From the NCBI GenBank assembly GCA_001464505.1, contig LNEH01000201.1, positions 1 through 40,365 of the forward strand: a stretch of 40,365 bases of DNA. The letters are read 5' to 3'. A model generated the notes under the pieces. It saw only the letters and a list, made by a program, of their open reading frames with translations, made no database searches and had not been told where the DNA came from. The position numbers were made by a program, and so were the translations under genes. This stretch comes from Verrucomicrobia bacterium Ga0077533 (lineage in GTDB: Bacteria; Verrucomicrobiota; Verrucomicrobiia; Opitutales; Opitutaceae). Below are positions 1 to 40,365 of this stretch, piece after piece; positions within the stretch are counted from its first letter, which is position 1, and each line of letters begins with the position of its first letter.

Positions 1-109
1 ATCCATGAATTTCACGCCAACCATTCATGATAACGACATCCCTAATCTGTTCTCGTGAAGGTTCATGCTGCCGGACAGTAGTGGTATTTCGTGGTTAAAA
101 TGAATCGGG
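1..109. repeat. Left-edge spacer with a single repeat arm
   Basis: No gene is visible before the mmsA stop codon. Positions 83-99 read GGTATTTCGTGGTTAAA, which matches the right arm of the inverted repeats found between nuoD/nuoE and nuoF/nuoG. A partner arm is not evident in the 80 bases to the left, so it is either lost or very diverged. Confidence 0.45.
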
Positions 110-1594
110 TTATTTTTTCCAGACGTCGCCGACGTCGCCGCCGAACCAGCGGGACGAGACGACTTTCTGCTGGGTGTAGAACTGGATGCTCTCCTTCCCC
201 TGGATGTGGAGGTCGCCGTAGAAGGACTCGTCCCAGCCGGTGAAGGGGAACATCGCCATCGTGGCGGGGACGCCGACGTTCACGCCGACCATGCCGGCCT
301 TCACGCGCATCGTGAACTCGCGGGCGGCGCGGCCGTTGTTGGTGAAGATCGCGGCGCCGTTGCCGAAGGCGGATTTGTTCGCCTGCTCGATGGCGGCGTC
401 GAGATCGTCCATGCGCATGACGTTCAGCACGGGGCCGAAGACCTCCTCACGGGCGAGGGTCATGTTGTTCTGCACGCCGTCCACGACGGTGGCACCGACA
501 TAGAAACCCTTTGGGGCGTCGGCCACCTTCACCCCGCGGCCGTCGGCGATGATCTTGGCGCCTTCTTTCTCGCCGGTGGCGAGAAGGCTCATGACGCGGT
601 CGCGGTGGGCGGCCGTGATGACCGGGCCCATGTCGGGCTGCGCGGCGCGGTCGGTGGGGCCGACCTTGATGGCCTTGGCGGCCTTCACCAGCTCGGGCAG
701 CACGCGCTCGGCGGCGGCGCCGACCGCGATCGCGGTGGAGCCCGCCATGCAGCGCTCACCGGCGCAGCCGAAGGCGGCGGTGGCGAGGTTTTCCACGGTC
801 TTGCCGACGTCGGCGTCGGGCATGACGACGATGTAGTTCTTGGCGCCGCCGTTGGCCTGGACGCGTTTGCCGTGCTTGATGCCGGTCTCGTAGATGTATT
901 TGGCGATCGGCGTGGAACCGACGAAGGACACGGCCTTCACCTTCGGGTGGGTGAGCAGGGCATCGACCGACGCGCGGCCGCCGTGGACGATATTGAACAC
1001 GCCCTTGGGGCAGCCGGCCTGATCGAGGAGCTGGCCGAGCAGCACGGCGCTGAGCGGAACCTTCTCGCTCGGCTTCAGGACGAAGGTGTTGCCGCAGGCG
1101 ATGGCCGTCGGGAACATCCACAGCGGCACCATGGCGGGAAAGTTGAACGGCGTGATGCCGACGCAGACGCCGAGCGGCAGATTGATGGTGTCGCAATCCA
1201 CGCCGCGCGCGATGTTCCGCAGCGAGTCGCCGAAGAGCAGGGTGGGGATGCCGCAGGCGTATTCGATGTTCTCCAGGCCGCGGAAGATGGAGCCGCGCGC
1301 CTCGGCGTTGGTTTTGCCGTGCTCGCGCGAGACGCATTTGCAGAGCTGGTCGAAGTTGGACTCGACGAGCTGGCGGTATTTGAAAAACACGCGGGCCCGC
1401 TCGATCGGCGGGGTGTCGCGCCAGCCGGGGAACGCCGCGTGCGCGGCCTCGACGGCGGCGTTGACCTCGGCCGCGCCGCCGGCCGGACACTCGGCGATGA
1501 CGTCGCCGGTGGACGGATTAAAGACCGGCGTGCCGGCGATCTTCGGCTGTAGCCATTCGCCGTTGATGAAAAAGGGACAGGGGGTGAGGTTCAT
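110..1594 (-). CDS. mmsA: Methylmalonate/malonate-semialdehyde dehydrogenase (CoA-acylating)
   Basis: An aldehyde dehydrogenase superfamily enzyme of the CoA-acylating MmsA/IolA type. It oxidises malonate semialdehyde or methylmalonate semialdehyde to acetyl-CoA or propionyl-CoA with NAD and CO2 release, in the cytoplasm. The protein is 494 aa, the usual length. It opens with FINGEW and FNPSTGDV, has the cofactor-region block GITPFNFPAMVPLWMFP, and carries the catalytic cysteine in GERCMAGST. I chose the ATG at 1594; an upstream in-frame ATG at 1624 would add ten residues encoded by a repeat arm. A GGAG lies 10 nt before the chosen ATG. It is the last gene of a preT-preA-mmsA transcription unit, where it would consume the semialdehyde formed from beta-alanine or beta-aminoisobutyrate after pyrimidine reduction. 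Inositol or valine breakdown are other known roles of the family. Confidence 0.9.
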   Translation of the reverse strand: MNLTPCPFFINGEWLQPKIAGTPVFNPSTGDVIAECPAGGAAEVNAAVEAAHAAFPGWRDTPPIERARVFFKYRQLVESNFDQLCKCVSREHGKTNAEARGSIFRGLENIEYACGIPTLLFGDSLRNIARGVDCDTINLPLGVCVGITPFNFPAMVPLWMFPTAIACGNTFVLKPSEKVPLSAVLLGQLLDQAGCPKGVFNIVHGGRASVDALLTHPKVKAVSFVGSTPIAKYIYETGIKHGKRVQANGGAKNYIVVMPDADVGKTVENLATAAFGCAGERCMAGSTAIAVGAAAERVLPELVKAAKAIKVGPTDRAAQPDMGPVITAAHRDRVMSLLATGEKEGAKIIADGRGVKVADAPKGFYVGATVVDGVQNNMTLAREEVFGPVLNVMRMDDLDAAIEQANKSAFGNGAAIFTNNGRAAREFTMRVKAGMVGVNVGVPATMAMFPFTGWDESFYGDLHIQGKESIQFYTQQKVVSSRWFGGDVGDVWKK

Positions 1595-1600
1595 GAGAGA

Positions 1601-2157
1601 AAAGCTCCAAGCTCCAACATCCAAGCTCCAGAGAAGCTACAGGAATCAACTATCAATGAGGTGGGCATAATACGGGTTCAAGGTGTGACTTTGCGGTAGA
1701 TGCTGCAAAAGATGAGATGCAGTTCCTTGGCCTCGCGGTAAAGAAGGCGGGCTTCATTCGCCAAAGCGGGCTCGGAAGTAGCAATCATCCGTAGAAAAAA
1801 CTTGGTCTCCTTTGCCTCTTTCCGGCAGCGCCCAATGATGTTGCGGAAGTCTTTCTTCGAGAGACCCTCGTTCGCCTCGCAGTAGTTGGCGCCGATGCTC
1901 GTGCCGCAGCCAACAAGCTGGTCGATCAACCGGTCGTTGTGCGGACCGCGCGGAACTTTCTTCAGGAAGCGAATGACATTCTCGCCGAAAACAGAGGTTC
2001 TTTCCTCAAGATCGAAAGCGTGGCGAGCTGTGGACGCATCCTCCTCGACGCCCCAAGAACATCCATTTGCCTCCGGATATTCCACGCCACCATCTTTGAC
2101 CGCCTTTGCCTGCGGTTTGGCGTTTCTCTGGAGCTTGGTTGTTGGAGCTTGGAGTTT
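1601..2157. mobile_element. Inverted-repeat unit carrying a four-helix-bundle gene (IVS-like)
   Basis: The arms at 1601-1635 and 2124-2157 are inverted copies of one another with only about three differences, built on the word CTCCAAGCTCCAAC. They enclose nearly all of the four-helix-bundle gene, so a transcript could fold into a stem of about 33 bp with the gene in the loop. The unit interrupts the preA-mmsA spacing in an otherwise tight operon. Known 23S rRNA intervening sequences have the same plan: an inverted-repeat stem with an S23-type ORF in the loop. That this is a mobile unit is my inference; I could not identify a target duplication. Confidence 0.5.
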
Positions 2158-2160
2158 CAT
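1678..2160 (-). CDS. Four-helix-bundle protein (23S rRNA-IVS / S23 family)
   Basis: A small helical protein of the family encoded by 23S rRNA intervening sequences, related in fold to the Avd accessory protein of diversity-generating retroelements. The conserved block runs from FDLEERTSVFGENV through LVGCGTSIGANYCEANEG and KEAKETKFFLRMI to LHLIFCSIYRK at the C-terminus. The molecular function of the family is not established. The ATG at 2160 gives 160 aa, but the first dozen residues (KLQAPTTKLQRN) are encoded by the flanking repeat arm. A GTG at 2085 gives about 135 aa, closer to the family's usual length, and is the likelier start. The gene starts one base after the preA stop and is co-directional with preA and mmsA. 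Confidence 0.75.
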   Translation of the reverse strand: MKLQAPTTKLQRNAKPQAKAVKDGGVEYPEANGCSWGVEEDASTARHAFDLEERTSVFGENVIRFLKKVPRGPHNDRLIDQLVGCGTSIGANYCEANEGLSKKDFRNIIGRCRKEAKETKFFLRMIATSEPALANEARLLYREAKELHLIFCSIYRKVTP

Positions 2161-2161
2161 C

Positions 2162-3478
2162 CTATGGATGCGGGGAAATCGGCTGCATCTCGCCCTTGGC
2201 GAGTTTGTCCTGATAGTTGCTCCAGGTCATGGGTGATTTGCCATTGGGGATCTCGGTCATGGTGATGCAGTCGTCGACGGGGCAGACGAGTGAGCAAAGG
2301 TTGCAGCCGACGCAGTCCTCCTCGCGGACCTTGGGCACGGGCTTGTGCGGAACGCGGCCGGGACCGAGGCCGACCTTGAGTTCGTCGGGCGACTTCAGGT
2401 CGATGCACTGGTGGGCGCCGTCCTCGCAGGCGATGTAGCAGAGGTTGCAGCCGATGCACTTCTCGTAGTCGATCCGGGCGACGCGCTGCCAGTTGAGGTC
2501 GAGGTTCTCCCACTTTTGCAGCGTCTGGACGGATTTGCCGCGCAGGTCGGCGAGGGATTTCATGCCCTTGGAGTCGAGGTAGGCGTTGAGGCCGTCGTTC
2601 ATGTCCTCGACGATGCGGAAGCCGTAATGCATGATGGCGGTGCAGACCTGGAGGGAGGTGGCGCCGAGGGCGATGAATTCGGCGGCGTCGCGCCAGCTGG
2701 TGATGCCGCCGATGCCGGAGATGGGGAGACCGACCTCGGGGTCGGCGGCGCAGGCCTGCACCATGTTGAGCGCGATGGGTTTCACGGCGGGGCCGCAGTA
2801 GCCGCCGTGCGAACTGAGGCCGCGGACGGTGGGTTCGGGCACGAACGTGTCGAGGTTCACGTTGGTGATCGAGTTGATGGTGTTGATGAGCGAGATGGCG
2901 TCGGCGCCGGCGCGCTTCGCGGCGCGGGCGACGGCGGTGACATCGGTGACGTTGGGCGTGAGCTTGACGATGACGGGAATCGTCGCGACTTCCATGACCC
3001 AGCTCGTGATTTTCTCGGCGACGGCCGGCTGCTGGCCAACGGCGGAGCCCATGCCGCGCTCGCACATGCCGTGCGGGCAGCCGAAGTTGAGCTCGATGCC
3101 GTCGGCGCCGGCGTCGGCGGCGCGCCTGACGAACTCGTGCCACTCGGCGCGTGTCTCGACCATGAGCGAGGCGATGACGGCATGGTGCGGCCAGCGTTTT
3201 TTCACCTCGGCGATCTCGCGGAAATTAACCTCGGGCGCACGGTCGGAGATCAGCTCGATGTTGTTGAGCCCGATCATGCGGTCCTTGCCGTGGTTGAGCG
3301 CGGAGTAGCGGGAGGCGACGTTGACGATGGGCGTGCCGATGGTTTTCCACACGACGCCGCCCCAGCCGGCCTCGAAGGCGCGGTGGGCCTGATAGCCGGT
3401 GTTGGCTGGCGGGCCGGAGGCGACCCAGAACGGGTTGGGGGACTTGATGCCGGCGAGATTGCAGGAGAGATCAGCCAT
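2162..3478 (-). CDS. preA: NAD-dependent dihydropyrimidine dehydrogenase, catalytic subunit PreA
   Basis: The FMN subunit of the two-protein dihydropyrimidine dehydrogenase, which reduces uracil and thymine to the 5,6-dihydro forms in the cytoplasm. The protein is 438 aa. The TIM-barrel domain (about 1-320) has the active-site loop NFGCPHGMCERGMG with the conserved cysteine at 134, and the substrate/FMN segment LINTINSITNVN near 197-208. The C-terminus carries two 4Fe-4S ferredoxin-type clusters: cysteines 341, 344, 347, 351 and 389, 392, 395, 399. The partner PreT lies immediately upstream in the same orientation, separated by an inverted repeat. This order (preT then preA) and the nearby mmsA and carbamoylase-type hydrolase support pyrimidine degradation rather than dihydroorotate oxidation. 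Confidence 0.92.
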   Translation of the reverse strand: MADLSCNLAGIKSPNPFWVASGPPANTGYQAHRAFEAGWGGVVWKTIGTPIVNVASRYSALNHGKDRMIGLNNIELISDRAPEVNFREIAEVKKRWPHHAVIASLMVETRAEWHEFVRRAADAGADGIELNFGCPHGMCERGMGSAVGQQPAVAEKITSWVMEVATIPVIVKLTPNVTDVTAVARAAKRAGADAISLINTINSITNVNLDTFVPEPTVRGLSSHGGYCGPAVKPIALNMVQACAADPEVGLPISGIGGITSWRDAAEFIALGATSLQVCTAIMHYGFRIVEDMNDGLNAYLDSKGMKSLADLRGKSVQTLQKWENLDLNWQRVARIDYEKCIGCNLCYIACEDGAHQCIDLKSPDELKVGLGPGRVPHKPVPKVREEDCVGCNLCSLVCPVDDCITMTEIPNGKSPMTWSNYQDKLAKGEMQPISPHP

Positions 3479-3496
3479 GGGTGAAGGATTTTTTTT

Positions 3497-3575
3497 GAAC
3501 CGCTAATCCACGCTTATTATCGCTAATGACGGAAGGCTCGGAAATTAGCGCAGATTAGCGAAAATCAGCGGTTAA
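3497..3575. repeat. Inverted repeat in the preT-preA spacer
   Basis: The left arm (from 3497, AACCGCTAATCC...) and the right arm (ending 3575, ...AATCAGCGGTTAA) are imperfect inverted copies containing repeated GCTAAT/ATTAGCG words. It fills the spacer between preT and preA and overlaps the last codon of preT. It has the same architecture as the spacer elements in the nuo operon but a different word. Confidence 0.65.
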
Positions 3576-5026
3576 GTTTTTGGACTCAGCGCAGCTTCTA
3601 GTTCGTGGGCTCTTATTGGCGACATGAGGCCGGAGCCGGTCGCGCCCTGCTTGGCGCCGAGGCGCGAGGGTTGGAGGGGCGGGCCGAAGGTCTGGCCGGT
3701 CAGAAACACGTGGATGCCGTGCGCGGCCTTCTTGCCCTCGCCGACGGCGTTGACGACCTCGCGTCCGCCGTTGCCGCAGTCGCCGCCGACGAAAAGATGC
3801 GGGACATTGGTCTGACCGGTGAGCGGGTCGTGGGCGATGACGCCGCGGTCGTCGATGACGAGTTCGGGGAAAAGACCACGCAGCATCTTCACCTGCTTTT
3901 CCTGGCCGACGGCCTTGAGCACCATGTCGCACGGCTCGACGAATTCGGTGCCGGGAATGGGTTCGACCCTGCCGCCGGCGAGGCGGGTGCGGATGAGCTT
4001 GAGGCCGGAGACGTGGCCGTTGGTCGCGACGACCTCCACCGGCAGGGCGTGGAAAATAAACTGCGCGCCGTCGTCCTTGGCGTGGGCATATTCGAAATCG
4101 TAGGCGGACATGTCGCCCTCCCCGCGCCGGTAAACGATGAACGCCCGGTCGGCCCCGAGGCGTTTGGACTGGGTGACGGCGTCGATCGCGGTGTTGCCGG
4201 CGCCGATGACGGCGACGCGGCGACCGACCGGCACGGTGTGGAGCGGGTCGGTGTGGATCCGGGAGATGAATTCCAACGCGTCCAGCACCTCGGGCAGCTC
4301 CTCGCCGGGGATGTGCAGCCGCGTGGCGGTCCCGAGGCCGACGCCGATAAAAACCGCGTCGAAATCCTTTTCGAGGGTGGACACGGCAATATCCTTGCCG
4401 ACCGCCAGCCCGGTGCGCAGTTCGACCCCGAGGGACTTGACCAACTCGACCTCGGCGAGGCTGACCTGCGGCTTCATCTTGTAGTAGGCGATGCCGTAGG
4501 TGTTGAGGCCGCCGGCCTGCTTTTGCCTCTCGAAAATGGTGACGCGGTGGCCGAGTTGCGCGAGTTCGGCGGCGCAGCCGAGGCCGGCCGGGCCGGCGCC
4601 GATGACGGCGATTTTCCTGCCCGAATTATTGGCGGGCGGCTGCGGCAGGACACGGAGTCCGCGTTGCTCGACGTAGTCGGTGGCGAAACGCTGGAGCCGG
4701 CCGATCATGATGGGCTGTTCGTCGCGGTCCTCAAGGACACAGGCGCCCTCGCAAAGCACGGAGGTTGGACAGACCCGGGCGCAAGAGGCGCCGAGGATGT
4801 TGGCGGTGAGAATGGTCTTGGCCGCGCCGGCGGGGTTGCCGAAGGCGATTTTCTTGATGAAGGCGGGGATATCTATGCCGGTCGGGCAGGCCATGATGCA
4901 CGGTGCATCGAAACAATAGAGGCAGCGGCTGGCCTCGACGAGGGCCTCCTGTGGGCGCAGCGGGGGCTTCAGATCGGCAAAGTTGGCGGCGAGGACGTCG
5001 GCGGGCAGCAGCGGCGAGAGGGGCAT
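3572..5026 (-). CDS. preT: NAD-dependent dihydropyrimidine dehydrogenase, FAD subunit PreT
   Basis: The electron-input subunit of dihydropyrimidine dehydrogenase, of the glutamate-synthase small-subunit fold. The protein is 484 aa. The N-terminal region has two cysteine clusters typical of this fold (CLYCFDAPCIMACPTGIDIP and CARVCPTSVLCEGACV). An FAD-binding motif IAVIGAGPAGLGCAAEL follows near 130, and an NAD(P)-binding motif VAVIGAGNTAIDA near 265, then the YRRGEGDMSA segment. The C-terminus has the FAD-closing motif LFVGGDCGNGGREVVNAVGEG. It is the first gene of the preT-preA-mmsA unit and lies head-to-head with the carbamoylase-type hydrolase at 5286. The related GltD-type subunits look similar, but adjacency to preA decides the call. 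Confidence 0.92.
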   Translation of the reverse strand: MPLSPLLPADVLAANFADLKPPLRPQEALVEASRCLYCFDAPCIMACPTGIDIPAFIKKIAFGNPAGAAKTILTANILGASCARVCPTSVLCEGACVLEDRDEQPIMIGRLQRFATDYVEQRGLRVLPQPPANNSGRKIAVIGAGPAGLGCAAELAQLGHRVTIFERQKQAGGLNTYGIAYYKMKPQVSLAEVELVKSLGVELRTGLAVGKDIAVSTLEKDFDAVFIGVGLGTATRLHIPGEELPEVLDALEFISRIHTDPLHTVPVGRRVAVIGAGNTAIDAVTQSKRLGADRAFIVYRRGEGDMSAYDFEYAHAKDDGAQFIFHALPVEVVATNGHVSGLKLIRTRLAGGRVEPIPGTEFVEPCDMVLKAVGQEKQVKMLRGLFPELVIDDRGVIAHDPLTGQTNVPHLFVGGDCGNGGREVVNAVGEGKKAAHGIHVFLTGQTFGPPLQPSRLGAKQGATGSGLMSPIRAHELEAALSPKT

Positions 5027-5285
5027 GGGGTAAGCGCGAGGGGCGACGAGGCGCGCTCGGGTTCAGCCTGAGGGGAAGTCAGTCAAATTGGCCGGCTATT
5101 CCCAGGGCCGCCCCACGGACGCCTGCAGAAATGGTTGATGATTGGTGGATTGAATACAGCCGAGAAGCCGGTAGTTTCCAAGCAGAAATCAGACCCCACG
5201 CGTGCAGGGTGGAGCGGCTTGACCTCAAGACGCTGGCTCGAAAAGCGCGTTGGGGTCAACGCGCTCCACCTCAATCCTCATCACC
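5027..5285. promoter_or_regulatory. Divergent intergenic region between preT and the hydrolase gene
   Basis: 259 bp between two divergently transcribed genes of the same presumed pathway, so both promoters should be here. I could not pick -10/-35 boxes with confidence. The right part (5208-5270) is occupied by a REP-like hairpin that ends about 15 nt before the hydrolase ATG. Confidence 0.5.
5208..5270. repeat. REP-like palindrome, copy 1
   Basis: It starts GGTGGAGC and ends GCTCCACC. The interior matches the reverse complement of the two REP copies that flank the tyrosine transposase at 7266 and 7889, so this copy is in the opposite orientation. It lies just upstream of the hydrolase start and would be part of its 5' untranslated region. 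Confidence 0.8.
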
Positions 5286-6530
5286 ATGCCCCTGAACCCG
5301 CAACGCACCATCGCCGAGCTCAAGGAACTCCGCGCCCTCACCGGCGACGACAACGGCGCGCAGCGCGTGGCCTTCACGCCGATGTGGGTGAAAACCCGCG
5401 CATGGTTGAAGGACAAACTCGCCGGCCTGCCGGTTGAGATGCACACGGATGCGGCGGGAAATTTCTGGGCGACGCTGCGCGGCGAGAGCGACCGGGCGCT
5501 GCTCCTGGGCGGGCATATGGACTCCGTGCCGAACGGCGGCTGGCTCGACGGCTGCCTCAACGTCATGGCCGCCGTCGAGGTGCTGCGGCGCATCAACGAG
5601 CAATATCACGGCAAGCCGCCCGTGACCGTGCGCGTCGTGGACTGGGCGGACGAGGAGGGCGCGCGGTTTGGGAAAAGCCTGTTCGGTTCGTCGGCATGCT
5701 CGGGCAAGCTGGACATGACCGAGGCGCGCGGGCTGAAGGACAAGCAAGGCGTCACGCTGCCCGACGCGCTGAAGGCGGTCGGGGTGGATTTCGAGCAGGT
5801 GAAGAACAGCGGCAAGGAACTCAAAAACGCGACGGCCTACCTCGAATTGCACATCGAGCAGGGCCCGGTGTTGCTCGACCTGGATCTGCCGCTTGGCGCC
5901 GTGCTCGGGACTTTCGGCGTGGAGCGGCACGCGATCACCTTCCACGGCCAGGCCGCGCATTCGGGCAGCACGCCGATGAACCGGCGCAAGGATGCCTTCC
6001 TCGCGGCGGGCCGGATGAGCCTGGAAATTTATGAGATCGCCCGGCGCAGCGGCAGCGGCGTCTGCACCATCGGCTCATGCACGATTAAACCCGGCATCGT
6101 CACCAGTGTCGTGGAGGAATGCCGCATCACGCTCGACCAGCGGCATCTCGACGCCAAGGCACTCAAGCAGATGCTCAAGGAGGCGAAGGACGCGAGCGAG
6201 CGCTTCGCCAAGGAGGGCAATGTGCGCGTGAGCTGGGAACGCATCTGGCAGATCGAGCCGCGGCCGTTTCACCCCGAGCTGATCGAACTATGCGATGCCG
6301 CGATCAAGGAAACCGTGCCAAAGTCACACCGGCTACCCTCCGGTCCGCTGCACGACGCGGCCGAGACCTGCGGCGCGGGGGTGCCGACGGTGATGATGTT
6401 CGTGCAGAGCCTGCACGGCATTTCGCACAACAAGATCGAGGACACCAAGGAGGAGCACCTGGAGCTGTGCGTGACGGCCTTCGACAAGCTCGCGAGCAAG
6501 GCGCTGGCGTGGGTCGCGGCGCAGCGCTGA
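5286..6530 (+). CDS. M20-family Zn amidohydrolase (beta-ureidopropionase / N-carbamoyl-amino-acid hydrolase type)
   Basis: Hydrolyses N-carbamoyl amides; in this context probably N-carbamoyl-beta-alanine to beta-alanine, CO2 and ammonia, the third step of reductive pyrimidine breakdown. From the ATG at 5286 the protein is 414 aa, normal for the hydantoinase/carbamoylase family; an in-frame upstream GTG at 5250 lies inside the REP and is unlikely. Expected metal ligands are visible: His77 in GGHMDSVPNGG, Asp88 in WLDG, Glu123/124 in WADEEGARF, His189 in ELHIEQGP, and a late His in SLHGISHN. The substrate-binding block HAITFHGQAAHSGSTPM is conserved. Allantoate amidohydrolase and L-carbamoylase are close relatives, so the substrate is inferred from the divergent preTA neighbours. 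A dihydropyrimidinase gene is not in the window. Confidence 0.85.
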   Translation: MPLNPQRTIAELKELRALTGDDNGAQRVAFTPMWVKTRAWLKDKLAGLPVEMHTDAAGNFWATLRGESDRALLLGGHMDSVPNGGWLDGCLNVMAAVEVLRRINEQYHGKPPVTVRVVDWADEEGARFGKSLFGSSACSGKLDMTEARGLKDKQGVTLPDALKAVGVDFEQVKNSGKELKNATAYLELHIEQGPVLLDLDLPLGAVLGTFGVERHAITFHGQAAHSGSTPMNRRKDAFLAAGRMSLEIYEIARRSGSGVCTIGSCTIKPGIVTSVVEECRITLDQRHLDAKALKQMLKEAKDASERFAKEGNVRVSWERIWQIEPRPFHPELIELCDAAIKETVPKSHRLPSGPLHDAAETCGAGVPTVMMFVQSLHGISHNKIEDTKEEHLELCVTAFDKLASKALAWVAAQR

Positions 6531-6545
6531 TTTTCCCGCACGCGC

Positions 6546-7247
6546 ATGGCACGTAACGTCCCCCCGGGCATCCACACCATCCGCGGCATCATGGGGGTGT
6601 GCCACCTGCTGGTGGACGGGCACGGCGAGGCGGTGCTGCTCGACACCGGCCTGGTCGGGGAACCGCCGCAAATTCGCTGGCTGCTCCGGCGTCTCGGGCT
6701 GGGCTCGGGTTCGATCAAGGCGATCCTTCTCACGCACGGTCATCTGGACCACGCGGGCAATCTCGCCTGGGCCAAACGGTGGACCGGCGCTCCGATTTAC
6801 GCGCATGCCGCCGAGCAGGCGCACCTCGACGGCGTCTATCCTTATACCGGCACGGCGCGGTGGTGCGGACGGCTGGAGCGGATCGGCCATGATGTGCTGA
6901 ACTACCGGCCGGTTAAGATCGATCGCTTCATCGCCGAGGGGGACGAGCTGCCGTTCTGGGGCGGGTTGCGCGTGGTGCATCTGCCGGGCCACACCACGGG
7001 GCATTGCGGATTCTACAGCGTCCGGCACCGCCTGCTCTTCAGCGGCGACCTGTTTGCCAGCTATTTTTTCAACGTCCACCTGCCGCCGCCGATCTTTAAC
7101 AGCGAACCGCGGCTCATTCCCGGCAGCCTGCGCCACGCGCGGGAACTGGAACCGGCGCTGATCGTGCCGCAACACTACGACGTGCTCGACGGCGCGCTGC
7201 ACCGGTGGCGCTTTCTCGCGCTGTGCGGGCGCGTGCTGCGGGATTAG
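6546..7247 (+). CDS. MBL-fold metallo-hydrolase
   Basis: A 233-aa metallo-beta-lactamase-fold hydrolase, probably cytoplasmic since no signal peptide is visible. The metal-binding motif THGHLDHAG gives His64, His66, Asp68 and His69; His149 lies in HLPGHTTGHCGFY; Asp168 in FSGDLF; and a late His in VPQHYDVLD. This is the complete two-metal set of the glyoxalase-II-like branch. Substrate cannot be read from the sequence: thioester hydrolysis is common in this branch, but lactonases and others share the motifs. The gene begins 15 nt after the hydrolase stop and is probably co-transcribed with it. A REP hairpin follows the stop. Confidence 0.85.
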   Translation: MARNVPPGIHTIRGIMGVCHLLVDGHGEAVLLDTGLVGEPPQIRWLLRRLGLGSGSIKAILLTHGHLDHAGNLAWAKRWTGAPIYAHAAEQAHLDGVYPYTGTARWCGRLERIGHDVLNYRPVKIDRFIAEGDELPFWGGLRVVHLPGHTTGHCGFYSVRHRLLFSGDLFASYFFNVHLPPPIFNSEPRLIPGSLRHARELEPALIVPQHYDVLDGALHRWRFLALCGRVLRD

Positions 7248-7265
7248 CCTTGGAAATTGGATTGA

Positions 7266-7332
7266 GGTGGAGCGCGCTGACCCCAGCGCGTTTTAGGGTT
7301 CAAGAAGCGCGTTGAGGTCAACGCGCTCCACC
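7266..7332. repeat. REP-like palindrome, copy 2 (5' of the transposase)
   Basis: It starts GGTGGAGCGCG and ends CGCGCTCCACC, with inner complementary segments around AGCGCGTT / AAGCGCGTT. It lies between the MBL gene stop and the transposase start and could also act as a transcription stop for the upstream operon. It is in direct orientation with copy 3 at 7889. Confidence 0.85.
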
Positions 7333-7345
7333 TTAGACTGCGAGA

Positions 7346-7903
7346 GTGAGTGAATACCCGCAACGCTTGCATCACGTCACACCAGGTTGGGTGAAGAATG
7401 GTGCATTGTTTCACGTGCGCATCCGGGTGGCGGCCGATCAGCCGGTGTCGCTGACCGAGGCCAATTTGTCTGCGAAATTACGACAGGCCGCAAAACGCTA
7501 CCACGAGCTCGGCCATTGGTGGTGCGAATTGTTTTTGCTCATGCCGAATCATGTGCATGCCCTGCTTCGCTTCCCGCGAGACCTGGGGATGGCCGCGGTG
7601 GTCGGCAACTGGAAACGGGGCACGGCACGCTTTCAAGGTGTCAAATGGCAGGAGAACTTCTTCGACCACCGGATCAGGGATCAGGCCGAGGCCGACGAGA
7701 AGTGGCATTATACCAGCGTCCCTAATGATTTGGACTATCGCTTGGATTATGGCGGGTCGCCGCCCTACCGGCGCTGCCGCGTTAAGTCTAATTATCAAGG
7801 GACGTTGGTATTACATCCGGCTAAATCCGGTGGTGAAGCAGATGTGCGCCAAAGAAGAGGATTGGCCGCATTGCTGGATCCGAACGAGGGTGGAACGCGC
7901 TGA
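7346..7903 (+). pseudogene. REP-associated tyrosine transposase (RAYT), interrupted
   Basis: A Y1/IS200-like transposase domain protein of the type that mobilises REP palindromes. The N-terminus reads RLHHVTPGWVKNGALFHVRIR, and the block WWCELFLLMPNHVHALLRFP holds the HxH metal motif, followed by NWKRGTARFQ and KWQENFFDHRIRD. After KWHY (to 7710) the reading frame enters a 100-bp foreign insert. The expected continuation YIRLNPVVKQMCAKEEDW is found right after the insert in another frame, from 7812. Removing 7711-7813 restores KWHYIRLNPVV in frame, so the gene is broken by the insertion. The apparent C-terminus (to 7903) is frameshifted. Copies of its presumed substrate palindrome flank it on both sides. 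The start is a GTG at 7346; no strong ribosome site is visible. Confidence 0.85.
7711..7810. mobile_element. Miniature inverted-repeat element (100 bp) inside the RAYT gene
   Basis: The terminal inverted repeats TACCAGCGTCCCT (7711-7723) and AGGGACGTTGGTA (7798-7810) differ at one position. TTA is duplicated on both sides (7708-7710 and 7811-7813). Excision of the element plus one TTA repairs the RAYT frame exactly. The centre is a G+C-rich palindromic stretch (7751-7780). It has no coding capacity, so it would be moved by a transposase in trans. A 3-bp TNA-type duplication is known for some IS5-family subgroups; the assignment is only a suggestion. Confidence 0.85.
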
Positions 7904-7955
7904 CCCCAGCGCGTTTCGGGGCGCAAGAAGCGCGTTGAGGTCACCACGCTCCACC
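7889..7955. repeat. REP-like palindrome, copy 3 (3' of the transposase)
   Basis: It starts GGTGGAACGCG and ends CGCTCCACC, nearly identical to copy 2 at 7266 and in the same orientation. It lies at the 3' end of the broken RAYT gene, 13 bp before the end of sufS on the other strand, and may serve as a bidirectional terminator between the convergent genes. Confidence 0.85.
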
Positions 7956-7968
7956 TCAAAGGCAGAGA

Positions 7969-9201
7969 TTAACCGGCAAAAAATTTGCTGATCTTTTGCA
8001 GCGTCGAAACGAGCCGGTCGATGTCGGCCTCGGTGTTGTAAAGATAGAAGCTGGCGCGGGAGGTGGATGAGAGCCCGAGTTTTTTCATCAGCGGCTGGTT
8101 GCAGTGGTGGCCGCCGCGGAGGGCGACACCTTCCTGGTCGGCCATCGTCACGACATCGTGCGCGTGCACGCCCTTGAGGTCGAAGCTGACGACGCCGCTG
8201 CGGTGATGCGCCGGGCCGAGAATGCGGAGGCCCGGCACCTCGGCCTTCAGCCGGGCGTAGGCGGTGGCGGCGAGTTTCTCGTCGTGCGCCGCGATGGCCT
8301 CGCGGCCGAGGTCGTCGAGATAATCCATGGCGCGGGCGAGCGCGATGACGTCGGCGATGTTGGGCGTGCCGGCCTCAAACTTGGCCGGGACGGGGGCCCA
8401 TTTGCTTTCAAAATACTCGACGTTGGAGATCATGCTGCCGCCGCCGCGGTAGGGCGGCATGGCGTCGAGGAGGGCCTTGCGGCCGTAGAGCAGGCCGACA
8501 CCGGTCGGGCCGCACATCTTGTGGCCGGAGACGGCGAGGAAATCGCAGCCCATGGCGCGGACATCGAGCGGCAGGTGACCGGTGCTCTGCGCGGCGTCCA
8601 CGACCGTGAGCGCGCCGACTTTCTTGGCGGCGGCGCAGAGCTCCGCGGCGGGATTGATGACGCCAAGGGTGTTGGAGACGTGGATGAACGCGAAAATCTT
8701 CACGTCGGGCGTGAGCACCTTCGGCAGTTGCGCGAGGTCGAGCTGGCCGGTGTCGCCCGCGACGATGGGCAGGTAGCGCAGCTTGGCGCCGGTGCGGCGG
8801 GCGAGGAGCTGCCACGGCACCATGTTGGAATGGTGCTCCATCTCGGTGAGGAGGATGACGTCGCCTTTTTTCAGGTTCTCATCGCCCCACGCGTTGGCGA
8901 CGAGGTTGATGCTGTCGGTGGTGCCGGCGGTGAAGACGATCTCACCCGGCTCAGTAGCATTGATGAATTTCGCGGCGCGCTCGCGGGCCTTCTCGTAGGC
9001 GTCGGTGGCGCGCATCGAGAGCGTGTGGATGCCGCGGTGGACATTGGCGTTGTCGCGCCGGTAGTAGTGCGTGAGCGCGTCGATGACGCACTGGGGCTTC
9101 TGGGTCGTGGCGGCGTTGTCGAGGTAGACAAGCGGCTTCCCGTTGACCTGCTGGTCGAGGATGGGGAAATCGGCGCGGAGGTTTTTCCAGGCGGCGTTCA
9201 T
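7969..9201 (-). CDS. sufS: Cysteine desulfurase SufS
   Basis: A PLP-dependent group II cysteine desulfurase that takes sulfur from cysteine as a persulfide for Fe-S cluster assembly. The protein is 410 aa, the usual length. The PLP lysine is Lys228 in VSGHKMCGPTG, the PLP-contact His lies in MEHHSNMVPW, and the catalytic cysteine is Cys367 in RGGHHCNQPLM, the SufS-type context. The ATG at 9201 matches the family's N-terminus (LRADFPILDQQVNGKPLVYLDNAAT). It is downstream of sufU in the same orientation across a 171-bp spacer that holds an inverted repeat. SufU-type partners accept the persulfide from SufS, which fits the pairing. Confidence 0.95.
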   Translation of the reverse strand: MNAAWKNLRADFPILDQQVNGKPLVYLDNAATTQKPQCVIDALTHYYRRDNANVHRGIHTLSMRATDAYEKARERAAKFINATEPGEIVFTAGTTDSINLVANAWGDENLKKGDVILLTEMEHHSNMVPWQLLARRTGAKLRYLPIVAGDTGQLDLAQLPKVLTPDVKIFAFIHVSNTLGVINPAAELCAAAKKVGALTVVDAAQSTGHLPLDVRAMGCDFLAVSGHKMCGPTGVGLLYGRKALLDAMPPYRGGGSMISNVEYFESKWAPVPAKFEAGTPNIADVIALARAMDYLDDLGREAIAAHDEKLAATAYARLKAEVPGLRILGPAHHRSGVVSFDLKGVHAHDVVTMADQEGVALRGGHHCNQPLMKKLGLSSTSRASFYLYNTEADIDRLVSTLQKISKFFAG

Positions 9202-9245
9202 GGAGGCAGTAGCGAGTAGCGAGGAGTGAGTAGCGAGCTTCCCGA

Positions 9246-9347
9246 CACACCCCGGCGCTGTGCGCCACCCCTCTTCATAGAGGGGACTGCGCTGCCGCGA
9301 TGGCCGAAGATCCCCTCTGGAGAGGGGTGCCTGAAGGGCGGGGTGTG
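9246..9347. repeat. Inverted repeat between sufU and sufS
   Basis: CACACCCC (9246-9253) pairs with GGGGTGTG (9340-9347), and an inner pair is formed by CACCCCTC...GAGGGG and CCCCTC...GAGGGGTG. A related but interrupted copy is present around 33921-34170. To its right-strand left, 9208-9237 carries TAGCGAGTAGCGAG words like the nuoJ-nuoK spacer arm, without a partner. Confidence 0.7.
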
Positions 9348-9372
9348 GCGTTTGGGCATGTTCGTCAATTTA

Positions 9373-9828
9373 TCAGTCGCTCGGTTTCTCGGTGGTCACG
9401 GGGGTGGCGTCGCCTTTGGCGGCGTTGAGGGCGGCGTGCCAGCCAAGCGTGGCGCACTTGATGCGGGCGGGAAACTGGTGGACGCCGGCGAGCGCGGCAA
9501 GGTCGGACATGTCGTCCTCCGCGACCTGGCCGGTGGTGACCATTTTGTGCAGGCCGGCGTAGATCGTCTCGGCCTCGGCGATGGTCTTGCCCTTGAGGTT
9601 GACGGTCATGAGCGAGGTGCTGGCCTGCGAAATGGCGCAGCCGCTGCCCTGGAAGCTGACGTCGGCAATGCGGTCGCCCTCGAGTTTCACGTAAACGGTG
9701 ATCTGATCGCCGCACATCGGGTTGTTGCCGCTGCCGACGCGGTTGGCCGTGGGCAGGACCGAGTAGTTCCGCGGGCGGCGGTTGTGGTCGAGGATGACGG
9801 ACTGGTAGAGCTCGGTGAGGTCGTGCAT
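9373..9828 (-). CDS. sufU: SufU-type Fe-S assembly protein (NifU/IscU N-terminal fold)
   Basis: A 151-aa zinc-dependent sulfurtransferase/scaffold protein that accepts sulfur from SufS. The fold's three cysteines are present: Cys39 in NPMCGD with Asp41, Cys64 in GSGCAIS, and Cys125 in RIKCATLGW. The segment before Cys125 includes an insertion-like stretch (KMVTTGQVAEDDMSDLAALAGVHQFPAR), typical of SufU compared with IscU. The start ATG at 9828 gives MHDLTELYQSVILDHNRRPRN, the canonical N-terminus. Gene order is sufU then sufS on the minus strand; no sufB/C/D is present in the window, so those genes must lie elsewhere if the system is complete. Confidence 0.92.
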   Translation of the reverse strand: MHDLTELYQSVILDHNRRPRNYSVLPTANRVGSGNNPMCGDQITVYVKLEGDRIADVSFQGSGCAISQASTSLMTVNLKGKTIAEAETIYAGLHKMVTTGQVAEDDMSDLAALAGVHQFPARIKCATLGWHAALNAAKGDATPVTTEKPSD

Positions 9829-9897
9829 CGGCCGGAAAGTGAAGGGCAGAGGCTACGCCAGGGCGGCGGTTTGGCAAACAGAGTTTGGGGCCGCTGG

Positions 9898-9950
9898 GTA
9901 GGGCGGAGCGGCCCGCTCCGCCAAGGCGCACCGGGCCGGTGCGCCCTACC
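9898..9950. repeat. Palindromic G+C-rich repeat also found inside nuoG
   Basis: Two adjacent hairpins: GGGCGGAGCGG/CCGCTCCGCC, then GGCGCACCGG/CCGGTGCGCC (9925-9950). The second half is identical over 26 bp to 18228-18253 within nuoG, and the first half differs at two or three positions. Here it sits just past the 3' end of the NDH-2 fusion gene and could act as its terminator. Confidence 0.8.
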
Positions 9951-9958
9951 TGACGATC

Positions 9959-12016
9959 TCACGCCGGCGGCATGGGCGGGGCGGTCAGGCCGGTGGGCGG
10001 GGGCACGACCTCGAGGACACGGGCGATGAGCCGGCGGACGCGAACAACCCCGACGATGCGGCGGCTGGTCTTGTCGGCCACGACGGGGAGGGTCTTGTAA
10101 CCGTGCTCATTGAACGCGGACGCCGCGATGAGCGTGCTGTCGGTGGCGGCGAGCACCGTGGGATTCTTCATCATGAAGTCGCCGAGCGGGGTTTCGGGTT
10201 TCACCCCGTTGCTTTGGGCGCGCAGCAGGTCGGTCAGGGTGATCAGGCCCTCGAGCCGGGCGCCGTCGGGCGAGACGTAGAAGAAATCGGAAGGATGCCG
10301 GGCAAACTGATGGGTGACGTCATAGAGCGTATCGGTCGGCTTCAGCAGCGGGGTGGGGGCCGGTTCGATGAAATCCCGGAGGGAGAATTCGCGGAGGGCG
10401 GCGAGCACGGCGGGGCGTTCCTGCCAGGTCGAGGAGGAGCGGCGGGTGATGGCGGCGGTGAGGGCGGCGCGCAGCGGCGCAAGGGATTTGGAGATGGTGG
10501 TGAAGACATTCCGGCCCATGACCACGACTTCGACCGGGGTGCGGGCGCGGACGGAGGCGACACGCGGCCGGTTGTTGATCAAGGCCGCCTCGCCAAAGAA
10601 ATTGCCCGGGCCCAGTGTGGCGATGATCTCGCCCCCGGGCTGCTCCGGCGTGGCGCGCACGATCTCCACCTCGCCCTGTTCGATGACGTAGAAGCCAGAC
10701 GGTGGCTCGCCCTGCTTGATGATGTAGTCGCCCGGCTCGTAGTGGGCGTGCGTGACGCGCTCCGTGACGTCGGTCTTGATGCAGCTGAGGTCGCGGGGGA
10801 AGATGAGCAGCCAGGCCCAGTCAAAGCCCACCTGCACGCGCCGCGACCACGACGGGAGTTTGAAAAGATAGACGCCGCGCCAGGCGAACCAGGCGAGGAA
10901 ACCGGAGAGCTTGACGCCCATCATCTCGGCCACGGCGCTGTGGCCGCCGATGGAGCAGAGCTGGCCGAGCACCTTGAAGGCGAACGGCCGCGTCGCTTCG
11001 CCGGCCAGGACGCGGACGATGTTGTCGGCGCATTGCCGCCCCTGACGCTCGGCGAACTGGCCGGTGGGGGGCGAGGGCTGGCCGTCGTGCCCGTTGAGGA
11101 TGTTGGCGCAGTCGCCGATGGCCCAGGCGTTGGTCCTGCCGCGCAGGCGCATGTCCGGCTCCGTGAGCACGCGGCCTTTTTCCTTGGGCGTATCGAGCCG
11201 GTCGACGACGGGCGCGATGGTGCTGCCGATGGTGCAGACGATGGTGCCACCGCGGACGAAATCGCCCTTCAAGCCCACGCCCTCGCCGGTGGCGAGCATC
11301 ACGCGGGCGTTGAGCTTCATGGTGACGCCGGCCTTTTCCATCTTCTTCCGGGCGAACTCGCGGAGCTGCGGGCTGATTTCCGGCAGCAGCTGGTCGCGCG
11401 AGTGGATGAGCGTGACGCTGACGTCGTCGTCGCGGAGGTGGGCGTAGAAGCGCAGACTGGAGCGGACCAGGTCGTTGATCTCGCCGGCGGTCTCGACGCC
11501 GCTGTAGCCGCCGCCGACGACCACGAAGGAGAGATACCAGCGGCGCTTGACCGGGTCGTCGCAGACCTCGGCCTTTTCCATCGAGGAGAGGATGTGGGTG
11601 CGCAGAACGGCGGCGTCGCCGACGGTCTTCAACGGGAAGGCATGGTCGGCCATGCCGGGCACGACATTGAGGTTGGAAATGTTGCCGCAGGCGATGACGA
11701 CATGGTCGTAGTCGAGGTGGCGCGGCTGGCCGTCGTGGCTCTCGTATTCGATCCGGCTGGCATTCAAGTCGATGCCCTTGACTTCCTCGGTGCGGCATTG
11801 GACGGCCGGCAGGAGCTGGCGAAGCGGCACGATGACATCGAGCAGGTTGAGCGATGAGCCGACGGCGTCGGCCAGCAGCGGGCTGAAGACGAGATGGTTT
11901 TCCTTGTTGAAGAGCACCAGCTCCGCGTCACCGCCCCGCAGGTGGGAGGAAAGGGTCTGGGCGCATTTCACCCCGCCAAAGCCTCCGCCGATGATGACAA
12001 TGCGTTTCGCGGGCAT
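9959..12016 (-). CDS. Type II NADH dehydrogenase fused to cNMP-binding and CBS domains
   Basis: A 685-aa single-chain flavoprotein NADH:quinone oxidoreductase with a regulatory tail. FAD motif IVIIGGGFGGVKCA at 5-18; second nucleotide motif VVVGGGYSGVETAGEI near 165-180; AIGDCAN near 299-305 is the FAD-closing motif. The region LSGFLAWFAWRGVYLFKLPSW near 370-390 is the usual C-terminal membrane-anchoring part of NDH-2. Residues about 420-525 form a cyclic-nucleotide-binding domain with the phosphate-cassette pattern FFGEAALINNRPRVASVRA, and about 545-670 form a CBS pair. The ATG at 12016 is chosen because MPAKRIVIIGGG starts as the family does; an in-frame upstream ATG at 12196 would run through the tRNA gene. 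It is divergent from the nuo operon, with the tRNA between. A direct response to cAMP or adenylates is inferred only from domains. Confidence 0.85.
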   Translation of the reverse strand: MPAKRIVIIGGGFGGVKCAQTLSSHLRGGDAELVLFNKENHLVFSPLLADAVGSSLNLLDVIVPLRQLLPAVQCRTEEVKGIDLNASRIEYESHDGQPRHLDYDHVVIACGNISNLNVVPGMADHAFPLKTVGDAAVLRTHILSSMEKAEVCDDPVKRRWYLSFVVVGGGYSGVETAGEINDLVRSSLRFYAHLRDDDVSVTLIHSRDQLLPEISPQLREFARKKMEKAGVTMKLNARVMLATGEGVGLKGDFVRGGTIVCTIGSTIAPVVDRLDTPKEKGRVLTEPDMRLRGRTNAWAIGDCANILNGHDGQPSPPTGQFAERQGRQCADNIVRVLAGEATRPFAFKVLGQLCSIGGHSAVAEMMGVKLSGFLAWFAWRGVYLFKLPSWSRRVQVGFDWAWLLIFPRDLSCIKTDVTERVTHAHYEPGDYIIKQGEPPSGFYVIEQGEVEIVRATPEQPGGEIIATLGPGNFFGEAALINNRPRVASVRARTPVEVVVMGRNVFTTISKSLAPLRAALTAAITRRSSSTWQERPAVLAALREFSLRDFIEPAPTPLLKPTDTLYDVTHQFARHPSDFFYVSPDGARLEGLITLTDLLRAQSNGVKPETPLGDFMMKNPTVLAATDSTLIAASAFNEHGYKTLPVVADKTSRRIVGVVRVRRLIARVLEVVPPPTGLTAPPMPPA

Positions 12017-12141
12017 GAAGTGAGTGCGGAGCCAGTCTGCCGGGGCTTGGACCCAAGGCAATACGCGGTTCGCGGGTCGAGATGAATTTCCGTTGACCGC
12101 CGACTGGGGCTTTCCCTTAACTCGGCCCCTTCTACGGACAC

Positions 12142-12231
12142 GGAGGGGTGGCAGAGTGGTCGAATGCGCGTGCTTGGAAAGCACGTATAGCCGCAAGGCT
12201 ATCGGGGGTTCGAATCCCCCCCCCTCCGCCA
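12142..12231 (+). tRNA. tRNA-Ser (anticodon GGA)
   Basis: 90 nt with a 7-bp acceptor stem (GGAGGGG/CCCCTCC), discriminator G and an encoded CCA end. The anticodon loop CTTGGAAAG gives GGA, reading UCC/UCU serine codons. The long variable arm TAGCC-GCAA-GGCTA is typical of class II tRNAs, and the T arm reads GGGGGTTCGAATCCCCC. Confidence 0.95.
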
Positions 12232-12346
12232 GTGGCGCGCGATAAAATATTTCAGCGACACTACGAGTCTTAAAGCTGGTCCGGTGAACAAAACCGCCTT
12301 GCTTGGATGGGGTGGGGTGGTAGCTTGGGTCGATTTTTACACACCC

Positions 12347-12859
12347 ATGGTCACCGCCAATCCGGAGCTCGCCTATAATAGTAAAATCGAGGGTGACGTC
12401 ACCGTCACCCGGGCCGATGCCGCGATCAATTGGCTGCGGACGAACTCCATGTGGCCGATGCCCATGGGCCTGGCCTGCTGCGCCATCGAGCTGATGGCTT
12501 CGGCCGCCAGCCGGTTCGACATCGCCCGTTTCGGGGCCGAGGTCATGCGCTTCTCGCCCCGCCAGTCCGACTGCATGATCGTGGCCGGCACCGTCACCTA
12601 CAAGATGGCCCCGGTGGTCCGGCGCATCTATGACCAGATGGCCGCCCCGAAATGGGTCATCGCCATGGGCGCCTGCGCCAGTTCGGGCGGCATGTATCGG
12701 AGCTACGCCACCCTCCAGGGCGTCGATCGCATCCTGCCGGTGGACGTCTATGTCAGCGGCTGTCCGCCACGCCCCGAGGCCCTGCTCGATGCCCTGATGA
12801 AGCTCCAGACCAAGGTGCGCACGGAACGCTCTTGGAAGAAAAATTTCAGCGCCGCCTGA
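12347..12859 (+). CDS. nuoB: NADH-quinone oxidoreductase subunit B
   Basis: Holds cluster N2, the last Fe-S centre before quinone, in the peripheral arm of NDH-1. The protein is 170 aa from the ATG at 12347. The N2 ligands are Cys44 and Cys45 in [11 protein letters not shown], Cys110 in MGACASSGG, and Cys139 in [11 protein letters not shown]. An in-frame GTG at 12284 would add 21 residues without family support. This is the first gene of the operon here: the 115 bp between the tRNA and this gene cannot hold a nuoA gene. No clear Shine-Dalgarno is seen before either start. Confidence 0.95.
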
Positions 12860-12873
12860 TTCCGCTGCCGCGC

Positions 12874-13494
12874 ATGACCACCGACGTCGCCCTCCCGACT
12901 GCCGTCAGCCAGCAATTTCCCTCGGCCACGCCGCGGACCAGCCTCGATTGCCCGGCCTTCAACATCCCCGCCGGCGACGCGCGGGCTTTGCTGAAGCACC
13001 TGCGCGACACGCTAGGCTACGACTTCCTGATGGACCTGACGGCGATTGACTGGAGCGCCGGGCAATCCCCGCGCTTCACCGTGGTCTGGCATCTCTATTC
13101 CAGCACCAAGCACACCTACGTGCGCATCGCGGCCCACTGCGCCACCGACGCCGAGCCGGCAATGCCGACCGCCACAGGTCTCTGGGCTGGCGCCGACTGG
13201 CACGAGCGCGAAGTCTATGACATGTTCGGCATCAAGTTCACCGGCCACCCCGACCTGCGCCGCATTTTGATGTGGGACGCCTATCCGTATTTTCCGCTCC
13301 GCAAGGAATTCCCGCTGGCCGGCCTGCCCACCGAGATGTCCGACGCGGACATCAACGCCGAGACCGGGGTCGGCGTCATTGCCGCGCCGATGGCCGGCGG
13401 CCCCTTCGTGGCCACGCCGGGCGAGCCGATGAGCGAGGCCGAGCCCCGGGCCAAGGACGAGACCTGGAACGAACAGCGCGAGAAACCCGAGTAA
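12874..13494 (+). CDS. nuoC: NADH-quinone oxidoreductase subunit C
   Basis: A peripheral-arm subunit of NDH-1 that packs against NuoD and NuoB. The protein is 206 aa. The family signature WHEREVYDMFGIKFTGHPDLR lies at about 109-129. The C-terminus extends beyond the signature with a low-complexity, acidic tail (from about 155) ending ETWNEQREKPE. It starts 14 nt after nuoB and stops one base before the nuoD ATG, so B-C-D are tightly coupled. NuoC and NuoD are separate here, not fused as in enterobacteria. Confidence 0.93.
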   Translation: MTTDVALPTAVSQQFPSATPRTSLDCPAFNIPAGDARALLKHLRDTLGYDFLMDLTAIDWSAGQSPRFTVVWHLYSSTKHTYVRIAAHCATDAEPAMPTATGLWAGADWHEREVYDMFGIKFTGHPDLRRILMWDAYPYFPLRKEFPLAGLPTEMSDADINAETGVGVIAAPMAGGPFVATPGEPMSEAEPRAKDETWNEQREKPE

Positions 13495-13495
13495 C

Positions 13496-14752
13496 ATGGC
13501 CACCGATTACTCATTCCCGGACACCGCCGCGAAAACCGCGACCGCCCGACCTGAGCCTGCCGATGGGCCGTCCAAGGAGTTCGACTCGGGGAAAATGTCC
13601 CTCTCGATGGGTCCGTCGCACCCGTCCACCCACGGCGTGCTCCGCATCCAGTTCGAGCTCGACGGCGAGATCGTGACCAAGGCCAACCCGGTCATCGGCT
13701 ACCTGCACCGCGGGGACGAAAAGATCGCCGAGAACATGACCTACAACCAGTTCGTGCCCTACACGGACCGCCTGGACTACCTCGCCCCGCTGGCCAACAA
13801 CATGGCCTACGCCATCGCGGTCGAGCGCCTGGCCGGCCTCGAAGTGCCGGCCCGCTGCCAGGCGATCCGCGTCCTCACCGCCGAAATGGCGCGCGTGTCG
13901 TCGCACCTGATGGGCCTCGGCGCCTACGGCATCGATGTCGGCGCGTGGACGGTGTTCATGTATTGCTTCGAGGAGCGCGAGAAACTCTACCAGCTCTTCG
14001 AGGAACTGACCGGCGCCCGGTTCACCACCAGCTACACCCGCATCGGCGGCCTCCAGCGCGACGTGCCCGTCGGCTGGACCGACAAGGTCGACAAGTTCTG
14101 CGACCAGTTCCTGCCGATCCTCGAGGAGATCCTCGGCCTGCTTTCGCGCAACAAGATCTTCCTCGATCGCACGGTGGACATCGGCGTCATCTCGCAGGCC
14201 GACGCCATCGCCTACGGTCTCACCGGCCCGAACCTCCGCGGCTCCGGCGTGGCCAACGATCTGCGCAAAGACCGGCCTTACTCGGGTTACGGGCAGTATG
14301 AGTTCGACGTGCCGGTCGGCTCGAAGGGCGATTGCTACGACCGCTACCTCTGCCGCGGCGAGGAGATGAAGCAGTCCATCCGCATCATCCGGCAGGTCGT
14401 GAAGAATTTCCCCGGGGGCGACTGGTATGCCCGGGACGCGCGCAAGATCTTCGCCCCGCCCAAGGACAAGGTGCTCACCTCGATGGAGGAGCTCATCAAC
14501 AACTTCATGATCGTGACCGAGGGCCCGCAGATGCCGGCCGGCGAGGTCTATTTCGAGGCCGAGAACCCCAAGGGCGTGCTTGGTTTCTTCATCGTGAGCA
14601 AGGGCGGCGGCGTGCCGTATCGCCTAAAGATCCGCAGCCCCTCGTTCTGCAATTTGTCCATCCTCCCCAAGCTCTGCGTCGGCAACATGGTCTCCGACGT
14701 CGTCTCCATCCTCGGCTCGCTCGACTTCGTCATGGGCGAGTGCGACCGGTGA
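13496..14752 (+). CDS. nuoD: NADH-quinone oxidoreductase subunit D
   Basis: The 49-kDa-type subunit that forms the quinone pocket with NuoB. The protein is 418 aa. The pocket motif MGPSHPSTHGVLR puts His42 and His46 in the expected loop, and the C-terminal block RSPSFCNLSILPKLCVGNMV leading to the final FVMGECDR is conserved. About 30 N-terminal residues precede the conserved core. It starts one base after the nuoC stop codon and is followed by a 114-nt spacer holding an inverted repeat. Confidence 0.95.
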   Translation: MATDYSFPDTAAKTATARPEPADGPSKEFDSGKMSLSMGPSHPSTHGVLRIQFELDGEIVTKANPVIGYLHRGDEKIAENMTYNQFVPYTDRLDYLAPLANNMAYAIAVERLAGLEVPARCQAIRVLTAEMARVSSHLMGLGAYGIDVGAWTVFMYCFEEREKLYQLFEELTGARFTTSYTRIGGLQRDVPVGWTDKVDKFCDQFLPILEEILGLLSRNKIFLDRTVDIGVISQADAIAYGLTGPNLRGSGVANDLRKDRPYSGYGQYEFDVPVGSKGDCYDRYLCRGEEMKQSIRIIRQVVKNFPGGDWYARDARKIFAPPKDKVLTSMEELINNFMIVTEGPQMPAGEVYFEAENPKGVLGFFIVSKGGGVPYRLKIRSPSFCNLSILPKLCVGNMVSDVVSILGSLDFVMGECDR

Positions 14753-14762
14753 GGCGGATTTT

Positions 14763-14849
14763 TAACCACGAAAAACACGAAATACATCAAATGAAGAACC
14801 AACCAGAACAACGGATTTCTTTCGTGTGTTTGGTGTATTTCGTGGTGAC
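14763..14849. repeat. Inverted repeat in the nuoD-nuoE spacer
   Basis: Left arm TTAACCACGAAAAACACG... from 14763; right arm ...TTTGGTGTATTTCGTGGT ending about 14849. The arms are imperfect inverted copies of a CACGAAATACAC word family also seen in the nuoF-nuoG spacer. The right arm ends about 17 nt before the nuoE ATG. Confidence 0.8.
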
Positions 14850-14866
14850 CGGACTTCTCTGAGTTA

Positions 14867-15361
14867 ATGAATCTCAAACCCACCACGCTCACGCAAATCG
14901 ACGAGGTGATCACCCATTACCCGGTGAAGCGCAGCGCCGTGTTGCCGCTGCTGCACCTCGTGCAGGAGGACGCCGGCTGGATTTCCCCCGAGGCCATCGA
15001 GTGGATCGCGGTCAAGCTCGAGCTGCAACCGATCAACGTTTACGAGCTGGTCACTTTTTATCCGATGTTCCGGCAAAAGCCGATCGGCCGCCGCCACATC
15101 AAGGTCTGCCGCACGCTCTCCTGCGCGCTGACCGGCGGCTACAGGGTCTGCGACCAGTTTCAGAAGGAATTTGGCTGCCACCCCGGCGAGGTCTCCGCCG
15201 ACGGCGAGGTGACCGTTGATTTTGTCGAGTGCCTGGCGAGCTGCGGCACCGGCCCGGTGGTCATGATTGATGACGACCTCCACGAACGCGTCGACGCCGC
15301 CAAGGTGAAGGCCTTGAGCGACCAAATCAGAACGGCGGCCTCGCGCCGCCCGGCTTCATGA
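14867..15361 (+). CDS. nuoE: NADH-quinone oxidoreductase subunit E
   Basis: A 24-kDa-type subunit of the NADH-input module carrying the 2Fe-2S cluster N1a. The protein is 164 aa. Ligands are Cys81 and Cys86 (VCRTLSCAL) and Cys122 and Cys126 (VECLASCGTGP), the thioredoxin-like arrangement. The N-terminal helical part (QIDEVITHYPVKRSAVLPLLHLVQEDAGWIS) is typical. Its stop overlaps the start of the following small membrane ORF (ATGA). Confidence 0.95.
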   Translation: MNLKPTTLTQIDEVITHYPVKRSAVLPLLHLVQEDAGWISPEAIEWIAVKLELQPINVYELVTFYPMFRQKPIGRRHIKVCRTLSCALTGGYRVCDQFQKEFGCHPGEVSADGEVTVDFVECLASCGTGPVVMIDDDLHERVDAAKVKALSDQIRTAASRRPAS

Positions 15362-15672
15362 AAAAATACCGCATCCTCCAGGTTCCGCCGATCCGGTTCG
15401 GCATCGTCCTCGGACTGATCAACGGCGTCGTCGGCATGCTCGTCGCGCCCGTCCTGCTGCTCACGCTCGGCGCCGCCGCCACCGCGGCCGACCTCATGGT
15501 CGCGCCCAAGCTGCTGGGCATTCCCTGGCTGTTCGCCGGCGTCGGGGCGCTGTTCATGCCCTTCATCCACGCCGTCGGCGGCTTCGTGGTCGGCGTCCTG
15601 CTCGCCATGGTCTACAACTTCGCCGCCCGCTGGACCGGCGGCATCGAGATCGTGCTCGACGACAAATCCTGA
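15358..15672 (+). CDS. Small membrane protein inside the nuo operon (unknown function)
   Basis: A 104-aa protein with two clear hydrophobic segments, about 13-40 (FGIVLGLINGVVGMLVAPVL) and 52-85, and a short charged N-terminus (MKKYR). The C-terminus reads VYNFAARWTGGIEIVLDD, which resembles the end of DUF3566-type small membrane proteins (YN..A...GGIE..L); that is pattern recognition by eye. It overlaps nuoE by four bases and precedes nuoF by 41 nt, so it is translated with the NADH-input module. I know of no standard NDH-1 subunit at this position and do not assign a role. Confidence 0.8.
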   Translation: MKKYRILQVPPIRFGIVLGLINGVVGMLVAPVLLLTLGAAATAADLMVAPKLLGIPWLFAGVGALFMPFIHAVGGFVVGVLLAMVYNFAARWTGGIEIVLDDKS

Positions 15673-15713
15673 ACCTGGCTTCCGGCCCCTTCACTCTCAC
15701 TTTCACTTCTGAA

Positions 15714-17075
15714 ATGCCCGCCCCGCCCCAACGCCGGCTGATCTTCGCTCACATCGATGAGCCGGGCTACACCCCTGACCTTCCGTGCTACCTGAAGCAC
15801 GGCGGCTACGCGGTCATGCGGAAGGCGTTCGCCCGCAAACCCGAGGAACTGATCGACGAGGTGAAGAAATCCGGCCTGCGCGGCCGCGGCGGCGCCGGCT
15901 TCTCCTGCGGCTTGAAGTGGACGCTGGTCGACCGCAAGAGCGGCAAACCGGTCTATCTCATCGTCAACGCCGACGAGTCCGAGCCCGGCACCTTCAAGGA
16001 CCGCTACATCATCCACCAGGACCCGCACCAGCTGCTCGAGGGCACGATGATCTCCTGTTTCGCGAACAACGTGAAGCAGGCCTACATCTACATCCGCGGC
16101 GAGATGCCGCAGGGCGCCCGCATTCTGGAAAAGGCCATCGCCGAGGCGCGCGCGGCGAATCTCGTCGGCCGGAACATCCTCGGGACGAACTATAGTTGCG
16201 ACATCTTCGTCCACCGCGGTGCTGGCGCCTACATCTGCGGCGAGGAAACCGGCCTGATCGAGTCGCTCGAGGGCAAGCGCGCCAACCCGCGCATCAAGCC
16301 GCCGTATTTCCCCGCCGTGCTCGGCCTCTACCAGTGCCCGACCATCGTCAACAACGTCGAGACGCTCTGCCACGTGAAGCACATCGCCGACATGGGCGGC
16401 GAGGCCTACACGAGGATCGGCACGCCCAACAACACCGGCACGCGCATCTTCTGCGTCTCGGGCCACGTGCAGCGGCCCGGCTATTACGAATTTGAGTGCG
16501 GCAAGATCACCATGGGCCAGCTGCTCAACGAGGTCTGCGGCGGCCCGCGGCCCGGCCGCACGTTCAAGGCCGTCATTCCCGGCGGTTCCTCCGCCAAGGT
16601 CATGCGCTTTGGCGAGCGCTACAAGGGCAGGCGCAAGGTCGGCGCGGACATGGTCGATTACGATTGGGGCGTCGAGGATGTCCCGATGGATTTCGATTCG
16701 CTCGGCCTGATCGGCACGATGGGCGGCTCCGGCGGCGTCATCGTGATGGACGATTCGGTCAACATGGTCGAGGCGCTGGCCAACATCAACGCGTTCTACT
16801 CGCACGAGAGCTGCGGCCAGTGCACGCCCTGTCGCGAGGGCTCGCTCTGGATGAAGAAGATCACCACCCGCATGGTGCACGGCACCGCGCGCCCCGAGGA
16901 CGCCGCGCTGCTCAAGGGCGTGGCCGACCAGATCCCCGGCCGCACCATCTGCGCCTTTGGCGAGGCCTGCTCGTGGCCGACCCAGAGCTTCCTCGCGAAA
17001 TTTGGGGACGAGTTCAGAAACTATCACGAGACGAAGAAAGCCGCGAAATCCGCCGCGGCTGCGCCCCTGATCTGA
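15714..17075 (+). CDS. nuoF: NADH-quinone oxidoreductase subunit F
   Basis: The NADH-binding subunit with FMN and cluster N3. The protein is 453 aa. The FMN/NADH glycine motif GLRGRGGAGFSCGLKW is at 54-69, NADESEPGTFKDR at 85-97, and GAGAYICGEETGLIESLEG at 169-187. The 4Fe-4S ligands are Cys367, Cys370, Cys373 (ESCGQCTPCREGS) and Cys413 (TICAFGEAC). An insertion near 300-323 (RYKGRRKVGADMVDYDWG) is longer than in E. coli but seen in some other lineages. It is followed by a 121-nt spacer with an inverted repeat. Confidence 0.95.
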   Translation: MPAPPQRRLIFAHIDEPGYTPDLPCYLKHGGYAVMRKAFARKPEELIDEVKKSGLRGRGGAGFSCGLKWTLVDRKSGKPVYLIVNADESEPGTFKDRYIIHQDPHQLLEGTMISCFANNVKQAYIYIRGEMPQGARILEKAIAEARAANLVGRNILGTNYSCDIFVHRGAGAYICGEETGLIESLEGKRANPRIKPPYFPAVLGLYQCPTIVNNVETLCHVKHIADMGGEAYTRIGTPNNTGTRIFCVSGHVQRPGYYEFECGKITMGQLLNEVCGGPRPGRTFKAVIPGGSSAKVMRFGERYKGRRKVGADMVDYDWGVEDVPMDFDSLGLIGTMGGSGGVIVMDDSVNMVEALANINAFYSHESCGQCTPCREGSLWMKKITTRMVHGTARPEDAALLKGVADQIPGRTICAFGEACSWPTQSFLAKFGDEFRNYHETKKAAKSAAAAPLI

Positions 17076-17080
17076 TTGGT

Positions 17081-17183
17081 CACCACGAAATACACCAAAT
17101 ACACGAAATGCAGACAGACTCTCACCCGACCCTCTCTCCAGACCTTTTCGTGTCTTTCGTGTCTTTCGTGTGTTTCGTGGTTA
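17081..17183. repeat. Inverted repeat in the nuoF-nuoG spacer
   Basis: Left arm CACCACGAAATACACC... from 17081; right arm ...CGTGTGTTTCGTGGTTA ending 17183. Each arm repeats a short CACGAAA/TTTCGTG word every 9-10 bases. Same word family as the nuoD-nuoE spacer and as the single arm at 83-99. The right arm ends 13 nt before the nuoG ATG. Confidence 0.85.
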
Positions 17184-17196
17184 AAAAATCTCCGTA

Positions 17197-18960
17197 ATGA
17201 TCGCCCCACCCAAACCCGACCTCGTGACCGTCAACATCGACGGCCAGGACATCGCCGTGCCGAAGGGCACGAACGTGATCGAGGCCGCCCGGCAGCTTGG
17301 GATCGAGATCCCGCACTACTGTTATCATCCGAAGCTCACCGTCTCGGGCAACTGCCGCATGTGCCTCATCGAAATGGGCACCCCAATCATGGATCCGGCC
17401 ACCAGGGCGCCGATCATGGACGCGGCGACGGGCAGGCCGAAGATCAACTGGATCCCGCGCCCGCAGATCGGCTGCGCCACCAACGTCTCGCCCGGCCTGC
17501 ACGTCCGCACCGACTCGCCCCTGGCCCGCGAATGCCGCGAGGGCGTCACCGAGTTTCTGCTCATCAACCATCCGCTCGACTGCCCGATCTGCGACCAGGC
17601 CGGCGAGTGCAAGCTCCAGGAGCACTCCACCGCCTACGGCCGCGGCTACTCGCGCTTCGTCGAGCAGAAGAACGTGAAACCCAAGCGCACCGTGCTCGGC
17701 CCGCGCGTCACGCTCGACGACGAGCGCTGCATCCTCTGCTCCCGCTGCGTGCGCTTCAGCAAGGAGGTCGCGAAGGACGACGTGCTCGGCTTCGTCGACC
17801 GCGGCAGCTACAGCACGCTGACCTGCTACCCGGGCAAACAGCTCAAGAACAATTACTCGCTCAACACGGTGGACATCTGCCCCGTCGGCGCGCTCACCAG
17901 CACCGATTTCCGCTTCAAGATGCGCGTCTGGTTCCTCAAGCAGACGCCCGGCATCGACCCCGAATCCTCCGTCGGCGCCAACACCGAGATCTGGAGCCGC
18001 GAAGGCGCCATTTACCGCATCACTCCGCGGCAGAACGACGCCGTGAATGACACCTGGATGGCCGATTCCGGCCGCGCGCTCTACAAACAGGTGAAGGCGG
18101 CCGACCGCCTGCTCGCCCCTTCGCTCGACGGCGCCACCACCGCCAACGAGATGGCGCTCAAGGCCGTCGCCAATCTGTTGGTGGGGCGGACCGGCCCGGT
18201 CCGCCGCGATGACGATGCCGCGTCCCCGGCGCACCGGGCCGGTGCGCCCTACCAAGGATCCGTCGCGCTCGTCGGTTCCGGCCGCAGCTCGGTCGAGGAG
18301 CAGTTCCTCACGAAGAAGCTCGCCGACGCGCTCAAGACCTCCGCGCACCTCGTCAGCCGGGTGGGGCCGGGCGACAGAATCCTCGTCTCCGCCGACCGCA
18401 ACCCGAACGTCCGCGGTGCGCTTGTCACCGGTCTTATCTCCAAGCTGCCGGCGCAACAGCTCACTTCGCTCGCGGCCGACATCGATGCGGGCAAGGTGAA
18501 GACCGTCGTCTCCGTGGGCGAGGACCTGACCGCCGCTGGTTTGAGCGCCGCGCAGTTGGCGAAGGTTTCGGTCGTCTATCTCGGCACGCACCGCAATGCC
18601 ACGAGCGACGCGGCCAAGGTCGTCATCCCGACGCTCACCGTGTTCGAGAAGTCCGGCACCTTCGTGAACCAGCAGTTCCGCCTCCAGAAATTTGCGAAGG
18701 CCGTCCCCGGCCCGGCGGGCGTCAACGACGACCTGATCACGCTGGCCGAACTCGTGGCCGCGGCGGGCGGCGGCATCATTCCGTTCGAGCTCGGCGCGCT
18801 CTGGGCGGCCATCGCCGCCGAGGTGAAGCCGCTTGCGCTGGTCACCTACGCCAGTCTCCCCGCCACCGGCCTGCTGCTCGACGCCACGCCGTGGGCCGCG
18901 CTGCCCTTCTGCGAAGGTGAGACCCTCCACTTCAAACCCGCCGCAGCCGCGAATGCCTGA
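17197..18960 (+). CDS. nuoG: NADH-quinone oxidoreductase subunit G
   Basis: The 75-kDa-type subunit that wires electrons from NuoF/NuoE toward NuoI. The protein is 587 aa, shorter than the roughly 900-aa E. coli form. 2Fe-2S ligands Cys42, Cys53, Cys56 and Cys93; the His-coordinated 4Fe-4S site His125, Cys129, Cys132, Cys138; the second 4Fe-4S site Cys178, Cys181, Cys184, Cys228. The segment between Cys56 and Cys93 is long and contains a PIMDPATRAPIMDAATGRP duplication. After about 235 a reduced molybdopterin-oxidoreductase-like domain follows. Residues 329-352 are encoded by a palindromic repeat identical over 26 bp to one at 9925-9950, so about 25 residues look like an in-frame repeat insertion in the linker. 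Confidence 0.93.
   Translation: MIAPPKPDLVTVNIDGQDIAVPKGTNVIEAARQLGIEIPHYCYHPKLTVSGNCRMCLIEMGTPIMDPATRAPIMDAATGRPKINWIPRPQIGCATNVSPGLHVRTDSPLARECREGVTEFLLINHPLDCPICDQAGECKLQEHSTAYGRGYSRFVEQKNVKPKRTVLGPRVTLDDERCILCSRCVRFSKEVAKDDVLGFVDRGSYSTLTCYPGKQLKNNYSLNTVDICPVGALTSTDFRFKMRVWFLKQTPGIDPESSVGANTEIWSREGAIYRITPRQNDAVNDTWMADSGRALYKQVKAADRLLAPSLDGATTANEMALKAVANLLVGRTGPVRRDDDAASPAHRAGAPYQGSVALVGSGRSSVEEQFLTKKLADALKTSAHLVSRVGPGDRILVSADRNPNVRGALVTGLISKLPAQQLTSLAADIDAGKVKTVVSVGEDLTAAGLSAAQLAKVSVVYLGTHRNATSDAAKVVIPTLTVFEKSGTFVNQQFRLQKFAKAVPGPAGVNDDLITLAELVAAAGGGIIPFELGALWAAIAAEVKPLALVTYASLPATGLLLDATPWAALPFCEGETLHFKPAAAANA
18181..18253. repeat. Palindromic repeat embedded in frame in nuoG
   Basis: Two hairpins: GGGCGGACCGG/CCGGTCCGCC at 18184-18205, and GGCGCACCGG/CCGGTGCGCC at 18228-18253, separated by 22 bases. 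The second is identical to 9925-9950. Translated it reads VGRTGPVRRDDDAASPAHRA and a few further residues, a low-complexity Arg/Ala/Asp stretch unlike the flanking protein. The frame stays open through it. Confidence 0.85.
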
Positions 18961-18965
18961 TTTTC

Positions 18966-19149
18966 TACACCAAGCTCGCAAAGAAACGCTAAGAACCATG
19001 CAACACACTTTCGACTGTCATTCTGAACGCAGTGAAGAATCCAGGAGCACGCCTGCCGACGGACTTCGTGCTGGATCCTTCGCTTCGCTCAGGATGACAA
19101 GAAACAGTCAGTTTTCCGTTTTCTTCGCTCCCTTTGCAATCTTGGTGTA
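18966..19149. repeat. Nested inverted repeats in the nuoG-nuoH spacer
   Basis: Outer arms: TACACCAAGCTCGCAAAG (from 18966) against CTTTGCAATCTTGGTGTA (ending 19149). Inner element 19016-19099: TGTCATTCTGAACGCAG... against ...TCGCTCAGGATGACA. The inner family recurs in the nuoK-nuoL and nuoL-nuoM spacers and at 33981-34100. The outer right arm ends seven bases before the nuoH ATG. Confidence 0.85.
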
Positions 19150-19156
19150 AACCCGC

Positions 19157-20299
19157 ATGATCGAATTCTGGAACAGTCTCCATCCGCTGCTGCAGGCCGT
19201 CATCAAGGGCCTCGCGGTGATCGGCGTCATGTTCCCGTTCGGCGGGGCCTGCTCGCTGATCGAGCGCAAAATCTCGGCCGCGATGCAGGGCCGCCCGGGC
19301 CCGAACCGCGCGATCCCGTTCTGGTTCGCGTGGGTGCCGGTCATCGGCCCGTTCCTCCAGCGGCTGGGCGTGTTCCACCTCATGGCCGACGGCGGCAAGA
19401 TGTTTTTCAAGGAGGACCCGGTGCCGGGTCACGTGAACAAGTTCTATTTCTACCTCGCGCCGGTCGTCGGCATGATTCCCGCGCTCACAACCGTGACGGT
19501 GGTGCCGTTCGGCGCCTACCTGAACGAGGCCGGCCAGCTCGTCCCGCTCGTGCTGGCCAACCTCGATGTCGGCATCCTTGCGGTGTTCGCCGTGTCGTCC
19601 CTCGGCGTTTACTCGCTGATCCTCGCCGGCTGGTCGTCGAACTCGAAGTATCCGTTTCTCGGCGGCATCCGCGCCTCGGCGCAGCTCATCTCCTACGAGC
19701 TGTCGATGACGCTCTCCGTGCTGCCGGTCTTCCTCTGGGTCAACGCGCCCGGCGGCGAAGGCACCCTGAGCCTTTTCCATGTGGTCGGGGCCCAGGACGG
19801 CGCGTGGTTCGGCCTCTGGATGCCGCTGTGCGCGATCATCTTCCTTGTCGCGCTGTTTGCCGAGACGAACCGCCTGCCGTTCGACATGGCCGAGGGCGAG
19901 GCCGATCTCGTCGGCGGCTTCCACACCGAATACGGCGCGATGAAGTGGGGCCTGTTCTTTGTCGCCGAGTATTCGCACATGCTCATCGGTTCCGGCGTGT
20001 TCGTGCTGCTGTTCCTCGGCGGCTGGAACCCGCTGCCGTGGGTGCCGCTGTCCGACGTGGCCGCGTGGCTGCACCTCGCGGACCAGCCGCTGCTGCTCGG
20101 CCTGCTCTCCATCGGCATTTTCCTCGGCAAGACGCTGTTTTTCATCTTTCTCTTCATGTGGGTGCGCTGGACGGTGCCGCGCTTCCGTTACGACCAGGTG
20201 ATGAAGCTCGGCTGGCAGAAGCTGCTGCCGCTCGCCCTCGGCAACCTCATTTTCTACGCGATCCTTATCGCGTGGCTACAGCCGAAGTTTAGCCACTGA
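19157..20299 (+). CDS. nuoH: NADH-quinone oxidoreductase subunit H
   Basis: A membrane-arm subunit contacting the quinone pocket. The protein is 380 aa with multiple hydrophobic segments. Signatures: ERKISAAMQGRPGPNR near 35-50, GGIRASAQLISYELSM near 173-188, and AETNRLPFDMAEGEADLVGG near 234-253. Its last residues and the TGA stop (20291-20299) lie inside the left arm of the following inverted repeat, so the C-terminus ...KFSH may have been shaped by the repeat. Confidence 0.95.
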   Translation: MIEFWNSLHPLLQAVIKGLAVIGVMFPFGGACSLIERKISAAMQGRPGPNRAIPFWFAWVPVIGPFLQRLGVFHLMADGGKMFFKEDPVPGHVNKFYFYLAPVVGMIPALTTVTVVPFGAYLNEAGQLVPLVLANLDVGILAVFAVSSLGVYSLILAGWSSNSKYPFLGGIRASAQLISYELSMTLSVLPVFLWVNAPGGEGTLSLFHVVGAQDGAWFGLWMPLCAIIFLVALFAETNRLPFDMAEGEADLVGGFHTEYGAMKWGLFFVAEYSHMLIGSGVFVLLFLGGWNPLPWVPLSDVAAWLHLADQPLLLGLLSIGIFLGKTLFFIFLFMWVRWTVPRFRYDQVMKLGWQKLLPLALGNLIFYAILIAWLQPKFSH

Positions 20300-20425
20300 T
20301 TTCACTGATGATCACGGATAGAACCACCAATCTTACGGACCGTCTTGTAGGTGGCGCGCTTGCGCGCCACGTTGCCCGCGAGCGGGCAACCTACACATCC
20401 GTGTCCATCCGTGCCATCCGTGGCT
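20291..20425. repeat. Nested inverted repeats in the nuoH-nuoI spacer
   Basis: Outer arms: AGCCACTGATTTCACTGATG from 20291 against ...CCATCCGTGGCT ending 20425, with repeated ACGGAT/ATCCGT words. Inner element 20347-20393: GTAGG...CCTAC enclosing two perfect small hairpins (GGTGGCGCGC/GCGCGCCAC and GTTGCCCGC/GCGGGCAAC), a three-way-junction shape. The outer left arm contains the nuoH stop codon. Confidence 0.85.
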
Positions 20426-20440
20426 AAAAACTGATTTCCC

Positions 20441-20986
20441 ATGCCCTACGTCGTCGAACGCAAACCCCTGACGCTCTCGGAGCGGCTCTATTTCCCGCAG
20501 ATCCTCGCGGGCATGCGGGTCACGCTGAAGCACCTGTTTGCGCCGAACGTCACGATGGAGTATCCCGAGCAGCGTCCGGCCATCCCGGTCGGCTACCGCG
20601 GCGTGCCGACACTGGTGAAGGATCCGCATGGCCGCGAGAAATGTGTCTCGTGCCAGCTCTGCGAGTTCGTCTGCCCGCCCAAGGCCATCCGCATCACGCC
20701 CGGCGAGATCCCCGCCGACCAGGCCGACCGCGCCCATGTCGAAAAGGCCCCCAAGGAATTCGAGATCGACATGCTCCGCTGCATCTACTGCGGCCTGTGC
20801 CAGGAGGTCTGCCCCGAGGAGGCCATCTTCCTGCAGAACCAGTATTCCCTGACCGGCTACACCCGCGCCGAGATGGTCAACGACAAGGCCCGGCTCTACG
20901 AGCTGGGCGGCACGCTGCCCGACCGGCATTTCAAGTGGGACAAGAAAAAATCCGCCGCCGAAGCGCGCGGCCATGCCGCGCACTGA
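20441..20986 (+). CDS. nuoI: NADH-quinone oxidoreductase subunit I
   Basis: The ferredoxin-like subunit carrying clusters N6a and N6b between NuoG and NuoB. The protein is 181 aa. The two CxxCxxCxxxCP motifs are Cys68, 71, 74, 78 (KCVSCQLCEFVCPPKAI) and Cys114, 117, 120, 124 (RCIYCGLCQEVCPEEAIF). The N-terminal amphipathic part (LSERLYFPQILAGMRVTLKHLF) is the usual membrane-contact helix. It is followed by a 180-nt spacer with inverted repeats. Confidence 0.95.
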   Translation: MPYVVERKPLTLSERLYFPQILAGMRVTLKHLFAPNVTMEYPEQRPAIPVGYRGVPTLVKDPHGREKCVSCQLCEFVCPPKAIRITPGEIPADQADRAHVEKAPKEFEIDMLRCIYCGLCQEVCPEEAIFLQNQYSLTGYTRAEMVNDKARLYELGGTLPDRHFKWDKKKSAAEARGHAAH

Positions 20987-21165
20987 AAAACCGAAGGACT
21001 GAAAAGCTGAAGCACCGAACCCACGTCATGTTTATCAACCACCTTGCTTCCCGTTCCTGCCCGCCCATGAAGCGAGCCGGAGTTCCGGGCCTGCCGCCCC
21101 TTTGGTCTCAAGGCATTTCCGGCTCGGTATTTCAGCCCTTCAGCTCTTCAGTCTTTCCGCCTTTC
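20987..21165. repeat. Inverted repeat in the nuoI-nuoJ spacer
   Basis: The left arm from 20987 (AAAACCGAAGGACTGAAAAG...) and the right arm ending 21165 (...CAGTCTTTCCGCCTTTC) are imperfect inverted copies built on CTGAAG/CTTCAG words. The 100-base centre (about 21020-21120) holds no clear gene or second palindrome. The right arm ends directly before the nuoJ ATG. Confidence 0.75.
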
Positions 21166-21166
21166 G

Positions 21167-21673
21167 ATGTCTGACACGCTCTTCCTCATCCTCTCGGTCC
21201 TGACCGTCGCCATGGCGCTGCTCGTCGTGCTGAACAAGAACGCCGTCAACGCCGCCATGTGCCTGCTGCTCTCGCTCGCCGGCCTGGCCGGCCTGTTCGT
21301 GCTGCTTGACGCCCCGTTGCTGGCCTTCGTGCTCATTTTGGTCTATGCGGGCGCGGTCGTCGCGCTGTTCCTCTTCATCATCATGCTGCTCGACACCACG
21401 CCCGGCAGCTTCAAGCCGTTCAAGCCGCTGACCATCGCCGCCGCCGTGCTCGGCGCCGCGTTGCTGGGCCTCGGCATCTGGTCGCTGTTCGGTCGCGCCG
21501 TGCTGCCCGACGCGCCGGCGTCCGTGCCGGTCCCGACCATGAAACACCACGCCGAGATGCTCTTCACCACCTACCTGCTGCCGGTGCAGGTCGTCGGCTT
21601 CCTGCTCCTGATCGCCATGCTGGGCGTCATCGTGCTCAGCAAGAAATACACCGCGCCGGAGGACGCGAAATGA
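21167..21673 (+). CDS. nuoJ: NADH-quinone oxidoreductase subunit J
   Basis: A 168-aa membrane-arm subunit with about five hydrophobic helices. The conserved segment LAGLAGLFVLLDAPLLAFVLILVYAGAVVALFLFIIML corresponds to the pi-bulge helix region of the family (TM3). Position between nuoI and nuoK is standard. The predicted product ends KKYTAPEDAK. It is followed by a 100-nt spacer with an inverted repeat. Confidence 0.93.
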   Translation: MSDTLFLILSVLTVAMALLVVLNKNAVNAAMCLLLSLAGLAGLFVLLDAPLLAFVLILVYAGAVVALFLFIIMLLDTTPGSFKPFKPLTIAAAVLGAALLGLGIWSLFGRAVLPDAPASVPVPTMKHHAEMLFTTYLLPVQVVGFLLLIAMLGVIVLSKKYTAPEDAK

Positions 21674-21680
21674 AACCTGC

Positions 21681-21770
21681 AAGTAGCGAACATCGAGTAG
21701 CGGGTAGTGAGCATTCGTTGTTCGCGGCTTTCCCGGCTACCCGCTACCCGCTACCCACTACTCACTACTG
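21681..21770. repeat. Inverted repeat in the nuoJ-nuoK spacer
   Basis: Left arm from 21681 (AAGTAGCGAACATCGAGTAG...) with TAGCG/TAGTG words, right arm ending 21770 (...CTACCCACTACTCACTACTG) with the complementary words. A single arm of the same family is at 9208-9237 upstream of sufS. The right arm ends three bases before the nuoK ATG. Confidence 0.8.
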
Positions 21771-21773
21771 CGT

Positions 21774-22106
21774 ATGATGACCCCCTTCCTCGCCGCCGCC
21801 CCGGTCTACGGCCTCCCGTCCTACCTGCTGGTCAGCGCGCTGCTGTTCGCCATCGGCTTTTTCGGCGTGCTGCTGCGCAAGAACACCCTGGTGATCTACA
21901 TGTGCCTCGAGCTGATGCTGCTGGCCTCGACGCTCGCGCTCGTGGCCTTCTCGAAGTTCAACGGCACGCTCGACGGCAACGTCTTTGTGTTCTTCGTGCT
22001 CACCATTGCGGCGGCCGAGGTCGCCGTCGGCCTCGCCATCATTGTCGCGCTGTTCCGCCAGCGCCACACCGTCCAGGTCGAGGAATTGAACCAACTCAAA
22101 CATTAA
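21774..22106 (+). CDS. nuoK: NADH-quinone oxidoreductase subunit K
   Basis: A 110-aa Mrp-related membrane-arm subunit with three transmembrane helices. The conserved glutamates lie in [12 protein letters not shown] (first) and [13 protein letters not shown] (second), which are part of the proton path. Two consecutive ATGs (21774 and 21777) are possible starts. The stop TAA (22104-22106) is part of a TTAACCACG repeat arm that begins the next spacer. Confidence 0.94.
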
Positions 22107-22292
22107 CCACGAATTTCACGGATGTTCACGGATACCAAACAATCCCCCGATGCCTGTCATCCTGAGCGGAGCGAAGGATCCAGCAGGATATTCGTTTGTG
22201 GCCATGACACTGGATTCTTCGCTTCGCTCAGAATGACATTCTGGAATAAACGACTTGGCATTCCGCACTCCGCATTCCGCACTCCGCAATTC
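22102..22292. repeat. Repeat cluster in the nuoK-nuoL spacer with unmatched outer arms
   Basis: The left arm ATTAACCACGAATTTCACGG (from 22102) carries CACGGAT words. The inner element 22155-22238 is a TGTCATCCTGAGCGG.../...CGCTCAGAATGACA inverted repeat. The right arm 22257-22292 (GGCATTCCGCACTCCGCATT...) belongs to a different word family, so the outer arms do not pair with each other. The right arm ends five bases before the nuoL ATG. Confidence 0.75.
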
Positions 22293-22297
22293 GGCCC

Positions 22298-24172
22298 ATG
22301 ACGATGTTGCAACACGCCATTTTGGTTCTCCTGCTGCCGCTGGCCTCGGCGGTGGTGATCGCCCTGTTCCTGCGTCGGCAGGGCGCGGTCGCCTCGTGGC
22401 TCTCCACCGCCACGGCCGGCGCCATCGCGGCGATCTCGATCATCCTCCTGCTGCATGGCGAACGCTTCGAAAACTCGATCGAGTGGCTGCGCTTCGGCGA
22501 CTTCGCCGTGTCGCTGGGCATCAAGTTCGACGACCTCGCGGCGCTGATGCTCTTTATCGTCGGTTGCGTCGGCTTCCTGATCCATGTCTTCTCGCTGGGC
22601 TACATGCACGACGACGCGGCGCGGGCGCGGTTCTTCGGCGGCCTGTCCATCTTCATGTTCTCAATGATCGGCATCGTGCTCGCCGACAACCTGTTCATGA
22701 TTTTCATCTTCTGGGAGCTGGTCGGTTTCAGTTCCTGGCTGCTGATCAACCACTATCACCACAAGCAGTCGGCGGCCGACGCCGCGAAGAAGGCCTTCAT
22801 CGTCAACCGCGTCGGTGACTTCGGCTTCCTGCTCGGCATCATCATGTGCTACTGGCTGAACGGCACCGTCAATCTCAGCGAGCTGGCCCGGCTCGGCGAC
22901 ACCCACGCGCTGGTGTTCAGCCTCGCCCTCCCGCTGCTGCTGTTCTGCGGCGCGGTCGGCAAGTCCGCCCAGATGCCGCTGCAAGTGTGGCTGCCCGACG
23001 CGATGGAGGGCCCGACACCCGTCTCCGCCCTCATCCACGCGGCCACCATGGTCGCGGCCGGCATCTACATGCTTTGCCGCATCAGTGTCCTCATGGTCCC
23101 CGATGTGCTCACGCTGATCATGTGGGTCGGCACGGCCACCGCGCTCTACGCCGCGCTCTGCGCCGTCGTGCAGCGCGACATCAAGAAGGTGCTGGCCTAC
23201 TCGACGCTTTCCCAGCTCGGCTGCATGGTCGCGGCGTTCGGCCTGGGCTCGAATCTTCCCGGGCATGATGGCGGCGGGACTGCGGTGCTGGCCGCGGGTG
23301 GGGCGGCCGCGATGTTCCACCTGACGACCCACGCCTTCTTCAAGGCGCTGCTCTTCCTGGGCGCCGGTTCGGTCATCATGGGCTGCCACCACGAGCAGGA
23401 CATCTTCAAGCTGGGCGGGCTGCGCACAAAGATGCCCGTGACCTTCATCACCTTCACGATCGGCGTGCTGGCGATCATCGGCCTGCCGGGTCTCGCGGGC
23501 TTCTTCTCGAAGGACGCCATCCTCTACCTCGCGATGGAGAAGAACACCGCGGTGTTCGCCATCCTCGCCTTCACCGCCGTGCTGACCTCGTTCTACATGG
23601 TCCGCCTGTGGAAGATCACCTTCCTGGGCGAAGCCCGTTCCGACGCGGCCAAGCGCGCCCACGAAAGCGGCCTCACCATGACGCTGCCGTTGATCATGCT
23701 TGCGGTGCTCTCGGTTGCCGGCGGCTACTCGGGCGTGTTCGGCCAGCTGGCCGGCTCGGTGGCGGAACTCGTGCCCGAAGCCCACGGTTCGGCCCACACG
23801 ATCATCCTGATGGTCTCGCTCGCCGTCATGACGGTCGGCGCCGGCTCGGCGCTGCTTTTCTACAAGACGGCCGCGACCGACACCCTCGAGGAGCAGGCCC
23901 GCGTGCTCTTCGCCGGGCTGACCTGGCTCAAGGAGTCGTTCGACCGGCTCTACGATTACTACGTGGCCAAGGTGCAGCAGCGTTTCGCCATGCTGCTGAA
24001 CTTCCTGGAGCAAATCTTCCTGGCCGGACTTATCATCCGCGGCTTCGCGGGAATTGTCGGCATGATCGGTTACGGCGCCCGGGCGCTCCACACCGGCAGC
24101 CTGCACGCCTATGTTTTCTGGTTTCTGTTTGGCGCCGCGCTCCTCTGGGCCTTCGCCGCCGGGGTTTTTTAA
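22298..24172 (+). CDS. nuoL: NADH-quinone oxidoreductase subunit L
   Basis: The distal antiporter-like proton-pumping subunit. The protein is 624 aa. Signatures: FIFWELVGFSSWLLINHYHH near 131-150 with the conserved Glu, FIVNRVGDFGF near 167, and QVWLPDAMEGPTPVSALIHAATMVAAGIYML near 229-259. The C-terminus has the long-helix region (from about 525: EEQARVLFAGLTWLKESFDRLYDYYVAKVQQRF) followed by a last hydrophobic helix. The stop TAA is part of a TTAACCAC word opening the next spacer. Confidence 0.95.
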   Translation: MTMLQHAILVLLLPLASAVVIALFLRRQGAVASWLSTATAGAIAAISIILLLHGERFENSIEWLRFGDFAVSLGIKFDDLAALMLFIVGCVGFLIHVFSLGYMHDDAARARFFGGLSIFMFSMIGIVLADNLFMIFIFWELVGFSSWLLINHYHHKQSAADAAKKAFIVNRVGDFGFLLGIIMCYWLNGTVNLSELARLGDTHALVFSLALPLLLFCGAVGKSAQMPLQVWLPDAMEGPTPVSALIHAATMVAAGIYMLCRISVLMVPDVLTLIMWVGTATALYAALCAVVQRDIKKVLAYSTLSQLGCMVAAFGLGSNLPGHDGGGTAVLAAGGAAAMFHLTTHAFFKALLFLGAGSVIMGCHHEQDIFKLGGLRTKMPVTFITFTIGVLAIIGLPGLAGFFSKDAILYLAMEKNTAVFAILAFTAVLTSFYMVRLWKITFLGEARSDAAKRAHESGLTMTLPLIMLAVLSVAGGYSGVFGQLAGSVAELVPEAHGSAHTIILMVSLAVMTVGAGSALLFYKTAATDTLEEQARVLFAGLTWLKESFDRLYDYYVAKVQQRFAMLLNFLEQIFLAGLIIRGFAGIVGMIGYGARALHTGSLHAYVFWFLFGAALLWAFAAGVF

Positions 24173-24400
24173 CCACTGCTATTTCAACCACAGATTAACA
24201 CAGATATACACAGATGATCCCGAACCGGAAAAAATCCCGCACAACCTGTCATTCTGAGCGCAGCGAAGAATCCAGCAGGATGGCCGCTGGCGTGTGTGAT
24301 TCTGGATCCTTCACTTCCTCCTTCGCCAAGGCTTCGGAGGACAGGTCGTTCAGGATGACGGATCTGCCGTATCTGTGTGTATCTGTGTTCATCTGTGGTT
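24173..24400. repeat. Nested inverted repeats in the nuoL-nuoM spacer
   Basis: Outer arms: ACCACAGATTAACACAGATA from about 24187 against ...TATCTGTGTTCATCTGTGGT ending 24400, with an ACACAGAT word repeated every 10 bases. Inner element 24247-24359: TGTCATTCTGAGCGCAGCG... against ...GTTCAGGATGAC. This is the longest nuo spacer (251 nt); no ORF of interest was seen in it. Confidence 0.85.
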
Positions 24401-24423
24401 GTTTTTCCTCTTTCCGCTGATTC

Positions 24424-25950
24424 ATGCCTGACAACGCCCAACTTCTGCAGCTCGCCATCGCCACGCCACTCGGGGCCGCGCTCATCATCGCGTGCGGGCT
24501 GCCCAAGCGGTTCTCCACCAAGCTGGCGGCCGCGGCCTTCACGCTGCCGGCGCTCATCGCGCTCTGGCTGTGGTCGCAGTTCCCGGCGGAAAACGCGCAC
24601 CAATACGCCTTCCTCAGCACGACCTACACCGGCCTGGCGGACTTCGGCATCAGCCTGAAACTGGGCCTCAACGGCATCGCGCTGCCGATGTTCCTGCTCG
24701 CGGCCATTGTCGGTCTCGCGGCAGGATACTACGCGCTTCGCTCCGGGGCCGAGCGGCTGAAGCTCTATCTGCTGCTCCTGCTCGTCATGCACGGCGGTCT
24801 GCTGGGCGTGTTCGCCTCGGTGGACATCTTCTTTTTCTATTTCTTCCACGAGCTGGCGCTGATCCCGACCTTCATCATGGTCGGCGTGTGGGGCGGCCGC
24901 GACCGCCACTACGCGGCGATGAAACTGACCATCTACCTGACGGCCGGCGCGCTGCTCTCGCTGCTCGGCCTGATCGCCCTCTACGTGAAGAGCGGCGCCA
25001 ACTCCTTCGACCTGATCGAGCTGAAGGACGCCATCGCCGCCGGGGGCCTGCGCGGTTCAACGCAAAACTGGATCGGCGGGCTGTTGCTGCTTGGTTTCGG
25101 CACCCTCGTCTCGCTCTGGCCATTGCACACCTGGGCGCCGCTCGGCTACGGCGCCGCGCCCAGCTCGGCCGCCATGCTGCATGCCGGCGTGCTCAAGAAG
25201 TTCGGCCTCTACGGCCTCATCCAGATCGCCCTGCCGTTGCTGCCGCTGGGCATGCAGCACTGGGCGTGGAAACTCGCCCTGCTGGCCGGCTTGGGCAATG
25301 TGCTCGTCGTCGGCTTTGTCACCCTGGCGCAGCGCGACCTCAAGCAGATGATCGGCTACAGCTCGGTCATGCACATGGGCTATTGTTTCCTCGGTCTCGC
25401 CTGCCTCTCGACCATCGGCACCGGCGGCGTGGTGCTGCTGATGGTGGCGCACGGCCTGTCCGTCGCGCTGCTGTTCCTGCTCGCGACGAGCATCCACCAC
25501 CGCACGCACAGCTTCGATCTGTCCGAGATGGGCGGCCTGGCGCAAAAGACCCCCGTGTTGGCGGCATTCTTCGTCGCCGCCACCATGGCGAGCATCGGTC
25601 TGCCCGGCTTCGCCAACTTCTGGGGCGAACTGACGGTCTTCGTCGCGCTGTGGAAATTCTCGCCCGGTCTGACCGCGGTGGCCATCGCCGGCGTGGTCAT
25701 CTCAGCCATCTACGGCTTGCGCGCCGCCGCCCGGGTTTTCTTCGGCCCGGTGAGCGAGCAGCACCAGCGCGTGCAGGCGCAGCATCCTCCGGCCGACCTC
25801 GACTGGCGCGAGAAGCTGCCCGCGCTCATCCTGCTCGCCGCGCTCCTGTTCTTCGGCTTCTACCCCAAGGCCATCTCGCAGCCGGTGGACCAGGCCCTGG
25901 GCTACTCGGCCACCCCCAAGGCCTTGTTCACCCCCTTGAAGACCCGCTGA
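24424..25950 (+). CDS. nuoM: NADH-quinone oxidoreductase subunit M
   Basis: A middle antiporter-like proton-pumping subunit. The protein is 508 aa. The conserved glutamate lies in FFYFFHELALIPTFIMVGVWGG near 138-159. The LHTWAPLGYGAAPSSAAMLHAGVLKKFGLYGL segment near 235-266 corresponds to the family's HTWLPDAH..AP...LLAGVLLKMG block and holds the conserved lysine. GYSSVMHMGYCFLGL follows near 310. It is separated from nuoN by nine bases with no repeat. Confidence 0.95.
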   Translation: MPDNAQLLQLAIATPLGAALIIACGLPKRFSTKLAAAAFTLPALIALWLWSQFPAENAHQYAFLSTTYTGLADFGISLKLGLNGIALPMFLLAAIVGLAAGYYALRSGAERLKLYLLLLLVMHGGLLGVFASVDIFFFYFFHELALIPTFIMVGVWGGRDRHYAAMKLTIYLTAGALLSLLGLIALYVKSGANSFDLIELKDAIAAGGLRGSTQNWIGGLLLLGFGTLVSLWPLHTWAPLGYGAAPSSAAMLHAGVLKKFGLYGLIQIALPLLPLGMQHWAWKLALLAGLGNVLVVGFVTLAQRDLKQMIGYSSVMHMGYCFLGLACLSTIGTGGVVLLMVAHGLSVALLFLLATSIHHRTHSFDLSEMGGLAQKTPVLAAFFVAATMASIGLPGFANFWGELTVFVALWKFSPGLTAVAIAGVVISAIYGLRAAARVFFGPVSEQHQRVQAQHPPADLDWREKLPALILLAALLFFGFYPKAISQPVDQALGYSATPKALFTPLKTR

Positions 25951-25959
25951 TCACCCGCC

Positions 25960-27477
25960 ATGTCCACGGAACTTCTCCAAGCCATCGCCGCCTCCAACGA
26001 ATGGTGGGCCCTCGGGCCGGAACTGACCCTGGCCTGCGGGGCGCTCGCCCTGCTGGTGATCGAACTCATCTCGCCGAAGGAGCAGCACCGCTTCATTCCG
26101 CATCTGGCCAGCATGGCGCTGGGGGTGGTGCTTGTGGGCGTGGTGATGAATTTCGGCAAGACGTGGGGGGAGGAGGAGTTATTTGGCGGGTTGGTGCGGC
26201 TCAGCGTCCCGGGCCAGATCGCGCGCATCTTTTTCCTGCTCTCGTCCCTGTTGGTCTGCTTTCTCGCCACGATCTGCCTGCCCCGGGCGCGGGCGCCGCG
26301 GGTGGAGTTCTACCACATCGTGCTGGTGGTGACCGCCGCGCTGATGCTCCTTGCGCAGAGCAACCACTTTGTGATGTTCTTCGTCGCGCTGGAGACGGTG
26401 ACGATCGGGTTCTACATCCTTGTGAGCTACTACCGCGAGCGGGTGCTGTCACTTGAGGCCGGTCTGAAATACCTGGTGCTGGGCGCGCTCAGCTCGGCCA
26501 TTTTGCTTTTCGGCATCGTGCTGCTCTACGGCGCGGTCGGCCGGGTGGAGCAGGGTGGCATCGTGCATACCGGTTTTGAATACGGCACCGTGCTCAATTT
26601 CCTGCGGGAAAATCCCGACAACTTCCTGGCCACGGCCGGTGCGCTGCTGGTCATCGGCGGCGTGGCTTTCAAGATCGGCGCGTTCCCGTTCCAGATCTGG
26701 GTGCCCGACGTCTACCAAGGGGCGCCGACGCCCGTGACCGCCTTCCTTGCCGTCTCGTCCAAGGCCGCCGGCTTCGCCGTGCTGCTCACGCTGGTGCACC
26801 GGGTCTTCAGCCCGTTGCAGGCCGTGCTGGTGCCGGTGCTGTCGTTGCTGGCGGCGACGACGATCATTTTCGGCAACCTTGCGGCGCTCAAGCAGCACAA
26901 CACCAAGCGCCTGATGGGTCTCTCCGGGGTCTCGCACGCCGGCTACCTGCTCATCGGCGTGGTGGCCTCGCTGACCGTGCCGTGGGCCGCCGGCGCGGTG
27001 TGGTTCTATCTGTTCACCTACCTGCTGGCTTCGATGGCGGTGTTTGGCGTCATGGCCTATGTGGCCGGTCCCGACGACAGCGGCGAGGAACTCGACCACT
27101 ACGGACGGTTGGCGCGCGAACGGCCTTTCCTCGGCGCGGTGCTGGCGGTCGGCGTCGGTTCGCTCGCGGGCATCCCGCCGCTGGCCGGTTTCATGGGCAA
27201 ACTGCTGCTCTTTGTCGCGGCCTTCCAGGCGCACCTTTACGGCCTGCTGGTCGTGGCCGTCATTGGCGTGGTGATCTCGATTTTCTATTATTTCGGCTGG
27301 ATCCGCGCGGCGTGGTTTGAGTCGTGGTCGCCGCCCGCACCCGGCGCGGTGCCGGCCCCCCGGCCGCTGCCTGCCGGCCCGACCTTTATTGGAGTGATCA
27401 CGCTGGCCGCCCTGACGTTGGCCACGGTGTTGCTGGGCTTCTACCAACAGCCGCTGACCAGCTGGCTGCTGGAGTAA
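25960..27477 (+). CDS. nuoN: NADH-quinone oxidoreductase subunit N
   Basis: A proximal antiporter-like proton-pumping subunit, last gene of the operon. The protein is 505 aa. Signatures: FVALETVTIGFYILVSYYRE near 138-157 with the conserved Glu, KIGAFPFQIWVPDVYQGAPTPVTAFLAVSSKAAGFA near 238-273, and KRLMGLSGVSHAGYLLIG near 315. The C-terminal 28 residues (from GVITLAALT) have a diverged second copy at 29046-29132 beyond the Fic gene, which suggests that this tail was exchanged when the region downstream was inserted. The next gene is convergent, 15 nt away. Confidence 0.95.
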   Translation: MSTELLQAIAASNEWWALGPELTLACGALALLVIELISPKEQHRFIPHLASMALGVVLVGVVMNFGKTWGEEELFGGLVRLSVPGQIARIFFLLSSLLVCFLATICLPRARAPRVEFYHIVLVVTAALMLLAQSNHFVMFFVALETVTIGFYILVSYYRERVLSLEAGLKYLVLGALSSAILLFGIVLLYGAVGRVEQGGIVHTGFEYGTVLNFLRENPDNFLATAGALLVIGGVAFKIGAFPFQIWVPDVYQGAPTPVTAFLAVSSKAAGFAVLLTLVHRVFSPLQAVLVPVLSLLAATTIIFGNLAALKQHNTKRLMGLSGVSHAGYLLIGVVASLTVPWAAGAVWFYLFTYLLASMAVFGVMAYVAGPDDSGEELDHYGRLARERPFLGAVLAVGVGSLAGIPPLAGFMGKLLLFVAAFQAHLYGLLVVAVIGVVISIFYYFGWIRAAWFESWSPPAPGAVPAPRPLPAGPTFIGVITLAALTLATVLLGFYQQPLTSWLLE

Positions 27478-27492
27478 ACGCGGCGGCGGTTC

Positions 27493-28878
27493 CTATCGCC
27501 AGTTTTCTCTCCAGGCTTTGAATTCTGACGGACGCAGGCGGTAGCGGGCGATATTGCCCTCGTGCAAGCTGCTCAACTCAGTCTCCACCGCCTCAACAAA
27601 CCGCATTCGCTCGGACGCCGGAATGGCTGCTTTTGCTTGGGCGGCTATCCACTTCACGGCCGCCTTCTTGTCCTTCCTGCTACGGACCACCTCGGCAACC
27701 AAGTTGCCGATCTGCACCCGATGCTTCAGCCGGAACGTATCCGGTTCGCCGAGGGACTGACGGACCGCCGAGTAACGGGCACAGGAGCGATCGTAGGCCC
27801 AAATGAATACATCGCGCAAATAATCCACCTGGTTCAACTCATACACTCCGAGAATGCCGTTCACGTAGTCCGCTTGCGGCACATCGACAAACGAGAGAGG
27901 ACAGAGATTGCGCTGCACCAACGGTATGTTGGCGGCCAGACGCGAAACACGCTTGTTCACGTCCTCGAACGGCTGGAGGTAGGGAATGTGGACCATGACA
28001 AAGAAGGCCTGTTCGAAAGCGTCCTTGATCGCTCCAGCTTTTTCGAGAAGCTGCTCAAACCGTTGCTCGATTGATTGCGGCACCTCCAATGGGTGATAGA
28101 CTGTGCCGGTAATTCCCACTGGCTTGTCGCGCAACCGCCCGCCCGCCTGTGGATCGGCCAGCAGATTATCGGCCAGCAAGGCGTGCAGATTGCACAGAGT
28201 GTAGCGATTGAAGCCGATCTCCGCCGCCTGCTCGGCGAGCAGTTGGATCGCTGCTTTGTGATTCAGAATCATCTGAGCCTCCTTCGCGTCCTTGCCGTCC
28301 GCGCTTTCTCCGAGTTCCAGGAGCCGCTGGGTCTCCAGCAGCGAGTAGGTGTTGCCTTCGAGCCGGCTCGAATTCCACGACAGGTCAATCAGCAGGCGGT
28401 CGAGCACTTTGCCAAAGTAAGTCCCGGCGGGTTGGGAATTTCCGATCACCCGCCCGGCCTCCGCCAATTTGCGGCGAGCAGCGGGAGGAAGATAGGCAGA
28501 TACGTTCGGCTGGTAATTCTCAAGGAAGGCAACCTCATAACCTACCGGCCGACGGGCCGATAACGGCCGGGTGACGCTCCGGCGAATTTCCTTTGCGGCA
28601 GGCGAGAGTGGAATTCCATCGCGATCGCCCGTTTCAAGCCGGCTCTTTTCAGTCAGGTCGGATTTGGTCTCGCGCAATAAATAGCGCCGTCCGCCCCGCT
28701 CGCTGACGGGAACCAGCCGCTCCTGCTTGACCAGCAGTGCCAGCCGGCGCTGGAGTGATCGCCGCGGGAAGCCTGCGGATAAACGCCTCGTGATCTGCTC
28801 GATCGAAACCGGTTCTGAAAAACCAGCCATGGCCGCGAGGATGGCGGCCAGCTCTTCATCTGGTATTTGCTTTGGCAT
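27493..28878 (-). CDS. Fic-fold protein with winged-helix N-terminus and degenerate active-site motif
   Basis: A 461-aa Fic-domain protein. An N-terminal helix-turn-helix region is likely (about 23-68, VSIEQITRRLSAGFPRRSLQRRLALL). The (S/T)xxxE(G/N) inhibitory motif is present as S170-SRL-E174-G175 (NSSRLEGN), as in self-inhibited Fic proteins. The core motif reads LQPFEDVNKRVSRL (301-314) in place of HPFx(D/E)GNGRxxR: the catalytic His position is Gln302, and both motif glycines are replaced (Val307, Lys309). AMPylation by the standard mechanism is therefore doubtful; a regulatory role through the DNA-binding domain is possible. It is convergent with nuoN and preceded by a cluster of GGCGCAAA palindromes that look like its own operators. 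Confidence 0.85.
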   Translation of the reverse strand: MPKQIPDEELAAILAAMAGFSEPVSIEQITRRLSAGFPRRSLQRRLALLVKQERLVPVSERGGRRYLLRETKSDLTEKSRLETGDRDGIPLSPAAKEIRRSVTRPLSARRPVGYEVAFLENYQPNVSAYLPPAARRKLAEAGRVIGNSQPAGTYFGKVLDRLLIDLSWNSSRLEGNTYSLLETQRLLELGESADGKDAKEAQMILNHKAAIQLLAEQAAEIGFNRYTLCNLHALLADNLLADPQAGGRLRDKPVGITGTVYHPLEVPQSIEQRFEQLLEKAGAIKDAFEQAFFVMVHIPYLQPFEDVNKRVSRLAANIPLVQRNLCPLSFVDVPQADYVNGILGVYELNQVDYLRDVFIWAYDRSCARYSAVRQSLGEPDTFRLKHRVQIGNLVAEVVRSRKDKKAAVKWIAAQAKAAIPASERMRFVEAVETELSSLHEGNIARYRLRPSEFKAWRENWR

Positions 28879-28887
28879 TGGCGTGAG

Positions 28888-28982
28888 ATGTGGCGCAAAA
28901 CACGACTTTGCGCCATATAAAACCGTTTAAGCGGCGCAAAGTGCCAGCTTGCGCCGCTTTATGGCTTATTTTGTGGCGCAAA
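28888..28982. promoter_or_regulatory. Operator-like palindrome cluster upstream of the Fic gene
   Basis: TGGCGCAAA(28891-28899)-N7-TTTGCGCCA(28907-28915) is a perfect 9-bp inverted repeat. AAGCGGCGCAA(28929-28939)-N9-TTGCGCCGCTT(28949-28959) is a perfect 11-bp inverted repeat of the same core. A further half site TGGCGCAAA is at 28974-28982. The first is about 10 bp upstream of the Fic start codon on the minus strand. Binding by the Fic protein's own HTH is an inference. Confidence 0.6.
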
Positions 28983-29045
28983 AAATCAGAGGCCGATGGA
29001 TGCCCTTGCGACCACTGCCCGGTGCCGGCCGAGCCATCGTGGGTG

Positions 29046-29132
29046 GGCATGGCCACGCTGGCGGCGTTGGCGCTGTTGACCGTGCTGCTGGGCTTCTACC
29101 CCCAGCCGCTGTCGGGCTGGCTGCTGAAATAA
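29046..29132 (+). pseudogene. Orphan copy of the nuoN 3' end
   Basis: Reads GMATLAALALLTVLLGFYPQ and then PLSGWLLK followed by TAA. It matches the last 28 residues of NuoN (27391-27477) at 20 of 28 positions with no gap, including the stop position. The preceding PVPAEPSWV also resembles NuoN's VPAPRPLPAGPTFI. It is G+C-rich like nuoN. No complete gene is attached: upstream of about 29020 the similarity ends. It looks like the displaced original or donor tail at the far edge of the inserted Fic segment. Confidence 0.75.
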
Positions 29133-29157
29133 ACTTAGGGGGAAATAACTTGGACCA

Positions 29158-29745
29158 GTGCTAGCAAACCCTCAATTGGGTCCACGGTTTCCGGTTGCTC
29201 CTGTGATGTTGCAACAGTTAAATGCACCCGTGTCCGAGGGTCGCATACATCGCAGCGATAAGCGCAGCAGGAGCCGATTTGACTGGGATGACGGTGATAT
29301 TGAGTTTGTTGAAAGTTCGAAAAAGAAGCCCAGCAAAAAGATACCACCGATGAGGTTGACCACGGAAGGAGGACGCGAACACAAACACCCGTCCGCCGGG
29401 CTCGTTCTTAGGGTTCTCAATGAGTTGGACACCGGGAATGGCAACAGTTTCTGTTGCCTCGAAGCATCAGGCAGCAACTACGTTCAGGCTCTGCGCGGCC
29501 TCAATGGCTGGCATCTAGAGTGGAGGGAGATCGATCCTCGCGGCAACGGATCGTATCGTCACTACCGTGCGGCCAATATGATTGGGTCAAATCGTAAGCG
29601 TCTGCTACGCAAGAGTGACAAATTCGTCAGTCGAGGACTTGAATGCGACCTCCTCAACACGGAAGATGTGGTGCAGTGCTTCTTGGCGTTCTTGCGAACT
29701 GAGGCACGGCCGAAGCACTTTAAGTGGCGTAAGCTGAAAATATGA
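29158..29745 (+). CDS. Hypothetical protein, first gene of a low-G+C cassette
   Basis: I do not recognise this protein. From the GTG at 29158 it has 195 aa; an ATG at 29206 would give 179 aa. AGGGGG lies 15 nt before the GTG, which is far, so the start is uncertain. The N-terminal third is basic and polar (RSDKRSRSRFDWDDGDIEFVESSKKKPSKK), the middle (VLRVLNELDTGNGNSFCCLEASGSNYVQALRG and GWHLEWREID) looks like a small alpha/beta domain, and the C-terminus is Lys/Arg-rich. No signal peptide or membrane segment. Its stop overlaps the next start (ATGA), so it is translationally coupled to the nuclease gene. Base composition is near 50 percent G+C by eye, unlike the neighbours. Confidence 0.7.
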   Translation: MLANPQLGPRFPVAPVMLQQLNAPVSEGRIHRSDKRSRSRFDWDDGDIEFVESSKKKPSKKIPPMRLTTEGGREHKHPSAGLVLRVLNELDTGNGNSFCCLEASGSNYVQALRGLNGWHLEWREIDPRGNGSYRHYRAANMIGSNRKRLLRKSDKFVSRGLECDLLNTEDVVQCFLAFLRTEARPKHFKWRKLKI

Positions 29746-30677
29746 GCGCCATTCTCGCCAAACCGGAACAGTTCATTCGCGACTTGGATAGGGTTAGTGC
29801 AACACTCGCTCCGACACCTAAAGTCGATGGCTTTCTCACTGACTTGGACAGGGTTCACCGCCAAACCGCTGCCGATCAAGAACCCTTCCTTCTTGCGCTC
29901 GACTATGACCTTTCTGGATTAGCACACCAATTTGATGCGATAAGGTCCTGTGCATTCGAGAAACTCGGCGGATCACAGTGGTTGGAAAATCTGCCAACAT
30001 ACGATCCCTTGTGTTGTCGGGTCAGTCTCTTTGGAACGCTCGATCTGGGGCTTCGTGAAACGGCTCATACTCGCGCATTAGCGTATCTGATGAATCGTGA
30101 TGAAGACCACGGTTTCGGCGATATCCTCCTTCGTGCTTTTCTGAAACAGATATTCGGTTGGGATGATGAACGGCAGCTCACCGATGTGCAAATTAACAGT
30201 GAACTGCGAAGCGGCGAGAGCCGGGATCGGCTCGATATCTTTATGAGTGGGAGATGTGCTCTTTCTGCCGGCAAGGTTGAGACATGGATGGTGATTGTGG
30301 AAGCAAAGATCGATGCTGATGAAGCGGAAGATCAGCTCGCGAGATACGAGGATCAGCTCTATGAGAAAATTGCATCTTCTGATTATCATGCCCTTGTCTT
30401 TCTGACTCCAGATGGCCGCGAACCGACAACGGATTCCAAAGGCGGGGGGCCAAAATGGACTCCCCTTTCATTCATCAAGCTCATGGCCCAGTTTCGACAG
30501 CGGTTGCCCAAACTAAGTGAACAGCCGGAGTTCGGATACTTGCGTCACTATATGACCGGAGTGCTGAAGGATCTCTATCGTCTGAACTGTGGAAACTTTA
30601 GCAAGAAGGTGCCGGATACGAACGAGATTTATCGAATCTGTGAATATCTCTCTCTCGAAACTACAGGAGGAAAATAA
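29742..30677 (+). CDS. PD-(D/E)XK nuclease superfamily protein (PDDEXK_4-like)
   Basis: A 311-aa predicted nuclease. The N-terminal core block RETAHTRALAYLMNRDEDHGFGDILLRAFLKQIF (105-138) fits the E..H(S/T)..L..LL....HG.G...L..FL pattern of PDDEXK_4 family proteins. The catalytic triad is readable: Asp165 (RLDIFM), Glu187 and Lys189 (VIVEAKIDADEAEDQL), followed by Gln198 in the QL..Y element. Residues 10-40 contain a duplicated F(I/L)xDLDRV segment. The family occurs near restriction and other defence genes; the substrate is unknown. It overlaps the upstream gene by four bases and is three bases from the downstream one. Confidence 0.82.
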   Translation: MSAILAKPEQFIRDLDRVSATLAPTPKVDGFLTDLDRVHRQTAADQEPFLLALDYDLSGLAHQFDAIRSCAFEKLGGSQWLENLPTYDPLCCRVSLFGTLDLGLRETAHTRALAYLMNRDEDHGFGDILLRAFLKQIFGWDDERQLTDVQINSELRSGESRDRLDIFMSGRCALSAGKVETWMVIVEAKIDADEAEDQLARYEDQLYEKIASSDYHALVFLTPDGREPTTDSKGGGPKWTPLSFIKLMAQFRQRLPKLSEQPEFGYLRHYMTGVLKDLYRLNCGNFSKKVPDTNEIYRICEYLSLETTGGK

Positions 30678-30679
30678 TT

Positions 30680-31291
30680 ATGGCCGAGATTGGAAAATCA
30701 TTAGTTTTCTACTTGAAATACTTCGCGGAGATGCAGCGGTTGTATGAGGAACGTGGAACCGTTCTTGGAATCAATCCACGTGAAGATCCGGAGCTGAGAA
30801 AAAAGATCGAAGACGTTGGTCACGCTGCAGGTGTAGAGGTGCGACGCCTTCTGAAATTATGTATTTCGGATTTACGAGATCGTCTGCTGGCTGCGAATGT
30901 TGTGGAACTAATCGCTTCAAGGGACGCGACCGTAGAGAAGAATTGGGAAAGTCGGTTCGATGTGCAGCCTCGCAAGCCGAAGAAGGAGTTCAAAATGACA
31001 TGGATAGGGATCACCGTTGACGACAACGGGCTTACCCCTTGGGTCTGGTGTCGTGGTGGAGTGGCGGTCGAGGAGAAGATAAAAAGCTGCTTTGCGGTGG
31101 GTGTGAAAAGTTATGGTTCCAAGAGATATCCGGAATGGGGAAGTGGGTCGGTTGGCCTCGAAACGATCCCAGTGCCATGGGAATCCGCCAAAGACTTCAC
31201 TGTCGAGGGGGATGGCATCATCAAGCGGACCCAGCAGGTTTGTGAAGCCATTGACCCGGAATTCATCAATAAGCTCATCGCACGGGTTTGA
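30680..31291 (+). CDS. Hypothetical protein, third gene of the low-G+C cassette
   Basis: A 203-aa protein I do not recognise. The start ATG at 30680 is preceded by a strong ribosome site (CAGGAGG, 9 nt spacing), the clearest in the window. The N-terminal half (1-100) is predicted helical and charged (EMQRLYEERG, LRKKIEDVGHAAGVEVRRLLKL, DLRDRLLAANVVELIAS). The C-terminal half (about 108-200) has alternating hydrophobic stretches and three aromatic-rich patches (TPWVWCRGG, YPEWGSG, VPWESAKDF), suggesting a beta-rich fold. No signal peptide. It lies two bases after the nuclease gene, so the three genes form one unit. G+C is about 50 percent. Confidence 0.75.
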   Translation: MAEIGKSLVFYLKYFAEMQRLYEERGTVLGINPREDPELRKKIEDVGHAAGVEVRRLLKLCISDLRDRLLAANVVELIASRDATVEKNWESRFDVQPRKPKKEFKMTWIGITVDDNGLTPWVWCRGGVAVEEKIKSCFAVGVKSYGSKRYPEWGSGSVGLETIPVPWESAKDFTVEGDGIIKRTQQVCEAIDPEFINKLIARV

Positions 31292-31347
31292 TGAATTTGC
31301 GAATTTCCTTCGCACTGGCCCGTGAAACTGTTTCGTGTGGGCCGCGT

Positions 31348-32694
31348 ATGAAGGTCACCGGTCTCGCCATTGTGCCGCCGCCCGCGGCCGCCAGTCTCCC
31401 CAAAGTAACGCCCGAGTTGCTCGCCTCCGTCCTCGCCCGCTACTCGCGCAGCAATGACGGCCTGGCGAAAATATTGGAGAAGGTGGATATCGCCAACCCC
31501 GATGAATCCATCGACCGCATCCTCAAGTTTGTCGACTACGGCCACGCCTCGATTGGGGGTCTGACCGGCGGGCTCGCCATCGCCCTCGACGATGTGTCGA
31601 TGTGGCTGGCGTATAAAATCTTCGAGCTCGCCCAGATGGCGGACGGACAGGAGTCGAGCACGCGCTACATCACCATGGACGCGACCAACCTGCCGGCACC
31701 GGAGGCGATCGGCATCCCGGCCGACCTCGCACCCCGTTGGTCGGCGGTGATGGCGAAGGCGTTCGCCGCCTACCACGCCGAATACACGCGGCTCGACCAG
31801 CTGGCGTTGGCGCAACCCGGCCTCGTGCGGCTGCCGAAAGACGCCAGGCCCGCCGTGGTCACCCGGCTCCGCAAGAACTACGCGCTGGACCGCGCGCGCT
31901 ACTTCATCCCGCTGGCCACGCGGACCAACCTTGGCCTCGTGCAAAGCTCGCGCATGTGGGCCGCGACGGTCAAACACCTCGATTCGCTCGGCATGCCCGA
32001 GGCGTCGCTGGCGGCGAAACTGATTCGCGACGAACTGCTGAAGCAATCGCCCCGGCTGATGCGGCACAGCTCGGCGGAGAAATCCTACCAGGCCCAGGCG
32101 CAGCAGGAGCTTGCCGCCAGCCTGTCGCTCGGACTCGCCCGGCTCTCGACCAAGCCCTTGGCCGACGAGGTGTGGGTGAAGGTGGACCGCGAGACACCGC
32201 CCTGGCTGGTCGAGACTCAGCCGGTGGCCGAGGCGCTGAAGCACCGCGCCAACCGTTATGGCTACCAGGGCAAGGCCACGCGCCGGATGCGCGTGAGTTT
32301 TGCCTGGAACAACCTGGCGATCGCCGAGCTCCGCGACCTCAACCGCCACCGCACGGGTCATCGTTACACGCCGCTGATCCAGGCCGGCTTTTACCTGCCA
32401 ACGGAGATCACCCCTGGGGCATATCAGGCCCTGCTGGACGAACAGGCGGCGCTGACCCGCGAGCTGATGACGCGCGGCTCCGCGGCCTACGTCTATTCGC
32501 TGCTGCTGGGCGCGCAGACGCCGTTTGAGCACAGCACCCAGGCCGACAAGTTCATTTATGAGGCCGAGTTGCGCACGGGCATGGGAGCGCATTACCGCTA
32601 TGCCGAGCACCTGAGTGCGGCGCTGCGGGAATTTTCCCGGCAAGTGCCAGAGGCGAAAGACTGGGTCGTAGAAGGCACGGCCGAGCCAGAATAG
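31348..32694 (+). CDS. ThyX-like (FAD-dependent thymidylate synthase) two-lobed protein
   Basis: A 448-aa protein with two ThyX-like halves, about twice the length of a typical ThyX monomer. The first half has YGHASIGGL (64-72) and QESSTRY (101-107), equivalent to the second part of the ThyX signature RHRxxSxNExSxRY without RHR. The second half has NRHRTGHRYTPL (332-343), keeping RHR but shortening the rest. The halves may complement each other in one active site, or the protein may have another role. I chose the ATG at 31348 because the upstream in-frame TTG/ATG at 31288-31291 lie in the low-G+C cassette and encode a non-conserved leader. The gene returns to high G+C. Confidence 0.75.
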   Translation: MKVTGLAIVPPPAAASLPKVTPELLASVLARYSRSNDGLAKILEKVDIANPDESIDRILKFVDYGHASIGGLTGGLAIALDDVSMWLAYKIFELAQMADGQESSTRYITMDATNLPAPEAIGIPADLAPRWSAVMAKAFAAYHAEYTRLDQLALAQPGLVRLPKDARPAVVTRLRKNYALDRARYFIPLATRTNLGLVQSSRMWAATVKHLDSLGMPEASLAAKLIRDELLKQSPRLMRHSSAEKSYQAQAQQELAASLSLGLARLSTKPLADEVWVKVDRETPPWLVETQPVAEALKHRANRYGYQGKATRRMRVSFAWNNLAIAELRDLNRHRTGHRYTPLIQAGFYLPTEITPGAYQALLDEQAALTRELMTRGSAAYVYSLLLGAQTPFEHSTQADKFIYEAELRTGMGAHYRYAEHLSAALREFSRQVPEAKDWVVEGTAEPE

Positions 32695-32742
32695 GCTTGC
32701 CGCTATATCCCCGTCCGCGAACATCTTGGCAGCTTGCCGCGT

Positions 32743-33057
32743 ATGTTTTGCCGAGCGAAAATCAGCGTCCTTTTAACCCTCGTCGGCGCCCTGACGGCCT
32801 CGGGCGCACTCCTCAATCCGGAGCAGCGGAACGCGGCCTTCCAGCCGGGCGGCAAATCCCGTTTCGCGAAACCGGCGGTCTGGCGACCCACCGAAGCCAC
32901 GATTCAAACCAAGCACTGGGCGGGAGCCCATGGGCAAAAAATCACCCCCGGGACCAAGGCGCTGGTCCGGGTCGAATTGAGCGGCGTGACCTTCACCAAG
33001 GCCGGTGACGCCACCATCACACCGCAAGCGGTCAAGAAAGCGGGAGGAGGCCAATGA
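32743..33057 (+). CDS. Small exported protein of unknown function
   Basis: 104 aa from the ATG at 32743. The N-terminus MFCRAKISVLLTLVGALTAS is a typical cleavable signal peptide with a likely cut after the ASGA region. The mature part (about 80 aa) has no cysteines and reads like a small beta domain (HWAGAHGQKITPGTKALVRV). I do not recognise it. Its stop overlaps the start of the next gene (ATGA), so the two are probably co-translated. Confidence 0.65.
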   Translation: MFCRAKISVLLTLVGALTASGALLNPEQRNAAFQPGGKSRFAKPAVWRPTEATIQTKHWAGAHGQKITPGTKALVRVELSGVTFTKAGDATITPQAVKKAGGGQ

Positions 33058-33839
33058 CGGCGAGTGGTCGATTCAAACTGCTGCAATTCAACATGCAGTT
33101 TGGCCAGCCGTGGGACGATGCCTACCCCGACCATGCGCCGATCAATCTCCAGCTGACCATCGACGAAATTCGCGCGCACGAGGCCGATATTGTCATGCTG
33201 CAGGAGGTCGAGCGCACCCTGCCGGGCGGCGCGCAGGCCGAGCCGCCGCCGCACTACACGCGCCTGAAGCAGGAATTTCCCGGCCAGGACAGTTTCTTCT
33301 GCTACCCCCGGCCAGACCAGCGCGAGCTGCCCTTCGGCATCGGGCTGGCGATATTCTCCAAAACCCCGTTGCGGGAGCACATCTGCCTGAACCTGCCGTC
33401 GCCGCCGGTGGAATTCGATTTTTTTGGCGAGAAGAAAACCCCGACCGACCGGGTGCTCATCGGCGCCACCACGACCATCGCCGGGCGTGACGTGCGGCTC
33501 TTCAACACGCACTTGCTGGCGTTTTTCATGCTCAAGTCCAGCAGCGAGGTGCACCTGAACCAGCGGAGGCTGGTCGAGGAGCAATTGCGGCGGTCGGCCG
33601 GGATGCCCACGCTGCTCACCGGCGACTTCAACGTGAGCAAGCACCAGTCGCTCATCCAGCAGTTCGCCGACGCCGGCTACCAGACCGTGCAATCAAAGGA
33701 GATCACGTGGCGTCGCCGGCCCTACGTGCTGGACCACATCTTCCATAACGACTGGCTGCGCCCCACCGGCTGGTGGGTGACCCCCACGATGTCCTCGGAC
33801 CATCACGCCCTGTCGGCGGAATTCGAGTTCGCGCGGTGA
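33054..33839 (+). CDS. Endonuclease/exonuclease/phosphatase-family protein
   Basis: A 261-aa protein with the exonuclease III/DNase I-like phosphoesterase fold. Motifs in order: LLQFNMQFG near 9-17, MLQEVE with catalytic Glu51, LTGDFNVSKHQ near 187 (Asp and Asn of the active site), LDHIFHND near 226, and SSDHHALSAEFEF near the C-terminus (Asp-His pair). All catalytic positions are present. No signal peptide, so cytoplasmic. Substrate (DNA, phospholipid or other phosphodiester) cannot be decided. It overlaps the upstream small exported-protein gene by four bases. Confidence 0.85.
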   Translation: MTASGRFKLLQFNMQFGQPWDDAYPDHAPINLQLTIDEIRAHEADIVMLQEVERTLPGGAQAEPPPHYTRLKQEFPGQDSFFCYPRPDQRELPFGIGLAIFSKTPLREHICLNLPSPPVEFDFFGEKKTPTDRVLIGATTTIAGRDVRLFNTHLLAFFMLKSSSEVHLNQRRLVEEQLRRSAGMPTLLTGDFNVSKHQSLIQQFADAGYQTVQSKEITWRRRPYVLDHIFHNDWLRPTGWWVTPTMSSDHHALSAEFEFAR

Positions 33840-33945
33840 AACTGTAGCGGCGGTCTAGGACCGCCGGCCAACTGGAACGGCGCTTCAGCCTTCGCCAAGC
33901 CTACGGCTGACAAGTCGCGCCACCCTTCTTGATAGAGGGGTTTTA

Positions 33946-34136
33946 TGCCAACGTCCCTTGGCTTATAGACTTTAGCCGATTGTCATTCTGAACGGAGTGA
34001 AGAAACCATCTGGAGGGCGGACGCCCTCGTCCGCCATGCCTCGCGGGGTGAGGGCACCCCGCCTACAAAGCATGGATGCTTCGCGTTGCTCAGCATGACA
34101 TGTGTTGGTGAGTCCAAATTCAAAGGGACGTTGGTA
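33946..34136. mobile_element. Miniature inverted-repeat element, copy 2 (191 bp)
   Basis: Ends TGCCAACGTCCCT (33946-33958) and AGGGACGTTGGTA (34124-34136), the same terminal repeats as the element inside the RAYT gene, with TTA duplicated at 33943-33945 and 34137-34139. The interior differs from the first copy: it contains a TGTCATTCTGAAC.../...TGCTCAGCATGACA inverted repeat (33981-34100), which itself encloses G+C-rich hairpins. So ends and target are conserved, the cargo is not. Confidence 0.85.
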
Positions 34137-34221
34137 TTAATCAGCGCCGCCGAGAATCCCCTCTGGAGAGGGAAAGATGCAGTGGAGGACCAGTTTCAAG
34201 TGAAGGTAACGGTGAACTGTT

Positions 34222-34283
34222 TGTGGGAGCGAGCTTGCTCGCGACCGGGCACTTCCTGAGTCGCGAGCAAGCTCGCTCCCACA
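34222..34283. repeat. Perfect 24-bp inverted repeat (REP-like)
   Basis: 34222-34245 and 34260-34283 are exact reverse complements, with a 14-base loop. The arm begins TGTGGGAGCGAGCTTGCTCG. It closely resembles a REP word I associate with Pseudomonas genomes. It sits between convergent genes and could terminate transcription from both sides. Confidence 0.85.
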
Positions 34284-34326
34284 GGTTCCTCTGCACAGTT
34301 CCGGCTGCCCGGCCGGGCGGGGGGTG

Positions 34327-34608
34327 TCACTTCCCCTGCCGCACACGCTCTTTCTCGTCCTCGCGTTCTTCCTCGAGCCGGGCCTTTTCGCCGGCGATTT
34401 GCTTCCGGATCTTGTCGGCCTCGTCAAGGTTCCGGGCGGTGAGCGCGGCGGCGAGCTGTTGCCGGAGGAATATCTCCCGCTCGGCGATCTTGCCCTGAAA
34501 GACGCGGTCGATTTCCGCCAGGCGGGTCTTCTGCGCCGCCGTCACTCGGCCGGTGGTGGGGTCGGATTTGGCGAGGCGCTCCATGGCGAGTTCGTAGGCG
34601 CTTTTCAT
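34327..34608 (-). CDS. Small coiled-coil protein, unknown function
   Basis: 93 aa from the ATG at 34608. The sequence starts MKSAYELAMERLAKSDPTTG and is then almost entirely charged helix (AEIDRVFQGKIAEREIFLRQQLAAAL...EEEREDEKERVRQGK), predicted as a coiled coil. The part ALTARNLDEADKIRKQIAGEK resembles a UvrB/UvrC-type motif, but that may be compositional. No signal or membrane segment. It lies 20 bp downstream of the ComEC-like gene on the same strand and is likely co-transcribed with it. Confidence 0.7.
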   Translation of the reverse strand: MKSAYELAMERLAKSDPTTGRVTAAQKTRLAEIDRVFQGKIAEREIFLRQQLAAALTARNLDEADKIRKQIAGEKARLEEEREDEKERVRQGK

Positions 34609-34628
34609 GGTGGAGAGGATTGCGGGCT

Positions 34629-36281
34629 TCAGCCGAACTTCACGCCCAAAATGAGCAACAGCGCGAGCGCCGCGACCGGTGGCCAGTAACCGCCATGGCG
34701 CGGCGCCCATCGGCCGGCCGCGCCCGCCAGCAGCACCGCCGTCATCAGGACCAGCGCGGCCGGCGCCAGCCAATTGGAACGGAAGTGCGCCTCGAAATAC
34801 ACCCCCGGCAATTCGATCCCGTGCCGCAGCAGCCAGTCCATGACCACGATGGTCCATGCGGCGATGGTGTTGCTGAGGACGCTTACGGGGAGCAGGCCGG
34901 CCAGCCCGGCGACCAGCGACACGAAGCCCGCCCACATGGTCACAATCGACAGCGGTATGATCACGAGGTTGGCCAGCAGCGAGCCGGGCGAAAAGACTTG
35001 GAAATATCCGATGCCCGAGGGGGCGCTGGCGAGAAACGCCGTCCAGCAGACGGCCAGGGCACCCAGGACCCAGCGTCCGCCCCAATCGATGCCGAGGTGA
35101 TGCCAGCGCCAGTCCGCCTTGGGCAGCAGGGCGAACGGCCGCCACGCCGCCAGCCACTTTTCGCCGAGCGGCCGGCCCATCACCACCAGTGCGACCACGA
35201 CCGTGTAGGACATCTGGAAACCCGTGCTGAAAAGCTGCAGCGGGTCCAGCAGCAGCGTCACGAGGGCGGCGGCGGCGAGCGCGGCGAGGGCGTTGCCCGG
35301 CAGCCGGAAGGTTTGGTAAGCGGAGAGGAAGGCGATCATCAGGAAGGCGCGCATGGCGGGCGAGCTGGCTCCGGTGATCTGCACATAGAGCCACAGCACG
35401 ATCAGGCTGACGGCTACCGCCGGCCGGCGCGGGATCCGGAGCAGGTTGAAAGTATAGTAGATCGCCCCGGCGATGGCCGCCACATGCAGCCCGCTGATCG
35501 AAAAGATATGGAAGGTGCCGCTGCGCATGAAGGCGTTCTCCTGCTCGGCCGACAGCACCGCCTTTTCCCCCAGCAGCATGGCGAGATAAAGCGAGGCGGT
35601 TTGCGGCTGCTCCGCCAAACCGTGGCGCAAAATGCCTTCCAACCGGTCCTGCGTCCGGGCGCAAAAGCCCTGAAACCAGGTGGGCGGCGACGCTTCGCTC
35701 ATGATGTGCGCGCGGGTGAGCCGCTGGCGGATGCCGAGGTTGGCGAGATAGTCGTTGAAACCCGTGCCGGCGGGTTCGCGGGGCAGTGGTTCGATGACGC
35801 CGCGGATCACATAGCGGCCCGAACGCTGCGGCGGGACGCTGATGCGCCGGATGGCGGAGAAATATATCCGCCGGCCGGTCAGCTCCCGGTCGTGTTCACC
35901 CGTCGCGATGATTTCAGCCAGACCGGTCAGGCTGCGAGTCGCGGGCGCAACGGGAAAGGCCTGCAGCACACGCATCGTCACCGTTACCTCACGCGGCGGC
36001 CGGGACGCCACCTCGTGCCAGGCCGGGTGCCGGACTTGCAGCAGGACAAATCCGCCCAGTCCAACTGACACCAAAAGTGCGGCCGCCCACGCGAACCAGG
36101 CAAGACGGCCGGCTCGGCCGGCGCACCAGACCGCGCCGATCCCAACCAGTCCCGCCAGCCAAACCAGCGGCCCCAAGCCAAACCCCGGGGCCGGCCAGAC
36201 CCGGGCCGCGGTCAGACCGGCCATCAGCGGCACCAGCAGCCACAACAGCGGCGCGCGAAGATGGAGAGCTGGCGAAGGCAT
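34629..36281 (-). CDS. ComEC/Rec2-family membrane protein without MBL domain
   Basis: A 550-aa polytopic membrane protein. An N-terminal cluster of helices (about 8-85), a soluble OB-like DUF4131-type region (about 95-190), then the competence domain with the family block LLGEKAVLSAEQENAFMRSGTFHIFSISGLHVAAIAG and ASSPAMRAFLMIAF. It stops after the last hydrophobic helix (LLILGVKFG), so the C-terminal metallo-beta-lactamase domain seen in many ComEC proteins is absent. ComEC forms the DNA-import channel in natural transformation; a shorter form like this may rely on a separate nuclease. The ATG at 36281 is preferred over a GTG at 36290. Confidence 0.85.
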   Translation of the reverse strand: MPSPALHLRAPLLWLLVPLMAGLTAARVWPAPGFGLGPLVWLAGLVGIGAVWCAGRAGRLAWFAWAAALLVSVGLGGFVLLQVRHPAWHEVASRPPREVTVTMRVLQAFPVAPATRSLTGLAEIIATGEHDRELTGRRIYFSAIRRISVPPQRSGRYVIRGVIEPLPREPAGTGFNDYLANLGIRQRLTRAHIMSEASPPTWFQGFCARTQDRLEGILRHGLAEQPQTASLYLAMLLGEKAVLSAEQENAFMRSGTFHIFSISGLHVAAIAGAIYYTFNLLRIPRRPAVAVSLIVLWLYVQITGASSPAMRAFLMIAFLSAYQTFRLPGNALAALAAAALVTLLLDPLQLFSTGFQMSYTVVVALVVMGRPLGEKWLAAWRPFALLPKADWRWHHLGIDWGGRWVLGALAVCWTAFLASAPSGIGYFQVFSPGSLLANLVIIPLSIVTMWAGFVSLVAGLAGLLPVSVLSNTIAAWTIVVMDWLLRHGIELPGVYFEAHFRSNWLAPAALVLMTAVLLAGAAGRWAPRHGGYWPPVAALALLLILGVKFG

Positions 36282-36389
36282 GGTGGGCACTGCGCGTGGG
36301 CCCGGCAGGCAGCGGGCAGAGGCGAACAGCTTTCTCCGCCGCCTTCAAACTTGTTTCTCGCCGGAGGCAGCCGCAATCTGTCCCGACGC

Positions 36390-37775
36390 ATGGCCCGCTC
36401 CGTCGATGATTCCAGTTCACTCTTTGGCGAGGAAACACCGCGCGCGGGCAGTTCGCTTCCGGACAAACCCGCGGCCTATCAGCCGCTCGCGGCGCGGATG
36501 CGCCCGCAGTCGCTCGGTGAACTCGTCGGTCAGGAACACATCCTGCAGGCGGGCAGCCTGCTGCCGCGCCTGATCGCCAGCAACCGCTTCGGCAGCCTGC
36601 TCTTCTACGGTCCGCCCGGTTGCGGCAAGACGAGCCTGGCCGAGGTCATCGCCCGCGAGACGCAGAGCCGGTTTGTGCGGGTCAACGCCGTCATGTCCAA
36701 CGTGGCCGAGCTGCGGGAAATCCTCGCGGCGGCCCGGCGCCGGACCGAGGCCGCGCCGGGTGCGACCGCCCCGGCGGCGACGATCCTCTTCATCGACGAA
36801 CTGCACCGCTTTAACAAGTCGCAGCAGGATCTGCTGCTGCCCGACGTGGAGGAAGGCACCGTGCGGCTGATCGGGGCGACGACGCACAATCCCGGTTTTT
36901 ATGTGAACCCGCCGCTGCTCAGCCGCAGCCATCTGTTCCGGTTGGAGCCGCTCGCGGCCGGGGCCGTGGCGGGTGTGCTCCGCCGGGCGCTGACCGACGC
37001 CGAGCGCGGCCTGGGTGCGCGCGGACACCCCGCGACCGACAAGGTGCTGGCCGACCTGGCGTTGCTCTGCGACGGCGACCTACGCCGGGCACTCAACGCC
37101 CTCGAGGTCATCGCGCTCAGTCTGCCGGAGCAGGCCGCGATCACGGAGCAGGAGCTGGAGATTTTCGCCCGGGAGCGGCGCATCCGCTACGACGCCGATG
37201 AGGACGAGCACTACGACACGATCTCGGCATTCATCAAAAGCTGCCGGGGCAGCGACCCGGATGCGGCGATGTATTGGCTGGCGAAGATGCTGGCCGGCGG
37301 CGAGGACCCGCGGTTCATCGCCCGGCGGCTCGTGATTCTCGCCAGCGAGGATGTGGGGCTGGCCGACCCGCAGGCGCTGCCGCTGACGGTGGCGGCGCAC
37401 CACGCCTGCGACTTCATCGGCCTGCCCGAGGCGGAACTCACGCTCGCGCACGCGACGCTCTACATCGCGACGGCGCCGAAGAGCAACTCCGCGACCCTCG
37501 CGCTGGGCGAGGCGCGCCGCGTGCTCAAGGAGGCGCCGGTGCAGGCGGTGCCGCGGCCGTTGCGCGACAAAAGCGGGGCCGCCAGCCAGCAGGCCGGCCA
37601 TGGCCAGGGTTACCTGTATTCGCACGATTTTCCGGAAAACATTTCCGGTCAGACTTATCTGGGAAACCCGCTCACGCTCTACACGCCAAAGACGGCGGGG
37701 TGGGAGGCGAAGATCGCGGAGCGGCTGGCGCGGTGGAAAGGGCTGCGGGCCAGGATCCGTGCGGCCCAGGCGTGA
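36390..37775 (+). CDS. rarA: Replication-associated recombination protein RarA (MgsA) AAA+ ATPase
   Basis: A 461-aa clamp-loader-like AAA+ ATPase acting at stalled replication forks. The conserved start of the core PLAARMRPQSLGELVGQEHIL is at 32-52. Walker A GPPGCGKTS at 74-82; Walker B LFIDELHRFNKSQQD near 131-145; sensor 1 IGATTHNP. The C-terminal half has the RarA signature IRYDADEDEHYDTISAFIKS and SDPDAAMYWLAKMLAGGEDPRFIARRL, then YLYSHDFPENISGQTYL. The ATG at 36390 fits the family. It is divergent from the ComEC-like gene, with about 108 bp between starts, and is followed by a strong terminator. Confidence 0.95.
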   Translation: MARSVDDSSSLFGEETPRAGSSLPDKPAAYQPLAARMRPQSLGELVGQEHILQAGSLLPRLIASNRFGSLLFYGPPGCGKTSLAEVIARETQSRFVRVNAVMSNVAELREILAAARRRTEAAPGATAPAATILFIDELHRFNKSQQDLLLPDVEEGTVRLIGATTHNPGFYVNPPLLSRSHLFRLEPLAAGAVAGVLRRALTDAERGLGARGHPATDKVLADLALLCDGDLRRALNALEVIALSLPEQAAITEQELEIFARERRIRYDADEDEHYDTISAFIKSCRGSDPDAAMYWLAKMLAGGEDPRFIARRLVILASEDVGLADPQALPLTVAAHHACDFIGLPEAELTLAHATLYIATAPKSNSATLALGEARRVLKEAPVQAVPRPLRDKSGAASQQAGHGQGYLYSHDFPENISGQTYLGNPLTLYTPKTAGWEAKIAERLARWKGLRARIRAAQA

Positions 37776-37788
37776 ATACTGAAGCATT

Positions 37789-37815
37789 CCCCGCAGCTTG
37801 CTGCGGGGTTTCCCC
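37789..37815 (+). terminator. Rho-independent-like terminator after rarA
   Basis: CCCCGCAGC (37789-37797), loop TT, GCTGCGGGG (37800-37808), followed by TTTCCCC. It lies 13 bp after the rarA stop. The 9-bp G+C-rich stem is perfect; the T-run is short. Confidence 0.7.
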
Positions 37816-37885
37816 AGTGAGATTAGGGCGCCGGGCGGGCCCAGCCGGGGCTTGCGCCGAGCGCCGGGAGGACTAACGTGCGGGC

Positions 37886-38419
37886 ATGAAGTCCATCGTG
37901 GCGGGCATGAAGTCCATCGCTGTTTCCCTCTTGGTCATGTTTGCGGCCAGCGTGCTGTCGGCGCAAAAGGCTCCCGTTGAGAAGACGACCGATCCCAAGG
38001 CCCCGGCGCTTGAGGCCATCGCGCCAAAGGCACCCGCTGGCAAAGCCGCAACCACGGCCACTCCCGCCAAGAAAGTTGAAAAGAAGAAAGAGGAGCTGCC
38101 GAAGATTCCCGGCACCGTGATCAACCGGCCCAATGGCACGCTCCTCGGTCTCCAAGTGGTCGGGGGAAGATTCAAACTCACTTTCTACGACAAAAAGCAC
38201 AAGCCCATGGCGATTGACGTCACCCGGGCGACGGCGCGCTGGCCCAATCCGCGCTCGCCGGGCAACAACCGCACGGTGCTCAACGGCAGCGGCACCGCCC
38301 TCGTCGGGGAGAAGCCCGTCGTTCCGCCCTTTACCTTCAACGTCTTTCTCACCCTCCTCGTGGGCGAGGGCGAGGAGGCCAAGGCGGTCGAGAATTACAC
38401 CGTGGCATTCAGGGGCTGA
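37886..38419 (+). CDS. Exported protein of unknown function with duplicated start region
   Basis: 177 aa from the first ATG (37886) or 170 aa from the second (37907). The region GCGGGCATGAAGTCCATCG is repeated in tandem with a 21-bp period, so the start codon and its context are duplicated; the second start leaves a cleaner signal peptide (MKSIAVSLLVMFAASVLSAQ). The segment after it (about 28-75) is rich in Lys, Ala and Pro, like a wall- or periplasm-spanning linker. The C-terminal domain (about 75-177, from IPGTVINRPNGTLLGLQV) looks beta-rich and is not recognised. It lacks cysteines. Confidence 0.72.
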   Translation: MKSIVAGMKSIAVSLLVMFAASVLSAQKAPVEKTTDPKAPALEAIAPKAPAGKAATTATPAKKVEKKKEELPKIPGTVINRPNGTLLGLQVVGGRFKLTFYDKKHKPMAIDVTRATARWPNPRSPGNNRTVLNGSGTALVGEKPVVPPFTFNVFLTLLVGEGEEAKAVENYTVAFRG

Positions 38420-38485
38420 ACATGGGCCCAACCCTCTGTCCGTCAAATCAGGGCAACCTCAACCTGACGTCTTTGGCTTACCTAG

Positions 38486-38773
38486 GGAGCCCAGGAGATC
38501 CGGGTTGAGCAATGGCGGACGGCGCTGGCGCGGTGTCTGCGCCAGGCGGGCCAGACACTGGCGGACACCGCCGCCACGCGGAAATCCGCCGACTGGAAGG
38601 TTGCCATCGCCAGCGCCATGAAGCTAAAAACCCAGGCCTCCAACCGCTGGCTATGTGAACAACTCCACATGGGCACGCCTGTCGCCGTCAGTCAACTGGT
38701 CGGCCTCTTGCGCCGGCAAGGTGGCCCGGCGGCCAAGCTGCTGCCTGAGCTCACTGAAATACTTAAAACCTGA
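38486..38773 (+). pseudogene. Transposase C-terminal remnant (RAYT-like)
   Basis: An open stretch of 95 codons between a TAG at 38483 and a TGA at 38771, with no good start. It translates to VEQWRTALARCLRQAGQTLA, then KSADWKVAIASAMKLKTQ, then ASNRWLCEQLHMGTPVAVSQ and a short tail. The W.(I/V)A..(L/M)K..T.ASN.WL...L.MG....VSQ pattern is what I know from the C-terminal end of larger REP-associated transposases. The catalytic N-terminal part is missing. An IS4 element begins nine bases after its stop. Confidence 0.55.
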
Positions 38774-38781
38774 CCCGAATG

Positions 38782-40273
38782 GCGCTAAGTTAAGACCGGT
38801 GATCGTCATTTTTTCGCGCGGGATGGGGCGACGACCATTTGGTGCCGCGGCTTGGTCAGCAATTGATAGGATTTGGGGCGTCTTTTGCGCACGCGCGGTT
38901 CGACGCGATCAGGTCGGTCCGGCACTTGATCGGCCGCAATGATGCGCAGCAGTTCCTGGCGGGCGCGCCGGAAAGCAAACATCTGTGGAGCGAACAGCGG
39001 CGTCCATTGCCGCAGAGTATCGACGGTGCCTTTGAAGCTGAGGCGGGCCAGCTCTACGCCGTGCGTCCAGGCGGCCTCGAGCATGAGTGCCCGCACGAGG
39101 TTGTAGGCGATCACCTGCAGCCAGACCTCCTTCTCGATGAGTTCGGGGGACTGACAACGCAGCACGTCAAGCCCGAGCGTCGTTTTGATGTCGCGGAAGC
39201 ACAGTTCCACCGCCCAGCGCCGCCGGTAGAGCGCGGCAATCGCCTCGTCGGGGTAGGCTTGGTCGTCGAGCAAGGTCGTCACCAGCACGACTTGCTCGGT
39301 GCGGAAGCCCGGCACGCTCACGCGGAAGCGCACCAGCCGCACGGTCAGGGCCGCCGGCAGCTCCTGCCACTGGGCCTTGGTCCAGGTCGCTTGCCGCTGG
39401 GGCTTTTTCCAGATCATCCGCCGGCCCTTGAGCCGGCGAGCCTGATGGACGCGCATCACCACATCCGCTCCCTTGTTTTGCAGCAGGGCGATCAAGCCCC
39501 AGCCACAAAATCCCCGGTCGGTGAGCACGACCTCGCCTTTTTCGATCCAGCCGAGCAACTGGCGGGCCAGCGGGATCTCGTGCGCCTTCCAGGATGCGAG
39601 CGCGAAGCGCACGAGCCGACCGGTGGCCAGACAGAACAAACCGACCAGCTGCGCGGTGGGAAAGCCGCCGCCGGGTTTTTGTCCGCTCGCATAGGGCCAG
39701 CGGGCGCGGTTCTCGGCGGTGTCGGGCATCGACACCCCGCAGCCGTCCAGCACCTTCACCGGCCGACCGCACCACCGCCACGCCTCCTTGGTGCGGCGCT
39801 CAATCCAGCCGCCGAGTTCTTCATGCGCGGCGCGCAACGTGTCGAGCGACAGACGGGCCCGCGCCTGGCAATACGCGCTGGTGCTCTCGTCGGGTGGCCG
39901 GCGCTGGCCGAGCACCCGCCACGCCTGCACCCGCCGCACCGCCTCGCGACAGGCACTGCCTCGGGTCAGCACCTGGCCCAGAAACGCGATGAAGGTCACC
40001 CACGGAGTGAACACGCGCTCGCGCTGTTTCCCGGTCGGGGCGAACCGCCCGGCGGGAATGAACCGCGCGACCAGCGTCGCCAGACCGTCGAGCGTCTCGG
40101 CTTGCCCGCCCACACGCCCCGCCGCCGCCTGCGCCCGGCACCCGCACAACCGATGGGAAAATCCGGGCAGATACATCGTCAGGTTTTTCATGCGGAAGCC
40201 GGCAGCAGGCTCCGCGCCGTGCCACCGGCTTTTCTTCCTCAAAAATCAACGAAGACCGGCCTTAACTTAGCCC
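38782..40273. mobile_element. IS4-family insertion sequence
   Basis: Terminal inverted repeats: 38782-38814 (GCGCTAAGTTAAGACCGGT...) and the reverse complement of 40242-40273 (GGGCTAAGTTAAGGCCGGT...), imperfect over about 32 bp. A single intact transposase gene fills the element. I could not see a convincing target duplication at the flanks (GACCCGAATG on the left, GGATATTTC on the right). Confidence 0.8.
38806..40191 (-). CDS. IS4-family DDE transposase
   Basis: 461 aa from the ATG at 40191; a TTG at 40242 would add 17 residues at the edge of the terminal repeat. DDE residues: Asp in KVLDGCGVSMPDT, Asp in VVLTDRGFCGW, and Glu in YRRRWAVELCFRDIK, which fits the IS4 Y-(2)-R-(3)-E-(6)-K signature exactly. 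The C-terminal domain follows (QVIAYNLVRALMLEAA). The frame is open throughout, so the transposase is probably functional. Its stop codon lies inside the left terminal repeat. Confidence 0.93.
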   Translation of the reverse strand: MKNLTMYLPGFSHRLCGCRAQAAAGRVGGQAETLDGLATLVARFIPAGRFAPTGKQRERVFTPWVTFIAFLGQVLTRGSACREAVRRVQAWRVLGQRRPPDESTSAYCQARARLSLDTLRAAHEELGGWIERRTKEAWRWCGRPVKVLDGCGVSMPDTAENRARWPYASGQKPGGGFPTAQLVGLFCLATGRLVRFALASWKAHEIPLARQLLGWIEKGEVVLTDRGFCGWGLIALLQNKGADVVMRVHQARRLKGRRMIWKKPQRQATWTKAQWQELPAALTVRLVRFRVSVPGFRTEQVVLVTTLLDDQAYPDEAIAALYRRRWAVELCFRDIKTTLGLDVLRCQSPELIEKEVWLQVIAYNLVRALMLEAAWTHGVELARLSFKGTVDTLRQWTPLFAPQMFAFRRARQELLRIIAADQVPDRPDRVEPRVRKRRPKSYQLLTKPRHQMVVAPSRAKK

Positions 40274-40365
40274 GGATATTTCACACGGGGATCGCGTGAG
40301 CGGGAATCGGGCGACTTTGGGGTGGTTTTCCCCGGCGGACTGACTCGAACGCACCGGTCGGAGGT
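40274..40365. other. Right-edge sequence beyond the IS
   Basis: 92 bp with no recognisable gene or repeat. It may be the continuation of whatever the IS interrupted, but I could not connect it in frame to the transposase remnant left of the IS. Confidence 0.3.

Follow-up and report, generated by a model that had tools for sequence, protein, structure and literature searches.

The long spacers of the nuo operon appear to be repeats that were inserted and that differ from one species to another, and their strongest regularity is a reading frame: judged from sequence, they resemble translated linkers. The operon lies in a 40,365-nt stretch of Verrucomicrobia bacterium Ga0077533 (contig LNEH01000201.1), here called the window. 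The spacers were polymorphic for insertion, their fillers were a mixture of families, and their openness was specific to one frame. We consider it somewhat probable that inserted hairpins are tolerated as translated relay linkers, which would keep the genes coupled.

Inverted repeats between the nuo genes

In a Pfam scan of ten frames, nine matched nuo subunit families (the nuoI match was to general 4Fe-4S families only) and the small orf between nuoE and nuoF matched no Pfam family. Four genes outside that scan are presumably nuoB, nuoC, nuoM and nuoN, named from their translations and gene order. A tRNA was the sole Rfam match at gathering score within the whole window. The long spacers had exactly the lengths given in the original prediction (D/E 114, F/G 121, G/H 196, H/I 141, I/J 180, J/K 100, K/L 191 and L/M 251 nt). 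So did the tight junctions (B/C 14, C/D 1, E/orf -4, orf/F 41 and M/N 9 nt), which held no intergenic repeat scoring 16 or more, as had been claimed. The spacers, their repeats and a candidate relay frame in each of the eight are as follows.

14753-14866, + strand: nuoD/nuoE spacer; CACGAAA periodic hairpin, arms 14765-14791 and 14820-14846
14791-14862, + strand: D/E candidate relay ORF, 23 codons; stop 4 nt before the nuoE start; a GTG in this frame overlaps the stop of nuoD
17076-17196, + strand: nuoF/nuoG spacer; CACGAAA periodic hairpin, arms 17082-17108 and 17155-17181
17108-17197, + strand: F/G candidate relay ORF, 29 codons; stop overlaps the nuoG start (TAATG)
18178-18255, + strand: inverted repeat within nuoG, in frame, GGTGGGGCGGACC .. 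CCCTACC; resembles G/H spacer elements of relatives
18961-19156, + strand: nuoG/nuoH spacer; outer arms 18966-18983 and 19132-19149; inner TGTCATTCTGAACG palindrome 19016-19099
18998-19150, + strand: G/H candidate relay ORF, 50 codons; stop 6 nt before the nuoH start
20300-20440, + strand: nuoH/nuoI spacer; CACTGAT/CACGGAT arms 20288-20319 and 20397-20428; left arm includes the nuoH stop
20308-20427, + strand: H/I candidate relay ORF, 39 codons; stop 13 nt before the nuoI start
20987-21166, + strand: nuoI/nuoJ spacer; left words CTGAA, right words TTCAG
21028-21174, + strand: I/J candidate relay ORF, 48 codons; stop 8 nt inside nuoJ
21674-21773, + strand: nuoJ/nuoK spacer; GTAGCG hairpin, arms 21682-21707 and 21737-21762
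21670-21777, + strand: J/K candidate relay ORF, 35 codons; begins at the ATGA of nuoJ's stop and ends at the ATGA where nuoK starts
22107-22297, + strand: nuoK/nuoL spacer; TGTCATCCTGAGCG palindrome 22155-22238; CACGAAT/CACGGAT left words and CTCCGC right words, all unpaired
22122-22301, + strand: K/L candidate relay ORF, 59 codons; stop at the nuoL ATGA
24173-24423, + strand: nuoL/nuoM spacer; CACAGAT hairpin, arms 24185-24215 and 24371-24401; TGTCATTCTGAGCG palindrome in the loop
24214-24420, + strand: L/M candidate relay ORF, 68 codons; stop 3 nt before the nuoM start

Inverted-repeat material was present in all eight nuo spacers of at least 100 nt, as predicted. Inverted-repeat pairs were found in D/E, F/G, G/H, H/I, J/K and L/M, plus K/L. 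In I/J, CTGAA/TTCAG arms are visible in the sequence and the RNA fold pairs (z -4.0), with a gapped self-complement z of 2.5, under the cut-off of 3. RNA-fold z ranged from -2.8 to -8.1 across the eight (60 shuffles each). The anatomy proposed earlier was largely borne out, with corrections on K/L, G/H, H/I and family sharing. The word repeats of G/H are weak, and in K/L the left words CACGAATTT-CACGGATGTT-CACGGAT have no complementary right arm, the right-hand CTCCGC words have no left arm, and the hairpin is a non-periodic TGTCATYCTGAGCG palindrome. The loop of H/I holds a nested GC-rich double hairpin starting GTAGGTGGCGCGC. D/E and F/G are not the sole pair sharing a family, because the TGTCATYCTGAGCG palindrome occurs in G/H, K/L and L/M.

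In 20 relatives, the nuo junctions were mostly either tight or filled, often with another family, and sister species can hold unrelated spacers while more distant species have one in common. The fillers were a mixture of GC-rich REP-like double hairpins and periodic-word hairpins. Thus, of the suggestion of one insertion mode aimed at junctions, the insertion at junctions was supported and the single mode was not. Neither of the outcomes named beforehand as refuting occurred. The spacers lacked ordinary shared conservation among relatives. The repeats were strongly intergenic rather than equally frequent inside genes: of 79 inverted repeats found across 508 kb from the same genome, 68 were mostly intergenic, where intergenic bases make up 21.6% by crude gene calls, and one block-shuffled copy of the 508 kb gave none. 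A strict exact-word scan of two genomes, indicative only, returned 22 matches; on crude gene calls, 12 of these lie mostly between genes and 8 entirely within them (0-1 and 0-2 matches in Markov shuffles).

Hairpin families recur across species, and one superfamily recurs across phyla; local slippage is therefore unsupported as a source of the words. Y1_Tnp matches were found at six loci, and within the first 3000 bases of each locus GC-rich palindromes adjoined three of the six (on both sides of L238 and L242 and one side of L241), while no periodic-word hairpin was seen closely flanking any of them. One transposase for all families is unsupported, since those Y1 loci that have repeats beside them carry GC-rich palindromes alone. 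The signal of gene-conversion tracts extending into the adjacent genes also appeared weak; third-position identity near the junctions rose by only 0.017 (160 of 5000 permutations), at a sharing cut-off of 0.72 that lies near the 0.62-0.71 or so of unrelated pairs. A literature search gave no match to the exact hairpin words or to REP joined with coupling, and did not find peptide fragments from the TGTCATYCTGAGCG element. The statement that no named family matches these repeats held only partly, as GTAG REPs (PMC3733652) and heptamer-repeat hairpins (PMC2670836) had been described in those accounts.

Reading frames across the filled spacers

A bridging frame was defined as an ATG frame of at least 8 codons ending at -25 to +8 of the next start. 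This end window was widened after the first result from -12 to +8, and the effect was seen in all three windows tried. Dropped before counting were all spacers below 80 nt, the mis-parsed G012 orf/F and G013 and G017 M/N, and nuo spacers above 330 nt (G014 F/G; G021 F/G; G022 D/E, F/G and J/K; G018 I/J). Spacers with z of 3 or more in the gapped self-complement test were called hairpin spacers, which applied to 67 of the 87 filled nuo spacers.

Bridging frames were found in 75 of the 87 filled nuo spacers. Removal of 1, 2 or 3 nt from mid-spacer changed this count to 27, 35 and 76, and the antisense strand gave 33. Hairpin spacers behaved alike (58/67 bridged; 22, 26 and 59 after deletion; antisense 27), as did one hairpin spacer per allele cluster (34/39; 14, 16 and 34; antisense 18). 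For the genus alone, hairpin-filled nuo spacers were bridged in 51 of 52 cases (17, 21 and 51 after deletion; antisense 18), and adding 1 or 2 nt lowered the count to 22 and 17. The paired test of real spacers against the 1-nt deletion gave 37 to 1 (p 2.8e-10), or 20 to 0 with one per allele. With the -12 to +8 window, 55 of 87 were bridged against a maximum of 26 across 200 dinucleotide shuffles; with -4 to +4, 41 were bridged versus 13, 18 and 40 after deletion of 1, 2 and 3 nt. Among the 58 bridged hairpin spacers, the frame ended at +4 in 19, at +1 in 10 and elsewhere within -25 to +8 in the remainder.

A conserved peptide was rejected, as substitutions were flat over codon positions (0.184, 0.189 and 0.161; 38 pairs) and 166 of 216 indels were not multiples of 3. 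An N-terminal extension of the next gene was rejected too, since only 4 of 87 spacers carried one in frame. An open frame produced by purine-left/pyrimidine-right arms was rejected on the antisense and block-shuffle controls.

The sequence patterns suggest the following course. Small palindromic repeats would insert at junctions that overlap or are separated by at most about 20 nt in relatives and are therefore probably translationally coupled. In the genus, inserts would persist where the inserted stretch forms its own short reading frame, starting close to the stop of the preceding gene, within the left arm or within the loop, running through the hairpin, and stopping at or just before the next start, often as ATGA or TAATG. 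Because the frame ends near that start, ribosomes could cross the gap and be handed on, and the operon would remain coupled; the peptide would be irrelevant, with frame and openness what matters. We infer that the relay frames are translated, that this maintains coupling, and that the frame is set by selection and not by the way the elements insert. The hop onto the relay frame is frequently a long one. Of the 58 bridged hairpin spacers, 25 have their earliest bridging ATG no more than 10 nt from the upstream stop (median 15), and in D/E, F/G, G/H, I/J and L/M of the window it lies 32-41 nt away. By the account in PMC10666635, spacing of about 20 nt nearly abolished reinitiation in six tested gene pairs. 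A hop of 32-41 nt is thus beyond ordinary reinitiation, and separate initiation may be needed. More tentatively, it is possible that the periodic-word hairpins constitute a still unnamed class of dispersed small elements (by titles, from about 18 phylum-level groups), domesticated in coupled operons as translated relay linkers, with the host retaining whichever insert stays open in the single frame that leads to a stop at the start of the next gene.

Other gene clusters and rival explanations

The atp, dcw and cox clusters were examined after the nuo result. Openness in these clusters was confined to junctions that are tight in relatives and was near absent at atp junctions, where filled copies were bridged in 2 of 23. 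At junctions that measure 20 nt or less in either reference, G003 or G016, 17 of 22 spacers (8 gene pairs, one pair giving 10) were bridged, with 9 and 9 after deletion, versus 27 of 122 at wider ones (Fisher p 1.1e-6), which showed a weak excess too (14 to 3). Grouped by median unfilled spacing over all relatives, 32 of 67 spacers at junctions of at most 20 nt were bridged (18 and 17 when frame-shifted), leaving about half of the tight ones unbridged, and 0 of 28 at wider ones; 49 junctions were unclassified, 12 of them bridged. Unfilled atp D/C and F/H spacers are short in some genomes. The D/C junction measures 5-12 nt in four relatives, yet its filled copies were unbridged in 10 of 10, so tightness is insufficient for bridging. 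No excess was seen in cox as a whole (13/52 bridged vs 11 and 11), in four other genera of the family (7/15 vs 5 and 5; antisense 9), or at sixty other co-directional hairpin junctions of the same genome and G012 (17 vs 15 and 13, antisense 19, by crude start calls). Bridging as a general trait of hairpin junctions was rejected, given the lack of excess at the sixty junctions, atp and cox.

One rival explanation is purging alone, in which frames that overrun the next start disturb the next gene and are removed, leaving survivors with no positive role. In-frame extensions did fall below expectation (4/87 vs 12 and 27), and ATG is scarce in atp spacers (2.0 per kb, 9.4 when shuffled), so unwanted starts can be purged. 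Purging predicts the same loss in nuo spacers, however, where ATG occurs at the shuffled rate (12.8 vs 12.2 per kb), and the possession of a bridging frame by nearly every genus hairpin spacer (51/52) also speaks against it; we regard this explanation as unlikely.

The hairpins could instead be RNA stabilisers or segmental decay barriers after stop codons, as proposed for REPs and for further stem-loops on the 3' side, with the frames a by-product. The hairpins span stop to start, RNA-fold z was below -2 in 65 of the 87 filled spacers, and by the account in PMC1590033, which covers 40 genomes, stem-loops lie preferentially 3' of genes. This role predicts neither the periodicity of 1-2 versus 3 nt, nor the sense-antisense difference, nor the confinement to tight junctions, and any given junction lacks a hairpin in many relatives; we consider this explanation improbable. 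Neutral mobile DNA would be found at junctions because most insertions into genes kill the cell, would bring no gain there, and would show a frame pattern by chance or composition. The mixed families, the differing families at one junction, the tree-incongruent alleles and the strong intergenic bias fit this picture. Controls with equal or comparable composition (antisense, shuffled and frame-offset) reached about a quarter to half of the observed counts, and we judge neutrality very improbable.

Meaning and likeness to known systems

If translated relay linkers are correct, bacterial operons can lengthen their spacers without loss of coupling, and apparent junk hairpins in a core respiratory operon become a testable statement on how coupled operons survive insertions. 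Filled and tight junctions, with bridged and unbridged operons, would serve as natural replicates for asking whether ribosomes scan long spacers or need overlaps. Small spacer ORFs may matter through translation itself, without a functional peptide.

PMC3733652 describes GTAG REPs in Opitutus terrae, along with insertions inside genes. Several nuo spacers hold GTAG-footed double hairpins, and GC-rich palindromes adjoin half of the Y1 transposase loci, a partial likeness to the GTAG-tagged REP/RAYT system; GTAGGG, GTAGGT or GTAGCGG occurs in 18 of 67 hairpin spacers, whereas most (49/67) have none of these strings. Between hupS and hupL of filamentous cyanobacteria, heptamer-repeat STRR hairpins were proposed to act in transcript stability or translational coupling (PMC2670836). 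Compared by description, the periodic-word nuo hairpins resemble these in that words repeated in tandem build a hairpin that separates two genes of an operon, but the nuo words have periods of about 7-10 (by eye) and several families, and their open relay frame was tested against controls. The MITEs RPE, RU-1/ERIC and RU-2 are 100-200 bp, similarly palindromic with open frames, and fused in frame to genes in the account of PMC2229807; the nuo frames, in contrast, end near the next start and rarely extend the next gene.

Relay linkers that preserve coupling have a counterpart in what is proposed for the mycobacterial interspersed repetitive units (MIRU), short intergenic repeats with their own ORF coupled to the next gene at -4 spacing, an arrangement proposed to allow insertion with little effect on expression (review PMC12548453, citing Supply 1997). 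The nuo spacers match the ATGA overlap of MIRU in part, with the frame ending at +4 in 19 of 58 bridged hairpin spacers and at +1 in 10. They differ in organism, in having many unrelated palindromic families (REP-like dimers and periodic-word hairpins), and in peptides and frames that are unconserved. To our knowledge, MIRU is not built as an inverted repeat, in contrast to the hairpins at z of at least 3 that make up 67 of the 87 filled nuo spacers.

Nuo spacers in the window and in relatives

The source genome is a 2.93-Mb draft, 82.75% complete, and nine of the 10 reading frames scanned in the window matched Pfam families of nuo subunits. The spacer lengths given in the original prediction were reproduced exactly, and the tight nuo junctions were found to be free of inverted repeats, as it had stated. 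Inverted repeats had been claimed for every long nuo spacer and were present in all eight, most weakly in I/J (between nuoI and nuoJ; other junctions are named likewise), but the periodic arms of K/L are unpaired and flank a non-periodic palindrome. The view that D/E and F/G are the only spacers to share a family had to be dropped, since one palindrome is common to G/H, K/L, and L/M. Immediately 5' of nuoB, with which this run of nuo genes begins, is a tRNA gene (12142-12228). A REP-like double palindrome (18178-18255) lies within the nuoG reading frame, and nuoG is 75 nt longer in the window than in the sister genome, G018.

Across 20 relatives, most nuo junctions are tight (-4 to 20 nt) or filled with approximately 95-250 nt; some are intermediate (33-62 nt) and a few are longer. 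The upstream stop is often inside the left arm of the filler (TAA followed by CCAC.., CACTGA followed by AAAGCTGAA), and the 3' flanks of fillers show recognisable conservation. At D/E, the filler is a CACGAAA hairpin in the window and in relatives G012 and G009, and a GTAGCGAG hairpin in G018, G014, and G017, while G010, G003, and G016 have 12 nt only. The window and G018 are sisters in a tree of concatenated nuo proteins, yet their D/E spacers score 0.62, the level of unrelated pairs. The window and G009 have D/E in common at 0.88, compared to 64.6% identity at four-fold sites. The sisters also differ at F/G (0.71, near the cut-off), K/L, and L/M, and the H/I and L/M spacers differ between G012 and G004. 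Since sisters carry differing spacers while less close relatives share one, the nuo spacers are replaced or exchanged one locus at a time. The genes flanking exchanged spacers show little trace of exchange.

Kinds of element in the spacers

In 508 kb of the source genome, where intergenic bases make up 21.6%, 68 of 79 inverted repeats were mostly intergenic and 10 were wholly genic. The corresponding figures for 417 kb of G012 (12.9% intergenic) were 64 of 73 and seven, and one shuffled copy of each sample contained none. Two kinds of element are mixed in the spacers: GC-rich double hairpins and periodic-word hairpins. The former, some of them GTAG-footed, are of the REP kind known in Opitutus terrae, whose insertions include some within genes, as described in an excerpt of PMC3733652. 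GC-rich palindromes adjoin three of six Y1 transposase loci, on both sides at L238 and L242 and on one side at L241; these three are likely RAYT loci. For intergenic repeats that lack GTAG feet, whether periodic or not, a mostly purine left arm was seen in 43 vs 9 cases in the source genome and 31 vs 7 in G012. With GTAG feet, the counts are 5 vs 6 and 4 vs 14, respectively.

A scan of the sequence collection for CCACNNATNNACACNNATNNACACNNAT found at least 119 stretches, where our own arithmetic gives a chance expectation of 7 or 8 in the whole collection. Judged from titles, the hosts of 80 matches listed fall into approximately 18 phylum-level groups, and Scytonema, Pedobacter, and Wenzhouxiangella are isolates among the matches listed. 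The same NN occurs in all three words in 68 of 148 matches listed (column shuffling predicts 12.1, and none of 1000 shuffles exceeded 22), and an inverted partner lies downstream in 81 of the 138 listed matches with enough downstream sequence and upstream in nine, though in these counts the two arms of one hairpin may count twice. No Rfam family matched the spacer elements in the window, and the exact element words tried were not found in the literature searched. The nearest description found for the periodic-word hairpins, in an excerpt of PMC2670836, is that of the STRR hairpin between hupS and hupL.

Relay frames in nuo spacers

Filled nuo spacers of 80-330 nt (87 from 21 genomes) were searched for relay frames, which are ATG frames of at least eight codons ending near the next gene's start; spacers with such a frame are termed bridged. 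When frames had to end between -12 and +8 of the next start, 55 of the 87 spacers were bridged, whereas 200 shuffles averaged 15.4 and never exceeded 26. The table gives the counts for ends between -25 and +8, for which frames whose start overlaps the upstream stop were also accepted.

Table. Bridged nuo spacers: native; after deletion of 1, 2, and 3 nt mid-spacer; antisense
All filled: 75/87; 27, 35, 76; 33
Hairpin: 58/67; 22, 26, 59; 27
One hairpin spacer per allele cluster: 34/39; 14, 16, 34; 18
Hairpin, GTAG-bearing: 17/18; 4, 4, 17; 5
Without hairpin: 17/20; 5, 9, 17; 6
Hairpin, source genus: 51/52; 17, 21, 51; 18
Hairpin, four other genera: 7/15; 5, 5, 8; 9

The pattern is real and unusual, and its frame specificity is sharp in nuo of the source genus; hairpin spacers of the four other genera showed no excess. 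All eight long nuo spacers of the window have a relay frame, with H/I ending at -13 and I/J at +8, and among the 58 bridged hairpin spacers 19 frames end at +4 and 10 at +1. The TGTCATYCTGAGCG palindrome is in one and the same reading frame in all seven nuo spacers where the pattern found it. A conserved relay peptide was rejected: substitutions fall evenly on the codon positions, and the length of most indels is not divisible by three. The G/H spacers of G003, G018, G004, and G021 (L044, L057, L058, and L055) are 215-250 nt long with weak folds. Those of the first three have no hairpin and contain frames of 69-81 codons, which are possibly true small genes.

Proposed coupling across inserts, and other operons

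According to PMC10666635, coupling was nearly gone at a spacing of approximately 20 nt in the six gene pairs tested there, and short gene overlaps are over-represented for subunits of heteromeric complexes. Because of this loss, a 100-250-nt nuo insert would be expected to break coupling unless the stretch across it were translated, and a frame that stops where the next gene starts would supply that translation. We infer that the relay frames are translated. The first hop is the weak point of this proposal: the upstream stop and the relay ATG are no more than 10 nt apart in 25 of the 58 bridged hairpin spacers and, thus, some frames may initiate on their own, like leader cistrons. The main rival explanation is that selection purges overrunning frames.

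In 20 genomes (L264-L283), 18 of them shared with the nuo set, atp junctions are also filled by hairpins of families similar to those of nuo. Two of 23 filled atp spacers are bridged, both of them B/E spacers at native length; when the wider atp region was annotated a second time, the counts were six of 44 filled spacers and two of 16 hairpins. ATG occurs 2.0 times per kb in atp spacers vs 9.4 in shuffled copies, nearly five-fold more rarely, as if starts had been purged; the nuo values are 12.8 and 12.2. Spacers of 439-455 nt occur at atp A/G in three genomes (L280, L274, and L281) and at G/D in three others (L271, L265, and L275), and each of the three G/D spacers has a 137-codon frame that ends at the start of the next gene. 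These could be one element at two junctions.

The atp, dcw, and cox junctions were first classified by their spacing in reference genomes G003 and G016. Where the reference spacing was at most 20 nt, 17 of 22 filled spacers were bridged, and deletion left 9 and 9. At 21-60 nt the figure was five of 32, and at still wider junctions it was 22 of 90 (20 nt or less vs wider, Fisher p = 1.1e-6). Paired against the 1-nt deletion, the split was 8 to 0 at 20 nt or less and 14 to 3 at looser junctions. By cluster, 25 of 48 dcw spacers (14 and 14 after deletion) and 13 of 52 cox spacers (11 and 11) were bridged. By median unfilled spacing over all relatives, the counts were 32 of 67 where that median was at most 20 nt (18 and 17 after deletion), none of 28 where it was larger, and 12 of 49 unclassified. 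No excess of bridging was seen at 60 further co-directional hairpin junctions, for which gene starts were called crudely. The atp D/C junction is an exception to the coupling rule, as it is 5-12 nt in four of the L264-L283 genomes and yet all 10 of its filled copies lack a relay frame. Therefore, a tight junction seems necessary but not sufficient for bridging outside nuo, and nuo of the source genus is the extreme case.

The same relay trick is ascribed to MIRUs in an excerpt of a review (PMC12548453). Both the kinds of element and the relay trick are known; their combination is new.
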